Assembly: GCF_000265295.1 (NCBI RefSeq)
Contig: NC_018002.1
Coordinates: 558,001 to 622,000 of the forward strand
Source: Sulfurospirillum barnesii SES-3
GTDB lineage: Bacteria > Campylobacterota > Campylobacteria > Campylobacterales > Sulfurospirillaceae
Length of the DNA: 64,000 nt
Reading direction: 5' to 3'
In this document: positions 1-64,000 of the stretch, piece after piece
How positions within the stretch are numbered: position 1 is the first letter of the stretch
Layout: each line of letters begins with the position of its first letter
Position numbers and translations under genes: made by a program
The notes under the pieces: model-generated
What the model was told of the DNA's origin: nothing
What the model saw: the letters and a program-made list of their open reading frames with translations, nothing else
The model's database searches: none

Positions 1-1
1 G

Positions 2-139
2 CAAACCACTATTCGCTTTTCCGCCAGTGACCTAGCCGTACTCAAAGCAAAATCCAAAGAGCTAGGCATCGGGTATCAAAACCTCATTCAAGCCTTGGTG
101 CATAACTATGTGAAGGGTGATATTAAGTTGGAAGTGTGA
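2..139 (+). CDS. C-terminal part of a ribbon-helix-helix (CopG-type) antitoxin, cut by the window edge
   Basis: Reading frame 2 is open from the left edge to TGA at 137-139 and gives 45 residues. The pattern TTIRFSASDLAVLKAKSKE followed by LGIGYQNLIQALVHNYV matches the end of CopG-family antitoxins: a short DNA-binding strand, then two helices with the 'GI.YQ.LI..L.H.Y' signature. Such proteins neutralise a type II toxin and repress their own operon. The toxin would lie upstream, outside the window; nothing toxin-like follows. The call is from motif resemblance only. Confidence 0.6.
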   Translation, partial: QTTIRFSASDLAVLKAKSKELGIGYQNLIQALVHNYVKGDIKLEV

Positions 140-194
140 GGGTTTTAGCTTTACAAGTAAAAGTAAAAGTTTAGTCAACCCCTTTTTAATTACT

Positions 195-215
195 TTGATA
201 AATTCTTTGTATAAT
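195..215 (+). promoter_or_regulatory. Putative promoter of the AT-rich orphan gene
   Basis: A perfect TATAAT lies at 210-215 inside AT-rich DNA, 38 bases before the start codon at 253. No convincing -35 box sits at 17 bp; this is common for sigma-70 promoters in Campylobacterota. An AGGGA ribosome-binding site at 243-247 precedes the ATG. Confidence 0.4.
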
Positions 216-252
216 ATAGCTTGATAAAAAATAATTGAGTATAGGGACGTAA

Positions 253-924
253 ATGATTTATAATTATGACTTTGAATTCCAAAATGCTATAGAAAATACA
301 ATTAAAGTAGGGGTTAACATAGATAATTATGAACCAACTAATAAAAGATACTTTACCCAGAATATAGGAGATTTTTCAAATAAGATCATTTCAACATTGC
401 TTTGGCTTAAAGAAAAGAAAAAAATCAAAGGTCAACCAGAATTCATTCCTTTGTTAGGAGCAATAATAGGAAATTGTGGACCATTTCATAATTATATGAA
501 GCCAATTATAGAACAAGCCTTTAATTGTAAAAGTTTTTTAACGCTTGGTTATATTAAATTAACTTACAATGATATGGAAGAAACAACATATCACAAATTT
601 GAATTAACTGATATTGAAAGATCAATTAATTCAAATGGAATATTTTCGCATAATCATCATATTTGGTTAACTTTAGATTCTGGTGAAATTTTAGATATGA
701 CATTTTTAATGACCTATAAGAGTATCAATGATAAGAACTTTTATAAAACTGTTGTAAACGAAGGGATACCATTTGAATTTGTCACTAGGCATTATTCTGA
801 GCTTCCAAAAGGGATGGAGTATAAACCAATGTTTGTTGGAGACGAGGTTTTAAATAAAGCAGGTTATAATATTAAATCTTTAACTAATATAGTTGTGTGG
901 GATAGTTATCCCGAAAATATCTAG
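253..924 (+). CDS. AT-rich orphan protein, possible papain/transglutaminase-fold cysteine enzyme
   Basis: I do not recognise this 223-aa protein. It has no signal peptide and no clear membrane segment. Three features suggest a cysteine-hydrolase fold. C75 sits in GNCGPFHNY at the start of a predicted helix. H136 sits in HNHHIWLTL. D148 sits in GEILDMTF. This Cys ... His-x-Trp ... Asp order is what transglutaminase-like and other papain-fold enzymes show, but the assignment is inference. The gene is visibly richer in A+T than thiC next to it, it stands alone between a toxin-antitoxin remnant and thiC, and it carries no copy of the TTACATGTAA palindrome. All three suggest recent acquisition. 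Confidence 0.6.
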   Translation: MIYNYDFEFQNAIENTIKVGVNIDNYEPTNKRYFTQNIGDFSNKIISTLLWLKEKKKIKGQPEFIPLLGAIIGNCGPFHNYMKPIIEQAFNCKSFLTLGYIKLTYNDMEETTYHKFELTDIERSINSNGIFSHNHHIWLTLDSGEILDMTFLMTYKSINDKNFYKTVVNEGIPFEFVTRHYSELPKGMEYKPMFVGDEVLNKAGYNIKSLTNIVVWDSYPENI

Positions 925-948
925 TATTTGTTATTCGGCTGAGAAGAG

Positions 949-975
949 TTTAGCCCTTGAATTTCAAGGGCTAAA
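949..975. terminator. Bidirectional terminator hairpin between convergent genes
   Basis: An 11-bp stem TTTAGCCCTTG (949-959) pairs with CAAGGGCTAAA (965-975) around the loop AATTT. It lies between the ends of the orphan gene (plus) and thiC (minus), so it can serve both. The tracts that follow are only weakly T-rich. Confidence 0.7.
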
Positions 976-980
976 ACGTT

Positions 981-2852
<1,872 letters not shown>

Positions 2853-2865
2853 TTATCTCCTTATT

Positions 2866-2956
2866 TCCTACGCTGGCATTACCCAGATCAGGTTCGTGAA
2901 GCCACATTAATGGACTTCTTGGGGTATTATCTCAGCCATACGTTCGGCACCCCCAC
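2866..2956 (-). promoter_or_regulatory. TPP riboswitch (THI element) in the thiC leader
   Basis: Read on the minus strand the leader contains the conserved blocks in order: GGGGGTGCC, GGCTGAGATAATACCC, then GAACCTGATCTGGGTAATG and CCAGCGTAGG, ending just before the thiC ribosome-binding site. These are the pyrimidine- and pyrophosphate-sensing helices of the TPP aptamer. Its end is so close to the ribosome-binding site (about 6 bases) that control of translation initiation is the likely mechanism. Confidence 0.95.
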
Positions 2957-2981
2957 AGACAATGGTAAACAATTGAGAGAG

Positions 2982-2987
2982 ATTATA
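2982..2987 (-). promoter_or_regulatory. Likely -10 box of the thiC promoter
   Basis: The minus strand reads TATAAT here, about 25-30 bases upstream of the first riboswitch helix. No clear -35 box is seen. Confidence 0.5.
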
Positions 2988-3081
2988 CAACACTACACAA
3001 AGAGCTTACTTAAGAAAAAGGGTTGTCCTTAAAAAAATAAGTAATCCTTTAAAAAGCGTTTACATTCTTTACATGTAAGAA

Positions 3082-3498
3082 TTAGCGGGCGATAATAAAG
3101 GTGCTGTCTTTAACTTGAAAGTGATGTCTATCACTTAGGGGGATAGGAAAAGGGGCGCACACATTGCCCATAAATTCAGGAACACTAAGGTGGTATGTAT
3201 TTTCAGGGTATTTCTCTTCCAATAGTACTTTGGCAGAGCCGATGATTTGATTGGCAATTTCTTTGAGTAAATCGTCCAAATCATTTTCACTCAGGTTTTC
3301 TTCAAAAAGCAGGTTAAAGGCAATTTCATCTAAGACCTTTTTTTCAAAAAAGAGATACCACGTGTGTTCACATCCATTTTCGAGTAAGGCAATGGCTGAG
3401 CCATAAAAGTACTCTCCCAACGTTTCAATTTTCTGAGGAATTTCACACAAAATCGTCTCACAAAAATGGTGTGTTGCTTCAATCACAGCTTCTTTCAT
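3082..3498 (-). CDS. CheX-like chemotaxis phosphatase-domain protein
   Basis: 138-aa single-domain protein. The segment LLKEIANQIIGSAKVLLEE (E80, N83, G87) matches the E..N...G helix that forms the CheY-P dephosphorylation site of CheC/CheX/FliY proteins. CheC has two such helices; only one is visible here, as in CheX. It probably removes phosphate from CheY or acts as a related adaptor. It stands alone, transcribed away from the amino-acid permease, and has no chemotaxis neighbours. One palindrome copy (3069-3078) lies just after its stop codon and another (3579-3588) lies upstream. Confidence 0.7.
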   Translation of the reverse strand: MKEAVIEATHHFCETILCEIPQKIETLGEYFYGSAIALLENGCEHTWYLFFEKKVLDEIAFNLLFEENLSENDLDDLLKEIANQIIGSAKVLLEEKYPENTYHLSVPEFMGNVCAPFPIPLSDRHHFQVKDSTFIIAR

Positions 3499-3607
3499 GT
3501 TTTCCCTTTAATGAAGATACGTCTAGGCATTATAAGCCAATTTTTTTAAATTGTAGATTACACAGTGTTTTAGATGCTTTACATGTAAAGATTTTTTTGA
3601 AAAAAGA

Positions 3608-3613
3608 TACAAT
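3608..3613 (+). promoter_or_regulatory. Likely -10 box of the amino-acid permease gene
   Basis: TACAAT at 3608-3613, 33-38 bases before the start, in an AT-rich stretch that begins with a TTTACATGTAAA palindrome at 3578-3589. The palindrome therefore occupies the -35 region. Confidence 0.4.
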
Positions 3614-3645
3614 AATGCTTTGATTTTTACGAATGAAGGAATGTG

Positions 3646-4983
3646 ATGCACAAACATAAGCTTTCAAGAGGCTTACAAAATAGGCATGTACAATTAATTG
3701 CCTTAGGTGGAGCGATTGGAACGGGTCTTTTTTTAGGAGTTTCAACCACCGTTCAACTAACAGGTCCTGCGGTACTTTTAGGGTATGCACTGGGTGGATT
3801 TATTGCGTTTATGATTATGAGACAACTGGGTGAAATGGTTGTTGAAGAGCCTGTGGCTGGCTCATTTAGTCACTTTGCGAACAAATACTGGCACCCGTTT
3901 GCGGGTTTTGCCTCAGGATGGAACTACTGGATTTTGTATGTTTTAGTGGGTATGGCAGAACTCACCGCCATTGGTACCTTTGTCCATTTTTGGTTGCCAC
4001 AGATTCCTGTGTGGGTTTCAGCGGCATTTTTCTTTGTGTTGGTCAACCTTGTCAATTTGGTGAATGTTCGCATTTACGGCGAGTTTGAGTTTTGGTTCTC
4101 TATTATTAAAGTGGTGGCGATTGTTGCGATGATTGCTTTTGGAAGTTACTTACTCATCAGTGGAAACGGTGGAGAGAGTGCGAAAATTAGCAATCTTTGG
4201 GCGCTTGAGGGTGGTTTTTTCCCACACGGGCTTCAAGGCTTTTTAATGGCGATGGTGTTCATTATGTTCTCTTTTGGTGGCTTAGAATTGATTGGTATCG
4301 CAGCTGCTGAGACGGATGATCCCAGTCATACCATTCCCATGGCGACCAATCAAGTGATTTATCGTATTTTGATTTTTTACATTGGAGCATTGGCGATTTT
4401 GCTCTCCTTAATGCCATGGATGAACATGACCAAAGATGTCACCCCTTTTGTGATGGTGTTTAAAGTGATTGACCAAAATATTATTGCACATGTGCTTAAT
4501 GCCATTGTCTTAACCGCAGCGCTTTCGGTGTATAACAGCGGAGTTTACTCCAACTCTCGTATGCTTTTTGGTTTGGCGATGCAAGGCAATGCGCCGAAAA
4601 AGTTGATGAAACTAAACTCCAAAGGTGTGCCTGTCAATGCGGTACTTTTCTCTGCGCTCATTACAGGAACGTGTGTCGTGCTCAACTATTTTATGCCTCA
4701 AGATGCCTTTAAATTTTTAATGGCGCTCGTGGTTTCTGCTTTGGTGGTGAATTGGTTTATGATTAGTTTTGCGCACCTTAAATTTCGCTACGCTATGATG
4801 AAAAAGCACATTGAGCCAAAATTTAAAGCCTTTTGGTTTCCTTTTGGCAACATTTTATGTTTGGCGTTTTTTGTGATGATTTTGGGCATTATGCTTTTTA
4901 TTGAGGGGATTAGCACCTCAGTTTATCTTATTCCGATTTGGTTGGGAGTCCTTGCCATCGGTTATAAACTCTCTCGCAAATAA
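3646..4983 (+). CDS. Amino-acid permease of the APC superfamily (AAT family)
   Basis: Inner-membrane carrier of about 445 aa with some twelve hydrophobic segments. The start 'LSRGLQNRHVQLIALGGAIG' followed by GTGLFLG and 'AGSFSHFANKYWHPFAGFASGW' is typical of the AroP/PheP/AnsP-type proton symporters. The exact substrate cannot be read from the sequence. GTG at 3643 and ATG at 3646 are both possible; AAGGA at 3636-3640 favours the ATG. The gene is monocistronic, and two palindromes follow it at 4995-5021. Confidence 0.85.
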   Translation: MHKHKLSRGLQNRHVQLIALGGAIGTGLFLGVSTTVQLTGPAVLLGYALGGFIAFMIMRQLGEMVVEEPVAGSFSHFANKYWHPFAGFASGWNYWILYVLVGMAELTAIGTFVHFWLPQIPVWVSAAFFFVLVNLVNLVNVRIYGEFEFWFSIIKVVAIVAMIAFGSYLLISGNGGESAKISNLWALEGGFFPHGLQGFLMAMVFIMFSFGGLELIGIAAAETDDPSHTIPMATNQVIYRILIFYIGALAILLSLMPWMNMTKDVTPFVMVFKVIDQNIIAHVLNAIVLTAALSVYNSGVYSNSRMLFGLAMQGNAPKKLMKLNSKGVPVNAVLFSALITGTCVVLNYFMPQDAFKFLMALVVSALVVNWFMISFAHLKFRYAMMKKHIEPKFKAFWFPFGNILCLAFFVMILGIMLFIEGISTSVYLIPIWLGVLAIGYKLSRK

Positions 4984-4994
4984 ACTTTAAATCT

Positions 4995-5021
4995 TTACAT
5001 GTAAAAAGCCTTTACATGTAA
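4995..5021. repeat. Tandem pair of TTACATGTAA palindromes
   Basis: Two exact copies (4995-5004 and 5012-5021) stand 7 bp apart between the permease and the TauE-type gene. Because each is self-complementary, transcripts could pair the two copies as a 12-bp stem (TTTACATGTAAA) around the 5-base loop AAGCC. There is no T-tract after it, so it is not a standard terminator. Confidence 0.85.
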
Positions 5022-5074
5022 AGATAACCATTTATTAAGAGCGCTTGAAGTAGAATCAGACATCTTAAAGTAAA

Positions 5075-5833
5075 GTGAAAATGATGTTAACAATACTGGC
5101 TTTTTTTGGTCTTTTGGTAGGTTTTTCCTCAGGCTTTTTTGGCATTGGTGGCGGTACCATTTTAGTTCCGACCCTGATTTATTTTGGCTATGATATTAAA
5201 ACGGCGATTGGTATCTCCGTCATGCAGATGATTTTTAGCTCCATGTTTGGCTCTTACCATAACTATAAAGCAGGCGTATTACAACTCAATAGTGGTATTT
5301 TTTTAGGGTTTGGCGCTCTTTTTGGTGCGGGGCTTAGTGGTGTTATTGTCGATACTTTATCCTCCTTATCGTTGTTAATCCTCTTTGCTTCTGTGTTAGT
5401 ACTTTCTATTTACAAATTTTTTACCGCACCGCTTATGCCTAAGTGTGAACCTAATGAGTCCAAAATCGTGCTGTTTGGTGTTGGTTTTGTGATTGGTGCG
5501 ATTGCGATTAGTACAGGAACAGGAGGCGCTGTCTTTCTAACGCCTGTGTTGGTTGGTTTTTTAAATTGGGATATTAAAAAAGCTGTGGGAACCACACTCT
5601 TTTTTATTATTTTTGGCTCTATTTCTGGCTTTATTAGCCTTGCTACCCATGGGCATGTGGATTATAATGTAGGTGTAGCCGTGGGTATTGGCTCACTCAT
5701 TGGTGTCTATTTTGGGGTGAAATTATCCCATCGTATTGAAAAGAAGGTACAAAAAAGAGCCCTTTTGATCTTATACGTCGTTATGTTGGTTTTAACCCTC
5801 AATAAAATTTTAAGTGAGATGAACATTCTATGA
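5075..5833 (+). CDS. TauE/SafE family sulfite (organosulfur anion) exporter-like protein
   Basis: 252-aa membrane protein with about eight hydrophobic segments and two repeats of the family motif: SSGFFGIGGGTILVPTL near the N-terminus and ISTGTGGAVFLTPVLVG in the middle. TauE/SafE (formerly DUF81) proteins export sulfite or sulfonates; the actual substrate here is unknown. The start is GTG at 5075 or the ATG at 5081; no strong ribosome-binding site decides it. It overlaps uvrA by 4 bp (ATGA), so the two are probably cotranscribed. Confidence 0.85.
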   Translation: MKMMLTILAFFGLLVGFSSGFFGIGGGTILVPTLIYFGYDIKTAIGISVMQMIFSSMFGSYHNYKAGVLQLNSGIFLGFGALFGAGLSGVIVDTLSSLSLLILFASVLVLSIYKFFTAPLMPKCEPNESKIVLFGVGFVIGAIAISTGTGGAVFLTPVLVGFLNWDIKKAVGTTLFFIIFGSISGFISLATHGHVDYNVGVAVGIGSLIGVYFGVKLSHRIEKKVQKRALLILYVVMLVLTLNKILSEMNIL

Positions 5834-8646
5834 TAAAAATTTACGGTGCAAAAGAGAACAATCTTAAAAATATTAACCTTGAAATTCCCAAAAATAAACT
5901 GGTCGTTTTTACGGGGCTGAGTGGAAGTGGTAAGAGTACTTTAGCGTTTGATACCCTCTATGCGGAGGGACAACGCCGTTACATTGAATCGCTCTCCTCG
6001 TACGCAAGGCAGTTTTTAGACAGAGTGGGTAAGCCTGATGTGGAGAAAATTGAAGGGCTCACCCCTGCTATTGCCATTGACCAAAAAACGACCAGTAAAA
6101 ACCCTCGCTCAACCGTGGGGACAATTACAGAAATTTATGATTATATGCGTTTATTGTTTGCACGGGTGGGAAAACAGCACTGCCATTTGTGTGGTAAAGA
6201 GATTTCACAGATGTCTGTGGCAGATATTATTGAACAGGTTTTAAAACTTCCCCCTGAGACGAAACTCTCCATTTTAGCGCCTTTGGTGCGTGAAAAGAAG
6301 GGCAGTTTTGCTGATATGATAGAAGCTTTGCGTCATAAAGGGTATGTCAGAGCGCAAATTGATGGCGTGATGGTGCGTTTGGATGAGGAGATAGAGCTTT
6401 CAAAAACGAAAAAGCATACCATTAAAGTCATTATTGACCGTGTGGTGATTCGTGAAGAGAACAAAGAGCGTATTGCTACAGACATTGAAAAAGCGCTTTT
6501 GGAGAGTTATGGTGAGGTGGAGCTTGATATTGCCAACGCTGAAGAAGTAGGGCTTCCAACATCGCACATTCATTACAGTGAACATTTGGCATGTTTTGAT
6601 TGTAAGATTAGTTTTGAACCCTTAGAGCCTCTCTCTTTTTCATTTAACTCCCCCAAAGGGGCGTGCGGTGTGTGCGATGGTTTGGGCATTCGCTATACGC
6701 TTGATTTAAAGAAAATCATCAATGAAAATGTGAGCATTCAAGAGGGTGCCATCAAGATTTTTTATGGTTTTAATAAAAGTTTTTATGCCAAATTTTTAGA
6801 AGCCTACTGTGAGGCTGCTGGTATTAATACCCGTATTCCTTATGAAGAACTCGAAGAGCATCAACAGCGTGCTATTTTGCATGGCGGGGTGGAAGAAGCG
6901 ACCTTCTTTTGGAAAAAACATAAACTCACTCGCAAATGGGAAGGGGTCATCAAAATCGCTTATGACATGCTCAAAGATGAAAAAGAGTTGGGCGAGTACA
7001 TGAGTGAAAAGGTGTGCGATACCTGTGGCGGATACCGCTTAAAAGCGGAGAGTTTAGCGGTGAGAGTGGCGGGGAAAAACATTGCGGATATTTTAGAGAT
7101 GCCTATTGATAAATGTTTGGAATTTTTCAAAAACGATGAGAATTTTGCCTATATGAAAGCCCAACATAGGATGATTTCAGAGCCCATTTTAAAAGAGATA
7201 CGTGAACGCCTTTTCTTTTTATTTGATGTGGGGCTTGGCTATATTAGTCTAGGACGGGATGCGAGAACGATTAGCGGTGGTGAGGCGCAACGTATTCGCA
7301 TTGCATCACAAATTGGCAGTGGCTTAACAGGGGTGATGTATGTTTTGGATGAGCCGAGCATTGGATTGCATGAGAGAGATACGCTTAAACTCATTCGTAC
7401 CCTGCGAAATTTACAAAAAAAAGGCAACTCGGTTATTGTGGTAGAACACGACAAAGAGACCATACAAAGCGCTGATTTTATTGTGGATATTGGACCTGGG
7501 GCGGGTAAGTTTGGAGGGGAAATTGTTTTTAAAGGAAACAAAGAGGAGCTTTTAAAAAGCAGTACGCTGACCGCACAGTATCTGAATGGCACAAAGATTA
7601 TTAATTACCGAGAAAATAGGGCTCAAGAGCGTTGGATTGAGCTCAATCATGTCACGATTAACAACATTCAAAACCTTGATGTTAAAATCCCCTTAGGTAA
7701 TTTAGTAGCCATTACGGGTGTGAGTGGCAGCGGAAAGAGCTCACTTATTTTGCAAACTTTACTTCCTGTGGCAAAAGAGTATCTCAACCGTGCTAAAAAG
7801 GTGAACAAAGTAGCAGGTGTGGAGTGCATCGGGCTTGAGCAACTCGATAAAGTCATTTATCTTGATCAAAGTCCTATTGGAAGAACCCCACGCTCCAATC
7901 CTGCGACGTATACAGGTGTGATGGATGAGATTCGAGCACTGTTTGCGAAAACCAAAGAGGCGCAAATACGTGGATACAGTGTTGGACGCTTTTCATTTAA
8001 CGTGAAGGGTGGACGCTGTGAGAAGTGTCAAGGCGATGGCGAAATAAAAATAGAGATGCACTTCTTGCCTGACATTATGGTGAAATGCGATAGCTGCAAA
8101 GGGCACCGTTACAACGCACAAACGCTGGAGATTAAATACAAAGGCAAATCCATTTCAGATGTGCTTAGTATGAGCGTAGATGAAGCCTTTGAATTTTTTA
8201 AAGCCATTCCTAAAATTCATCAAAAAGTGCAAACCTTAGTTGATGTCGGGTTGGGCTACATCACATTGGGGCAAAATGCGGTGACACTAAGTGGCGGTGA
8301 GGCACAGCGTATTAAGCTGGCTAAGGAGCTTAGTAAAAAAGATACGGGCAATACACTCTATGTTTTAGATGAGCCAACCACAGGGTTACACTTTGCTGAC
8401 GTGGATAGACTGGTCAAAGTGTTACATCATCTCACAGATATGGGCAATTCGGTTTTAGTCATTGAGCATAATATGGATGTCATCAAAAATGCTGATTATT
8501 TGATTGATATGGGACCTGAGGGTGGAAGCTATGGTGGTCGTATAATAGCGATAGGAACGCCCTTAGAAGTGGCTTCTGGTGCTGAAAAATCAGGCAGTTA
8601 TACGGGCAAATTTTTAGCTTTAGAATTAGAAAGTGAGAAAAAATAG
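5830..8646 (+). CDS. uvrA: Excinuclease ABC subunit A
   Basis: DNA damage-recognition ATPase of nucleotide excision repair; acts with UvrB and with UvrC, which is also in this window. The 938 aa show two ABC modules, with Walker A motifs GLSGSGKST at 29-37 and GVSGSGKSS near 630. Both signature motifs (ISGGEAQRI and LSGGEAQRI) and both Walker B segments (YVLDEPSIGLH, YVLDEPTTGLH) are present. The zinc modules CFDCK...CGVC and CEKCQGDG...CDSCKG are intact. Length is normal. No palindrome copy occurs in its 2.8 kb. Confidence 0.98.
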   Translation: MIKIYGAKENNLKNINLEIPKNKLVVFTGLSGSGKSTLAFDTLYAEGQRRYIESLSSYARQFLDRVGKPDVEKIEGLTPAIAIDQKTTSKNPRSTVGTITEIYDYMRLLFARVGKQHCHLCGKEISQMSVADIIEQVLKLPPETKLSILAPLVREKKGSFADMIEALRHKGYVRAQIDGVMVRLDEEIELSKTKKHTIKVIIDRVVIREENKERIATDIEKALLESYGEVELDIANAEEVGLPTSHIHYSEHLACFDCKISFEPLEPLSFSFNSPKGACGVCDGLGIRYTLDLKKIINENVSIQEGAIKIFYGFNKSFYAKFLEAYCEAAGINTRIPYEELEEHQQRAILHGGVEEATFFWKKHKLTRKWEGVIKIAYDMLKDEKELGEYMSEKVCDTCGGYRLKAESLAVRVAGKNIADILEMPIDKCLEFFKNDENFAYMKAQHRMISEPILKEIRERLFFLFDVGLGYISLGRDARTISGGEAQRIRIASQIGSGLTGVMYVLDEPSIGLHERDTLKLIRTLRNLQKKGNSVIVVEHDKETIQSADFIVDIGPGAGKFGGEIVFKGNKEELLKSSTLTAQYLNGTKIINYRENRAQERWIELNHVTINNIQNLDVKIPLGNLVAITGVSGSGKSSLILQTLLPVAKEYLNRAKKVNKVAGVECIGLEQLDKVIYLDQSPIGRTPRSNPATYTGVMDEIRALFAKTKEAQIRGYSVGRFSFNVKGGRCEKCQGDGEIKIEMHFLPDIMVKCDSCKGHRYNAQTLEIKYKGKSISDVLSMSVDEAFEFFKAIPKIHQKVQTLVDVGLGYITLGQNAVTLSGGEAQRIKLAKELSKKDTGNTLYVLDEPTTGLHFADVDRLVKVLHHLTDMGNSVLVIEHNMDVIKNADYLIDMGPEGGSYGGRIIAIGTPLEVASGAEKSGSYTGKFLALELESEKK

Positions 8647-8701
8647 CCCTTTTTGTTCCTTTTGGTAACAGTTGTTTTCTTAAATAAACCTATAAAATGC
8701 C

Positions 8702-8711
8702 TTACATGTAA
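8702..8711. repeat. TTACATGTAA palindrome upstream of dctA
   Basis: Exact copy in the uvrA-dctA gap, about 30 bp before a TATAAT, so it lies in the position of a -35 or upstream regulatory element. Confidence 0.85.
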
Positions 8712-8740
8712 AGGAACATAAGTTAGACATAACTTTTCAT

Positions 8741-8746
8741 TATAAT
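8741..8746 (+). promoter_or_regulatory. Likely -10 box of the dctA-type gene
   Basis: Perfect TATAAT, 33 bp upstream of the TTG start at 8779 and downstream of a palindrome copy. Confidence 0.5.
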
Positions 8747-8778
8747 CCATCCTTTATCAGAATAAAAAGGATTGGGTT

Positions 8779-10092
8779 TTGGCACATAAGAAAAAAAGAG
8801 ATTGGAAGAGTTATACGCTTAAGAGTTTAGCGTTTTGGGTTGTGGTTGCCATTATTGCAGGTATTGTCTTAGGGAGTGTTAGTCCAGAATTGGGTGTGCA
8901 GACAAAACCTGGAATTGATTGGTTTATTCAAATTTTAAAATGGTTGGTAGGCCCGATTATTTTCTTAACGATTATCTCAGGTATTGTGGGACTGGAGAGT
9001 TTAAAAGAAGTTGGAACGATTGGGTTTAAGGCTTTTATCTATTTTGAAGTGGTGAGTACGTTTGCCTTAGCCATTGGTGTTATTTTTGGAAATGTGTTAG
9101 GTGCTGGCAATGGCATGAATCTCTCCGCAGATTCGCTGGATCCTGAGAGTGTCTCAAAATTTACGCAAAATACGCAAGAAGTGGGTTCGGCGTGGTCAAT
9201 TTTAAAAAGTGCGATTCCGCATGACCCCATCACGCCATTTATTAATGGCAACACGTTACAAGTCTTAGTGATGGCACTCACATTGGCTATTTTGATTTCT
9301 GCGTTTGGTGGAAAATACAAAGAGGCGATTTTACGTCCGCTTGAGCAAACACAAAACTTTTTCTTTAAAATTTTAACGATTTTAATGTGGTTAAGCCCCA
9401 TTGCTAGCTTTAGTGCGATGGCGTTTCTCATTGGTAAATTTGGTGTGGCTTCGCTAATTAACATGGCAAGTTTACTGGGTGTTATGTTTGTCTCAGTTCT
9501 TGCTTTTATTTTTGGTGTTTTGGGCATCATTATGGCGATTTTTAAAATTAATATTTTTAAATTTATGCGTTTTATTTCTAAAGAAGTTCTTATCGTTTTT
9601 GCTACCTCTTCAAGTGAGTCAGCACTCGCCCCTCTTATGAAACGATTGGAGGCTGCAGGTGTAAGCCGTGGTACAACAGGACTGGTGATTCCAACAGGGT
9701 ATTCGTTTAATCTGGATTGTACGAACATTTACCTCTCACTTTCGATTATTTTTATTTCACAAGCGTTTAATATTCCACTCACCTTAGCAGAAGAGTTAAG
9801 CATTATTCTGATTCTTATGGTCACTTCCAAAGGGGCAGTAGGCGTGACAGGTTCAGGTTTTATTGTTCTAGCAGGTACTTTGTCGGCTATGGGTGGGTCC
9901 ATTCCTGTGGCAACCGTTTCGGTGCTTTTAGGGGTTGATAAATTTATGAGTGAAATGCGTGCTGTGGGTAACTTGTGCGGAAATGCGGTTGCGTGTGTGG
10001 TGGTTGCGGCATGGGATAAACAGATTGATATGAAAAAATTTAAACATGCCCTAAATCATCCTGAGAGTATTGAAGATGGGATTCCCTCATAG
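8779..10092 (+). CDS. dctA: DctA-type dicarboxylate:cation symporter
   Basis: Inner-membrane carrier of the DAACS family for fumarate, malate, succinate or related substrates. The 437-aa protein carries the re-entrant loop signature 'TSSSESALAPLMKRLE' and the following 'GLVIPTGYSFNLD' segment. The residue after NLD is Cys (NLDCT) where DctA usually has Gly, so specificity may differ. The start is TTG at 8779, supported by AAGGA at 8766-8770 and the lack of an upstream ATG in frame. It precedes the tctCBA genes but a 200-bp gap with an inverted repeat separates them. Confidence 0.85.
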   Translation: MAHKKKRDWKSYTLKSLAFWVVVAIIAGIVLGSVSPELGVQTKPGIDWFIQILKWLVGPIIFLTIISGIVGLESLKEVGTIGFKAFIYFEVVSTFALAIGVIFGNVLGAGNGMNLSADSLDPESVSKFTQNTQEVGSAWSILKSAIPHDPITPFINGNTLQVLVMALTLAILISAFGGKYKEAILRPLEQTQNFFFKILTILMWLSPIASFSAMAFLIGKFGVASLINMASLLGVMFVSVLAFIFGVLGIIMAIFKINIFKFMRFISKEVLIVFATSSSESALAPLMKRLEAAGVSRGTTGLVIPTGYSFNLDCTNIYLSLSIIFISQAFNIPLTLAEELSIILILMVTSKGAVGVTGSGFIVLAGTLSAMGGSIPVATVSVLLGVDKFMSEMRAVGNLCGNAVACVVVAAWDKQIDMKKFKHALNHPESIEDGIPS

Positions 10093-10216
10093 CCTTAAAG
10101 AGTGGTCATACACATTTTTTTGCTAAAGTGAGCCTTTTTTGTTACAGTTTTGCTCTTCTTGTGTAACAAAATGTAGCGGTGTTTCCTGTGAACACAATAG
10201 CCAAAATACTAAAAAA

Positions 10217-10247
10217 GCATCTAATTGGTTTTTTCTTGATTAGATGC
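10217..10247. promoter_or_regulatory. 9-bp inverted repeat in the tctC promoter region
   Basis: GCATCTAAT (10217-10225) and ATTAGATGC (10239-10247) flank a 13-base spacer. The element lies about 50-80 bp upstream of the tctC start, ahead of a possible -10 box TACGAT at 10260-10265. It is a candidate operator, for instance for the CitB-type regulator encoded at 13232-13918. It could also be an RNA hairpin, but there is no T-tract after the stem. Confidence 0.45.
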
Positions 10248-10295
10248 CAAAAAACGTGATACGATGTGCGCATATTAACTCAAAAAGGAGTCAAG

Positions 10296-11276
10296 ATGCG
10301 TAAATCGTTACATTTGGTAACAAATATCGCAGCTGTCATTGCGCTTAGCAGTGCTTTAAATGCGTTTGAAGTGAGTAAACCCGTTTGTTTAGCGCCTGCT
10401 AAACCAGGTGGAGGATTTGATCTTACATGTAGACTCGTTTCTAACTCTTTGATAGCAAGCAAAATCATTGATAAACCGATGATTGTTAACTTTATGCCTG
10501 GTGGTGTGGGTGCGGTTGCGTATAACCATGTCATTGGTCAACGAAGTAATGATGCTGAAATGATCGTTGCTGCGAGTACGGGATCGGCGTTAAACATAGC
10601 GCAAGGTAAATTTGGCGCAAAGTACACGGTTGATTCGGTCAAGTGGTTGGCGGCTTTGGGTGCAGATTATGGTGCGGTTATTGTTCGTGCCGATGCGAAG
10701 TGGAACACCCTTGCTGAAATGGTAGCCGATCTTAAAGCCAATCCTAAAGGGTTTGCCTTGGGTTCTGGTGGGTCTATTGGTTCTCAAGATTGGTTTAAAG
10801 CAGCCATTATCGCAAAACTTGCAGGCATTAATCCTAAAGATATGAAATACGTTGCCTTTGAAGGCGGTGGTGAAGCTTTGACCGCACTTTTAGGCAATCA
10901 CATTCAGATTTACCCAGGGGATATTGCGGAGTTTTCTGGTCAACTCTCTTCTGGCAAATACAAAGTCCTTGCCATTCTCTCTGAAGAGCGACTTCCTGGT
11001 CAAATGGCGGATATTCCTACGGCTAAAGAGCAAGGCTTTGACGCGGTTTGGACGATTTGGAGAGGCTTTTATCTTGGACCCAATGTCAGTGATGAGCAGT
11101 ACAACTACTGGGTTGAAAAAATACAAGCATTGGTGAAAACGCCTGAGTTTGAAAAAGAGCGAGAACTCAGAGGTCTTTATCCGTTTACGAAAATAGGTAA
11201 AGAGTACCAAACCTTTATGCAAGAAGAAGAGAAAAAATTTAAAGTCTTAACACAAGAAGCAGGACTGATCAAATGA
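10296..11276 (+). CDS. tctC: Tripartite tricarboxylate transporter, periplasmic binding protein TctC
   Basis: Soluble receptor that captures citrate or another tricarboxylate in the periplasm and delivers it to TctAB. The 326-aa protein starts with a signal peptide (MRKSLHLVTNIAAVIALSSA, cleavage near LNA-FE). After it come the Bug-family features: PAKPGGGFD near the mature N-terminus and an 'FMPGGVGAVAYNHV' loop. The start at 10296 is chosen because AAAGGAG lies 5-11 bp before it and the signal peptide begins there; an in-frame start at 10266 would add ten hydrophilic residues. It overlaps tctB by 4 bp. Confidence 0.93.
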   Translation: MRKSLHLVTNIAAVIALSSALNAFEVSKPVCLAPAKPGGGFDLTCRLVSNSLIASKIIDKPMIVNFMPGGVGAVAYNHVIGQRSNDAEMIVAASTGSALNIAQGKFGAKYTVDSVKWLAALGADYGAVIVRADAKWNTLAEMVADLKANPKGFALGSGGSIGSQDWFKAAIIAKLAGINPKDMKYVAFEGGGEALTALLGNHIQIYPGDIAEFSGQLSSGKYKVLAILSEERLPGQMADIPTAKEQGFDAVWTIWRGFYLGPNVSDEQYNYWVEKIQALVKTPEFEKERELRGLYPFTKIGKEYQTFMQEEEKKFKVLTQEAGLIK

Positions 11277-11716
11277 TTGATAGACTCTTTGGTGTGTTCC
11301 TACTGTGTTTAGGACTCTACGTACTGTATGGGGGGCTTACTTTGGAAGTTCCTTTTTCGTATGACCCGCTAGGTCCAACAGCCTTTCCTATCGCTTTGGG
11401 TATAGTCTTAGCAATTTTATCCGTATTTGTGATTGCGAAACCAAAAGAGGTTCATTTTCCAAACCTTACAACCAATCTTAAAACCATTTTGATTGTAGTG
11501 CTATTGTTCTTCTATCAATTCAGTTTTGATTTTTTAGGCTTCTTACTTGCTACAGCACTTTTGGTGTTTTGTATTTCGAAGATTTTTAAAGGTACAACCC
11601 CTCAGGCGTTGGCTTCAAGTGTGGGTGTCAGTGGTGTTGTTTATCTTATTTTTAGTGTTTTGCTTGAAGTGCCACTTCCCTCTGGCGTACTTTTTGCGAA
11701 GCTTTTAGGAGCATAA
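11273..11716 (+). CDS. tctB: Tripartite tricarboxylate transporter, small membrane subunit TctB
   Basis: 147-aa protein with four hydrophobic segments, the usual size and topology of TctB. Early motif 'PFSYDPLGPTAFP' (G-P-x-x-F-P) is typical of the family. Its ATG overlaps the tctC stop (ATGA) and tctA starts two bases after its stop, so the three subunits form one translational unit. Confidence 0.92.
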   Translation: MIDRLFGVFLLCLGLYVLYGGLTLEVPFSYDPLGPTAFPIALGIVLAILSVFVIAKPKEVHFPNLTTNLKTILIVVLLFFYQFSFDFLGFLLATALLVFCISKIFKGTTPQALASSVGVSGVVYLIFSVLLEVPLPSGVLFAKLLGA

Positions 11717-11718
11717 TC

Positions 11719-13227
11719 ATGATGGAAGTTTTATCATCCCTTGCAGCAGGATTTGCGGTTGTGTTAACCCCAACTCATCTTTTTTTAGTTTTTTTAGGAT
11801 GTATGCTAGGGACACTTTTTGGTGCTCTCCCAGGTCTTGGACCGATTAATGGTGTAGCCATTTTATTGCCTATTTGCTACACCTTAGGACTTCCTGTTGA
11901 GTCTTCCTTGATTATGCTTGCGGGCATTTATTATGGGGCAGAGTTTGGTGGAAGGATTTCAAGTATTTTACTCAATGTCCCAGGAGACGCTGGTGCCGTC
12001 TTTACCTGCTTAGATGGTTATCCTATGGCACAAAAAGGATTGGCAGGTCCAGCCCTTGCTCTTTCTGGTGTCGCCTCTTTTATTGGTGGAACGATTGCCA
12101 TTGTTGGGTTAACCTTTTTCGCACCGCTGCTTGCAAGCGTTGCTATTTTCTTTGGCCCTGCTGAGTATTTTGTGCTTATGGTCTTTGCATTTGCAACCAT
12201 TACGGCATTGATGGGCAGTAACCCTGCTAAAAGTTTGATTGGTGTTGTGATTGGGCTGATTGTTGGGGTTGTTGGAGTCGATTCTACGACGGGTATTCTT
12301 CGCTTTACCTTTGGTGAGGCAGAGTTGTATGATGGCTTTGAATTCTTAATTGTCATTGTGGGTTTCTTTGCGGTGAGTGAAATTATGCTGATGCTAGAAC
12401 ACCACAGCAGTGAAGATTTTGAGATGCCAAAAATTACCCGTATTTATGTGACTATAAAAGAGTTGCTCTATTGTAAATGGACCATGGTTCGCTCAGCGAT
12501 GATTGGCTTTGTGGTCGGGACACTTCCTGGCACAGGCGCTTCTATCGCCAGCGCGGTTTCCTACACCATTGCGCAAAAAATTTCGGATAAAGAAGGCACC
12601 TTTGGCAAAGGCGATATGCGAGGTCTTGCTGCACCTGAGTCTGCTAACAATGCATGTGCAGGTGGAGCACTTATCCCAATGTTAACCTTAGGGGTTCCAG
12701 GCAGTGGAACCACCGCAGTACTTTTGGGCGCTTTAATGCTTTATAACATCAACCCAGGTCCCATGCTTTTTGTGGAACAACCTTTATTGGTGTGGGGATT
12801 GATTGCTTCGATGTACATTGGTAACGTGATGTTGTTGGTGATTAACTTCCCCATGGTGCGTCTTTTTACAAAGATTTTACAAGTGCCTTATTGGTTATTG
12901 GTTCCCTCAGTGATTGTTTTAGCGTTTGTGGGGGTATATTCGGTCAATATGAGTACCTTTGCACTGTTGCTTGCACTCATCTTGGGTGTTTTGGGCTATT
13001 TTTTACGTAAACTTCATTACCCAATGGCACCTGTTATTTTAGGATTTGTCTTAGGGCAAATTATGGAAGATAACCTACGACGTGCCTTTGCCATGAGCGG
13101 TGGCGAAACGGGAATTTTATTTCAAGGAACCATTAACGCCATTCTTTGGGGATTGACCCTTTTTATTTTATTTGTCCCTATGCTTTCTAAAATGGTAGCA
13201 AAACGCTACGCTTTAGGACAAAAATAG
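11719..13227 (+). CDS. tctA: Tripartite tricarboxylate transporter, large membrane subunit TctA
   Basis: 502-aa, about twelve-segment permease subunit. The family signature GALPGLGPINGVAILLP near the N-terminus and its repeat GTLPGTGASIASAVSYT in the middle half are both present, as is the 'APESANNACAGGALIPMLTLG' segment. Uptake is driven by an ion gradient, not ATP. Position beside citrate lyase and a CitAB-like two-component system makes citrate the likely substrate. The tct genes carry no exact palindrome copy (one near-copy, TTACATGTAG, at 10423). Confidence 0.95.
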   Translation: MMEVLSSLAAGFAVVLTPTHLFLVFLGCMLGTLFGALPGLGPINGVAILLPICYTLGLPVESSLIMLAGIYYGAEFGGRISSILLNVPGDAGAVFTCLDGYPMAQKGLAGPALALSGVASFIGGTIAIVGLTFFAPLLASVAIFFGPAEYFVLMVFAFATITALMGSNPAKSLIGVVIGLIVGVVGVDSTTGILRFTFGEAELYDGFEFLIVIVGFFAVSEIMLMLEHHSSEDFEMPKITRIYVTIKELLYCKWTMVRSAMIGFVVGTLPGTGASIASAVSYTIAQKISDKEGTFGKGDMRGLAAPESANNACAGGALIPMLTLGVPGSGTTAVLLGALMLYNINPGPMLFVEQPLLVWGLIASMYIGNVMLLVINFPMVRLFTKILQVPYWLLVPSVIVLAFVGVYSVNMSTFALLLALILGVLGYFLRKLHYPMAPVILGFVLGQIMEDNLRRAFAMSGGETGILFQGTINAILWGLTLFILFVPMLSKMVAKRYALGQK

Positions 13228-13231
13228 CCTT

Positions 13232-13918
13232 TTATTCTGTCGTCTTGAGCTTGTATTTACGCTCAGGACGACCTACTGAGCCATACAAAGAGTCTACTTC
13301 CACTTTAGCCGATGCGACCAAATACTCCAAATACCTTCGAGCCGTTGTGCGATTAATTCCCAACATTTCTGCGATTTCACTGGCAGAACAAAAGGCGCAA
13401 CTTTGGTGTAAGGCACTTAAAATTTTCTCCAACGTAATGCTATCCACCCCTTTGGGCAATCCTACATGTAAAGGTTTTTCACTTTGCATGGTTTTATTAA
13501 AAAAGGCATCGACTTTGCTTTGAGAGAGCTCTTCTTTGGAAATCACTTTTTCTTTGTAGTCGTAAAATTTTTGTAAAGAGGTTTGAAAGCGGTAAAACAT
13601 AATGGGCTTAATGAGATAATCAAAAACACCATACCGTAAGGATTTTTCCAAAGATGCCATCTCTTTGGCAGCGGTGATGAGAATGACATCGGTTGTGTTG
13701 GCATTGCTTCGCATCCAGCCTAGAAAATCAATGCCATTGCCATCTGGAAAATAGACATCTAATAGCAGAAGATCAGGGTGTATCACATCCATGTACTCTT
13801 TGAGTTCATTGAGTGTATTGGCAATGGCGACGACTTCAAAGTTGGCTATTTTTTGTACCATATTTTGGTGTAAAAGCGCAATACGTGGATCATCCTCAGC
13901 AATCAAAACTTTAATCAT
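13232..13918 (-). CDS. Response regulator of the CitB/DcuR family
   Basis: 228 aa. The receiver domain (about 1-120) has the acidic pair E8-D9-D10, phospho-acceptor D54 in LLLLDVYFPDG, T/K motifs 'LITAAK' and 'YLIKPI'. The C-terminal helix-turn-helix reads SASEIAEMLGINRTTARRYL, as in CitB, DpiA and DcuR. It overlaps its kinase gene by 4 bp and is convergent with tctA. The likely targets are the flanking transporter and lyase operons; this is inference from position. Confidence 0.9.
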   Translation of the reverse strand: MIKVLIAEDDPRIALLHQNMVQKIANFEVVAIANTLNELKEYMDVIHPDLLLLDVYFPDGNGIDFLGWMRSNANTTDVILITAAKEMASLEKSLRYGVFDYLIKPIMFYRFQTSLQKFYDYKEKVISKEELSQSKVDAFFNKTMQSEKPLHVGLPKGVDSITLEKILSALHQSCAFCSASEIAEMLGINRTTARRYLEYLVASAKVEVDSLYGSVGRPERKYKLKTTE

Positions 13919-15498
13919 AATGGGTTACCTTTGGGGATATGAATACTCACAATAGTACCATAATTTCCTTTGCCAAACGAGATAAAACCGCCTAAGAGTT
14001 CAAGGGTACTTTTGACAAAATAAAGACCATAGCCACTGTGTAATTCCCCTTTGGTGGAGAAGCCTTTTTCAAAGATTTTTTCACACACACGCTCATCGAT
14101 ACCCAATCCCGAATCTTCGACTTCAAAAATAAGGTCGTTGCCAATATCGGTGGCAAAAAGAGTGACCTTTTTTGCTTCGCTAAGGGCTGCTGCATCAATA
14201 GCATTGTTGATGATATTGCCTAAAAGGGTTAAGAGATGTTTGGAAATAGCAGGAGAAATCATCGCTTCTATGGAGCTGTTTTCATCGAGGTTAATTTTGA
14301 CACCCTTATCAAAAGCAAAATAGTATTTGCCAATAAAAATTGAAGCAACCACAGGGTCGTGAATAAGGTTTTGAAACGGCTCAATAATTTTTTCATCAGG
14401 AAGATGATCTTCTGCAATTAAGGCGATGGCTTTATCGTATTCGCCAATTTGAATGTGCCCTGAAATAAGATGGAGTAAGTTGGAAAATTCATGCTTTTTT
14501 TCTCTCAGACGTTCTGAATACTGCTTTACCCGAGTAAGTTCCCAAACAAGGGCATCAATTTCCTCTTTTTTACGACAGCTAGCCACCATGCCAATGGTCT
14601 TATTTTTATGGTTCATGGGTGAGAGATTACAAATATAATCCACCCCATTAATATCAATAATAACATCTTTCATCTCTTTACATGTAAGAAGAAATTTTTG
14701 TAAACCTTGTGGAGGGTATTTGGTATTTTCGTCCCAATGAAAGTCGTTTTTTGCCACATTGTTGCATAAGGTAATCTCCCCTTTTTTATTGGTGGCAATA
14801 ATCGCCTCTTTTACAGCATTTAAAATCGCCTCTTTTTCTAAAAACAGACGGCTAATTTCCTTTGGTTCATAGCCCAAAAGAGAATGTTTGATTTTGCGTG
14901 AGAGTAAAAAGGTGACACACAGTGTTAAAAACATTGCTCCGTAAAGGTAAATGAGAAATTGTTGATGACGTTGAGCAATAATCACACGCACGCTCTCTTG
15001 CAAATATCCCACAGAGACAACGCCAATAATGTTACCATTTTTCCCAAAGATAGGTGACTTTCCCCTAATCGAAGGCCCTAAACTTCCCGTGGCTTTGGAG
15101 GTGTAATAGAGTCCTTGTTGCAGTGCTTTTTCATTGTCATCGCCTACCATTTTCTCTCCAATAAGCTCTGGTGTGGGATGGGTAAGACGGGTGGTATTGT
15201 GATCACCAATAACAATAAAGCGTGCATCAATGCTTTTTTGTAATTCTAAAATGAGAGTGGCTAAGCGGGCATGGGGGTCTTTTTCTTCTACCAATGTGAT
15301 GATCTCAGGCATCAATGAAATGGTTTTAGAGATGGCAAGGGCACGTTGCCCAATTTGTTCTTCCATAAGCTCTTTTAAAATATGCCCTAACAACAGTGAA
15401 AAAGTCAGCAGTGTGGCTAAGACCAACAGGCTTGAAAAGCCCACTAATTTAAGAAGTAATCCCTCGTGCAAGAAGAGGGAGTGTTTCAATTTTTGCAT
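13915..15498 (-). CDS. CitA/DcuS-type sensor histidine kinase
   Basis: 527 aa. A transmembrane segment at about 17-40 and a second near 178-200 enclose a periplasmic PDC/Cache sensor domain, the part that binds citrate or dicarboxylates in CitA and DcuS. A cytoplasmic PAS region follows. The H-box is KKHEFSNLLHLISGHI and the ATPase has EDSGLGI and GYGLYFVKS. The 'R.LREKKHEF.N' form is specific to this family. It probably senses external citrate and controls tctCBA and the cit operon. A palindrome copy encodes LTCK in the PAS region (14678-14687). Confidence 0.9.
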   Translation of the reverse strand: MQKLKHSLFLHEGLLLKLVGFSSLLVLATLLTFSLLLGHILKELMEEQIGQRALAISKTISLMPEIITLVEEKDPHARLATLILELQKSIDARFIVIGDHNTTRLTHPTPELIGEKMVGDDNEKALQQGLYYTSKATGSLGPSIRGKSPIFGKNGNIIGVVSVGYLQESVRVIIAQRHQQFLIYLYGAMFLTLCVTFLLSRKIKHSLLGYEPKEISRLFLEKEAILNAVKEAIIATNKKGEITLCNNVAKNDFHWDENTKYPPQGLQKFLLTCKEMKDVIIDINGVDYICNLSPMNHKNKTIGMVASCRKKEEIDALVWELTRVKQYSERLREKKHEFSNLLHLISGHIQIGEYDKAIALIAEDHLPDEKIIEPFQNLIHDPVVASIFIGKYYFAFDKGVKINLDENSSIEAMISPAISKHLLTLLGNIINNAIDAAALSEAKKVTLFATDIGNDLIFEVEDSGLGIDERVCEKIFEKGFSTKGELHSGYGLYFVKSTLELLGGFISFGKGNYGTIVSIHIPKGNPL

Positions 15499-15788
15499 AG
15501 GACATAAACTCCTGATAGGATATTGGATAAAAAAAGCGTCAAACCATGCGAAAGATTTTAGCTTAGCCTCTCTTAATTTTAATGTGCGTTTTGGATGCGT
15601 GTGTATGGGTTTACATGTAAAGAAAGCTGTGGAGATTTTTTCGTGACAAAAGCTTGGTTTAATTTCTTAGAACTTTATGCACAAAATGCCCATAAATAGC
15701 CCATTTTGAGCTATTATTATCTTAGTTATTCTTAATGAAAAAAAAGCTACCATAAAGGTGAAAAACACAGATAACTAATGGATGTTCA
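15499..15788. promoter_or_regulatory. Divergent promoter region between the citA-like kinase and the cit operon
   Basis: The longest gene-free stretch of the citrate block (290 bp). It holds an exact palindrome copy at 15611-15620. It also holds an inverted repeat CAAAATG (15682-15688) / CATTTTG (15702-15708) and a small ATAGC/GCTAT hairpin within it, just ahead of a TATTAT at 15712-15717. Promoters for both directions must lie here. I see no small gene. Confidence 0.5.
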
Positions 15789-16844
15789 ATGCAATGCTTT
15801 AAAAGCTTTTTACCTGTTGTGGCATCGCTTTTGATAGGCTTGTGTGGAGCCATGCTTTTCACCTTACTCAAAGCTCCCTTGCCATGGCTTTTAGGCTCCA
15901 TTGTTGCCATCGGTATTGCCAGCCGTTTTCCCAAAATTCCCCTCCAGTCCCCCAAACTTTTCTCCGCACCTGCTCGTGCTGTACTTGGTATTACCGTTGG
16001 GAGTGCGTTTAATCCTACGATGATTCACTATTTGGGTGATTATCTTTCCAGTATTGTTTTGATTTTCCCCTTTGTACTTCTTGTTACCTTTTGTGGCATG
16101 CTCTATTATTGGAAGTGGTTGAAGTTCGATAAGATGAGTGCTTATTTTAGTTCAATGCCAGGGGGACTTTTGGAGATGGTTACGCTAGCAGAAGCCACAG
16201 GTGCGAATGTCTATAAAGTAACGATGACCCAATCGGTAAGGCTTTTGTGCATTGTCTTTACCTTGCCGTTTATGATTCAAGCGCTTTCACATATTTCCTT
16301 AGATGGCACGGTGAGTATCACCCAACCTTTTTTAAACAGTGATCCGCACGATATGCTCATTCTTATCGTTTGTGCTCTCTTGGGATGGTGGGGTGCACTG
16401 AAGCTTAAAATTCCTGGGGGTACCATGCTAGGCCCTATGGTTTTAGGGGCGATGGTTTACAGTTTGGGTATTGTTGATTCTCGCCCACCCAATGAGATGA
16501 TTAAACTCATTCAACTCATCCTTGGAAGCACCGTAGGTTTTGTGTTTGTGGGCGTTACATGTAAAGAAATTACAAAAGTTTTCGTGCAAACACTGGGCTA
16601 TTTTGCTATCTTAGTGATACTTTCAGCCCTTTTTGTCTTTGGGGTCTCTTGGTTAACTGATTTTCCACTGATCTCCATTATATTAGCGTTTTCTCCTGGT
16701 GGGCAATCGGAGATGAATCTTATTGCAATTATTGTTGGTGCCAATTTGCCTTATGTTGCGCTGCATCATATTGTGAGAATGTTTTTAGTGATGAGTGTTG
16801 CGCCGATTTTTATTACCTACCTTCGACCCAAAGAGAAGCGATGA
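15789..16844 (+). CDS. AbrB-family membrane protein (duplicated AbrB domain)
   Basis: 351-aa polytopic protein with two homologous halves. 'KAPLPWLLGSIVAIGIASR' in the first half and 'KIPGGTMLGPMVLGAMVYS' in the second are the repeated AbrB-duplication motifs (Pfam AbrB, once called ammonia-monooxygenase-like). Function is not established; such genes often sit beside tricarboxylate transporters. It is the first gene of the cit operon here and overlaps citC by 4 bp, so a role in citrate or acetate movement is plausible but unproven. A palindrome copy encodes TCK near residue 257. Confidence 0.8.
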   Translation: MQCFKSFLPVVASLLIGLCGAMLFTLLKAPLPWLLGSIVAIGIASRFPKIPLQSPKLFSAPARAVLGITVGSAFNPTMIHYLGDYLSSIVLIFPFVLLVTFCGMLYYWKWLKFDKMSAYFSSMPGGLLEMVTLAEATGANVYKVTMTQSVRLLCIVFTLPFMIQALSHISLDGTVSITQPFLNSDPHDMLILIVCALLGWWGALKLKIPGGTMLGPMVLGAMVYSLGIVDSRPPNEMIKLIQLILGSTVGFVFVGVTCKEITKVFVQTLGYFAILVILSALFVFGVSWLTDFPLISIILAFSPGGQSEMNLIAIIVGANLPYVALHHIVRMFLVMSVAPIFITYLRPKEKR

Positions 16845-17860
16845 GTTTTCTCTTCTCTGAAGTGCCACGTACCCGTCAGGTGCAATGGCAAAAAGTGAGG
16901 GATTTTTTAAGCAGTGTTAAGCTTGATATGGCAGAAGATGTGGAGATTTTTGTGATTGCCAAAGAGGATGATCGCATTGTTGCGTGTGGAGGGCTGAGTG
17001 GTAAAGTGCTGAAAAACATTGCTCTTGATGAATCCATTCGAGGGGAGGGCTTAGCCTTAAGCTTGATGAGTGAACTTTTAAAAGTGGCGTTTCGTGAGGG
17101 GCGGCATGATTTGTTTTTATTTACAAAACCAGAGTATGAGGAGGTTTTTGAGTCGTGTGGGTTTAAATACATTGAGCAAGCACACCAACAAGTGATTTTG
17201 ATGGAAAACAGCTACAACATTGATTTGTACAAGAAACGCTTGCGAAAGTATAAGCGTACAGGTGAGGTGGTTGGAAGCATTGTGATGAATTGCAACCCTT
17301 TTACGTTAGGACATCGCTATTTAGTAGAGCAAGCCTGTGAAAGGTCGCACTGGGTACATTTGTTTGTGGTGAAGGAAGATGCTTCCTTTTTTACCTTTCA
17401 TGATCGTTACAAGCTTATTTGTGAAGGCTTGGAAGATTTGGAAAACCTCACGATACATGAGGGTTCTGATTATATTATTTCTAAAGCGACGTTTCCGACC
17501 TATTTTATTAAGGATAAACGTCAGATTGACTCTCTTTATACGGAGTTGGACTTAAATATTTTTAGAAATCATTTAGCCCCACAACTGGGCATTACACACC
17601 GTTATGTGGGAGAAGAGCCTTTATGTGTCGTGACCAATGAGTATAACCAACAGATGAAAACATTACTGGCAGCTCCGAGTGAATTTCCACCCATTTTGGT
17701 GGTGGTGCTTGGGCGTATTGAGTATGGTGGTGAGCCAATTTCGGCTTCGAGAGTCAGACGATTAATGCAGGAAAAACGCTTAGAAGAGATTATCCCGCTG
17801 GTACCTCCTACAACGTATGCATTGATTGAAAAAATGATGTCCAAAGAGGAAGCAAAATGA
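16841..17860 (+). CDS. citC: [Citrate (pro-3S)-lyase] ligase
   Basis: Activates citrate lyase by acetylating the thiol of the prosthetic group on CitD, using acetate and ATP. 339 aa: an N-terminal GNAT-like part (about 1-125, with 'DESIRGEGLALSLMSELL') and a C-terminal nucleotidyltransferase part beginning 'GSIVMNCNPFTLGHRYLVEQA', where TLGH is the HxGH-like nucleotide-binding motif, ending with ISASRVRRLM. The gene overlaps both neighbours by 4 bp, which points to tight translational coupling. Confidence 0.95.
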   Translation: MSFLFSEVPRTRQVQWQKVRDFLSSVKLDMAEDVEIFVIAKEDDRIVACGGLSGKVLKNIALDESIRGEGLALSLMSELLKVAFREGRHDLFLFTKPEYEEVFESCGFKYIEQAHQQVILMENSYNIDLYKKRLRKYKRTGEVVGSIVMNCNPFTLGHRYLVEQACERSHWVHLFVVKEDASFFTFHDRYKLICEGLEDLENLTIHEGSDYIISKATFPTYFIKDKRQIDSLYTELDLNIFRNHLAPQLGITHRYVGEEPLCVVTNEYNQQMKTLLAAPSEFPPILVVVLGRIEYGGEPISASRVRRLMQEKRLEEIIPLVPPTTYALIEKMMSKEEAK

Positions 17861-18153
17861 GCAAAAAATGTGAGACTGCCCACGCAGGAACGCTCGAATC
17901 AAGCGACGTATTTGTCCGTGTGATTCCCGTTGATACCAAAGGCGTTGAGATAGAGCTAGAGAGCAGTGTGGAGGAGATTTACGGAGATGCGATTCGAGCG
18001 CTGGTGCTAGAGACGCTTAAGAAGATGAAAATAGAGGGTGTTAAACTGATTATTCAGGATAAGGGAGCATTGGAGTACGTGATAAAAGCACGTGTTCAAA
18101 CGGCTATTTTAAGAGCCTTAGGCGAGGATAAGCCTGATTGGGGTGTGTTATGA
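17857..18153 (+). CDS. citD: Citrate lyase acyl carrier protein (gamma subunit)
   Basis: 98 aa, normal size. It carries the phosphoribosyl-dephospho-CoA prosthetic group on a serine in the GTLESSD motif (residues 12-18). The acetyl group on this arm is exchanged for citrate. ATGA overlaps join it to citC and citE. Confidence 0.96.
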   Translation: MSKKCETAHAGTLESSDVFVRVIPVDTKGVEIELESSVEEIYGDAIRALVLETLKKMKIEGVKLIIQDKGALEYVIKARVQTAILRALGEDKPDWGVL

Positions 18154-19040
18154 TGAAGCAAAAATTACGCAGGAGTATGCTCTTTGTCCCAGGGTCTAAC
18201 ACGGGAATGGTGTGCAATGCATTTATTTATAAGCCTGATACGGTGATGTTTGATTTAGAAGATTCTGTGGCACTGAGCGAAAAAGATTCTGCTCGTATGA
18301 TGGTGTTTCATGCCTTGCAACATTTTACCTACAAAGACATTGAGACAGCCGTGCGTGTCAATCCCTTAGATACGCCTTTTGGAATTTTGGATCTTGAAGC
18401 AGTTATTAGAGCAGGTGTGGACATCGTAAGGCTTCCAAAAACCGATAGCGTTCAAGATGTTTTGGACATGGAGCGTGAAATTGAGCGTATTGAGAAGCAC
18501 ATAGGTACGACGAAAAAAACCATGCTTCTTGCTGCCATTGAAAGTGCACTGGGTGTGGTCAATGCGGTGGATATTGCCAGATGTTCAGATCGGATGATGG
18601 GCATTGCTTTGGGTGCGGAAGATTTTGTACGAGATTTGCACACCCAACGCACCAAAGAGGGCAATGAGCTCATGGCGGCCCGCAATCAAATCTTACTTGC
18701 GGCACGTGCGGCTAAAATTGGAGCATTTGATTCTATCTTTTCAGATGTGAAAGACAAAGAGGGTTTTATGCACGAAGTGGAATTGATTAAGGGTTTAGGC
18801 TTTGATGGCAAGTCGCTCATCAACCCCAATCAAATTCCGTGGCTTCACAGTGCCTTTGCTCCAACGCAAAAAAATATTCATTGGGCGATTGAAGTCTTAG
18901 AAGCCGCACGTGATGCTAAAGAGCGTGGCTTAGGCGTTATCTCATTGGATGGCAAAATGGTGGATGCCCCTATTATTTTAAGAGCAGAGTGGATTATGGA
19001 TTTAGCACGCGCATCGGGCGTTTTAGGAGAAGAGCAATGA
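18150..19040 (+). CDS. citE: Citrate lyase beta subunit (citryl-ACP lyase)
   Basis: Cleaves citryl-ACP to acetyl-ACP and oxaloacetate. 296 aa of the HpcH/HpaI aldolase family: RRSMLFVPGSN at the start, 'DTVMFDLEDSVA', 'VRVNPLDTPFG', 'MLLAAIESALGVVNA' and 'GIALGAEDFVRDL' supply the metal and substrate residues. The start at 18150 is preferred over 18138 because it gives the same ATGA overlap seen at the other junctions of this operon; ATG at 18153 is also possible. Confidence 0.95.
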   Translation: MMKQKLRRSMLFVPGSNTGMVCNAFIYKPDTVMFDLEDSVALSEKDSARMMVFHALQHFTYKDIETAVRVNPLDTPFGILDLEAVIRAGVDIVRLPKTDSVQDVLDMEREIERIEKHIGTTKKTMLLAAIESALGVVNAVDIARCSDRMMGIALGAEDFVRDLHTQRTKEGNELMAARNQILLAARAAKIGAFDSIFSDVKDKEGFMHEVELIKGLGFDGKSLINPNQIPWLHSAFAPTQKNIHWAIEVLEAARDAKERGLGVISLDGKMVDAPIILRAEWIMDLARASGVLGEEQ

Positions 19041-20536
19041 AAGATTTTGAAAAACATGTAAAACTTAATGACCTCACACCCATCAGTGCCCCTGCGTTTA
19101 CATGTAAAGAGAAAAACAAAGGGGAGGAGCGAAGTGCGAAGGTGTGTGAAAGCATTGAAGAGGCTATCAGACGTTCAGGGTTAAAAGATGGGATGACCAT
19201 CTCGTTTCACCATGCGTTTCGTGGTGGTGATTTGCTGATTAACACTGTGATGAACATCATCGCCAAAATGGGTTTTAAAGACCTGACGCTAGCGTCTAGC
19301 TCTTTGGCTTCTGTGAATGACCCATTGATTGAGCATATTAAAAGTGGGGTCATCACACAAATTTATACCTCTGGGCTTCGCAGTAAATTAGGAGAGGCTA
19401 TCTCCAAAGGCTTGATGGAAAAACCTGTGCAAATTCACTCCCATGGTGGGCGGGTGCATTTGATTCAATCAGGTGAGCTTAACATTGATGTGGCATTTTT
19501 AGGCGTACCCGTGTGTGATAATTTTGGCAATGCCAATGGCTATTCGGGTCGTTCAAAATGTGGTTCTTTAGGCTATGCGATGATTGACGCACAGTATGCA
19601 GCGTATGTGGTGGTATTAACCGAATCCCTTGAAGCCTATCCTAATGTTCCAGCAAGTATTCATCAAGACCAAGTGGATGCAGTGGTTGTGGTTGATGAGG
19701 TGGGTGATCCTTCTAAAATTGGTGCAGGTGAAACCCGTATGACAAGCAATCCTAAAGAGCTTCTCCTTGCCAGCCACACGGCGAAAATCATTGAGCACTC
19801 AGGACTGTTTAAAGAGGGTTTTAGCATCCAAACAGGCTCAGGGGGCGCTTCACTCGCCACAACGGTTTTTTTAAGTGAAAAGATGGAAGAAAAAGGGATA
19901 CATGCCAGTTTTGGGCTGGGGGGTATCACGGGAACGATGGTGTATATGCTTAAACGTGGGCTGATTAAAACCCTTTTGGATGTGCAAAGTTTTGATGAAT
20001 TTGCCGCAAAATCTTTGGGCGAAAATAAAAACCACATCGAAATTAGTGCCAACGAATACGCCAACCCAAGTTCCAAAGGTGCGGCGATTAAACAGTTGGA
20101 TATTGTTGTCTTAAGTGCGCTTGAGGTTGATCTTGATTTTAACGTCAATGTCATTACAGGCTCTAAAGGTTTGCTCAGAGGTGCCTCAGGTGGACACAGT
20201 GACACTGCTGCAGAAGCCAAACTCTCCATTATCGTAGCACCGCTTACTCGTGGGCGTATTCCAACGATTACCAAACGGGTCAATACCATTGTCACCCCTG
20301 GCTCAACCGTTGATGTGGTCGTAACCGATCAAGGCATAGCGGTGAATCCTAAAAATGTAGAGCTGAAAGCACGCCTCAAAAAAGCGGGTTTAAACATGGT
20401 TGAGATGCATGAATTGTATGAGCGTGCCATTGCATTGTGCGGTGTGCCAACAGAGATTCAATACACCGATAAAGTGGTTGCAGCGATTCGGTATCGAGAT
20501 GGCTCTGTGATTGATGTTGTGCGTCAATTGGCATAA
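19037..20536 (+). CDS. citF: Citrate lyase alpha subunit (citrate:acetyl-ACP transferase)
   Basis: Transfers the acyl carrier arm from acetate to citrate. 499 aa. The CoA-transferase-like features SFHHAFRGGD near residue 55, 'AFLGVPVCDNFGNANGYSG' and 'GASGGHSDTA' are typical. An in-frame start exists at 18989, but ATG 19037 overlaps the citE stop and gives MKDFEKHVKLND, the expected N-terminus. A palindrome copy at 19098-19107 encodes FTCK in the variable N-terminal part. Confidence 0.95.
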   Translation: MKDFEKHVKLNDLTPISAPAFTCKEKNKGEERSAKVCESIEEAIRRSGLKDGMTISFHHAFRGGDLLINTVMNIIAKMGFKDLTLASSSLASVNDPLIEHIKSGVITQIYTSGLRSKLGEAISKGLMEKPVQIHSHGGRVHLIQSGELNIDVAFLGVPVCDNFGNANGYSGRSKCGSLGYAMIDAQYAAYVVVLTESLEAYPNVPASIHQDQVDAVVVVDEVGDPSKIGAGETRMTSNPKELLLASHTAKIIEHSGLFKEGFSIQTGSGGASLATTVFLSEKMEEKGIHASFGLGGITGTMVYMLKRGLIKTLLDVQSFDEFAAKSLGENKNHIEISANEYANPSSKGAAIKQLDIVVLSALEVDLDFNVNVITGSKGLLRGASGGHSDTAAEAKLSIIVAPLTRGRIPTITKRVNTIVTPGSTVDVVVTDQGIAVNPKNVELKARLKKAGLNMVEMHELYERAIALCGVPTEIQYTDKVVAAIRYRDGSVIDVVRQLA

Positions 20537-21885
20537 TGATAGACCAACCCACCACGCTTGAAGCGATTTTACATGCCAAAGAGGAGCGTGCCTTAAAGCA
20601 AAAAAAGCTTTTATGCGACTACCCTTTGGCTTCGCTGATTTCTCTTTGCATTAATACACCAAGCCTCATAAAGCTCTCGCATGAGGCGGTTGTACTCCAC
20701 AATGTCGCTACACAAGTGCTTTTAGAAAGGCTTCACAAGGAGGGCATTGAACTTTTGGTGTGTCAGTGTAGCTTTGCTCCAACAGGGGTGGAGTCTTTGT
20801 TTACATGTAAAGCGGAAGCCAAAAGGCTCAAAGCCTTAGCCTGTGAGATAGAAAACACGCATCCTCTGGGTCGTTTGATGGACATTGATGTGTTGGATAA
20901 AACAGGGCGCATTCTTTCTCGTAGTGAATTGGGTCTTTCAAAACGTCAGTGTTTTCTCTGCGAAGAAGAGGCACAGGTGTGTGCAAGAGCGCAAAGGCAT
21001 CCGTATGAAATGCTGCAGGCGCATATCAAAGCAATGGTGGAAAAACATGCGTTTGAGCACTCGCTTGCTCTGTGGTGTGAACGTGCTATGCAAAAAGAAG
21101 TGGAGCTAACGCCCAAGCCTGGATTGGTCGATAAAGCCAACAGTGGCGCACACCGTGATATGAACATTGACACCTTTTATGCAAGCATCCATGCCATCAC
21201 ACCCTTTGTAGCGCAATGGTTACAAACCGCTCAGGCGTATGCACACGAAGAGGCAAAGCAGAGTTTTCAAAGACTAAGAGCCATTGGTGTTGCGTGTGAA
21301 AAAGCGATGTTTGAAGCCACAAAAGGGGTCAATACCCACAAAGGAATGATCTTTTGTCTTGCCGTTTTGTGCGGTGCGATTGGGCGTATAAAAGCGCAGG
21401 GTGAACGGCTTACATGTAAAAACCTAAACGCACAGATGAAAGTGCTGTGTCACAATTTGGTAGAGGATGATTTAGTACATGTAAACGCACCCAACAGTGC
21501 GGGTGCTCGTTTTTTTTATGAAACCAAGAGTGGGGGTATCCGAGAAATCGCACAAAGTGGTTTTGCCATTGTTTTTGAGATAGCATTGCCTTTTTTTAAA
21601 GCTTCTGTGGAAGAAGAGGGTGAAGAGCGTGCTTTGCAAAAGACCTTGTTGCTGTTGATGTCACGCTTAGATGACAGTACACTGTGGTCACGAGGGGGCA
21701 TGGAGGGACTAGCCTACACTAAAACAAAAGCAGCCGCACTGTTACATGTAAACATGGAGCATGAAAAGTTTGAAGAATGTTTGAGGGCATTTGATACTGA
21801 GATGATTGAAAAAAATCTCTCCCCAGGAGGCAGTGCCGATCTTTTGGCAATGACGTGGTTACTCGCAAAAATAAGTGTTGCTTAG
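20536..21885 (+). CDS. citG: CitXG fusion: prosthetic-group transferase and precursor synthase for citrate lyase
   Basis: 449 aa built of two enzymes. The CitX part (about 20-165) contains LGRLMDIDVL and the cysteine-rich 'RQCFLCEEEAQVCARAQRH' and attaches the prosthetic group to CitD. The CitG part (about 170-449) contains 'EVELTPKPGLVDKANSGAHRDMN', KGVNTHKG and a glycine-rich end; it makes triphosphoribosyl-dephospho-CoA from ATP and dephospho-CoA. Such citXG fusions are known, for example in Haemophilus. Start codon overlaps the last base of citF. Three palindrome copies fall inside this gene (20801, 21410, 21742), the densest coding cluster here. Confidence 0.93.
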   Translation: MIDQPTTLEAILHAKEERALKQKKLLCDYPLASLISLCINTPSLIKLSHEAVVLHNVATQVLLERLHKEGIELLVCQCSFAPTGVESLFTCKAEAKRLKALACEIENTHPLGRLMDIDVLDKTGRILSRSELGLSKRQCFLCEEEAQVCARAQRHPYEMLQAHIKAMVEKHAFEHSLALWCERAMQKEVELTPKPGLVDKANSGAHRDMNIDTFYASIHAITPFVAQWLQTAQAYAHEEAKQSFQRLRAIGVACEKAMFEATKGVNTHKGMIFCLAVLCGAIGRIKAQGERLTCKNLNAQMKVLCHNLVEDDLVHVNAPNSAGARFFYETKSGGIREIAQSGFAIVFEIALPFFKASVEEEGEERALQKTLLLLMSRLDDSTLWSRGGMEGLAYTKTKAAALLHVNMEHEKFEECLRAFDTEMIEKNLSPGGSADLLAMTWLLAKISVA

Positions 21886-21939
21886 AAAAAATGAGCTTAG
21901 AAAAAGAGACTTCTCATACGCTTTTTAATGAAACCTCGT

Positions 21940-21945
21940 TATAAT
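21940..21945 (+). promoter_or_regulatory. Likely -10 box of the polA promoter
   Basis: TATAAT about 95 bp upstream of polA. A palindrome copy lies downstream in the presumed leader. Confidence 0.35.
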
Positions 21946-22018
21946 CTTTCAAAATTTCTTAAAAGATTTTATGATACATAACCTGCTCTAACTTCCTTTA
22001 GAGAATCGTATTATTTTT

Positions 22019-22028
22019 TTACATGTAA
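22019..22028. repeat. TTACATGTAA palindrome overlapping the polA ribosome-binding site
   Basis: The copy is directly followed by AGGG, so TAAAGGG (22025-22031) serves as the ribosome-binding site 6 bases before the GTG start of polA. Here the palindrome is part of the translation initiation region. Confidence 0.8.
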
Positions 22029-22037
22029 AGGGTTTTT

Positions 22038-24695
22038 GTGAAAACATTGACAATTATTGATACCTTTGGTTTCTTCTTTAGAAATTATTATGCCCTCCCA
22101 CAGCTTCGAAATGCGCAAGGCTTTCCCACTGGTTTGCTTACAGGCTTTGCTAATTTTATTTATGCGATTAAAAATGAGCACGACACCGATTATATGCTCT
22201 TTGCGCTAGACAGTAAGGGTAAAAACTTTCGCCATGATCTTGATCCTAGCTACAAAGCCAACCGTCCTGAAGCACCAGAAGATTTAAAAAAACAGCTTCC
22301 CGTGGCGATTTCATGGATTGAGAAGATGGGCTTTAAATGTTACCAAGAAGAGGGATTTGAAGCCGATGATATTATCGCTTCAGCGGTACGTTTCGCCAAA
22401 GCCCATGACATTAAGGTGCGCATTGTCACCCACGATAAAGATTTGTATCAGCTCATTGATGATGGGCGTGTGGTGATTTATGATCCTATGAAAAAATTAG
22501 AGATTGACAGTGAAAAATGTTTTGAGAAATTTGGTGTTTATCCCAATAAAATCAACGAATACCTCTCTTTGGTGGGGGATGTTGCCGATAATATTCCAGG
22601 CGTTAAAGGCATTGGACCCAAAGGAGCTAAAAAGCTTTTGGATGATTTTGAAACCGTAGAAAACATCTATGAAAATCTTGAAAAAGTGGCAAATCCTCGT
22701 GTAAAAAGCATGTTAGAAGAGGGGAAGGAGAAAGCCTTTTTAAGTAAGCAATTGGTACGTTTGGATAACTCTTTACGAATTGATGATACCTTTGAATCGT
22801 TTTATTTTCCCTGTGAGAATCCGCTTTTAAACATCGCCGATGAATTGGAAAAATATGAACTACGTCAGATGCTTGCTCGTGTGAAAAATGGTGCTTTACA
22901 TGTAAAGCCAAAAGCGGAAACGTCCATGGGCTTCAAAGCTGTTCTACTCGATACCGCACCTGCGTTATTAGGAGTGATAGAGAAGATAGAGCAAGGAAGC
23001 ATTGTTGCCTTTGATACCGAAACCAATGCGCTAGATGCGTATAACGCTAAAATTGTGGGCTTTTCTTTTGCATTTAATGAAAAAGAAGCCTATTATGTAC
23101 CAATTGCGCATCACTATTTGGGCGTGGGTGAGCAAGTGAGCCTAGCGGATGCAAAAAAAGCGCTTGAGATGCTGTTGTCGCATAAAATTGTTGGGCAAAA
23201 TCTTAAGTTTGATTTGGCGGTTATTGAAAATAATTTTGGTGTGAGCAATGTGTCACTCTATGGCGATACCATGCTTTTGGCATGGCTTTTAAACCCTGAG
23301 AGTAACGTAGGCTTAGACACCTTAGCCAAACGCTTTTTTAATTATGAGATGGTGAAGTTTAAAGATGTGGTGGCAAAGGGTGAAAACTTTAGCCATGTAG
23401 AAATTGAAAAAGCGTGTGAGTATGCCAGTGAAGATGCATGGATGACCCTCAAGCTTTACCACAAACTTCATGAGATGCTAGAGCCTCGCTTGTTTGAGAT
23501 TGCTAAAGAGGTGGAGTTTCCTTTTATTCATACGCTGATGAAAATGGAAAAAGAGGGCATCCAGATTGATGGGGCGTATTTTGAAACGCTTTTAAAGCGC
23601 ACCGATGGAGCGATAGAGAGTTTAAAAACAGAGATTTTTGCCTTAAGCGAGGCACATTTTAATCTCAATTCCACTCAGCAATTGGGCAATGTTTTATTTG
23701 AGCAATTAGGACTTCCTACCATTAAAAAAACAAAAACAGGCTACAGTACCGATGAAAATGTCCTGCAAGAACTCTTAGATAAGCATCCTGTGATTGCTAA
23801 AATTTTAGAGTATCGAGAGCTTTATAAATTGCGTTCAACCTACATCGAACCGCTTTTAAAACTCTCGAAAGAATCACCAAAAAGCCGTGTGCATACCTCG
23901 TTTATTCAAACAGGAACCGCCACAGGTAGGCTCTCTTCTAAAGACCCTAATTTACAAAATATTCCTGTCAAAACAGCCTTAGGGAGAGAAGTGCGAGGGG
24001 GGTTTGTTGCCAAAGAGGGCTACACGCTCATTGGTATTGATTATTCGCAAATTGAACTGCGTTTATTGGCGCATTTTAGTGGCGATGAGGCAATGGTTAA
24101 TGCCTTTAGAGAAGGTAAGGATATTCATCAAGAAACGGCACTGAAGCTTTTTGGTGAAGCTGCGGCGAAACAGAAGCGAGGCATTGCAAAGAGTATTAAC
24201 TTTGGACTTTTGTATGGGATGGGACCTAAGCGTTTATCGGAGACCTTAGGTATATCAACAAAAGAGGCAAAAAGCTATATTGAGAGTTATTTTGCAACCT
24301 TTCCTACCATTAAAAAATACTTAACATCTATCGAGGAAGAGGCAAAAAAAGAGGGATGGGTGCAGACACTCTTAGGGCGCAAACGCTTTTTTGATTTTGA
24401 ACATGCCAATGCAATGCAATACGCAGGCTATTTGCGTGAAGCGGTCAATACCGTCTTTCAAGGCAGTGCGGCGGATTTGATTAAATTGTGTATGAATAAG
24501 ATTGTGAACACCTTAGTGAATGATGAGGCAAAACTCTTGCTTCAAATTCACGATGAACTTATTTTTGAAGTAAAAGCAGAACATGCTGAGGCATTTGCCC
24601 TTGAGGCAAAGAAAATTATGGAGGGCATTTACACCCTTCGTGTTCCTTTGCACGTTTCAATTGCTATAGGAAAGAATTGGGGAGAATTAAAATGA
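22038..24695 (+). CDS. polA: DNA polymerase I
   Basis: 885-aa repair and Okazaki-fragment polymerase. The N-terminal 5'-3' exonuclease (about 1-285) keeps its acidic residues (EEGFEADDIIAS, 'THDKDLYQL', LVGDVADNIPGVKGIG). The 3'-5' exonuclease domain looks active (FDTETNALD with D and E, 'SEDAWMTLKLY'). The polymerase has motif A IGIDYSQIELRLLAHFS, the O-helix 'KRGIAKSINFGLLYGM' and motif C LLQIHDELIFEV. Start codon GTG is set by the ribosome-binding site overlapping a palindrome. Ends in ATGA overlap with mntP. Confidence 0.97.
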   Translation: MKTLTIIDTFGFFFRNYYALPQLRNAQGFPTGLLTGFANFIYAIKNEHDTDYMLFALDSKGKNFRHDLDPSYKANRPEAPEDLKKQLPVAISWIEKMGFKCYQEEGFEADDIIASAVRFAKAHDIKVRIVTHDKDLYQLIDDGRVVIYDPMKKLEIDSEKCFEKFGVYPNKINEYLSLVGDVADNIPGVKGIGPKGAKKLLDDFETVENIYENLEKVANPRVKSMLEEGKEKAFLSKQLVRLDNSLRIDDTFESFYFPCENPLLNIADELEKYELRQMLARVKNGALHVKPKAETSMGFKAVLLDTAPALLGVIEKIEQGSIVAFDTETNALDAYNAKIVGFSFAFNEKEAYYVPIAHHYLGVGEQVSLADAKKALEMLLSHKIVGQNLKFDLAVIENNFGVSNVSLYGDTMLLAWLLNPESNVGLDTLAKRFFNYEMVKFKDVVAKGENFSHVEIEKACEYASEDAWMTLKLYHKLHEMLEPRLFEIAKEVEFPFIHTLMKMEKEGIQIDGAYFETLLKRTDGAIESLKTEIFALSEAHFNLNSTQQLGNVLFEQLGLPTIKKTKTGYSTDENVLQELLDKHPVIAKILEYRELYKLRSTYIEPLLKLSKESPKSRVHTSFIQTGTATGRLSSKDPNLQNIPVKTALGREVRGGFVAKEGYTLIGIDYSQIELRLLAHFSGDEAMVNAFREGKDIHQETALKLFGEAAAKQKRGIAKSINFGLLYGMGPKRLSETLGISTKEAKSYIESYFATFPTIKKYLTSIEEEAKKEGWVQTLLGRKRFFDFEHANAMQYAGYLREAVNTVFQGSAADLIKLCMNKIVNTLVNDEAKLLLQIHDELIFEVKAEHAEAFALEAKKIMEGIYTLRVPLHVSIAIGKNWGELK

Positions 24696-25231
24696 TAGAA
24701 GTGTTGTTGTTAGCCTTTGCCCTCAGTATGGATGCCTTTGCGGTTTCCATCGGACTTGGTTCAAAACGCTTAGAGGGGCATAAACTCTTAGCGTTAAAAG
24801 CAGGGCTGTTTTTTGGTATTTTTCAAGCCATTATGCCTTTAATTGGTTATTTGGGTGGGCATGGATTGCTTGGGTTTGTGAGTGAGTATGCGCATTATAT
24901 TGCGTTTGGGTTGTTGTTGCTTATTGGTGCAAAAATGATTTATGAGGGTGTGAATGAGGGCATTGAAGAGGGGATTACGAAAATTACCAATAAACTGATG
25001 CTAACATTAGCCATTGCCACCAGTATTGACGCTATGGCAGCGGGCTTTAGCTTAACCCTTTTGGATTTCAATCCATTTGTGGCATGTTTTCTAATAGGCC
25101 TTACGACCTGTGTCATCAGCATATGTGGTATTTACGTGGGAAGACTCACAGGCACATGGCTTGAGGGAAAAGCAGAAGTGTTTGGTGGGGTCGTATTGGT
25201 GGCTATTGGGTTTAGAATACTCTTTTTCTAA
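24692..25231 (+). CDS. mntP: Manganese efflux pump MntP
   Basis: 179-aa, six-segment membrane protein. Two repeats of the family motif are visible: ALSMDAFAVSIGLG and AIATSIDAMAAGFSL, each with the metal-binding aspartate. It exports excess Mn2+. The ATG at 24692 overlaps the polA stop and removes five extra residues of a possible earlier start; length then matches the family. It is convergent with the next gene, overlapping it by 4 bp at the 3' end. Confidence 0.93.
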   Translation: MIEVLLLAFALSMDAFAVSIGLGSKRLEGHKLLALKAGLFFGIFQAIMPLIGYLGGHGLLGFVSEYAHYIAFGLLLLIGAKMIYEGVNEGIEEGITKITNKLMLTLAIATSIDAMAAGFSLTLLDFNPFVACFLIGLTTCVISICGIYVGRLTGTWLEGKAEVFGGVVLVAIGFRILFF

Positions 25232-25839
25232 AGAGAGGGAGAAAAGGCTTTAAGTGTTCGCTCGCACGCTTTGTACTCAGGCATAAATTCACCCACGCAA
25301 TTCCAAAAACTTTTTTGGTGGTGTTTGTGTGTGATGTGGGAGAGTTCATGAATGACAATGTAAGTGATGCACTCAAGAGGAAGTTGTGCAAGGCTTAGGT
25401 TGAAGCTTAGCTCATTGATATGGCTGCAACTTCCCCACCGTTTCTTTGCTTTTCGAAAGCTGATTTTTGCGGGTTTGACACCCATAATAAAACTCCACTC
25501 CTCCACCAATCGCCTCACCAAAGGAATGGTTTTTTCTTTGTAAAAAGCTTCAGGTGTTTGGTTTACATGTAAGCCAATGGCTTCACCCAAATAGAGCACT
25601 TTACCCTCATCCTCAAAGAGTTGTGGGACAGACGTGCGCTCTTGCAGTGCTTTAAATTTTTTAAAAATCCATGAAGCTTTTTGGTGGACGATGCGCTCTA
25701 GGTATTCATGAGAGGTGTAGGGTGTTTTAACGATAACCCCTTTTTTAGGGTCAATGTGAATGTAGAGGTGTTTGAGGCGCTTATTGGTTACAATGGAGTA
25801 GGAGAGCGTTTCGCCCTCGTACTCAAGATGTTTAATCAA
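25228..25839 (-). CDS. YgjP/DUF45-type zinc metallopeptidase
   Basis: 203 aa. The zinc site [11 protein letters not shown] near the C-terminus (HExxH-like with a downstream His) and 'KKRWGSC' before it are the signature of the YgjP (DUF45/M48-like) family. Biological role is unclear. The start is uncertain: an open frame runs back to 25905 inside dnaJ, but TTG at 25839, overlapping the dnaJ stop, gives a start ([10 protein letters not shown]) that fits the family. Palindrome at 25563-25572 encodes LHVN. Confidence 0.82.
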
Positions 25840-26965
25840 ACCAACTTTTGATTTTGTCAAAGACGCTCTCATATTTTTCATCTTTATGTTTGCTTTCAAT
25901 CCCAAACTCTTCTTGCAGTTTGCCTAGCATCTCTCTTTGTTCTTTGGTCAGTTTTTTAGGGTAACGAATCGAAATTTGCGCAATCATACTGCCCAACTGG
26001 TGCGTATGGACATTCTTAACACCTTCTTTTTTGAAGATAAATTGTTGTTTATCTTTTGCTCCTAAAGGGAGTTCAAGCTCTGTTTCTCCACGAATGGTTG
26101 GAATTTTGATGGTTTCTCCCAGGGCTACTTGTGTAAAAAATACAGGCACTTCAATATAAATATCATCATTATGTCGGACAAAATGCTCATCTTCTTTTGC
26201 CAAGACCAAAATGTACAAATCCCCTCGTACCCCTCGCTCATCTATATTGCCACGTCCCGCAACCCGAATGCGGTTGTTGTTGTCAATGCCTTCAGGAATA
26301 TCAATGGTGACCTTATCGTCCACCATACTAAAGCCTTTGCCTTTACAATCAGAACAAGGGTTGGTAACGACGCTTCCTTTGCCATTACACGCAGGGCAGG
26401 TTTGTGAAAAAGTCATAAATCCTTGTCGGTAAAAGACTTGACCTTTGCCATTACACTCTTTACACACCCCTTTTGATTTGTCTTTACTTCCTGTACCATC
26501 GCAGGTATCGCAAGGTTTTTTGTACGAGAAGCTGACCTCTTTTTTACACCCAAAAATGGCTTCATTAAAAGCAAGGGTGACTTCAGCTTCAAGGTCTAGG
26601 TTGTATTTTCGGTTTTGCTTTGTGCTTCCACCTCCAAAACCACCACTCCCAAAGCCACCGCCAAAGACAGACTCAAAAATGGAACCTAAATCTCCCATAA
26701 TGTCTTCATAGCGCATATCAGAGAAGTGACTAAAGCCTTGTGAGTCAAGTCCTTGTTTACCATAACGATCATACGTTGAGCGTTTTTGTTCATCACTTAA
26801 GACTTGATACGCCTCATTAATCGCCTTAAATTTCTCTTCCGCCTCTTTGTCGCCTTGATTGCGATCGGGGTGGTATTGCAATGCCAATCTTCTGTACGCT
26901 TTTTTTATCTCAGCAGCGTCGGCAGATCTGCTGATTTCTAAGACTTCATAATATTCTAAATCCAC
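25832..26965 (-). CDS. dnaJ: Chaperone DnaJ
   Basis: 377-aa Hsp40 co-chaperone that stimulates DnaK. J domain 1-70 with the HPD motif (YHPDRNQGD), a Gly/Phe-rich linker ([13 protein letters not shown]), then four CxxCxGxG zinc repeats ([32 protein letters not shown]) and the C-terminal substrate-binding domain. All complete. dnaK is not in the window. Confidence 0.98.
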
Positions 26966-26975
26966 AATTATCTCT

Positions 26976-26985
26976 TTACATGTAA
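26976..26985. repeat. TTACATGTAA palindrome in the dnaJ leader
   Basis: Exact copy 11 bp upstream of the dnaJ start codon on the minus strand. It covers the untranslated leader between dnaJ and the divergent Spy-like gene. Confidence 0.85.
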
Positions 26986-27032
26986 GTTTTTGAAGAGTGC
27001 TATTTTAGCAAAAAGTAGATTAAATTTCATCT

Positions 27033-27069
27033 GTTAAGGTAGGTTAACACTTCGTTAAAAGCTCATTAA
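27033..27069 (+). promoter_or_regulatory. Four helically phased GTTAA-like repeats upstream of the Spy/CpxP-like gene
   Basis: GTTAA occurs at 27033, 27043 and 27054 and ATTAA at 27065, i.e. every 10-11 bp on one face of the helix. OmpR-family regulators bind such phased direct repeats. An OmpR-type regulator is encoded just downstream (27684), so this is a candidate site for it. Confidence 0.5.
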
Positions 27070-27114
27070 CAGCCCTCTTGTACTATTTCATTATCAACTT
27101 TCAAGGAGTAGAAA

Positions 27115-27588
27115 ATGAAAAAGTCAATTGTAACTCTTGCAACCCTTGTTGCACTAGGAACAACAAGCGCATTTGCGTTTGGTGGTGGAGGATGCCAGCC
27201 GATGCAAGGCAATGGTATGAATCATGAAAGAGGTATGAAACAAGGTGGCATGATGATGGGTATGCCTATGCTAGAACAATTAAATCTGAGCGATGAGCAA
27301 GCACATAAATTGGCTATTTTACGCAGTGAAATGAAGTTAGAGATGACCAAACTTCGCGATCCAAAAATGATGAATAAAATGCAAGATTTAATGAGTGCGG
27401 AGAGCTTTGATAAAAAAGCATTTGTAAAAATGCACAATGAAATGCATGAAAAAATGCTGGCACTTCAAGCAGACCACATGGAAAAAGTCTTTAATCTTTT
27501 AAGCAAAGAGCAACGCTTGGAGCTTAAAAAAGTAATGAATGAGCGCCCTGTAAGAGCTATGCAAAGAATGGCTCCTCCAGCAAAATAA
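27115..27588 (+). CDS. Periplasmic Spy/CpxP-like (LTXXQ) protein
   Basis: 157 aa with a clear signal peptide (MKKSIVTLATLVALGTTSAFA). The mature part is Met-rich (MKQGGMMMGMPM), then two LTxxQ-like motifs, LNLSDEQ and LLSKEQ, in a helical region, as in the Spy and CpxP chaperones. The Met- and His-rich stretch hints at copper or other metal contact. AAGGAG lies 7 bp before the ATG. Followed by a strong terminator and then a two-component system, which resembles the cpxP-cpxRA arrangement. Confidence 0.8.
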   Translation: MKKSIVTLATLVALGTTSAFAFGGGGCQPMQGNGMNHERGMKQGGMMMGMPMLEQLNLSDEQAHKLAILRSEMKLEMTKLRDPKMMNKMQDLMSAESFDKKAFVKMHNEMHEKMLALQADHMEKVFNLLSKEQRLELKKVMNERPVRAMQRMAPPAK

Positions 27589-27604
27589 CCTCTCAACCCT
27601 TCTT

Positions 27605-27631
27605 AAGACCTCTTCGGAGGTCTTCTTCTTT
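27605..27631 (+). terminator. Rho-independent terminator after the Spy-like gene
   Basis: Stem AAGACCTC / GAGGTCTT (8 bp) with the stable TTCG tetraloop at 27613-27616, followed by CTTCTTT. Confidence 0.92.
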
Positions 27632-27650
27632 AAAAATAATGCAAATTCAG

Positions 27651-27656
27651 TATAAT
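27651..27656 (+). promoter_or_regulatory. Likely -10 box of the two-component operon
   Basis: TATAAT, 28 bp before the regulator start and just after the terminator. Confidence 0.5.
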
Positions 27657-27683
27657 TATAAAAAACCTTGTAAGGTATAGCCT

Positions 27684-28355
27684 ATGATTAACGTCTTAAT
27701 GATTGAAGATGATGAAGAGTTTGCTGAGATTTTAAGCGAGTATCTTGAAAAATACAATATAAAAATCACCAATTATGCGGATCCGTATTTGGGGCTTAGT
27801 GCGGGGATTAAAAAGTATGATTTATTAATTTTAGATTTAACCCTTCCTGGAATGGATGGGCTTGAAGTCTGCAAAGAAGTGGTCGCAAAGTATGATATTC
27901 CTATTATTATCTCCTCTGCACGCAGTGATATTAGCGATAAAGTCATTGGGCTTCAAATTGGAGCGGATGATTACCTTCCAAAACCGTATGATCCAAAAGA
28001 GATGTACGCACGCATTCAAAGCTTAATTCGTCGCTACAAAAAAAGCTCAGCTATAGAAGAAGCCCACAACAGCAGTGCGTTTGTTGTCGATGAAAAACGC
28101 CATGAAATCTCTTTTAAAGGAGAGGTTTTAAATCTTACACCTGCAGAGTATGAGATTCTCTCCTACATGATTCGTCAAAATGGATTTTCGATTTCACGTG
28201 AACAGCTGGTGTATAACTGCAAATCCCTGAAAGATAAAGGCTCAAAAAGTTTGGATGTGATTGTAGGGCGTTTGCGTTCTAAAATAGGGGACGATTCAAA
28301 AAATCCAGAGCATATTCACTCCGTTCGGGGCATTGGGTATAAATTGGTCGGATGA
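27684..28355 (+). CDS. OmpR-family response regulator
   Basis: 223 aa: receiver domain 1-120 with E8-D9-D10, phospho-acceptor D51 (LLILDLTLPGMDG) and K in YLPKPYDP; winged helix 130-223 with 'LTPAEYEILSYMI' and 'VIVGRLRSKIG', ending VRGIGYKL. Overlaps the kinase gene by 4 bp. Probable control of the Spy-like gene is inferred from position and the phased repeats there. Confidence 0.93.
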   Translation: MINVLMIEDDEEFAEILSEYLEKYNIKITNYADPYLGLSAGIKKYDLLILDLTLPGMDGLEVCKEVVAKYDIPIIISSARSDISDKVIGLQIGADDYLPKPYDPKEMYARIQSLIRRYKKSSAIEEAHNSSAFVVDEKRHEISFKGEVLNLTPAEYEILSYMIRQNGFSISREQLVYNCKSLKDKGSKSLDVIVGRLRSKIGDDSKNPEHIHSVRGIGYKLVG

Positions 28356-29599
28356 TTAAAAACTCTATTTTAAATAAAATCAGCGCTATTTTTGCACTCT
28401 CTCTTTTTTTATTGGTGATGTTCTTTGCCCTTTTATTGGAGCATCAAGGCGAACGCAATTTAGAAAACATGAAACAGCGCCAACTCCAATCGGTCAATTA
28501 CCTTTTGGTGATGTATCGAAACAATGTTCAGCCTGGAGATATTGAGGAGTATTTCAATAATTTTGGGCTTAAAAAAGTAAGCAGCAAGCATTTACGAGAT
28601 TCTGTACTTGAGCGGGGCGTGGTTATTTTTCAAAAACTCTCTCCCATTAGTCGCTTCTCTTCCATTGTGTACAATGACCGTTATTATCTCTTTATTGATA
28701 ATTTTGAATCCAGTGTGCTGTTAGAGAGTCAGGAAAATAAAAATTTTAACGAGAGTTTGTGGGTTGTTTTTGTCATCTCATTATCGCTTTTGGTTTACAT
28801 GTACGTTTCCATTTACAAAAGCATATCACCGCTTAAAAGCCTCAGCAGTAAAATTCGTAAATTTGCAGGGGGCGATTTGGACATTGAGTGCAAGAGTAAT
28901 TCTAGCGATGAAATTGGTGAAGTTGCCAATGAGTTTGATAAAGCCGCCAAAAAAATACGGGATCTCATTCACTCCAGACAGCTTTTTTTACGTACCTTAA
29001 TGCATGAACTCAAAACCCCTATTGGTAAAGGGCGTATTGTCTCAGAAATGCTTGAGGATGCAACGGCTAAGAAGAGGTTAATTAATGTATTTGCACGGTT
29101 GGATCTTTTAATTGCAGAATTTTCCAAAGTTGAGCAATTAAGTGCACGGCATTATGATTTACATGTAAAGGAGTATACGCTTTTGCACGTCCTTGAACAC
29201 GCCATTGATTTGTTGATGCTGGATGAGAAAAAACAAGATGAGCAGATAAAGATGGTGGGTGATTTTGATGTTACGATAAGTGTTGATTTTGATTTGATGG
29301 CACTAGCAATTAAAAATTTAATGGATAACGCCATAAAACACAGTGTGAAAAAAGAGGTGATTTTAAAAAATGAGGGAGAAAAACTCATTGTTGCAAATCA
29401 AGGTGAGCCTTTGCAGATGGCAATTGAAGAGTATTTTGAACCGTTTGTTTCAGGCTCAAAAGCGTGTGGCAGTGGTTTAGGGCTTGGGCTTTATATTGTC
29501 TCAAATATTATGGCGCTACACGGCTTAGCAGTAGGCTACGCTTATGTGGATGGCTACCATGAATTTAGTCTTGATTTTTCAAAAGGGAAGAGCGTATGA
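28352..29599 (+). CDS. ArsS-type sensor histidine kinase
   Basis: 415 aa. Transmembrane segments at about 10-32 and 133-152 enclose a periplasmic loop; a HAMP region, then H-box LRTLMHELKTPIGKGR and an ATPase with NLMDNAIKHS and GSGLGLGLYIVS. The overall form fits the ArsS-family kinases of Campylobacterota (ArsS is the acid sensor of Helicobacter), but the signal here is unknown; envelope stress is suggested by the Spy-like neighbour. Palindrome at 29159 encodes LHVK. Confidence 0.88.
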   Translation: MIKNSILNKISAIFALSLFLLVMFFALLLEHQGERNLENMKQRQLQSVNYLLVMYRNNVQPGDIEEYFNNFGLKKVSSKHLRDSVLERGVVIFQKLSPISRFSSIVYNDRYYLFIDNFESSVLLESQENKNFNESLWVVFVISLSLLVYMYVSIYKSISPLKSLSSKIRKFAGGDLDIECKSNSSDEIGEVANEFDKAAKKIRDLIHSRQLFLRTLMHELKTPIGKGRIVSEMLEDATAKKRLINVFARLDLLIAEFSKVEQLSARHYDLHVKEYTLLHVLEHAIDLLMLDEKKQDEQIKMVGDFDVTISVDFDLMALAIKNLMDNAIKHSVKKEVILKNEGEKLIVANQGEPLQMAIEEYFEPFVSGSKACGSGLGLGLYIVSNIMALHGLAVGYAYVDGYHEFSLDFSKGKSV

Positions 29600-30165
29600 T
29601 GCGGGGACTTGAAAAGTTTAATAAGCTTGTGGATGCCTTTGAAAAGCTTCCAACGGTAGGTCGGAAATCTGCTCTTCGTTTTGCGTATCATTTGGTTTTA
29701 AACGATACGTTTTCTGCAATGAAACTCTCCAATGCGATTGAAAGTGCCATTAAAAGTATTCGTAAATGTGAACGCTGTGGTGCTCTTAGTGAGCATGAAA
29801 TATGCGATATTTGTCTGGATGAGAGGCGCGATGGTGCCAAAATATGTGTGGTGGAAAGTGCCAAAGATATTTTTATTTTAGAGGAACATAAACTCTTTGA
29901 TGGGAAATATTTTGTGCTGTGCAATTTGGATGAGACAACCCTTGAACAGCTCGAAAAGATTGTTAAAGAGGGCGCAAAAGAGCTTATTTTTGCACTCACA
30001 CCCTCTTTGGCCAATGATGCGCTTATTATGTACATTGAAGATAAACTAAAGATGTACGCCTTGCAATTTACCAAAATTGCACAGGGTGTTCCGACAGGGG
30101 TTCATCTTGAAAATGTCGATATGCTCTCCCTCTCCAAAGCCCTTGAAGCTCGAACAAAGATTTAA
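29596..30165 (+). CDS. recR: Recombination protein RecR
   Basis: 189-aa DNA clamp protein of the RecFOR/RecOR gap-repair pathway. Helix-hairpin-helix LPTVGRKSALRFA, zinc finger CERCGALSEHEICDIC and a Toprim domain from 'KICVVESAKDIF' on. Starts by ATGA overlap with the kinase gene. No DNA-repair partner is adjacent. Confidence 0.95.
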   Translation: MMRGLEKFNKLVDAFEKLPTVGRKSALRFAYHLVLNDTFSAMKLSNAIESAIKSIRKCERCGALSEHEICDICLDERRDGAKICVVESAKDIFILEEHKLFDGKYFVLCNLDETTLEQLEKIVKEGAKELIFALTPSLANDALIMYIEDKLKMYALQFTKIAQGVPTGVHLENVDMLSLSKALEARTKI

Positions 30166-30191
30166 AAAGCAGGCGTGTTGACCTGCTTTTT
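30164..30191. terminator. Bidirectional terminator between recR and the convergent oxidoreductase
   Basis: AAAAAGCAGG (30164-30173) and CCTGCTTTTT (30182-30191) form a 10-bp stem with an 8-base loop. A-tract and T-tract on the two sides make it functional in both directions. Confidence 0.9.
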
Positions 30192-30211
30192 AAAATAAGG
30201 CAAAGGAAATT

Positions 30212-33052
30212 TTAGTGCATACAACGCTCAAGAAGATAGAAAATCGAGCGATAATCCAATCCACTCTCTTCACTCAAGCCAATTTCGCACGGTTTTCCTG
30301 TTGAAAATGCCAATTTGGTATCTCTAGGGATAGAAGATTTGAGATGGCGAAGTGCTGAATGGTTCAGTTCTGGGTAGTTAAAGCCTCGATCGCCCGCAAA
30401 ACCACAACATGTCACTTCTGTTGGAAGGGTCACTTTGGTACTGCAACGACGTGCAATGTTTTCAAATTTTTCCACTAAGCCCATTTTACGTGTGCTACAG
30501 ATAGCATGAATAACAATGGGTTCATTAATCTGCTTAATGGGTAAACGATCCATTAAGATATCATGGATAAATTCGATAGGGTCATACACTTTAAGCCCAC
30601 TGCTAAAATACTCCATCATTGTTTTCGTACAAGAACTCATGTCACATAAAATTGGGTATTTTCCATTTTCACTCGCTTTAGTCAATGCCGCTTCAAGTTC
30701 ACTGGACTTTTGCTTGCCTTGCGTTTTGTAGCCTTTACTAGAAAAAGGCATTCCACAACATAAGGGCTTAAGCGATTCTGGAAAAATGACTTCAAAGCCT
30801 GCTTTTTCTAGGATGCCAATCACCAAATCATCCAATTCACTCTCACCGCTTTTTGGTTTTGGATTACCCATGGTACGGTTTAAGCATGAAGAAAAATAGA
30901 CCACTTTTTCAGCCGCTCCAAATAATTTTCGAGAGTCTTTAAAGGTGTGACCTCCTGGAAGACTAGCTTTCCAACGAGGGAGTTTGTTACCACTAAGAGC
31001 ACTCACTCCTGCACTCATCGCATTCATAACACTGTTTGGAATAATGGCATTAACCCCTTTTACCGCGCTTAAAACAAAACTTCCCACACCCAAAATGGTT
31101 CCATAATTGTTGGCGATCATGGTGGCGAGTTTGTCTTGCGAGGGTGTGATTTGTTGGTAACGAATTTTTTTAGTCAAGGCACCTGTATCAATGCCCACAG
31201 GACACGAGAGTGAACACAGTGAACAGGTGGCACAGGTTTCAACACCATCGTATTGATACTGCGCTTTAAACGCTTCAAACCCTTTTGTATCGTTTTGATT
31301 TTCTAAGGTTTTCATATGGCGATTTGCTACGATGCGTTGACGAGGTGTCAGAGTTAAGAAATTAGAGGGGCATACAGGTTCACAAAAGCCACACTCGATA
31401 CATTTATCAATCACAGGGTCGGTGATTGGCATGGATTTGAAATTTTTAAGGTGAATTTTTGGGTCTGCGTTAATAATAACACCTGGATTAATCAAGCCTT
31501 TTGGGTCAAAAATCTGCTTGATCTCTTTCATCAGCTCATACGCATCACTTCCCCATTCAAGTTCGACAAAAGGAGCCATATTGCGACCCGTACCGTGTTC
31601 TGCTTTGAGGCTTCCTTGGTATTTGGTTGCCACTTGTTGTGCCACTTCATCCATAAAACGCTCATAACGCTTAATTTCGGAAGGATCATCAAAGGCTTGA
31701 TTGAAGACAAAGTGCAAGTTACCATCTAAGGCATGTCCAAAGATAATGGCTTCATCATAACCGTATTTTTTAAAAAGCTCTTGCAATTCTAAGGTACCAT
31801 CTGCCAATGATTCGATAGGATACGCCACATCTTCAATAATACACGTTGTTCCACTCTTCCTTGCCGCTCCTACTGCGGTAAAAAGTCCTTTTCTGATTTT
31901 CCAGTATTTGGTGTACTCATAGACATCTTTGGTAAAATGCAGTGGCATTTCGGGCTCAATATGTTTGATTTTCTCTAAAATGACCGCAATATTGGCATCT
32001 AAAATTTCATTGCTAGGGGCACGTGATTCTACCAAAACGGCTGTGGCTGTCGGGCTTAGTGTTTTTAGAAAGGCTGGCATTCCCTCTATCTCTTCTACGC
32101 TTTTAAGTGCGGCTCTGTCCATCATTTCAGCCGCATCAAGTTCAGCATTTTCCATACGCGTTCGGCACTGTGTGCGCATAATCGTAATGGCATCACAGGC
32201 ATCTTTAACATTTTTAAAAATCATTAAAGCACTGGCTTTGTCTTTATACTCTGGTACGGTTTTAAAGGTGATTTCTTTAATAAATCCTAATGTGCCCTCA
32301 CTGCCAATCATCAAGTGTGAAATAATATCAATAGGCTCATCAAAATCCACCAAAGAGTTTAAGCCATACCCGCAGGTGTTTTTGATTTTAAATTTACGTA
32401 CGATTTTATCGTGAAGCGCTTGGTCATCTTTGATGCGTTTGGCTAAGGCATCAATGCGTTTTATTAAGTCTGCATGGCTTTGTTTAAATGCCTCAACACT
32501 TTGAGTGGAGGCTGTATCAAGCTCTGTTCCATCGTGAAAAATAATTTTCATTGCTTGAAGCGTTTTATACGAGTTATCCGTCGTGCCACAGCACATACCA
32601 CTGGCATTATTCGCCGCAATTCCACCAATCATTGCAGAGCCTATACTTGCAGGATCTGGACCTATCTTTTTGCCATAAGGTAACAAATAGATATTTGCAT
32701 CTGCCCCTACAACAGAAGGCTCTAGGGTAACACTGCTCACATCGTCATTGACACGAATCCCTTTCCAATCCCGTGAGGTCACAAGTAAAATAGAATCGGT
32801 AATGGCTTGCCCTGAAAGACTTGTTCCAGCAGCACGAAAGACCACAGGAAGCGAAAGTTTAGAGGAAAGCTTTAAAATACGACTCACTTCATCGGCACTT
32901 TGTACCCAAATAACAATTTTGGGAACCAACCTGTAAAAGGAAGCATCTGTTCCATACGCTATGGTATGCAGTGGGTCGGTGAAGATTCTTTTTTCAGGAA
33001 TAAACGTGAGTATTTCTTGATGAAAGTCAAGGTAAGCGCCAGAGAGATTCAT
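30212..33052 (-). CDS. FAD- and iron-sulfur-binding D-lactate dehydrogenase-type oxidoreductase
   Basis: 946 aa. N-terminal FAD-binding domain with 'FRAAGTSLSGQ' and 'IGSAMIGGIAANNASGMCCG', then the FAD-oxidase C domain ending 'SLKAEHGTGRNMAPFVELEWG'. A ferredoxin-like part follows with CIECGFCEPVCPS and CATCSLCSLSCPVG. The C-terminal CCG domains include LCCGMPFSS and CCGFAGDRG. This is the architecture of the quinone-reducing D-lactate dehydrogenase (Dld) of Helicobacter and Campylobacter; 2-hydroxyglutarate or glycolate as substrates cannot be excluded. Confidence 0.85.
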   Translation of the reverse strand: MNLSGAYLDFHQEILTFIPEKRIFTDPLHTIAYGTDASFYRLVPKIVIWVQSADEVSRILKLSSKLSLPVVFRAAGTSLSGQAITDSILLVTSRDWKGIRVNDDVSSVTLEPSVVGADANIYLLPYGKKIGPDPASIGSAMIGGIAANNASGMCCGTTDNSYKTLQAMKIIFHDGTELDTASTQSVEAFKQSHADLIKRIDALAKRIKDDQALHDKIVRKFKIKNTCGYGLNSLVDFDEPIDIISHLMIGSEGTLGFIKEITFKTVPEYKDKASALMIFKNVKDACDAITIMRTQCRTRMENAELDAAEMMDRAALKSVEEIEGMPAFLKTLSPTATAVLVESRAPSNEILDANIAVILEKIKHIEPEMPLHFTKDVYEYTKYWKIRKGLFTAVGAARKSGTTCIIEDVAYPIESLADGTLELQELFKKYGYDEAIIFGHALDGNLHFVFNQAFDDPSEIKRYERFMDEVAQQVATKYQGSLKAEHGTGRNMAPFVELEWGSDAYELMKEIKQIFDPKGLINPGVIINADPKIHLKNFKSMPITDPVIDKCIECGFCEPVCPSNFLTLTPRQRIVANRHMKTLENQNDTKGFEAFKAQYQYDGVETCATCSLCSLSCPVGIDTGALTKKIRYQQITPSQDKLATMIANNYGTILGVGSFVLSAVKGVNAIIPNSVMNAMSAGVSALSGNKLPRWKASLPGGHTFKDSRKLFGAAEKVVYFSSCLNRTMGNPKPKSGESELDDLVIGILEKAGFEVIFPESLKPLCCGMPFSSKGYKTQGKQKSSELEAALTKASENGKYPILCDMSSCTKTMMEYFSSGLKVYDPIEFIHDILMDRLPIKQINEPIVIHAICSTRKMGLVEKFENIARRCSTKVTLPTEVTCCGFAGDRGFNYPELNHSALRHLKSSIPRDTKLAFSTGKPCEIGLSEESGLDYRSIFYLLERCMH

Positions 33053-33166
33053 AGTATATCCTTAATGGTTTTTGTATGTTAAGTGAAAGGCAAAGCGTGT
33101 TTGAAAATCATAGAATAGATATAAGTAAAAAGAGCTTTAAAGAAGAAAAGAGAGAGAAAAAGAGCT

Positions 33167-33176
33167 TTACATGTAA
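33167..33176. repeat. TTACATGTAA palindrome between aroE and the D-lactate dehydrogenase gene
   Basis: Exact copy in the 149-bp gap. It lies upstream of neither gene's start but downstream of the oxidoreductase promoter region, and 26 bp past the aroE stop codon. Confidence 0.8.
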
Positions 33177-33201
33177 CAAAAGTTCTCTAAGGTTTTAAAC
33201 C

Positions 33202-33993
33202 CTAGAGTTCAAAAACAGGACGCATTAAAGATTCGATTGTTTTTAAATCGTAATGGTTAGAAAAGAAAAGATTAAAAGCAAGAACACCTTGGTATAAAAG
33301 CATCTCTTTACCATCTTTACATGTAAGATTACACTCCTTTGCAAGGCATAAAAAAGGGGTAGGTTTATTGTAAATGACATCAAAAGCGAATTTTGCATGG
33401 TGAAAAAGAGATTTTAAAAGCGTAGCATCACAAGGGTACTCCTCATCTTTAAGCCCAGCAGATGTGGTGTTAATAATAAGTGTATAAGCACCACCCTCAA
33501 ACGCCTCTGGTGTTTTACATGTAAAGCCCTCTGCTTCAAAAAAAGCCAGTCTTTGGCGTGAACGGTTCAAAATGGTGGTCTCTATACCATGTGTTTTTAA
33601 AATCATTGCAATTGCTTTAGCCGTTCCACCTGCACCTAAAATCAGTGCATTATGAAGCGTGCCAAAAGATTTAATCGCTTCGTAAAATCCCTCTGCATCG
33701 GTATTGTAACCAATGACACGGCTTCCCTCACGTACCAAAGTATTGATTGCCCCAATTTTTTGTGCAATGCCACGCACTTCATCGCACTGCGTAAAGGCTA
33801 CTTCTTTGTGTGGAACCGTCACATTGGCACCTGAGAGTTGCAGTGTTTTAAAGGTTTGCATCAATGCGTTAGGATTTTCTATAGGCGTTCTGATATAACA
33901 GCCATCAAGGTTTAATCCTTGCATGACTGCATTGTGAAGGCGAGGGGAGATGGAATGAGCGACGGGGTAGCCAAATATACTAAAGAGTAGCAC
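33202..33993 (-). CDS. aroE: Shikimate dehydrogenase
   Basis: 263 aa; NADPH-dependent reduction of 3-dehydroshikimate to shikimate. Substrate motif FGYPVAHSISPRLHN, catalytic K in 'ANVTVPHKEVAF', NADP motif ILGAGGTAKAI followed by NRSRQR. Length normal. Last gene of a long minus-strand run starting near 41493. Two palindrome copies (33317, 33515) both encode TCK. Confidence 0.96.
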   Translation of the reverse strand: MLLFSIFGYPVAHSISPRLHNAVMQGLNLDGCYIRTPIENPNALMQTFKTLQLSGANVTVPHKEVAFTQCDEVRGIAQKIGAINTLVREGSRVIGYNTDAEGFYEAIKSFGTLHNALILGAGGTAKAIAMILKTHGIETTILNRSRQRLAFFEAEGFTCKTPEAFEGGAYTLIINTTSAGLKDEEYPCDATLLKSLFHHAKFAFDVIYNKPTPFLCLAKECNLTCKDGKEMLLYQGVLAFNLFFSNHYDLKTIESLMRPVFEL

Positions 33994-33997
33994 GCAA

Positions 33998-35410
33998 TTA
34001 CGCCTTTAAATCATCTAAAGAGCTTGTCATTGCACCTAGTTTATTGGTGACTTCAAGGTATTCTAGCTCTGGTTTACTGTCGGCTACAATACCAGCTCCT
34101 GCTTGAAAGATAATTTTTTCATGATCCAAATAGGCCGTGCGAATCATAATACAACTGTCCATATTGCCATCAAAGCCAAAATAACCAGCTGCGCCACTGT
34201 AGAAACTGCGTTTAATGCCTTCAAAATCGCTAATGAGTTCCATCGCACGAATTTTAGGGGTTCCTGTCATGGTTCCAGCGGTAAAGGTAGCAGCAAAAAG
34301 GTCAAACATATCGTGTTTTTCATCCAAAGTGGCTTCAATATCGCTGACCATATGCATCACATGAGAATATCGCTCTACGCGCATCATCTCTTTGACGTTG
34401 ACACTGCCTACATGTGCGACACGTCCTAAATCATTACGCCCTAAATCAATCAGCATTAAATGCTCCGCACGCTCTTTTTCGTCGCTTAACATCTCTGCCT
34501 CATAGGCTTTATCTTTTTCATAGCTTGAACCACGCTTACGTGTGCCAGCAATCGGTCGTAATAAAATATGCCCCTCTTTAAGACCGACCATCACCTCAGG
34601 AGAGCTTCCAATAATTGCAAACTCTGGATAGGAGAGATAAAACATATACGGAGAAGGGTTCTTTTGACGTAAGATTCGGTAAAAACTTAAACGGTCTATA
34701 TGTGCGTATTGCGTGAAGCGATTTGACATTAAAATCTGGAAGACATCACCGCTTCGAATCATCTCTTTGGATTTGTCTACCATCTCAAAAAACTGCTCTT
34801 TCGAAAAAGCAAAGCTCCCTTTTTTTGTCTCAATATGCGCTGTTTTGATAGGAATATGCGTGTGTGCTTCTTTAAGTGTTTGCTCAATTTCTTCTAAGCG
34901 AGAAGCCAACTCAGGGATAAAGGTACTTAAGATAAGTGTGTTGGATTTGTGCGAGAACGTGCAGACAAGTTTAGGGCGCATTAAATCAATTTCTGGAATA
35001 TCTAAGGAATCACTGAGTGCATCCATATGGCTTTTTAAGCGAGGTTCAAAGAGTTTTACTGCATCGTAACCAATATACCCAATAAATCCATCAACAAAAC
35101 CAATCCCAAGCTCTTTGGCATAGTTTTGATAGAGTGTTTTATCAAGGGTTGCATAACGCTCTTTGAGGTAGGAAAAAGGGCTCTCTCCTAAGGCATGAGA
35201 GACCCCATGTTCGTCGGTATGAAAGCTCTTATTATGGTGATGGACAATGCGCTCCCGTGCCCCTATAAATAAAAAGCTAAAGTTGCCATCGTTGTTATTG
35301 ATGGCACTCTCAAACAAAAAACAAAGCTCCCCATTAAAAAGAGTTTGCAGTTTTGCAAAAAGCGTAATAGGGGTCAGCTGATCAAATAAAATGGTACGAG
35401 TGTATAGCAC
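33998..35410 (-). CDS. trpE: Anthranilate synthase component I (chorismate-binding enzyme)
   Basis: 470 aa. The chorismate-binding domain has PIAGTRKRG, 'LIDLGRNDLGRVAHVGSV', 'FTAGTMTGTPKIRAMELI' and 'AGAGIVADSKPELEYLE'. The N-terminal CFLFESA resembles the tryptophan-feedback LLES motif of TrpE, which favours TrpE over PabB. No glutamine amidotransferase partner gene is adjacent. Lies 4 bp from aroE and 1 bp from the SPOR gene, so probably in one operon. Confidence 0.8.
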   Translation of the reverse strand: MLYTRTILFDQLTPITLFAKLQTLFNGELCFLFESAINNNDGNFSFLFIGARERIVHHHNKSFHTDEHGVSHALGESPFSYLKERYATLDKTLYQNYAKELGIGFVDGFIGYIGYDAVKLFEPRLKSHMDALSDSLDIPEIDLMRPKLVCTFSHKSNTLILSTFIPELASRLEEIEQTLKEAHTHIPIKTAHIETKKGSFAFSKEQFFEMVDKSKEMIRSGDVFQILMSNRFTQYAHIDRLSFYRILRQKNPSPYMFYLSYPEFAIIGSSPEVMVGLKEGHILLRPIAGTRKRGSSYEKDKAYEAEMLSDEKERAEHLMLIDLGRNDLGRVAHVGSVNVKEMMRVERYSHVMHMVSDIEATLDEKHDMFDLFAATFTAGTMTGTPKIRAMELISDFEGIKRSFYSGAAGYFGFDGNMDSCIMIRTAYLDHEKIIFQAGAGIVADSKPELEYLEVTNKLGAMTSSLDDLKA

Positions 35411-35411
35411 C

Positions 35412-36134
35412 TTATTTTACCCGATAAATAAATGCATTTGAATTAAGGCTAGAGCGAATAGTACGTAATGCGCTCTCTGCTTCAGCGGCATTGGCATAAG
35501 GCCCCACTAAGAGTTTAACGACGGGGTTACCATTGACAACGGTTGAGTAAGGTTTGCATTCAAACCCTTTGGCCCTGTACTCTGCTAATTGTTTTGCCGT
35601 AGGAGCTTTTGCGATGGCCCCAACTTGTACGTAAATACCAGGACCCACACTGCTTCCACCCATAGGGGCTGTAGGTGTGTCTATTTCAGTACTTCTTAAC
35701 ATTGTTTGGGTTTTAGCACTCTCTTTTTTAGGCTCTTCTTTTACTTTAGAAACAGGGGGTGTTGGACTTGTTTTTGTTTGTGTGACAGGCTCTTGCGCAA
35801 CACTTTTACTCTCTTCTTGTTTTTGAGCCTCTTTCTCTTTGAGTGTTTTGATCATATCTTCAAAACTCTCTTTTTTAGGGTTCTCTTCAATAATAGGAAC
35901 TTGCTTAAAGAGTTGGTCATCTTTTGGGATTTGCGTCTCTTGTGTGGGTTCTGGCGGTAAAACTAATTTTGATGTCTCTTTTGCTTGATCATCATTGGCA
36001 ACTTTCATGCTTGCAAGTGCGATTAAAAAAATCAAAATTAAAAAAGCCACTAAAATTAAAAGACGCTTCACTTTTAGGGTTTTGTTATCCCCTTTTTCTA
36101 ATACTATATCGCTAAGTTCACTTCTGTTTTCCAT
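35412..36134 (-). CDS. Membrane-anchored SPOR-domain protein
   Basis: 240 aa: short cytoplasmic N-terminus, one transmembrane helix at about 24-43, a long Lys/Glu/Pro/Gln-rich linker, and a C-terminal SPOR domain (GIYVQVGAIAKAPTAKQL onward). SPOR domains bind denuded peptidoglycan at division septa. The start MENRSELSD at 36134 is chosen because AAAGGAG stands just before it; an in-frame upstream start would add 34 residues overlapping the DUF1882 gene. Confidence 0.85.
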   Translation of the reverse strand: MENRSELSDIVLEKGDNKTLKVKRLLILVAFLILIFLIALASMKVANDDQAKETSKLVLPPEPTQETQIPKDDQLFKQVPIIEENPKKESFEDMIKTLKEKEAQKQEESKSVAQEPVTQTKTSPTPPVSKVKEEPKKESAKTQTMLRSTEIDTPTAPMGGSSVGPGIYVQVGAIAKAPTAKQLAEYRAKGFECKPYSTVVNGNPVVKLLVGPYANAAEAESALRTIRSSLNSNAFIYRVK

Positions 36135-36186
36135 TGTTTCTCCTTTGGAGTGATAATCATGCAAGAGGCAAGGTTTTACAGCACAT

Positions 36187-36729
36187 TTACATGTGCTTTG
36201 ACCAAGAAGCCCCTCGCTCTTTTTGGTACAAATCATAAGGGAGAGCTAAAATATTAAACTCCCGAGGAAGTTCCTGCGTCGGGAACATTCTCCACTCTCG
36301 TGGAAGCTTTTGTGAAAGCTTCGCTGAGAGCATTTTAGCAATTTGACACCCTTCTTGCATGGTTGTATGCCCTTTGTGAACATACAAATGCAAATGCCCT
36401 TCCGTTTTACTTTTAAAAGCTGTAAAGTTAATGAATCCCTCTTCTCGAAGCAAAAGCTGTGCCCTATGCCAAAAGCGTTCGGTATTTCTTCCGTTGTAGT
36501 CAAAAACGATATTTTCAACTTTATCAAAACGGTTAATCAATGAGTGAGCAACCGTGATTTTCCCATCGAGGTGGTCTTTGATAATGCTATTATTAAGCGG
36601 TTGATTAATACGTTCAAATTTATCGAAAAAGACTCTCCCACCAAAATCAATTTTTTGGACAATGGCGTCACGTTTAATCCAATAATGATCGGTAATCATT
36701 TTGATAAGAGAGACATCAATCGTATACAT
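36187..36729 (-). CDS. DUF1882 protein of Campylobacterota
   Basis: 180 aa, soluble. The N-terminal region ([21 protein letters not shown]) matches the DUF1882 proteins found beside glyA in Campylobacter and relatives. Middle part has '[20 protein letters not shown]' and '[13 protein letters not shown]', a pattern somewhat like archaeo-eukaryotic primase-fold folds (inference, weak). No function is known to me. It ends in a near-palindrome (TTACATGTGC), giving KHM-stop. Confidence 0.7.
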
Positions 36730-36737
36730 AAATCCCC

Positions 36738-37985
36738 TTAGTAGGTTGGTCTATCATAAATGATAAAGTGACTTGCCAATGCTTTCATCTCTTCTTTAAT
36801 CGTTACATGTAACGCTTCATCGTTAATATTATCTAAAACATCTGCAATTTTATTGGCAATAATTTCAAACTCTTTCTCTTTCATACCGCGCGCTGTGAGT
36901 GCAGGAGAACCGATACGAACACCGCTGGTGACAAAAGGACTTCTGGTTTCACCTGGAACGGTATTTTTATTCACCGTAATACCTGCACGACTAAGGGCTG
37001 CATCGGCATCTTTACCGCTAAACTCTTTGTTAAGGAAGGAAACAAGTACCATGTGATTGTCTGTACCTCCACTTACGATGTCATAGCCACGGCGAATCAG
37101 TACATCGGCTAACACTTTTGCATTCGCACGGACTTGTTTTGCATAAGCTTTCCATTCAGGCTTTAAGTTCTCAGCAAAACCAACGGCTTTGGCAGCAATA
37201 ACATGCACCAATGGACCACCTTGAATTCCTGGGAAAATAGCGCTATTGATTTTTTTAGCAATCTCTTCATCGTTCGTTAAAATAATACCACCACGAGGAC
37301 CTCGAAGTGTTTTATGGGTCGTAGAAGCCACCACATGACAATGAGGGAAAGGGCTTGGATGTTCACCACCCGCAACAAGTCCTGCGATGTGTGCAATGTC
37401 GGCAAAAAGATACGCACCTACTTCATCGGCAATCTCTCTGAATTTTGCAAAATCAAGCTCTCTGGCATAAGCACTTGCACCACAAACAATCATTTTTGGT
37501 TTTACAATATGTGCAATTTCTCTTACTTTATCATAATTAATGCGACCATCAAGTTCAACACCATAAAAAAAGCTTGAGTAGGTTTTACCAGAACTGCTCA
37601 CTTTTGAACCGTGCGTTAAGTGACCACCATGGCTTAAATCCATTCCTAAAATTTTATCAAAAGGGTTTAACAGCGCTTGATAAACGCCCTGATTAGCTTG
37701 GCTTCCTGAATTGGGTTGCACATTGGCATAAGTACATCCAAAAAGCTGGCATACTCTATCAATGGCAAGTTGTTCAACAGCATCAGCAAATTCACATCCA
37801 CCGTAGTAGCGTTTAGCAGGGTATCCCTCAGCATATTTATTGGTAAACACACTACCCATCGCTTCCATAACAGCAGGGTAAGTAAAGTTTTCACTGGCAA
37901 TCATCTCAAGGTGATCGCATTGGCGCTCTAACTCTTTTTGCGTTAAATCATAAATAATAGGGTCAACGTTTTTTAAAATACTCAT
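36738..37985 (-). CDS. glyA: Serine hydroxymethyltransferase
   Basis: 415-aa PLP enzyme converting serine and tetrahydrofolate to glycine and methylene-THF. PLP lysine in [16 protein letters not shown]-terminal '[15 protein letters not shown]' and '[15 protein letters not shown]' all present. ATGA overlap with lysS. Palindrome at 36803 encodes LHVT in the variable C-terminal helix. Confidence 0.98.
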
Positions 37986-39508
37986 TTTGATTCCTCATCT
38001 TTTTGTGTTTGTTCATCGGTGTCATTGAGTGGCTTCATGGCTGGAAAAAGAATAACATCTTTAATGGATGCTTCATTCGTGAGTAGCATCGTAAGCCTAT
38101 CAATGCCTAAACCTTGTCCCGCTGTTGGCGGTAAGCCATAACCAAGTGCGTGAACATAGTCTTCATCCATTTCGTGGGCTTCATCATCCCCTGCATTTTT
38201 GGCTTGTAACTGTTTTGCAAATCGTTCGTATTGATCAATAGGATCATTAAGTTCGTTAAATCCATTGGCGATTTCTCGCCCTGCAATAAAGAGCTCAAAA
38301 CGCTCAGCAATATTAGGATTACTTTCACTTCTTCGTGCCAATGGGCTAATTTCAATGGGATAATCAATAATAAACGTTGGATCAATGAGTTTTTCTTCAA
38401 CAAAGAGATCAAACAGTTCTTCATAGAGTTTACCCAATGTCAATTTAGATTCAACGCTAAATCCTTGACTTTGAATATACGCAATAATTTTTTGGCAATC
38501 CTCTAAAATTTCATCGGGGATGCCTCCAATTTCACTAAGGGCCGCTCTAAAAGCGATTTTGCGGAATGGTTTTGAAAAATCAATCTCCATTTCGCCATAA
38601 GGAAGCTTACGTGGAAGTTTGAGCTTTTTTAAGAGCACATCAAACATCTCTTCGGTTAAACGCATCAAATCATGATAGTTGTGGTATGCCCAATAAAATT
38701 CAATCATCGTAAATTCGGGGTTATGGGTTTGATCCATCCCTTCGTTTCTAAAGTTACGGTTGATTTCAAAAACCGCTTCAAAACCACCAACAACAAGACG
38801 TTTGAGATAAAGCTCAGGTGCAATTCTAAGGTAACGATCAATACCTAAGGCATTATGATGGGTGACAAAAGGTTTAGCATTAGCTCCCCCTGCAATAGGA
38901 TGCATCATTGGGGTTTCAACTTCTAAAAAGTCACGCTCTTCAAAAAAGTGGCGGATTTCACTGACAATTTTACTTCTGATCTTAAAGGTTTTGCGAACAT
39001 CTGCGTTCATAATCATATCAAGATAGCGTTTGCGGTATCTAAGCTCTTTATCTTGCAATCCGTGAAATTTTTCAGGCAGAGGAATAATAGATTTTGTTGC
39101 GACCTCCATGACCTTTACATGTAAAGAGAGTTCACCCGTTTTTGTAACAAAAGGAAAGCCTGTTACACTGATAATATCACCCACTTCAACCAGTTTTTTT
39201 GCTTCATCAAACCATGCTTCACCAATGGATTCACGGCTAAAATAGATTTGCACAACACCGTGTTCGTCTTCGATTTTTGCAAAAGCAGCTTTGCCCATAT
39301 GGCGCAAAAATTTGATACGACCTACAATGGTATTGCTTTTATGTTCATCACGCTTTAATTCACTCTCAATCACATACGCATAACACTCCAAAAACTCTTT
39401 TGTGCTGGTATCTTTTGTAATGTTGTGTCGATAAGGATTGCGGCCTAATGCATGGAGCGCTTTTCCTTTTTCGATGCGTTGCTGTTGGTATTGGTCTTGA
39501 AATATCAA
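37982..39508 (-). CDS. lysS: Lysyl-tRNA synthetase (class II)
   Basis: 508 aa. N-terminal OB-fold anticodon domain, then class II motifs: motif 2 '[22 protein letters not shown]' and motif 3 [12 protein letters not shown]. The start is TTG at 39508 with GAGGA 7 bases before it, giving [18 protein letters not shown]; an in-frame ATG at 39553 would overlap fur and add 15 atypical residues. Palindrome at 39115 encodes LHVK. Confidence 0.96.
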
Positions 39509-39525
39509 AATAGTATCCTCTTTTC

Positions 39526-39996
39526 CTAATGGTTGCTGTTTTCTTTGGAACATCTTTCACACAATCCACGTAATTGCATTAAATGACTGGTGATGTGAAA
39601 ATTATGTACTTTTGCAATGTCCATTTGCAATTGTTCAATTTTTTCATTTTGAAACTCAATAATGAGCCCACAACTTTTACAAATCATATGATCATGGTGG
39701 GGTTTATTGGCTAACTCAAATTTTTTGCCTGCCACACCAAAAGAGATTGACGTGACCATATGAGACTCTTCCAAAAGATTGAGTGTGCGGTAGACCGTTG
39801 CAATACCAATATTCAGTTCAGGGTATTTCGTCTTAAGATAAATATAAAGATCCTCAGGCGTAAAATGCTCATTTTGTTCGTACAGTGTTTTTAAAATCAC
39901 TTCACGTTGTTTGGTAAACTTAAGTTTGTTTTGTTTTAATAACTCTTTAAACGTTGAGAGTAAGGCAGTGTATTCGATGTTTTCAAATTTACTCAT
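39526..39996 (-). CDS. fur: Ferric uptake regulator Fur
   Basis: 156-aa metal-dependent repressor. Winged helix with [13 protein letters not shown] and '[14 protein letters not shown]', metal region [18 protein letters not shown] and a second CERC zinc pair. Position directly before lysS-glyA is the conserved Campylobacterota order, which supports Fur rather than PerR; the N-terminal '[12 protein letters not shown]' also fits Fur. Confidence 0.92.
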
Positions 39997-40011
39997 GATG
40001 ATTGCCCCTTT

Positions 40012-40545
40012 TTAAGGATTTATTTTCTCTTTGGCTTGAATGCTCTCCAACATGGTATTCGCATCAAGTTTGACAATAGTCTGTCCCGCTTCCAAAAAGA
40101 GTGGGAACATCATACTCTGTGTTACATAAGGTTCAATACGTGATTTGATAAATTCAATATTATTTAAAGCTACAGCTAAGACAGAAAAGACAAGAAAGAT
40201 TTTGATGCTTCCTACCGCAAAACCTGCTAATTTATCAATAGCCCCAAGACCACTTAGATTAATAATGTGCGAAACAAGGTATCCTAAAAAAAGTGCGCTA
40301 ACCCAAAAAAGAATAAGCACAGCGATAAAACCAAAAAGGTATAAGGATGCTTTATTGCTAAACGCAAACAGATGTGCATGAATGAGCTCTCCTGCTTCTG
40401 CTGCATAGCGTGATGCAAAATAAATACCACCCACAATGCCAAAAAGTCCAAAGACCTCTTTGACAAAACCATTAAGAATGCCCTTGATTCCTAAGATAAG
40501 GATTAACGCCAACGAAATAATATCGAACATGGAAACAGGTGTCAT
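40012..40545 (-). CDS. cvpA: CvpA family membrane protein
   Basis: 177 aa with four hydrophobic segments (about 5-25, 30-48, 65-88, 103-125). 'DIISLALILILGIKGILNGFVKE' at the start and a central G-x-x-D-K-LAG turn (GLGAIDKLAGFAVG) are typical of CvpA, the colicin V production/envelope-homeostasis family. Precedes fur by 15 bp and follows the diguanylate cyclase with no gap. Confidence 0.88.
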   Translation of the reverse strand: MTPVSMFDIISLALILILGIKGILNGFVKEVFGLFGIVGGIYFASRYAAEAGELIHAHLFAFSNKASLYLFGFIAVLILFWVSALFLGYLVSHIINLSGLGAIDKLAGFAVGSIKIFLVFSVLAVALNNIEFIKSRIEPYVTQSMMFPLFLEAGQTIVKLDANTMLESIQAKEKINP

Positions 40546-41493
40546 TTACGAAGCACTCCTAAAACAATTTTTACCATTTCTTTTTGCCTCATAGAGTGCA
40601 GTATCGGCTTTCTCTAATATCTCATCAGCACTGATGTTGGATACATGGGAACAAATACCTGCGCTGAGTGTAAGGTGAATATCATGGTTTTTGTATAACA
40701 GCTTACTATCACTGGTCTCTTTTAAAATGCGCTCAACAATGTGTATCGCCTCTTCTTTGGAAGTTCGATTCAAAATAACCACAAACTCTTCACCCCCATA
40801 GCGATAAATACGGGTTCCTCGTCTTAAAGAGTTTTGAATAAGCTTGGAGAGGAAAATCAGTGTTTTGTCGCCTGCAATATGACCAAAAGAGTCGTTAATC
40901 TGTTTAAAATCATCTGCATCAAACATGACAAGATGCATATCAAGCTCTTTATCTTTTCCTGATTGGAGTACCTCTTCCAAATCTTTCATTAAAACTCTTC
41001 GGTTGTGTGTTTTGGTTAAAGGGTCAATATTGGATTCTCGCTCCAAACGCTCCACTTCTAGTTTAAGAGAGGAGATGGTTTCATCAGCAGCTTGAAGTTC
41101 TTGAAAAATTTTACCTTGAAAGTTCATAAAGGCTTCAAACACATGATCCGTATCAATGCGGTTATAATCTTTCTTGATAGCATCAATATTAATAGCCGTT
41201 TCATCGGAGATAGATTTGAGCGTATCGTTGGTTTTGACAAACTCCTCAAGTCCTTTTTTGACTAAGCCTAAGCATGTCTCACCGACGGTTTCTTCTTGGG
41301 GTGCCGTGGAAAAAAGGTAAGCATTTTTTTTAGAGAGTTCAAGAATCTCACTGTGTCCATTTTGTTCAAGAATTTCCAAGAACATATCATGGTAATATTT
41401 TGGATAAGGTGGAATTTCTAAGAGGTGAAGCTTTGTAAATGTCTCGTCTGCAATTTGAAAAACAAGTTGTGAAATATGATTGCTATGATTCAT
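40546..41493 (-). CDS. Diguanylate cyclase (GGDEF domain)
   Basis: 315 aa. The C-terminal GGDEF domain (about 150-315) is complete: 'MFDADDFKQINDSFGHIAGD' with the metal aspartate and YRYGGEEFVVIL active site. No RxxD inhibitory site is seen before it (RRGT instead), so product feedback is unlikely. The N-terminal 150 residues are helical with no recognised sensor and a coiled coil before the catalytic domain (LKLEVERLERES). First gene of the minus-strand run through fur to aroE. Confidence 0.9.
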   Translation of the reverse strand: MNHSNHISQLVFQIADETFTKLHLLEIPPYPKYYHDMFLEILEQNGHSEILELSKKNAYLFSTAPQEETVGETCLGLVKKGLEEFVKTNDTLKSISDETAINIDAIKKDYNRIDTDHVFEAFMNFQGKIFQELQAADETISSLKLEVERLERESNIDPLTKTHNRRVLMKDLEEVLQSGKDKELDMHLVMFDADDFKQINDSFGHIAGDKTLIFLSKLIQNSLRRGTRIYRYGGEEFVVILNRTSKEEAIHIVERILKETSDSKLLYKNHDIHLTLSAGICSHVSNISADEILEKADTALYEAKRNGKNCFRSAS

Positions 41494-41566
41494 GGCTACC
41501 TAATTATGTGATAATTTTTGATAGATTATAACGTGCATAAGCTGTAATCTTTGTAAAACACTCTGT

Positions 41567-42634
41567 TTATATACCCATATTATTTAAAAGTTCCTGTGGT
41601 TGTGTGGAATAGCGAATAGCATCTTCTTTACTAATCAGATTGGCTCTTAAATACCGCATCATGGATTGTGTTTGGGTTATCATGCCTGTTTTTTGTTGGT
41701 TGAGTTGCATTTGTGAATAAATTTGGTGCATTTTATTTTCACGAATAAGATTGGCAATGGGCGCATTGTTAATCATAATCTCATGTACTGCAACCCTGCC
41801 ACCGCCAATTTTAGGAAGCAAACTTTGGGAAATGACAGCGTACAATGACGTGGCAAGCATGGTTCGTACCTGAACTTGTTCTGCACCCTCAAAGCTATCA
41901 ACAATACGATTAATGGTTTGTACCGCAGAGTTGGTATGTAAGGTTCCCATGACCAAGTGACCCGTTTCTGCCGCTGTAATTGCGGTGCTAATGGTTTCTT
42001 GATCGCGCATTTCACCCACAAGAATGACATCAGGGTCTTCTCTCAATGAAAATTTCAACGCACGTGCAAAGCTTTTGGTATCTTCTCCCACATTACGATG
42101 AGAAAAAAGTGCTTTTTTATTGGTATGAATAAACTCAACAGGGTCTTCAATGGTAATAATATGGCGATGTTCATACAGATTAATTTCATTCAGAAGAGCC
42201 GCTAGGGTTGTTGATTTTCCACTTCCTGTAGGTCCAGTGACTAATATCAGCCCTTTTTCACGCATAATAATATCTTTAAAAATCGCAGGAGTATTGAGAT
42301 CATCTAAGGATGGAATATCAATGGGAATAATTCTAAAAGCAGCTGCTAATTCTGTGTTAATAGTGTAATAGTAGTTCGCACGAAAACGACCAATATCAGG
42401 AAACATGATAGCAAAATCAAGCTCCTTTTCCTCTTCAAGCTTCTTTTTTTGTTTATCACTAATGAGGGTATAACACATCTCTTCGATTGTATTCCCATCT
42501 AGTTTATCCATATCCAGAGGTACTAATTTCCCATCAATACGAATTTGAGGTTCACTACGGCTTACCAGATGCAAATCAGAGGCTTTGTACGCCACCACAT
42601 TTTTGAGCAGAGCTTTGATATTGATGGAAGCCAT
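41567..42634 (-). CDS. pilT: Type IV pilus retraction ATPase PilT
   Basis: 355-aa hexameric ATPase. 'KASDLHLVSRSEPQIRIDG' at the start, Walker A GPTGSGKST at 134-142, Asp box 'IITIEDPVEFIH', Walker B 'DPDVILVGEMRD', His box 'TGHLVMGTLHTNSA' and the C-terminal PIANLIRENK, a form of the AIRNLIRE retraction motif. PilU-like function is an alternative. No other pilus gene is near. gatC is 34 bp upstream on the same strand. Confidence 0.88.
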   Translation of the reverse strand: MASINIKALLKNVVAYKASDLHLVSRSEPQIRIDGKLVPLDMDKLDGNTIEEMCYTLISDKQKKKLEEEKELDFAIMFPDIGRFRANYYYTINTELAAAFRIIPIDIPSLDDLNTPAIFKDIIMREKGLILVTGPTGSGKSTTLAALLNEINLYEHRHIITIEDPVEFIHTNKKALFSHRNVGEDTKSFARALKFSLREDPDVILVGEMRDQETISTAITAAETGHLVMGTLHTNSAVQTINRIVDSFEGAEQVQVRTMLATSLYAVISQSLLPKIGGGRVAVHEIMINNAPIANLIRENKMHQIYSQMQLNQQKTGMITQTQSMMRYLRANLISKEDAIRYSTQPQELLNNMGI

Positions 42635-42668
42635 AGGTGTCCCTTCTTGTTTAAGTTATAGTTATAAA

Positions 42669-42968
42669 TTATTCAATAATTTTTGGAACAACAAAAAAAC
42701 CGTTTTCATGGTGTGGTGCATGTGCTAAAATAGTTTCGATGATTTTAGGATTGACATGTGCTTCATCGTCTCGAAACGGCGTTCCTCCACTGAGCGTTGT
42801 AAAGGTTATCTCTTCAGCGTTTAAATCAAGTTCATTAAGGTTTTCAACAAAAGAGACAATTTCACTTAATTGCTGAATAACACCCTCTCTTTTTTCATCA
42901 CTAATTTTTAATGAGGAGAGTTTTTCAAGTTTTATCAGTAATGTATTATCAATTTTCACCGTTGTCAT
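42669..42968 (-). CDS. gatC: Glutamyl-tRNA(Gln)/aspartyl-tRNA(Asn) amidotransferase subunit C
   Basis: 99 aa. 'LIKLEKLSSLKISDEKRE', then 'QLSEIVSFVENLNELD' and TPFRDDEA with a C-terminal GFFVVPKIIE are the GatC hallmarks. It stabilises the GatA amidase needed where no GlnRS or AsnRS of its own charges the tRNA. gatA and gatB are not in the window. Confidence 0.93.
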   Translation of the reverse strand: MTTVKIDNTLLIKLEKLSSLKISDEKREGVIQQLSEIVSFVENLNELDLNAEEITFTTLSGGTPFRDDEAHVNPKIIETILAHAPHHENGFFVVPKIIE

Positions 42969-43107
42969 CCTTAAATATTTTTAAAATTTGATTATAGCAA
43001 ATTCTCTTTTGTTGGATACTGAAACAATCAGAACGTGCCATATAATCTTTTTATATTTCTTGTGATAAACTTTGTCACATTTTAAAAAAACTGCATAAGG
43101 ATAGGGC

Positions 43108-43689
43108 TTGGGACTTAAAGAAAATATTCAGGTGGTTAAGCAAGAAATTAGCACCGAAGAGCAATTCCTTGAGGGAATGATTAAAGGGGAGCGTTTCTTT
43201 AAGAAGAATAAAAACTATATTTTTTCTGCACTCGCACTGATTGTTTTAGGCGCAGGTGGGTATAGTATTAACAGTATTATGATTGATCAGAAACTCAAAG
43301 CTTCCAATGAAGCCTATGCCATATTTTTAAAGGATGCAAATAATCTTGCAGCTTTAGAAACACTCAAGGACAAAAATCCAAAATTGTACATGATGTTTCT
43401 TTTTGAAGAAGCATTAAAAAAAGGGGATGTGGAAGCATTAAAAAAAGTAGCACTTTCTCAGGAAGACGCCATTGTGTCAGACCTTGCGACATATCAGCTT
43501 TCCCAAATGGATGGGAATACAACAGCGCAGGGTGCTTTACTCTCTGGGATGGTGTTTTTACATGAGGGATATGCGTTATTAAAAGAGAATAAGGTAGATG
43601 AGGCGAGGCTAAAATTTGCTCAAATTGATGTAAATTCACCCCTTAAACAGATTGCAAAAAATTTAGAACACTATCAAGGCTTAAAATAA
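43108..43689 (+). CDS. YfgM-like single-pass membrane protein with helical repeats
   Basis: 193 aa: cytoplasmic N-terminus, one transmembrane helix at about 37-55, then a periplasmic helical part of TPR type (pairs of helices around 'KLYMMFLFEEALKKGDVEAL' and 'EGYALLKENKVDEARLKFAQI'). Size, topology and position directly before a beta-propeller lipoprotein mirror E. coli yfgM-bamB. The start is TTG at 43108 with AAGGATAGGG just upstream. Family assignment is by architecture, not by a clear motif. Confidence 0.65.
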   Translation: MGLKENIQVVKQEISTEEQFLEGMIKGERFFKKNKNYIFSALALIVLGAGGYSINSIMIDQKLKASNEAYAIFLKDANNLAALETLKDKNPKLYMMFLFEEALKKGDVEALKKVALSQEDAIVSDLATYQLSQMDGNTTAQGALLSGMVFLHEGYALLKENKVDEARLKFAQIDVNSPLKQIAKNLEHYQGLK

Positions 43690-44699
43690 TGAGATACGCA
43701 AAGATTGTTTTTTCACTTTTGACTTTATTGTTGGTTGTCAGTGGCTGTGGTACAAAACGCCAATACTTTGAACCTGAATCTGTTTCGGGAAAGCTAAGTT
43801 ATGATGGTTCCTTGCCAGCATCTATTATGGACGCAGGCAGAGATGGCGCTACTTTGGAAAACGGACAAGTGCTTACCTCAAAAGGACTTTCATCGGTTAC
43901 CTTGCCCAAAGAGTATGTTTTTCTAGGTGAAAACAACGGTCGTTATATTGCAAGCTCACAATGTGGGGCATTGTTGGTTATGGATGCACATCAAAAAGTA
44001 TTGTTTAAAAAAGAGTGTGGAACCGCTGTGGCATCGGCTTCATTGAAGGGTAATTTATTGGCGATGGTACTTGGTTCTAATGAACTTTTGTTGGTTGATA
44101 TGAGTGATGGAAAAGAGTTAATGCATCTGACGCAAGATAATGTATTTGCCCTCGATTCTCGTATTGCAGCACCTTATTTTTTAGGGGATTTGATTATTTT
44201 CCCAACTTTAGATGGTAAATTGTTGATTGTGGACGAGCAAAGCAGAAAGCCTATTCGTGATGTTGTGGTCAGCAATGAAAAGTTTTTTGGCAACATTATT
44301 TATCTTCAAGTTTTGGGGGATCGTTTGGTCGCAGCCACTAAAAGCAAAGTGGTCTCTATTAGCCCAAAATCGATTAACTTTTTAGAAGCAGAAGTGAGAG
44401 ATGTAATTGTGCTTAAAAATCGTATTTTTGTCTTTACAAAAGATGGCAAAGTGATGCTAACCGATGCGGATTTAAAAGTGCTCAAAGATCGTAAATTTAC
44501 GTTTGCTACGTTTGCTGGAACCATTCATGGAGATTTTATTTATATGATTGAAAAAGGTGGTTACGTCATTGCAACCGATATTGACTTAGTATCGACCAAT
44601 GTGTATAAGCTTCCTGATGCCATTGAGAGCAATCTTTTTACAACTGAAGATACACTCTATTATAAAAACCGTTTTTTCAAATTAGACCGTAAACAGTAA
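43689..44699 (+). CDS. BamB-like beta-propeller lipoprotein
   Basis: 336 aa. Lipoprotein signal peptide with lipobox VSGC, lipid-carrying Cys at 20. The mature part is repeating beta-strand sequence of PQQ-propeller type ('GNLLAMVLGSNELLLVDMSDGKEL', 'DLIIFPTLDGKLLIVDEQS'). BamB helps outer-membrane protein assembly. It starts at the stop of the YfgM-like gene (one-base overlap), so both are one operon. Function is inferred. Confidence 0.7.
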   Translation: MRYAKIVFSLLTLLLVVSGCGTKRQYFEPESVSGKLSYDGSLPASIMDAGRDGATLENGQVLTSKGLSSVTLPKEYVFLGENNGRYIASSQCGALLVMDAHQKVLFKKECGTAVASASLKGNLLAMVLGSNELLLVDMSDGKELMHLTQDNVFALDSRIAAPYFLGDLIIFPTLDGKLLIVDEQSRKPIRDVVVSNEKFFGNIIYLQVLGDRLVAATKSKVVSISPKSINFLEAEVRDVIVLKNRIFVFTKDGKVMLTDADLKVLKDRKFTFATFAGTIHGDFIYMIEKGGYVIATDIDLVSTNVYKLPDAIESNLFTTEDTLYYKNRFFKLDRKQ

Positions 44700-44715
44700 T
44701 TGGATTTTGGGTGCC

Positions 44716-45048
44716 ATGAAAGAGATGTTAGAACGCATATGTCATAAGCAGGTCGTTTTTACATCTCTGGAAAGCATAGCCCCAAAAGTTTTAAAAAGCC
44801 GTAAAAAGCTTGCTATTTTCAGCGGTGTTGATAGAAAATCGTTCTATCACGCCATCTTTCAATGCGAGCAAAAAAGTCGATTTATCTCTCAACATGCAGA
44901 TGAACTACTTCATCTTTATGCTGCTTTGACGTTACATGTAAATCATAATTATAAGCACAAGCATCTGCTTTTAAAAGCTCCATTATGCTCAAAAGCAGGA
45001 GCATTGCTTAAAGAAAAAGGGTGGATTATTTACAATGACATTGTGTGA
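44716..45048 (+). CDS. Small protein of unknown function upstream of coaX
   Basis: 110 aa from the ATG (a TTG at 44707 is an alternative start). Basic and His-rich, no signal or membrane segment. The only motif I can see is 'KKLAIFSGVDRKSFYHAIF'. I do not recognise a family. It overlaps coaX by 14 bp and lies 16 bp after the BamB-like gene, so it is probably cotranscribed. A palindrome encodes LHVN. Confidence 0.65.
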   Translation: MKEMLERICHKQVVFTSLESIAPKVLKSRKKLAIFSGVDRKSFYHAIFQCEQKSRFISQHADELLHLYAALTLHVNHNYKHKHLLLKAPLCSKAGALLKEKGWIIYNDIV

Positions 45049-45658
45049 TATTGGAAATTCTAATGCTGATTTTTATCAGGATGGAAAAGTATGGACACTT
45101 TCTCATAAGGAATTTTATGCATTTACACCGCAAGAAAAAGTCTATTATATTTGTGTGAATGATGCGTTGAAGGAAAAACTTGAGCATAAAGCGCAGTTTA
45201 TTGATTTGGAACCTTATTTTGAGTTTGACACCATTTATCAGGGGATGGGTGTGGATAGAATGGCCGCATGCTATACCATTGAAGACGGGTTAATTGTCGA
45301 TGCGGGTAGCGCCATTACGGTGGATATTATGTCAGGGGGCATGCATTTAGGGGGATTTATTCTTCCTGGATTAAGTGCTTATGAAAAAGCCTATGCTTCC
45401 ATATCCCCCCGTCTTAATTTAAGTATTAACCCTAGTATTGCGTTAGATGCTTTGCCTCAAAGAACCCACGATGCCATTTCGTATGGGGTTATAAAATCTA
45501 TTGTAACGCTCTTAGAAGTTACATGTAAAGATAAACGTATTTTTTTTACAGGTGGCGATGGAAAGTTTTTTTCTAAATTTTTGAATCATTCTATTTTTGA
45601 TAGAACATTGATTTTCAGAGGTATGCTGAAAGTTATTAAAAATGCACATTTACAATAA
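45035..45658 (+). CDS. coaX: Type III pantothenate kinase
   Basis: 207 aa; first step of coenzyme A synthesis. Phosphate loop DIGNSNADF at the N-terminus, 'QGMGVDRMAACY', 'IVDAGSAITVDIM' and 'GGFILPGLSAYEKAYASIS' are the ASKHA-fold motifs of CoaX. Slightly shorter than most (about 240-260 aa) but no motif is missing. Palindrome at 45519 encodes TCK. Confidence 0.93.
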   Translation: MTLCDIGNSNADFYQDGKVWTLSHKEFYAFTPQEKVYYICVNDALKEKLEHKAQFIDLEPYFEFDTIYQGMGVDRMAACYTIEDGLIVDAGSAITVDIMSGGMHLGGFILPGLSAYEKAYASISPRLNLSINPSIALDALPQRTHDAISYGVIKSIVTLLEVTCKDKRIFFTGGDGKFFSKFLNHSIFDRTLIFRGMLKVIKNAHLQ

Positions 45659-45667
45659 AGGAACGAG

Positions 45668-46300
45668 ATGTTAACAGTAGCCTTGCCAAAGGGTAGAATT
45701 GCAGAAGAGACCTTAGAGATTTTTGAACAAATTTTTGGAACCACATTTCGTTTTGATGATCGCAAACTCATTTTAGAAGCCGATGGTTTTCGTTTTTTAT
45801 TGGTACGAAATCAAGATGTTCCTGCGTATGTATTGCATCAATCAGCGGATATTGGTGTCGTTGGTTTGGATGTGTTAGAAGAAAAAGATGAAGATTTACT
45901 ACGTTTATTGGATTTGGGCATTGGTAAATGTAAGGTGTGCGTGGGCATTCAAGAGGGAAAAGAGATTGATTACAGTGCGCCTGAGCTTAAGGTTGCGACA
46001 AAAATGACCCATATCGCACAAAAATATTTTTCTAAAAAAGCCATGGCTGTTGAGATTATTAAGTTGTACGGTTCCATTGAATTAGCTCCTCTTGTAGGAC
46101 TGTCTGATGTGATTGTGGACATTGTTGAAACAGGAAGTACCATGAAACAAAATGGGCTCAAAGTGGTAGAGACGATTTTGGAATCCTCAGCATACTTGAT
46201 TGCAAATAAAAACAGTTTTATTGAAAAAAAAGAAGAAATTACCTCTTTATATCATCAAATCCATACCGTGATTCAATCCAAAGCTAAGCAAAAAGCGTAA
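45668..46300 (+). CDS. hisG: ATP phosphoribosyltransferase, short form
   Basis: 210 aa; first step of histidine synthesis. 'TVALPKGRIAEETLEIFEQI', 'QSADIGVVGLDVLEE' and the PRPP loop IVDIVETGSTMKQNGL are intact. The regulatory third domain of the long form is absent, so activity should need a separate HisZ subunit, which is not in this window. Follows coaX by 9 bp; convergent with uvrC. Confidence 0.95.
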   Translation: MLTVALPKGRIAEETLEIFEQIFGTTFRFDDRKLILEADGFRFLLVRNQDVPAYVLHQSADIGVVGLDVLEEKDEDLLRLLDLGIGKCKVCVGIQEGKEIDYSAPELKVATKMTHIAQKYFSKKAMAVEIIKLYGSIELAPLVGLSDVIVDIVETGSTMKQNGLKVVETILESSAYLIANKNSFIEKKEEITSLYHQIHTVIQSKAKQKA

Positions 46301-46320
46301 GCTTGCCAACTCTTTTCAAA

Positions 46321-48120
46321 CTATTTTTTTAGGTTTGTAAAGAGTTTTGAGCCCAATTTTTTACCCAATGTAAGCATCAACTCTTCTTCTGAGGCTTGAT
46401 AAATGGCTTCAAATGTCCCAAAGTAACTTAAAAGTTTTTTAATGCTAGCGTCTCCAATACCTCCCATACTCTGAAGTGTTAAGGCTAAATCTTTGCTCTG
46501 TTTTTTACTCTGATGGTAACGAATGGCAAAACGGTGGGCTTCATCTCTAAGTCTTTGCAAAAATTGTAAACGCTTATCGTGAGGGGGGAGGGCAAGCGAC
46601 TGCTCTTTGGCATACAAAAGGTCGTGAGCGCTTCCTTTGGCACGGTGTGCTTTAGCATCGACTTTCTCTTTGGCAATGGCTAGAACATCCAGATGCACGC
46701 CCGCTTTTTCCAACAGAGTTTCTGCAAGTTTTCGTAACGTTTCTCCTCCATCTAGCACCCACAAATCAGGAGGTGGCTCTTTGGAAAAATCTGCAATACG
46801 GCGCTCTAACATCTCTTTCATTTGTGCGTACTCATCACGATAATGCAAGGCATAACGGCGGTAGCTTGATTTGCTAAATCCCTCATCCCAAACCACCATC
46901 GCACCCACAGGAGCAACCCCGCCTAAATGAGAATTGTCAAACACTTCGATACGTTTTGGAAGAGAATGAAGGGTAAAAAGGGATTGGAGTTGCTCAAGAA
47001 GTGTGGTACTGTTTTTTGTACGCTGTTGCATTAAAATCGCTTTTGCATTTTCCCGTGCTAAAGCAGTCAAATGCTCTTTTTCACCTCGTTTTGGCACACT
47101 AATAGATATTTTCATACCAAATTTTTCACTTAAAAAGGAGCGCATTGCGTCTGCTTCATTAAAAAAATCTGCCAGTAAAATGTTTTGTGCAAACGTTTGA
47201 TGCATAGGGTTATAAAACTCAAATAAAGCTCGCTGATAGAGCTCTTCTTTATCAAACCCATAGGCATTATGCATCATCGAGTGTGAGGTGGAGACAATTT
47301 TTCCATGACGAATAAATAGACGCATGATGACTGCTGTTTTTTCCATCATTTCAACTGCAAAAACATCATAATCTTCCAAGTTTAAAAGCTCCACATGCGT
47401 TACATGTAAAGATTCTTTGATGGCACGCATGGTATCTCGAAGTTTGGCTGCTTCTTCAAAATTGAGTTTTAAAGATGCCTCTTCCATCTTTACATGTAAA
47501 AGAGAAATAAGCTTTTTTTGGTCATTCAAAACTTCTAGTGCTTGATGGACAATTTTTGCATACGAAGCAGTGTCGATTTTGCCTTCACAGGGAGCAAGGC
47601 AACGTTCAATTTGAAAGAATAAACAGGCTTTTTTCCCTTTTAAACACCCCTTTTTTTGTACCAAAGGAAAGGTGAGATAAAGTGCATCTAAGAGTGCTTT
47701 GGCAGAACCTGAAAGCGGGCCAAAGTATTTGATGTTTTTATCATTGATGATTTTGCGTGTGATTTCAAAGCGAGGGAAAGGCTCCGCAAGGTTAATGGCA
47801 ATATAAGGATAGGTTTTATCGTCACGTAGTAAAATATTGTATTTGGGTTTGAGTTGTTTGATTAGTGAGTTTTCTAAAATTAACGCATCGTGTTCGCTTT
47901 GAACCACAATAAACTCAACACGTTCCACCTCGCTAATCATCTTTGCAATACGAGACGAAAGCAAAGGGGATGCTCTAAGCTCACCTGAAAAACGGAAGTA
48001 GCTCTTCACACGGTTTTTAATATTTTTAGCTTTTCCCACATATAAAAGCATGCCTGAGGCATTAAAAAATTGATAAATCCCCGCATTTTCTGGGGCATTT
48101 TTGAGGGTATTGGTTAGCAT
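46321..48120 (-). CDS. uvrC: Excinuclease ABC subunit C
   Basis: 599-aa dual nuclease of nucleotide excision repair. GIY-YIG domain at 1-95 (AGIYQFFNASGMLLYVGKA), UVR region 'ASLKLNFEEAAKLRDTM', RNase H-like domain with 'VFDNSHLGGVAPVGAMVVWD' and 'DLWVLDGGE', then helix-hairpin-helix 'LQSMGGIGDASIKKLLSYFG'. Two palindromes (47400, 47490) encode LHVT and LHVK around the UVR motif. Overlaps the DciA-like gene by 7 bp. Confidence 0.97.
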   Translation of the reverse strand: MLTNTLKNAPENAGIYQFFNASGMLLYVGKAKNIKNRVKSYFRFSGELRASPLLSSRIAKMISEVERVEFIVVQSEHDALILENSLIKQLKPKYNILLRDDKTYPYIAINLAEPFPRFEITRKIINDKNIKYFGPLSGSAKALLDALYLTFPLVQKKGCLKGKKACLFFQIERCLAPCEGKIDTASYAKIVHQALEVLNDQKKLISLLHVKMEEASLKLNFEEAAKLRDTMRAIKESLHVTHVELLNLEDYDVFAVEMMEKTAVIMRLFIRHGKIVSTSHSMMHNAYGFDKEELYQRALFEFYNPMHQTFAQNILLADFFNEADAMRSFLSEKFGMKISISVPKRGEKEHLTALARENAKAILMQQRTKNSTTLLEQLQSLFTLHSLPKRIEVFDNSHLGGVAPVGAMVVWDEGFSKSSYRRYALHYRDEYAQMKEMLERRIADFSKEPPPDLWVLDGGETLRKLAETLLEKAGVHLDVLAIAKEKVDAKAHRAKGSAHDLLYAKEQSLALPPHDKRLQFLQRLRDEAHRFAIRYHQSKKQSKDLALTLQSMGGIGDASIKKLLSYFGTFEAIYQASEEELMLTLGKKLGSKLFTNLKK

Positions 48121-48569
48121 GACGTTTTGGTTTGGATGGTAGCTTTAATCGCTTCAAAGAGTGCTTGCAGTTTGGGGTCATCACAGTGTGGCTCAAACGT
48201 TCCAGATGCTTGTTCTGGGTAAAAAATTTCTGATGAACTACCTAAAATAAGGGATTCTTCTTCACTTTTTTGGTTGGAGACAAAGGCTTGAATCTCGCTT
48301 ACATGTAAACATGCACACTCAGGAAAATGGTGGTTTATTTCCTTTAATAGACTCTTTATTAAATTACGTTTATAATTAAACTCCATTTTGGCGCAGGGAT
48401 GATTGAGTACAAAAAAAAGTGTTTCATTTTTGGTGTACACAAAACGAATCATACTTGTGAAACTTTTGGGTAACACACTGAGCAATCTGTTATAACAGCG
48501 CACCTGCTCATATTTTTTCATAGAAGGTTGTTGTACGAGATGAGAAATTATACTTTTAGAATCTTTCAT
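48114..48569 (-). CDS. DUF721/DciA-like protein
   Basis: 151 aa. The segment 'ETLFFVLNHPCAKMEFNYKRNLIKSLLKEI' matches the core of DUF721, whose member DciA loads or assists the replicative helicase in bacteria without DnaC/DnaI. The C-terminal half is acidic and unlike the family. The gene is divergent from an LptM-like lipoprotein gene and their first 30 bases overlap; a later start at MKKYEQVRC would remove this overlap. Palindrome at 48299 encodes LHVS. Confidence 0.7.
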   Translation of the reverse strand: MKDSKSIISHLVQQPSMKKYEQVRCYNRLLSVLPKSFTSMIRFVYTKNETLFFVLNHPCAKMEFNYKRNLIKSLLKEINHHFPECACLHVSEIQAFVSNQKSEEESLILGSSSEIFYPEQASGTFEPHCDDPKLQALFEAIKATIQTKTSC

Positions 48570-48680
48570 GTGATTATTATAGCATGTTTGGGTTTTGCTC
48601 TGTTTGGATGTGGGTACAAAGGTCCTCCTGTTTATAAAGATAGCAATACAACAACACCCTCTAAGAAATCTTCTTATTAA
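48540..48680 (+). CDS. Small LptM/YifL-like lipoprotein
   Basis: 46 aa. Basic N-terminus MRNYTFR, hydrophobic core VIIIACLGFALFG, lipobox LFGC with lipid-carrying Cys at 24, then GYKGPPVYKD. The CGxKGP sequence right after the lipid cysteine is the hallmark of LptM (YifL), which stabilises the LptD/LptE outer-membrane translocon. lptD is encoded 7 kb downstream. The gene ends one base before the nadB start. It overlaps the start of the divergent DciA-like gene. Its start could also be GTG at 48570. Confidence 0.72.
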   Translation: MRNYTFRIFHVIIIACLGFALFGCGYKGPPVYKDSNTTTPSKKSSY

Positions 48681-48681
48681 A

Positions 48682-50139
48682 ATGAAAACCTCTTACGATG
48701 TGCTGATTATTGGCACAGGTATTGCAGGATTGAGTGCAGCATTAGCCTTACCAAAAACCTTAAATGTTCTCTTGATTGCTAAAGATTACGCATGGGAGTG
48801 CAATACATTTTATGCCCAAGGTGGGGTGGCGGTTGCAAAAGATGATGCAGATATTGCCTTACATGTAAAGGACACCCTAGAAGCTGGCGCAGGGCATTGC
48901 AATGCAGAAGCGGTGAATGTTTTATGTGCCGAGGGACCTCGTGCAATTTCAAAACTGATTGATAGCGGATTTGAATTTGATAAAGATGCCTCAGGTCAGT
49001 TACTCTATACCAAAGAAGCAGCGCACAGCACGAACCGTATTTTGCATGCGGGTGGGGATGCAACGGGTCGGTATATTCACCTCTTTTTAATGCAACAACT
49101 CCCTTTTCCCATTCTCTATAACACGCAAGTGACAGACCTCTTAATCAAAGAAGGTGAATGTTTTGGTGCCCGTGTTTTTCACAACGATAAAATTTTCAAT
49201 TTGTATGCTAAAAAAGTAATCATTGCCAGTGGTGGTGTGGGCTCATTGTACGAATACCATACCAATGCACGTACTATTAGTGCGGATATGCAAGGCATTT
49301 GCTTAAGTCATGGTATTCAACTGGATGATATGGAAATGATGCAGTTTCACCCTACGGTATTTGTGCTAGGCAAAAGTGTTCGCAAGCAACTCTTAAGTGA
49401 GTCTTTGCGAGGGGAGGGGGCCATGATTGTGGATGAGGATGGTAAGCGTTTTGTTTTTGAATACGACAAACGTGGAGAACTTGCCCCTCGTGATGTGGTC
49501 AGTCGGGCAATCTTTGGGCATAAACAAAAAACAGGCAAAAATGTTTTTTTAGATTTAAGCGCTTTTTCACCCGAGCATTTTAAAGAGCGTTTTCCAAGTA
49601 TCTATTTTAATATGCAAAATATGGGTTATGATGTCCCTGCACAAAGAGTACCCATCTCTCCAGCCTTTCACTATTCTATGGGGGGTATTAAAACAAATTT
49701 GCACGCAGAAGTTTTACATGTAAAAGATTTGTATGCTATAGGAGAGTGTGCGCACACAGGTGTGCATGGTGCAAATAGGTTGGCCAGTAACTCGTTGCTT
49801 GAGGGATTGGTTTTTGCCTTACGTGTTGCGCATGCGGTGGAGATTAGCATAGATAATGCAAAAGAGGTTTGTTTATTTAGTGAAGAAGAACATGCATTAA
49901 TGCAAGAGAACGATAAGACATTAAAAAATGAGTTGCGTGATTTGATGTGGTGTTATGCGGGTATACTTCGAAATAAAGAGGGGTTGGGAAAAGCATACGA
50001 ACGTGTTGAGGCAATGTTGAAATTGCCCATTGGAAGATTACTCACATTAAGATTGTTGGTTTCAAAAGAGATCATAACCAGTGCTCTAAGACGTAAAAAA
50101 TCTTTAGGTGCACATTATTTATCAGAAAGGAAAATGTAG
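48682..50139 (+). CDS. nadB: L-aspartate oxidase
   Basis: 485-aa FAD enzyme that makes iminoaspartate for NAD synthesis. N-terminal dinucleotide fold 'DVLIIGTGIAGLSAALAL', FAD motif 'HSTNRILHAGGDATGRY', 'DMEMMQFHPTVF', the active-site 'RGEGA' segment and 'YAIGECAHTGVHGANRLASNSLLEG'. The start at 48682 follows the small lipoprotein gene directly; an earlier in-frame start (48595) would lie inside that gene. nadA is not adjacent. Two palindromes (48859, 49714) encode LHVK. Confidence 0.95.
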   Translation: MKTSYDVLIIGTGIAGLSAALALPKTLNVLLIAKDYAWECNTFYAQGGVAVAKDDADIALHVKDTLEAGAGHCNAEAVNVLCAEGPRAISKLIDSGFEFDKDASGQLLYTKEAAHSTNRILHAGGDATGRYIHLFLMQQLPFPILYNTQVTDLLIKEGECFGARVFHNDKIFNLYAKKVIIASGGVGSLYEYHTNARTISADMQGICLSHGIQLDDMEMMQFHPTVFVLGKSVRKQLLSESLRGEGAMIVDEDGKRFVFEYDKRGELAPRDVVSRAIFGHKQKTGKNVFLDLSAFSPEHFKERFPSIYFNMQNMGYDVPAQRVPISPAFHYSMGGIKTNLHAEVLHVKDLYAIGECAHTGVHGANRLASNSLLEGLVFALRVAHAVEISIDNAKEVCLFSEEEHALMQENDKTLKNELRDLMWCYAGILRNKEGLGKAYERVEAMLKLPIGRLLTLRLLVSKEIITSALRRKKSLGAHYLSERKM

Positions 50140-51489
50140 ATGCGAATTGTCTTGCTTTTACTAGCATTCATGAATACCATTTGGGCATCCAGTGGGGAAG
50201 ATTTAACAACAACATGGGTTGGAATACTCTGTCTTATTGTCTTTATTGTCGGCTATTATGCGGTGGCAACGGAGGAAAATTATCATATCAATAAAGCTAA
50301 ACCCGCCTTGTTTATGGGTACGTTTATTTTTATTCTGATAGGTATCTATAATTTTATCAATGGTATTGACCCAACTGCATTAACGCACAGTGTGGATCAT
50401 CTTATTTTTGAAATTGCAGAGATTTTCTTTTTCTTATTTGTTGCAATGACGTACATTGAGGTTTTAATTGAACGACAAGTCTTTGACAAACTCAAATACA
50501 ATTTGGTATCCAAAGGCTACAGTTATAAAAAGCTGTTTTGGCTAACAGGTATTTTAGCCTTCTTTATTAGCCCCGTGGCAGACAACTTGACAACGGCGCT
50601 TATTTTATCAACGGTTTTAATTACCATCGAAAAAGAGAATAAAAACTTTTTGGTTCCAGGGGCGATTAACATTGTGGTTGCTGCCAATGCAGGGGGTGCA
50701 TGGAGCCCTTTTGGTGATATTACAACTTTAATGGCATGGATGTCTGGTAAAGGACACTTTCTTGACTTCTTTGCTCTTTTCCCTGCTTCATTTATTGGAT
50801 GGCTTGTCACTGCATGGCTTTTATCTTTGTTTGTCCCTTCGGATAAACCTCATTTCAATGCCTCAACGGAGCCTAAAGTCTCTATATTGATGGGTGGGAA
50901 AATGGTGATTGCCTTAGGTATTGTCACCATTATGTCAGCGGTTTTATGCCAACAACTCTTTAAATTGCCTCCAATGTGGGGAATGCTTTTTGGTTTATCT
51001 TTGTTGAAATTGTACAGTTATCGTTTAAAACGTAAACGAGGGCAAGAGCTCAATACCTTTAAAATGATTGGTAAAATTGAGCACGATACTCTGCTTTTCT
51101 TTTTTGGTATTTTAGCAGCGGTGGGAGGGCTTCATTTTTTAGGGTACCTCGATTTAGCTGTAAAATTGTATGATAGCGCAGGACCAATAGCTGTTAATAT
51201 TGGTGTTGGCTTCTTATCCGCTATTGTCGATAATGTACCTGTGATGAGTGCCGTGCTTAAAGCAAATCCTACGATGGGATTAGACCAATGGCTTTTAGTC
51301 ACATTAACCGCAGGAATTGGAGGCAGTCTAATTAGCTTTGGTTCCGCCGCAGGGGTTGGTGTTATGGGAAAACTAAGAGGAATTTATACTTTTGGTTCTC
51401 ATATGAAATACGCATGGACCGTGCTTGTGGGCTATATGCTTTCATTGGTCATTTGGTACGTGCAGTTTGAAATACTCGGTTTATATTAA
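50140..51489 (+). CDS. nhaD: Na+/H+ antiporter NhaD
   Basis: 449-aa membrane protein. 'SPVADNLTTALILSTVLI' and 'VVAANAGGAWSPFGDITTLMAWMSGK' are the ion-transporter superfamily motifs of NhaD, with a second conserved loop 'GFLSAIVDNVPVMSAVLK'. The N-terminal hydrophobic stretch ending in WASSGE looks like a cleavable signal, as in other NhaD proteins. It exports Na+, useful next to a Na+-pumping decarboxylase. Starts right after the nadB stop. Confidence 0.92.
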   Translation: MRIVLLLLAFMNTIWASSGEDLTTTWVGILCLIVFIVGYYAVATEENYHINKAKPALFMGTFIFILIGIYNFINGIDPTALTHSVDHLIFEIAEIFFFLFVAMTYIEVLIERQVFDKLKYNLVSKGYSYKKLFWLTGILAFFISPVADNLTTALILSTVLITIEKENKNFLVPGAINIVVAANAGGAWSPFGDITTLMAWMSGKGHFLDFFALFPASFIGWLVTAWLLSLFVPSDKPHFNASTEPKVSILMGGKMVIALGIVTIMSAVLCQQLFKLPPMWGMLFGLSLLKLYSYRLKRKRGQELNTFKMIGKIEHDTLLFFFGILAAVGGLHFLGYLDLAVKLYDSAGPIAVNIGVGFLSAIVDNVPVMSAVLKANPTMGLDQWLLVTLTAGIGGSLISFGSAAGVGVMGKLRGIYTFGSHMKYAWTVLVGYMLSLVIWYVQFEILGLY

Positions 51490-51501
51490 TAAAGGAAATA
51501 A

Positions 51502-53037
51502 ATGAAAGAAGTCCCTATTTTAGTTTTAGATTTTGGTTCACAATACACTCAGTTGATTGCACGTAAGCTTCGTGAAAGCGGTGTTTACTGTGAAATCGTC
51601 CCTTATAATGAAAAAATTGAAGATATTCAAAAACGAAATCCTAAAGGAATTATTTTAAGTGGTGGTCCAGCCTCGGTGTATGCAAAAGATTCGTATCATC
51701 CTGATGAAAAAGTCTATGAACTAGGTCTTCCAATGCTGGGTATTTGTTATGGGATGCAACTTTTAACCCAACATTTTGGGGGAAGTGTTATCCCTGCAAC
51801 GCATCAAGAATATGGTAAGGCAGAACTTAAGTTTGAGAGTGATCATAAAATTTTTAAAGACACGACATGTGGTCAAATTGTTTGGATGAGCCATGGGGAT
51901 AGAGTAGAAAAGCTACCTACAGGTTTTGAAAAAATTGGCTTTAGTGAGAATTCTCCGTATGCTGCCATTGCCGATGAAAAACGTAATATGTACGCGTTTC
52001 AATTTCACCCAGAAGTCTATCACTCTGAGCAAGGAAGTAAGCTTCTGAAAAATTTTGCAAAGCATATTTGTGGCTGTGAAAGTACATGGAATATGGGTTC
52101 CTTTGCTAAAGAGCAAATTGCAAAAATCAGAGAAAGAGTGGGTGATAAAAAAGTGTTGTGTGGTGTGAGTGGAGGTGTTGATAGCTCGGTTGTTGCAACG
52201 CTTTTAGCCGAAGCCATTGGCGATAAACTCGTCTCTGTGTTTGTAGACAATGGACTCCTACGTGCCAATGAGAGAGAACAAGTGGAAGCGATGTTTAAAA
52301 GCCGTAATGTTCCATTGATTACGGTCGATGCCAGTGAGAAATTTTTAAGCCGTTTGGCAGGGGTGAGTGACCCTGAGAAAAAACGTAAAATTATTGGTGA
52401 AACATTTATTGAAGTGTTTGATGAAGAGGCGAAAAAACATAATGGCATTCAGTTCTTAGCGCAAGGAACACTCTACACCGATGTTATTGAATCGGTTTCG
52501 GTCAAAGGCCCTTCTAAAACCATTAAGTCACACCATAACGTGGGTGGTCTTCCTGATTGGATGAGCTTTGAGCTCATTGAGCCATTGCGTGAAATTTTTA
52601 AAGATGAGGTTAGAATCTTAGGCGCAGAACTGGGTCTTCCCAAAGATATGTTAAGTCGCCATCCATTTCCAGGACCTGGTCTTGCGATTCGTATTATGGG
52701 CGAAGTAACCAAAGAAGATTTAGTTTTACTAAGAGCTGCGGATGTTATTATGCTTGAAGAGCTTAGAGCAACAGGGTATTATGAAAAAACATGGCAAGCT
52801 TTTACCGTGCTTCTTAATGTCAAAAGTGTCGGCGTGATGGGTGATAACCGAACGTATGATAATACGATTTGTGTGAGAATCGTGGATGCAACCGATGGTA
52901 TGACTGCAACCTTTGCGCACATTCCTCATACGATTTTAGAAAACATTAGTCGACGTATTATTAATGAAGTAAGTGGCATTAATCGTGTGGTGTATGACAT
53001 CTCTTCAAAGCCACCTGCAACAATCGAATGGGAATAA
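51502..53037 (+). CDS. guaA: GMP synthase (glutamine-hydrolysing)
   Basis: 511 aa. Class I amidotransferase domain with catalytic Cys in GICYGMQLL and His/Glu in [14 protein letters not shown] pyrophosphatase loop '[18 protein letters not shown]'; C-terminal dimerisation domain ending KPPATIEWE, the universal GuaA terminus. Overlaps hemD by 10 bp. Confidence 0.98.
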
Positions 53038-53672
53038 AATCTGCTCCTATCTACCTCTTTAGCGACCAATCGCATGAAGGGGTAGAGCATTTGCCTCTAT
53101 TTGAAATCGTTTTTACCTCCTCATCCCCTAGGCTTGAAGAGGTTGATGCGATTATTTTTACCTCCAAAAATAGTGTCAAAGCACTTGAACTGTGTGGCGT
53201 ATATTGGCAAGATAAAGCGTGTTATGCCATAGGGGAGGGAACAGCTGCTGCCATACGTGCCTGCGGCGGCAATCTTCTCTTTACATGTAAACACTCCTAT
53301 GGTGATCTTTTTGCGCACGAACTGATTCCTTTATTGAAAGATAAACGTGTTTTTTTCCCACGTGCCAAAGAGGTTATTTCGCCTTTATTTGAAATTTTAC
53401 ACTCAGCAGGTGTCACTATTTTTCAAGAAATTATGTATGAAACACTCTGTAGACACTATGCCCCTGTTTATGCACCTGCTAAAAATGCTATTCTTATCTT
53501 CACATCTCCCTCAACAGTCCATTGCTTTTTAAAGAATTTTTCATGGGATGAGAGTTATCGTACTATCGTGATTGGTACAAAAACAGCAGCGGTTTTACCC
53601 TTACATGTAAAACCTATCATTGCCGAAGTGCAAACGATAGCGCATTGCGTTGCATTGGCAAAAGCTCTTTAG
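53028..53672 (+). CDS. hemD: Uroporphyrinogen-III synthase
   Basis: 214 aa; cyclises hydroxymethylbilane in haem synthesis. Sequence is weakly conserved in this family, but '[16 protein letters not shown]', '[17 protein letters not shown]' and '[17 protein letters not shown]' with '[11 protein letters not shown]' fit the two-lobed HemD fold. Starts inside the end of guaA. Two palindrome copies (53281, 53601) encode FTCK and LHVK. Confidence 0.88.
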
Positions 53673-53686
53673 AAGCTAAATTTATT

Positions 53687-53692
53687 TATAAT
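53687..53692 (+). promoter_or_regulatory. Likely -10 box of the 6S RNA candidate
   Basis: TATAAT preceding the structured intergenic RNA by about 10-15 bp, the correct spacing for a start near 53700. Confidence 0.55.
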
Positions 53693-53699
53693 TTAAGAA

Positions 53700-53915
53700 C
53701 ACTAGTCATGTAAATGCCTGGGTGACGCGATAACCGTTTTCATGAGGGTCCAACAATTAGTATACGTGGAATTTCGTACATTTTTGGTGTGCCTGTGGTT
53801 TCGTTTGAACTTTGGTAAAAAGTGAGAGATTGCAGCCTAAAGAAAAGGTCAATTCCCAGAAGTTGGCTTATTAGGGCCGCTTCAATCTCGGAACGCTCAC
53901 TTGGGTTTTACATGT
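53700..53915 (+). ncRNA. ssrS: Probable 6S RNA
   Basis: The 268-bp hemD-purD gap has no open frame but folds with its two ends. CATGTAAA (53707-53714) pairs with TTTACATG (53907-53914). CCTGGGTGA-C-GCG (53717-53729) pairs with CGCTCACTTGGG (53894-53905), with one bulge. That makes a closing stem of about 20 bp around roughly 165 nt, the form and size of 6S RNA, which inhibits sigma-70 RNA polymerase. From memory, epsilonproteobacterial 6S genes lie upstream of purD. The 3' arm of the closing stem is an exact copy of the TTACATGTAA palindrome. Confidence 0.65.
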
Positions 53916-53940
53916 AAAGATTTTTTGGGAGAGAACATTG

Positions 53941-55215
53941 ATGAAAGTAATGGTTGTTGGAAATGGTGGTAGAGAGTATTCTATAGGCTTAGCCCTAAAA
54001 AAAGACCCAAATGTCAGTGAACTCTTTTTTGCGCCAGGAAATGGGGCTACACCACAACTAGGACACAATGTTACATGTAAAGATTATGAAGCATTAGCAG
54101 ATTTTGCAAAAGAAAATAAGATTGACTTAACCATTGTAGGTCCAGAAACGGCTTTGGTTGAGGGTATTGTTGATATTTTTAAAGCCAAAGGTTTGGTGAT
54201 CTTTGGTGCTTCAAAAGCAGCCGCACGTTTAGAGGGTTCAAAAATTTTTATGAAAAATTTTCTCTCACGCTATGCCATTCCAACTGCAAAATTTATTGAA
54301 ACCAGTGATGCTCAAAAAGCCAATCAGTTTATCGACACGCTAGAACTTCCTATTGTGGTCAAAGCTGATGGTTTGTGCGCAGGAAAAGGTGTGATTATTG
54401 CGACAAGCAAAGAAGAAGCCAAAGAAGCAGTCGCTGATATGCTCAGTGGTAAAAGTTTTGGCGATGCAGGTTTAGGCGTGGTTGTTGAAGAGTTTTTGGA
54501 TGGGTATGAACTTTCATTGTTTGTGGTCTGTGATGGAGAAGATTATAAAATTCTTCCTGCTGCTCAAGATCACAAACGTCTAAAAGATAAGGATATAGGA
54601 CCTAATACTGGAGGCATGGGAGCATACGCACCAACGCCACTTATTGATGATGTGCTGTATAAAAAAGTAGAAGAGCGTGTGGTAAAGCCAACGCTTATGG
54701 GGATGAAACAAGAGGGTGCCCCTTTTGAAGGTGTTTTATTTATTGGTCTGATGATTGTGAAAAACGAACCCATTGTTTTAGAGTATAACGTACGTTTTGG
54801 TGACCCTGAGTGTGAAATTTTAATGCCTCTTTTAAAAACACCAGCCAGTGAGCTTTTTTACAAAGCCGCTACAGGTGACTTGAAAAATTTAAACATTGAA
54901 TTTTATACTCAATATGCGATTGCTGTAGTGATGGCAAGTGAGAATTATCCTTATGGAAACTCAAAGCCTGCTGAGATTATTATCGATAAGAATATTCATG
55001 AAGGTTTAGATAATACGCATATTTCTTATGCGGGTGTCAGCCTTGAGGATGGGAAACTTTATGCTACAGGAGGCAGGGTGCTTTTGTGCGTAGGAATGGG
55101 TGATAGTATTAAAGAAGCCAGAGAAAGAGCCTATTTGCTGTGTGGACAAGTGCATTTTGTGGGAAAACAATTTAGAAGTGATATTGCATATCAGGCACTT
55201 AAACATGACAAATGA
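53941..55215 (+). CDS. purD: Phosphoribosylamine-glycine ligase
   Basis: 424-aa ATP-grasp enzyme of purine synthesis. Start '[16 protein letters not shown]', ATP-grasp motifs '[18 protein letters not shown]', '[23 protein letters not shown]' and '[13 protein letters not shown]'. A TTG three bases earlier is in frame, but GGGAGAG positions favour ATG 53941. A palindrome at 54071 encodes TCK in '[11 protein letters not shown]'. Confidence 0.97.
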
Positions 55216-55660
55216 AGAGCTGATTGAGAAGTTTGAACGTGAAAATATCACGTTAGCACCCCTCTCAAAGCGTGGGTTTGCCTATGCTATTGATGAGATT
55301 TTAATTTCAGTTTTATTTGCCTTTATTTACCTTGACCAAATGCCTGAAAATACAACTACCGAAGAGATGATAGGAATCATCAATGGTCTTTTTGGGTATG
55401 TTGTGCTTTTAAAAATTTCATATCAAACATTTTTTATTTGGATGTATGGAGCGACTTTGGGGCGTATTGCTATGAAAATTAGAGTCATCTCAACCAGTGA
55501 TTTAGAAAAGCCTACCTTCTTCTTATCGTTGAGTCGTGCATCGTTTCGAATTATCAGTGAGTCTATTTTTTATTTAGGTTTTGTATGGGCTATTTTAAAT
55601 CCAAAAAGAGAAACATGGCATGATAAAGTTGCAAATACGTTGGTGGTCAATGCGAATTAA
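55205..55660 (+). CDS. RDD family membrane protein
   Basis: 151 aa with three hydrophobic segments. The [13 protein letters not shown] segment is a variant of the family's R-x-x-A-x-x-[IL]D pattern (RDD itself is degenerate), and '[17 protein letters not shown]' and '[11 protein letters not shown]' are typical. Function unknown; some members exchange ions. Start at 55205 overlaps the purD end by 11 bp; an open frame extends upstream into purD but has no support. Confidence 0.82.
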
Positions 55661-57770
55661 ATTTTTAATCCTTTTCATGCTCTGCTTGGGGAATTTGTAT
55701 GCACAAGAACCTGCGCAAGATGTTGAAGTCTTAGCGCAAAACGTCACCAAAAATGGCACACTGGTTCATGCCGTAGGTAATGTGGTTTTATATAGCCCAA
55801 AATATTTAATTACGGCAGATGAAGCTTATTATGATTATGAGAGTGGCGATTTGGAACTTTTTGGCAATATTACAATGCTTGAGGGCTTAGAATATGCCTC
55901 CAGAAGTGGTCATTCAAAGCTTAACTTGAACACCGATAAAGGGATTGCAAATCCTCTTTTCTTTTTCGATGAGGGTTCTAATGTATGGATTAAATGTGAA
56001 AATGCTATCTTAAATCCTGACACCTATATAACGGAAAAATCCATCGTCTCAAGCTGTAATACGCAAGACCCTGATTGGAAGATCTCCTTTACCTCAGGGG
56101 AATTTAATAAAGAGAGCAAATGGTTGCATATCTATAATCCTGTTTTTTACGCCAGCGATGTTCCCGTTCTTTATTTACCCTATTTTGCATTTTCAACCGA
56201 TACAAAACGTCGTACAGGGCTCTTACCTCCAGAAATTGGTGTGGGGGGATCTGAGGGTTTTTATTACATGCAGCCTATCTATTTTGCACCTGAAGATAAT
56301 TGGGATTTAGAGTTTCGACCACAAATGCGAACAGAACGTGGTGAGGGAATTCATGCAACCTATCGTTTTGTGGATTCGCCTTACTCTTCAGGTGAAATTA
56401 CCACAGGTTATTTTAAAGAACACAGTAAGTATGCAAAAGAAGAAAAATTAAGCAACGATGCCCATTATGGCTTACGTGTTGCGTACGATAGAAGTGCACT
56501 GCTGAGTACAAAATACAGTGGTATTGAAGATGGATTATGGATAGATGTAAATTATCTCAATGATATAGACTATTACAACACCCTTGATTCTGATTCAAGT
56601 GCCTCAACCAAATTAGTGACTTCTCGTATGAATTATTACATTAAAAAAGATGAAGATTATTTTGGAATTTATGCAAAAAATTATATTGATACGTATGCTA
56701 AAGCTGTAAAAGGTACAAATGATGGAACATTGCAAGAACTACCAACACTTCATTATCACCATTTTTCAAATCCATTCTTATTAGATAACCTTTTTTATTC
56801 GGTAGATTATAAAGCAAAAAATTATACCCGCCAAGAGGGTATTACAGCTTTTCAAAATGAAGTTCGAACACCTGTGAGTCTTTACTTCTCTGTATTGGAA
56901 GATTATTTACATGTAAATATTTCTGAGAATGTCTATATGACACAGGTCTCCTACGGCAATGATTCTGACAATGGAAGTTCGGGGCAATATTTTAACAACT
57001 ATCATACGATTTCTGCTTATACAGATCTTTCAAGAGGATTTGATGACTTTTTTCACACCATGCATATTGGAGTAGAACACACCGTTCCTAGTTATGACAA
57101 GAAAAATGGAACATGGGATTACACTGTAGATCCTACTAGTGATAATCCCCTTATCCCTTTAGAATTTGAAGAAAAAAATACAGCATTTAAATTTAGACAG
57201 TTTTTCTATGATATGGAAGGTGAGAAAAAACTAAGCCATGCCATTAAACAAGCCTATTATTACGATAGAGAGGACAAATACGGTGATATAGAAAATGATA
57301 TAAAGTATTACCTATCCGATCGTTTTTATATAGGCAATACTATTAATTATTCCCATACCTTTCACCATCTTTCACGGAATCAAATTTCATTGAATTATAA
57401 AGATGCACTCTATGCAAGTACGATGCGTTACACTTATGTCGATAAATCGTATGAAAAAAACAGTGAAGATAAAGATTATAGTTATGTCACCTTTAGTGCG
57501 GAAACACACTATTTTGAGAATGTTGACCTCTTTGCAACCATTAATTATGATATAGAAGAGGACATTTTTAAATCATGGAGCTTTGGTATTAAGAAAATGA
57601 AAAAATGCTGGGATTATTCATTGGTGTATAGAGATGTAACCAATCCAAAACAAACCAGTTCAGGAGCTGATTCTACGAATAAAAAAGGTCTTATGTTGAT
57701 GTTTACACTCTATCCGATGGGGAGTATGAATTACGAATTCTTTAAACAAGAGAGCGAGCAAAAGTTATAA
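55650..57770 (+). CDS. lptD: LPS-assembly protein LptD
   Basis: 706 aa. Signal peptide ([19 protein letters not shown]), an N-terminal OstA/LptA-like domain of beta-strands ('DVEVLAQNVTKNGTLVHAVG', then 'ADEAYYDYESGDLELFGNI'), and a C-terminal beta-barrel rich in aromatic, alternating residues. It inserts lipopolysaccharide into the outer leaflet with LptE. Disulfide cysteines are few, C119 (KCENAIL) and C137 (SSCNTQD) region, as in short epsilon LptD proteins. The start at 55650 gives the signal peptide and overlaps the RDD gene by 11 bp. Confidence 0.92.
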   Translation: MRIKFLILFMLCLGNLYAQEPAQDVEVLAQNVTKNGTLVHAVGNVVLYSPKYLITADEAYYDYESGDLELFGNITMLEGLEYASRSGHSKLNLNTDKGIANPLFFFDEGSNVWIKCENAILNPDTYITEKSIVSSCNTQDPDWKISFTSGEFNKESKWLHIYNPVFYASDVPVLYLPYFAFSTDTKRRTGLLPPEIGVGGSEGFYYMQPIYFAPEDNWDLEFRPQMRTERGEGIHATYRFVDSPYSSGEITTGYFKEHSKYAKEEKLSNDAHYGLRVAYDRSALLSTKYSGIEDGLWIDVNYLNDIDYYNTLDSDSSASTKLVTSRMNYYIKKDEDYFGIYAKNYIDTYAKAVKGTNDGTLQELPTLHYHHFSNPFLLDNLFYSVDYKAKNYTRQEGITAFQNEVRTPVSLYFSVLEDYLHVNISENVYMTQVSYGNDSDNGSSGQYFNNYHTISAYTDLSRGFDDFFHTMHIGVEHTVPSYDKKNGTWDYTVDPTSDNPLIPLEFEEKNTAFKFRQFFYDMEGEKKLSHAIKQAYYYDREDKYGDIENDIKYYLSDRFYIGNTINYSHTFHHLSRNQISLNYKDALYASTMRYTYVDKSYEKNSEDKDYSYVTFSAETHYFENVDLFATINYDIEEDIFKSWSFGIKKMKKCWDYSLVYRDVTNPKQTSSGADSTNKKGLMLMFTLYPMGSMNYEFFKQESEQKL

Positions 57771-57803
57771 ATAAATTGAGCTAAAAACGAAGGAGTTAAA
57801 GCA

Positions 57804-60047
57804 GTGGAATATAAAATTAATGTGAACAATCAAGAAGAGATTTACGATTTAGGGAAGGTGGCAAAACAAGCAGCAGGGGCTGCGCTTTTAAAAATAAAAA
57901 ATACGGTTATTTTAGCAACGGTTTCACGTGATGATAACCAAGTAGCTGAGAATTTTGTACCTTTAACCGTTCAGTATGTTGAAAAAAGCTATGCGGTTGG
58001 AAAGATTCCTGGTGGGTATATTAAAAGAGAGACCAAACCAAGTGATTTTGAAACGCTGACTTCACGTGTTATTGATAGAAGTTTACGACCGCTTTTTCCT
58101 AAAGGGTATGCGTATCCTACACAAATTACAGTATTTGTTTTAAGTTGTGATTCTGAAGTTGATTTGCAAGTTGCAGCACTCAATACGGCAAGTGCAGCAT
58201 TATATCTTTCGGATATTCCTGTGAATAAAGCCGTTGCAGGTGTTCGCATAGGATATATTGATGGAAAGTATGTTGTCAATCCTGCTAATTCAGCGTTAAA
58301 ACAGAGTACACTTGATTTGTATGTAGCAGGAACCAAAGAAGAGCTTTTAATGATAGAAATGCGCTCTATCGCTTCAATGGAATCTATGAGTTTACCTGTT
58401 ATGGCAATTGACCCAATGCTTGATCCTACTTTGGCTGAAAATGTTATGTTAAAGCAAGGAATTAATGAATTTGATGAAGATGCTATTTTACTAGCGATTG
58501 ATAAAGCGCAAAGTGCGATCACTGAGGCTACCCGTGCTTACGAGGCTACGTTTGCGCCTCTTAAAAAAGAAGATGCCATTTTAGATTACAAAGCAGATTT
58601 GGTAAACGAATCTATTGCCACGTATATCGAAGAATTTTATAAAGAAGATGTTTATAATGCTATTAATCAGATGGCTAAAAGTGAGCGTGCTAGCGAGTTA
58701 AATAAGATTGTTAGCAATATTCTTAAAGATGATGTTGCTGTGTTAGAAGCGTGGGATAAAGCACTTGTAGAGAGTGTTATTCATGCGTATAAGAAAAAAA
58801 TAGTCCGTGAGATGATTATTGAAAAAGGGGTAAGAGCAGACGGTAGAAAACTCAATGAAGTAAGGCCTATTAGCATTGAAACCAATCTTTTACCGCTGGC
58901 TCATGGTTCATGCTTGTTTACACGGGGTCAAACACAAGCATTGGTTATTACGACATTAGGGAATGACAAAGATGCTCAAATGTACGATTTATTAACTGAA
59001 AAAGGTATTGCAAGTGATACTTTTATGGTCAACTATAACTTCCCAGGGTTTTCTGTGGGTGAAGCATCGCCACTTCGTGCACCAGGTCGTAGAGAATTAG
59101 GGCATGGAAATCTTGCACGACGTGCTTTAGAACCCGTTCTAGACATGAATCGCTTGCAAACCATCCGTTTGGTTTCAGAAATTTTAGAATCCAATGGTTC
59201 TTCTTCAATGGCAACCATTTGTGGTGGTGCATTGGCATTGAAAGCAGCAGGGGTAGAGGTTGAAAAATTGGTTGCGGGTATTGCCATGGGACTCGTCTTT
59301 GAAGGAGATAAACACGCTGTTTTAAGTGATATTATGGGGCTTGAAGACCATGATGGTGATATGGATTTTAAAGTTGCAGGAACCAAAGATGGTATTACCG
59401 CACTTCAAATGGACATAAAGCTCGGTGGAATATCTCGTGATGTACTTAAAGAAGCGCTCTATCAAGCCAAAGAGGGTAGAGAACATATTCTTTCTATCAT
59501 GGAAAAAGCAAGTGAAGAGATTGTTGTCAATAATGCAGTGCTTCCAAAACTAGAGCTTTTTAGTGTTGACCCTTCTAAAATTGTAGATATTATCGGTCAA
59601 GCTGGAAAAACGATTAAAGAGATTATTGAGAAGTTTGAAGTTTCAATTGATTTGGATCGTGAAAAAGGTGAAGTAAAAATTGCAGGGGAGAATAAAGAAA
59701 AAGTTGATGCTGCAAAAGAGCATATAATTCATATTACCAATAAACCTTCTTTTGGTGGACGTGGCGGTGGACGAGACCGTGATCGTGACACAAAGCATGG
59801 CTTTAAAGAGTCCAAACCCGTACCAACTTTTGTTCAAGATGAAGTGGTTGATGGTGTTGTCAAACGTATTGTTGATTTTGGTGCTTTTATTGAGTTGCCA
59901 GGGGGTATTGATGGTCTTTTACATGTCTCCAAAATTGCAGATCACCGTGTAGATAAGGTGAGTGATTATCTAACACTAGAGCAAAATGTACGTGTTAAAA
60001 TTTTAAAACAAGCAGGAAATAAAATTGAATTAGAGTTGATGCGCTAA
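57804..60047 (+). CDS. pnp: Polynucleotide phosphorylase
   Basis: 747-aa 3'-5' exoribonuclease trimer. Two RNase PH domains ('[20 protein letters not shown]', '[27 protein letters not shown]'), KH domain about 590-648 ('[19 protein letters not shown]') and S1 domain about 673-747. The linker between KH and S1 contains [14 protein letters not shown], longer and more basic than usual. The start codon is GTG with AAGGAG 7 bp upstream. No palindrome copy in 2.2 kb. Confidence 0.97.
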
Positions 60048-60072
60048 TTTAAAGGCTTTTTAACAATTTGTT

Positions 60073-60115
60073 GGATAAAATCTCGCCTACAAAGTGGAAA
60101 GTAGGGGTTTTATCC
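60073..60115 (+). promoter_or_regulatory. Two-tier RNA hairpin in the pnp-atpE gap
   Basis: Outer stem GGATAAAA (60073-60080) / TTTTATCC (60108-60115), inner stem CCTAC (60086-60090) / GTAGG (60101-60105). There is no T-tract after it, so it is a leader structure, a processing site or an mRNA stabiliser in front of atpE, or it protects the pnp 3' end. Confidence 0.6.
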
Positions 60116-60148
60116 GAACAGACTTTGAAATAAAATGAGGAGCAATCT

Positions 60149-60451
60149 TTGAAAAAGATTCTTTTTTTAATGGCTGCATTTGCAACATTTGCATTTGCGG
60201 GTGAAGCTGAAACAATTAAAGCGTATTCAGTTCTTACCGTTGGTATCGTTTTAGGTCTTGCTGCATTTGGTGCGGCAATTGGTATGGGTAACACAGCATC
60301 TGCTACAATTTCTGGTACAGCTAGAAATCCTGGCATTGGTGGTAAACTTGTAACAACAATGTTTATTGCACTTGCGATGATTGAAGCACAAGTTATTTAT
60401 GCACTTGTTATTGCGTTAATTCTTCTTTACAAAAACCCATTACTTGGTTAA
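60149..60451 (+). CDS. atpE: F1Fo ATP synthase subunit c
   Basis: 100-aa proteolipid. An N-terminal signal-like helix (MKKILFLMAAFATFAFA) precedes the two ring helices. The first is glycine/alanine-rich (GIVLGLAAFGAAIGMGN); the second carries the ion-binding Glu at E79 in ALAMIEAQVIYALV. The residue after it is Ala rather than the Ser/Thr of Na+-binding rings, so protons are the likely ion. Start codon TTG with GAGGAG 7 bp before it. As in other Campylobacterota it stands apart from the main atp operon. Confidence 0.95.
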   Translation: MKKILFLMAAFATFAFAGEAETIKAYSVLTVGIVLGLAAFGAAIGMGNTASATISGTARNPGIGGKLVTTMFIALAMIEAQVIYALVIALILLYKNPLLG

Positions 60452-60467
60452 TAAAAAGTAAAAAATG

Positions 60468-60490
60468 AAGGGGCATTAAGTCCCCTTTTC
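60468..60490 (+). terminator. Terminator after atpE
   Basis: AAGGGG (60468-60473) / CCCCTT (60482-60487) with loop CATTAAGT, followed by TTC. It ends six bases before the tRNA gene. Confidence 0.8.
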
Positions 60491-60496
60491 TTCTAT

Positions 60497-60581
60497 GCGG
60501 ACGTGGTGGAATGGTAGACACACTACCTTGAGGTGGTAGCGCACTACGTGTGTGGGGGTTCAAATCCCCCCGTCCGCACCA
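60497..60581 (+). tRNA. tRNA-Leu (anticodon GAG)
   Basis: 85 nt including the encoded CCA. Acceptor GCGGACG / CGTCCGC, D arm with GGTGGAATGGTAGA, anticodon loop TTGAGGT with GAG at 60530-60532, a class II variable arm (GCACTACGTGTGT) and T arm GGGGG-TTCAAAT-CCCCC. Reads CTC and CTT leucine codons. Confidence 0.97.
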
Positions 60582-60666
60582 TCTAATTTTCTTTATTTCT
60601 TCTTTTATTTAGATTGATGTTCACTTATGTTAGTATTCCAAAGAATTAAACTTTCAAGGCTCTTTC

Positions 60667-60939
60667 ATGCGAGAATTAGAATTAAAAAATATTTTAAAAG
60701 TTGACAACAGAGAGTTTTTAGTCTCAACCATTAGTATGCATGTGCGCCACTCTTTTTTTGAAGGTGATTCAAAAAAAATTGTGTATGAAACCATGGTGTT
60801 TGAAATTATCAATGACGAAGTGCAATTTCATCGTTCTATTTTTAATGAACGTTATAATATGGCAGATGAAGCGATTGCTGAACATGGTGCTATCATTAAA
60901 AACCCAAAATTTTTTTTATCGGCTAGCTTAAATCTTTAA
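60667..60939 (+). CDS. Small conserved-looking protein of unknown function
   Basis: 90 aa, soluble, with no signal. Sequence 'REFLVSTISMHVRHSFFEG' and 'YETMVFEIINDEVQFHRSIFNERYN' suggests an alpha/beta fold. I cannot assign it to a family. It stands between tRNA-Leu and oadG with its own likely promoter. Codon use resembles its neighbours. Confidence 0.7.
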   Translation: MRELELKNILKVDNREFLVSTISMHVRHSFFEGDSKKIVYETMVFEIINDEVQFHRSIFNERYNMADEAIAEHGAIIKNPKFFLSASLNL

Positions 60940-61112
60940 GAATTTTTTTTATTTAAAAAGTAGTATAGATACTTAAATGCTTAAGTAATTCTTCCCCCTT
61001 TTTTCCTCCTTTTATGACATATTTTTATAGGTTTGATTTAATAAAAGAAATGATAAAATACCAAAATTTTGACTAAATTTTTAGTTAATTTTAAACAAAA
61101 AAGGTTGCGTCC

Positions 61113-61358
61113 ATGGAAGTTAATCTGATTGCAGAAAGCTTAAAATTCTTGGTTTTGGGCATGTCTACGGTATTTACATTTTTGGTTTTGTTGGTTCTGG
61201 TTTTAAATCTACAAGCTAAAATTATTATGAAGTATTTTCCTGCAAAAAAGGAGAATATCACGATGGGTCATTCTTCTTTAGAATCATCCTCTCAAGGTCA
61301 CTTAGCAGTTGTGGCAGCAATTGCTGCTTCTCTTCAATCATACAAACAATCAAAATAG
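61113..61358 (+). CDS. oadG: Oxaloacetate decarboxylase gamma subunit
   Basis: 81 aa. One N-terminal transmembrane helix (about 9-33) with 'GMSTVFTFLVLLVLVL', a soluble C-terminal tail that binds the alpha subunit, and little other conservation, as expected. It anchors OadA to OadB in the Na+ pump. Spacing to oadA is 19 bp. Confidence 0.9.
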   Translation: MEVNLIAESLKFLVLGMSTVFTFLVLLVLVLNLQAKIIMKYFPAKKENITMGHSSLESSSQGHLAVVAAIAASLQSYKQSK

Positions 61359-61377
61359 TATAAAAGGGCAGAATAAG

Positions 61378-63186
61378 ATGGCTAAAAAATACATCGATGT
61401 GATGGATACGACGTTTAGAGATGGATTTCAATCTGTTTTTGGTGGACGTGTGTTGATGGATGATTTTCTTCCAGCAGTAGCAGCAGCACGTGAGGCAGGC
61501 ATTAGCCACTTTGAATTTGGTGGGGGCGCACGTTTTCAAAGTCTTTATTTCTATTTAAATGAAGATGCGTTTGTTATGATGGATAAATTTAGAGAAATTG
61601 CAGGTCCTGAAGCAAATTTACAAACTCTTGCACGTGGCGTAAATACCGTTATGCTTGATACAGGTAATCGTGAATTAATTGATTTGCACGCTAAAATGTT
61701 TAAAAAACACAGCACAACAACGATTCGTAATTTTGATGCTCTGAATGATGTTGAAAATTTAAAATACAGTGGTGAACGTATTGTGCATCATGGACTTAAG
61801 CACGAAATTGTTGTCACCATGATGGATTTACCTCCAGGATGTGTGGGTGCACACGATGTTGCTTTTTATGAAAAAACTCTTAGAGAAATTTTAGATTCAG
61901 GTATTGTGTATCACAGTATCTGTTTTAAAGATGCCAGTGGAACGTCTAGCCCTCAAAAAGTTTATGAAACTATTAAAATGGCACGTAAACTTGTACCAGA
62001 AGGAACGCATTTACGCTTGCATACGCATGAAACAGCTGGGGTTAGTGTCGCATGTTACTTAGCAGCGCTTGAAGCAGGTGCGGATGGTATTGATCTTGCG
62101 GCATCACCTGTGAGTGGTGGTACGTCTCAACCTGATATTTTAACCATGCTTCATGCGGTAAAAGGTCAGAATTATGACCTTGGTGGGTTAGAGCTTGAAA
62201 AAATCTTAAAATATGAAGATGTCTTACAAGAGTGTTTAAAAGATTATTTTATGCCACCTGAAGCAACGCAAGTTTCTCCATTAATTCCTTTTTCTCCAAT
62301 GCCTGGTGGTGCACTCACTGCCAATACACAAATGCTTCGTGATAATAATATTTTGCATAAATTTCCTGAAGTGATTAAAGCGATGCGTGAAGTGGTTGAA
62401 AAAGGTGGCTATGGAACGAGCGTAACACCTGTCTCTCAATTTTATTTCCAACAAGCATTCAATAACGTCATGTTTGGTCCATGGAAAAAAATTGCAGAAG
62501 GGTATGGCAAAATGGTCTTAGGTTATTTTGGAAAAACACCTGTTTCTCCTGATTCCGAAGTTGTTTCTTTGGCAAGTGAACAATTAAAACTTGCACCTAC
62601 AACAAAAAATGCACTCGATTTAGCCGATGCCGATGATACAAAATCCCTTTTACATGTAAAACAGATTTTAGAAAAAGAGAACCTTGAAGTCAGTGAGGAA
62701 AATCTTTTAATTGCCGCAGCATGTAAGGAAAAAGGTATTGCTTTCTTAAAAGGCGAAGCAAAAGTGAATGTGAGAAAAGTCTCTGCTAAAAAAGAGGAGA
62801 GCTCATCTTCTGCTCAATCTGATTTTACAGTAACGGTTAATGGTCAAAAATACCATGTGAAATCAGATAACAACAGTGCATCTATTATCGTTAATGGTGA
62901 AAGTTATGAGATTGACATCAAAGAGGGGGTTGAAGAAGGCAGTGTGATTGCATCTTCAACAGCCGCCGCTTCTTCAGGCGTTGAAATCAAAGCAGGATTA
63001 CCAGGTTCTATTTTTAAAGTATTGGTAAATGTGGGTGATAAAGTCACAGAGGGTCAAGCCGTTGTCGTCATTGAAGCCATGAAGATGGAGATAGAAGTAA
63101 CCGCTCCTAATACAGGTGTAGTAAGCGCTGTTAAAGTGAAACAAGGTGATACCATTGTTAATGGTCAAGTCCTTGTTGTCTTGTAA
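61378..63186 (+). CDS. oadA: Oxaloacetate decarboxylase alpha subunit (biotin carrier)
   Basis: 602 aa. Carboxyltransferase domain with [11 protein letters not shown] near the start, the catalytic lysine in SICFKDASG (K184), and the HxH metal site '[10 protein letters not shown]'. A Ser/Ala-rich linker leads to the C-terminal biotinyl domain with EAMKMEIE (biotinyl-lysine K569). It moves CO2 from oxaloacetate to biotin. A pycB-type pyruvate carboxylase subunit has the same fold, but oadG and oadB flank it. An earlier in-frame start (61309) lies inside oadG and is rejected. Palindrome at 62650 encodes LHVK. Confidence 0.95.
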
Positions 63187-63196
63187 AGAGTTGCCC

Positions 63197-64000
63197 ATGA
63201 AAAAAATAATTCTTTATTTTCTCATGCTTTTGAGCTTAAGTTTTATGACAACCTCCTTGTCTGCGAGTGAGGAGACAAAGGCAAATCTAAATCAAGACTA
63301 TAAATCTAAAAGTGTTTCAGAACTTTTTGGCTCACTGTATGAATCAACAGGATTGAATGCGATTATAAATCCACAAGAGGGTCTTCTTTCTCATGGAACA
63401 GTTGTATCAACCTTTAATCAAAGCGTTGGTAGATTAATGATGATGGCCATTTGTTTTGTTTTGTTTTATCTTGCCATCGCAAAGGGGTTTGAGCCTTTAT
63501 TATTGATTCCGATTGCTTTTGGTGGTTTTTTGGCAAATATTCCATTGGCCGATATTGCAGGACCTGATGGTTTCTTGGGTATTTTATTTAATATGGGTGT
63601 TTCAACAGGACTCTTCCCTATTATTATTTTTATGGGTGTTGGCGCCATGACCGATTTTGGTCCATTGTTAGCCAATCCAAAAACTGCGCTTTTGGGTGGT
63701 GCTGCACAATTTGGTATTTTTGGTACGATTGTGGGTGCTGCTGCTCTTTCTCAATACACAGGCATTATAGATTTTTCACTCAAGGAAGCTTCTGCCATTG
63801 GAATTATTGGTGGAGCGGATGGTCCAACCTCTATTTTTGTTGCTTCCAAATTAGCCCCTGATTTATTAGGTGCTATTGCCGTTGCTGCATACTCCTATAT
63901 GGCATTGGTTCCGATTATTCAACCTCCCATCATGAAAGCGCTCACAACAAAGGCAGAACGACAAATTAAGATGGAGCAGTTGCGAGAAGTTTCAAAACTA
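63197..64000 (+). CDS. oadB: Oxaloacetate decarboxylase beta subunit, cut by the window end
   Basis: 268 residues visible. It begins with a signal-like helix, then multi-spanning segments. The motif [10 protein letters not shown] places the essential membrane Asp at D208 (equivalent, by motif, to D203 of Klebsiella OadB). It decarboxylates carboxybiotin and pumps Na+. An ATG at 63197 lies 10 bp after oadA. The C-terminus is outside the window. Confidence 0.93.

Follow-up and report, generated by a model that had tools for sequence, protein, structure and literature searches.

The 268-nt gap between hemD and purD in Sulfurospirillum barnesii SES-3, with guaA upstream of hemD, raises the question of whether it holds a gene of its own or the leader of purD. 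The window (the whole stretch of DNA analysed) is 64,000 nt long, and positions are counted from its first nucleotide. The first-pass annotation had read the gap as a 6S RNA, a known RNA that holds RNA polymerase in check, with a closing stem built from an iterated palindrome. Judged from sequence comparison, the gap very probably encodes a 6S RNA that would most likely bind RNA polymerase as a promoter mimic, and the outer part of its stem would probably be dispensable. It is a known RNA with a lineage-specific end, and its tie to the palindrome is local to one clade. The features of the locus, all on the forward (+) strand, are as follows.

53028-53672, +: hemD, uroporphyrinogen-III synthase, upstream neighbour of the 6S RNA (PF02602, E-value: 2.7e-28)
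53687-53692, +: TATAAT, -10 box of the putative 6S promoter (from the sequence)
53699-53715, +: 5' leader (predicted) that precedes the conserved stem and contains the CATGTAAA arm (53707-53714) and the bulged U53715
53716-53906, +: conserved body of the 6S RNA from closing stem to closing stem, 191 nt (match to model R1, 189.2 bits, the window's own copy L008 being among the sequences used to build R1; covariation over 51 copies)
53716-53729, +: 5' arm of the conserved 13-bp closing stem, GCCUGGGUGACGCG (95.8% of cells paired, seven pairs with changes on both sides)
53747-53751, +: 5' arm of an internal stem, GGUCC, partner of 53874-53878 (97.3% of cells paired)
53776-53906, +: part recognised by Rfam as RF01069, the "purD RNA motif" (91.7 bits, E-value: 2e-16, cut-off 41)
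53874-53878, +: 3' arm of the internal stem, GGGCC (covariation)
53894-53906, +: 3' arm of the conserved closing stem, CGCUCACUUGGGU (covariation)
53907-53918, +: TTTACATGTAAA, a copy of the iterated palindrome of the genus, whose first eight bases partner CATGTAAA (sequence and minimum-energy fold)
53941-55215, +: purD, phosphoribosylamine-glycine ligase, downstream neighbour of the 6S RNA (TIGR00877, 489.8 bits, cut-off 288)

A 6S RNA has been described at this place in relatives. In Campylobacter jejuni, the site upstream of purD makes a 185-nt 6S RNA that has a closing stem and a central bubble, with an antisense product RNA of 13 nt, and its transcript starts upstream of a previously proposed purine riboswitch (PMC3847290). 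The 6S RNA of Helicobacter pylori is encoded in the same region, and a product RNA has been reported for both species (PMC3847290). The Sulfurospirillum locus has an RF01069 segment upstream of purD, where these two RNAs, known here by their published description, are also encoded; it shares with them its location before purD, its size class, and a closing stem with a central bulge (PMC3847290). It differs from them in its longer 5' leader (24 nt from the -10 box to the stem versus 7-8 nt) and in the iterated palindrome that follows the stem in some Sulfurospirillum species. The RF01069 segment is also found in Campylobacter portucalensis (L078), where the copy measures 182 nt from stem to stem and has a promoter close to the stem, and so fits the 185-nt C. 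jejuni RNA. The main text of the 104-motif paper does not mention purD.

A TATAAT sequence stands upstream of the stem in nearly all of the 53 copies collected. The distance from this box to the CC of the stem is 24 nt in the window copy versus 7-10 nt in most other families; several other loci of Sulfurospirillum's family also have long spacings (17-32 nt). From the position of TATAAT, transcription is predicted to start at about 53699-53701. Because the promoter is farther upstream of the stem than in most other families or in C. portucalensis, the 6S RNA here probably has some 16 nt of additional leader. One candidate for its 3' end is the T-run at 53906-53909.

The two Rfam families that bear on this RNA behave differently. 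RF01069 matches the window directly, covering the 3' two thirds of the RNA; its 125-position model leaves out both the closing stem and the first 60 nt at the 5' end, and Rfam classes it as cis-regulatory. RF00013 (6S / SsrS RNA) has no match in the window, even at E-values up to 10, or in the whole genome from which the window comes, and so the fit to this model that the first-pass annotation had proposed as a check came back negative. In orthologues, however, RF00013 matches end to end, over all 187 positions, at scores just below its cut-off of 46.4 (L053, 45.2 bits; L109, 45.7 bits), with weaker full-length matches at the same place in L034, L035, L040, L103 and L104. A full-length covariance model built in this analysis, R1, bridges RF01069 and RF00013. 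In the 2 kb around E. coli ssrS, the best R1 match is at 988-1162, against an annotated ssrS of 984-1166; it is weak (7.5 bits, E-value: 0.037), and the E. coli gene has the same closing-stem motif as the Campylobacterota RNA. Among 200 genomes of the phylum, RF01069 has one match each in 191 and RF00013 has none above its cut-off, and R1 recovers the RNA in eight of the nine genomes without an RF01069 match. The RNA was found by neither RF01069 nor R1 in G030, a 99% complete genome of 1.5 Mb from Sulfurospirillum's family.

The fold is supported by 51 distinct full-length copies taken from relatives within the Campylobacterota and aligned (alignment A1). In the consensus fold of 41 pairs, 94.3% of cells are paired versus 83.3% in shuffled alignments, and 193 cells have changes on both sides versus 48.9 when shuffled; slid registers of the fold are all far worse. 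As the fold was derived from the alignment on which it was counted, and related sequences can exceed shuffles, these figures lean toward the fold, yet the margin over the shuffles is large. The 191-nt body and its 13-bp closing stem fall within the rod of about 160-200 nt, closed end to end, that characterizes 6S RNA. A central bulge is predicted as well: columns 15-36 and 184-202 are mostly unpaired and enclose a short helix of 3 bp. At L053 and L054 (also L052), the apical arm is shorter and the body measures 169-172 nt; L053 is the closest of its set to RF00013.

The typing of RF01069 implies another reading, in which purD has this RNA as its cis-regulatory leader, a riboswitch of the purine type. 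The 91.7-bit match against a cut-off of 41 agrees with it, as does the fact that purD begins no more than about 250 nt downstream of the RNA in 51 of the 53 copies. The association with purD is nevertheless not constant. Four genomes of one family (L105, L107, L109 and L110) keep the order guaA-hemD-RNA with a next gene other than purD, and at L070 an unrelated gene directly follows the RNA, so that five loci are without purD directly downstream. The conserved closing stem reaches 60 nt upstream of the Rfam model, RF00013 matches orthologues at full length, and in C. jejuni the RNA is a separate 185-nt species (PMC3847290). A terminator-like hairpin, judged by eye, lies between the RNA and purD in several relatives. 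The leader reading is thus largely refuted, and is considered extremely unlikely. In purD's place, L105 encodes a reverse transcriptase related to the antiviral Drt4 (2719-4209, after the 6S RNA at 2476-2644; NCBIfam E-value: 1e-38, below the curated cut-off), and other genomes of that family have different genes at this position.

The 6S identity is therefore preferred because the fold covaries, RF00013 matches orthologues, R1 finds ssrS as its best match (weakly) and the RNA persists without an adjoining purD. The earlier proposal of a probable 6S RNA is borne out by the published orthologue data, the family-wide covariation and the bridging RF00013 matches.

The window copy adds pairs outside the conserved stem. 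In the minimum-energy fold of 53700-53925, the ends of the RNA pair over 18 bp with one bulge, comprising 10 core and 8 outer pairs. In the outer part, CATGTAAA at 53707-53714 pairs with TTTACATG, the first eight bases of TTTACATGTAAA, at 53907-53914; U53715 is then bulged, 53716-53725 pairs with the 3' arm over 10 bp, and another bulge is followed by three further pairs (GCG/CGC). That the gap ends pair for some 20 bp, the outer 8 bp using CATGTAAA at 53707, had been proposed from the sequence alone and is recovered here; the exact palindrome copy placed at 53908 is present but starts one base earlier, at 53907. The folding energy of the whole sequence is only mildly better than that of shuffles (z -1.8), but the covariation behind the inner closing stem greatly exceeds its shuffled control, and the outer 8 bp of the window sequence outdo about 99% of shuffled leaders or tails.

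The claim that the palindrome builds the closing stem holds for these outer 8 bp in a small group of genomes and fails for the conserved inner 13 bp, which make no use of the palindrome. An exact 3' copy of TTTACATGTAAA is found at 11 of the 21 loci of the genus. The CATGTAAA arm occurs only at L005, L007, L008 (the window copy) and L010, four genomes that look like one clade, and the arm is missing from seven other loci that do have the 3' palindrome. A palindrome-built closing stem was accordingly rejected as a feature of the genus.

TTTACATGTAAA is abundant throughout the genome. It occurs 582 times in the 2.51-Mb genome versus 0 for a reversed control, and its 10-base core 1230 times versus 6; in 24 genomes of the genus there are 14-792 copies per genome, versus 0-3 for the reversed control. 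The window holds 18 exact copies (for example at 980, 3578, 4994, 5011, 53280 and 53907) versus 0.0 in shuffles. Eleven of these lie fully within predicted genes, six between genes and one across a boundary. By a simple ORF-based call, about 5% of the window is intergenic, which makes the palindrome about seven-fold denser between genes, where a copy falls roughly every 500 nt, and a copy in a 268-nt gap is therefore unremarkable. Occurring far above genome-wide expectation, the short palindrome TTTACATGTAAA belongs with the highly iterated palindromes such as HIP1 of cyanobacteria (PMC4390886), from which it differs in sequence, length and phylum. The HIP1 paper does not mention Sulfurospirillum or ACATGT (PMC4390886), and a search of the available literature found no description of the Sulfurospirillum palindrome. 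One genome of the genus, G009 (locus L006), stands out with just 14 exact copies, and 49 of the 10-base core; exact copies number 62-792 in the others, and in most of them hundreds. This genome could be a natural loss case in which a comparison of gene content points to a cognate factor.

Whether the copy at the 6S locus has a role was considered in three forms. The palindrome might be a working part of the Sulfurospirillum 6S RNA, a self-complementary tail able to pair with either leader type (GUAAA/UUUAC) and so lengthen the closing stem. Besides the outer 8 bp of the four genomes, predictions for L001, L002, L003 and L014 pair the second half of the palindrome (GUAAA) with a leader UUUAC or UUUGC, and at L006, which has no palindrome, AUUUACC pairs with GGUAAAU. 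Leaders fold better with their native tails than with swapped ones (p 0.002, 17 distinct pairs; p 0.015-0.03 in three smaller sets picked to reduce relatedness), where the sets were chosen by eye, several were tried with no correction for multiple trials, and the p values ignore the remaining relatedness. These swap tests are weakly suggestive of extra leader-tail pairing in general. However, L018, L020, L025 and L026 show little such pairing (-2.5 to -3.7 kcal/mol), most single sequences fail to beat shuffles, intergenic DNA throughout the window is rich in the motif, and the 6S RNA may end before the palindrome. A working role is thus unlikely. It is quite unlikely that the palindrome was recruited into the 6S RNA as a tail for either leader type that would tune stability, processing or read-through into purD.

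In the third form, the palindrome would be a terminator or processing signal of the 6S RNA. It lies where several sister-genus copies have a terminator-like hairpin (by eye), and is followed by GATTTTTT. The palindrome nevertheless folds to 0.0 kcal/mol even with the T-tail, no terminator-like site was found in 53600-54050, and the eleven window copies wholly inside protein genes also speak against a signal of this kind, which is very unlikely. With that minimum energy of 0.0 kcal/mol, both for the 12-mer alone and with its flanks, and no terminator-like site, the palindrome was rejected as a hairpin or terminator; the competing local fold once suggested for the 3' end likewise finds no support.

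The first-pass annotation had also tied the iterated motif to the structure of a global regulator RNA. Because the motif is dense in intergenic DNA generally and most of its copies are in protein genes, chance is the simplest reading of this tie. The palindrome at the 3' end of the 6S RNA looks largely coincidental, and only lengthens the base of the stem in one small group of species.

A model for the locus can be outlined. From about 53700 to 53910, the DNA very probably holds the gene for this Sulfurospirillum's housekeeping 6S RNA. By analogy with the RNAs of E. coli, C. jejuni and H. pylori, it would be transcribed as a separate RNA from its own TATAAT promoter. The RNA is predicted to fold as a rod in which the 13-bp closing stem leads through the central bulge into a long arm, internal and apical. 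Like its counterparts in those three species, it would most likely bind sigma-70 RNA polymerase by imitating an open promoter, and be released once the polymerase had copied the bulge into a short product RNA. The comparisons above show the family of the RNA, how it folds, where it is encoded and that it does not depend on purD; transcription, polymerase binding and product RNA come from the analogy. In one clade, the leader complements the palindrome copy after the stem, and the 8 bp that this may add would probably stabilise the base of the rod. This outer part is not conserved, and the RNA probably functions without need of it.

A palindrome link, if true, would be one of few cases in which an iterated DNA motif shapes a regulator RNA, and is not required by the evidence. 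Although the 6S identity in Campylobacterota is already published, the identity and extent of the Sulfurospirillum RNA are now fixed for a gene that RF00013 misses and that RF01069 truncates and types as cis-regulatory. Together, R1 and RF01069 find one copy in nearly every Campylobacterota genome sampled, which argues for the re-typing of RF01069.
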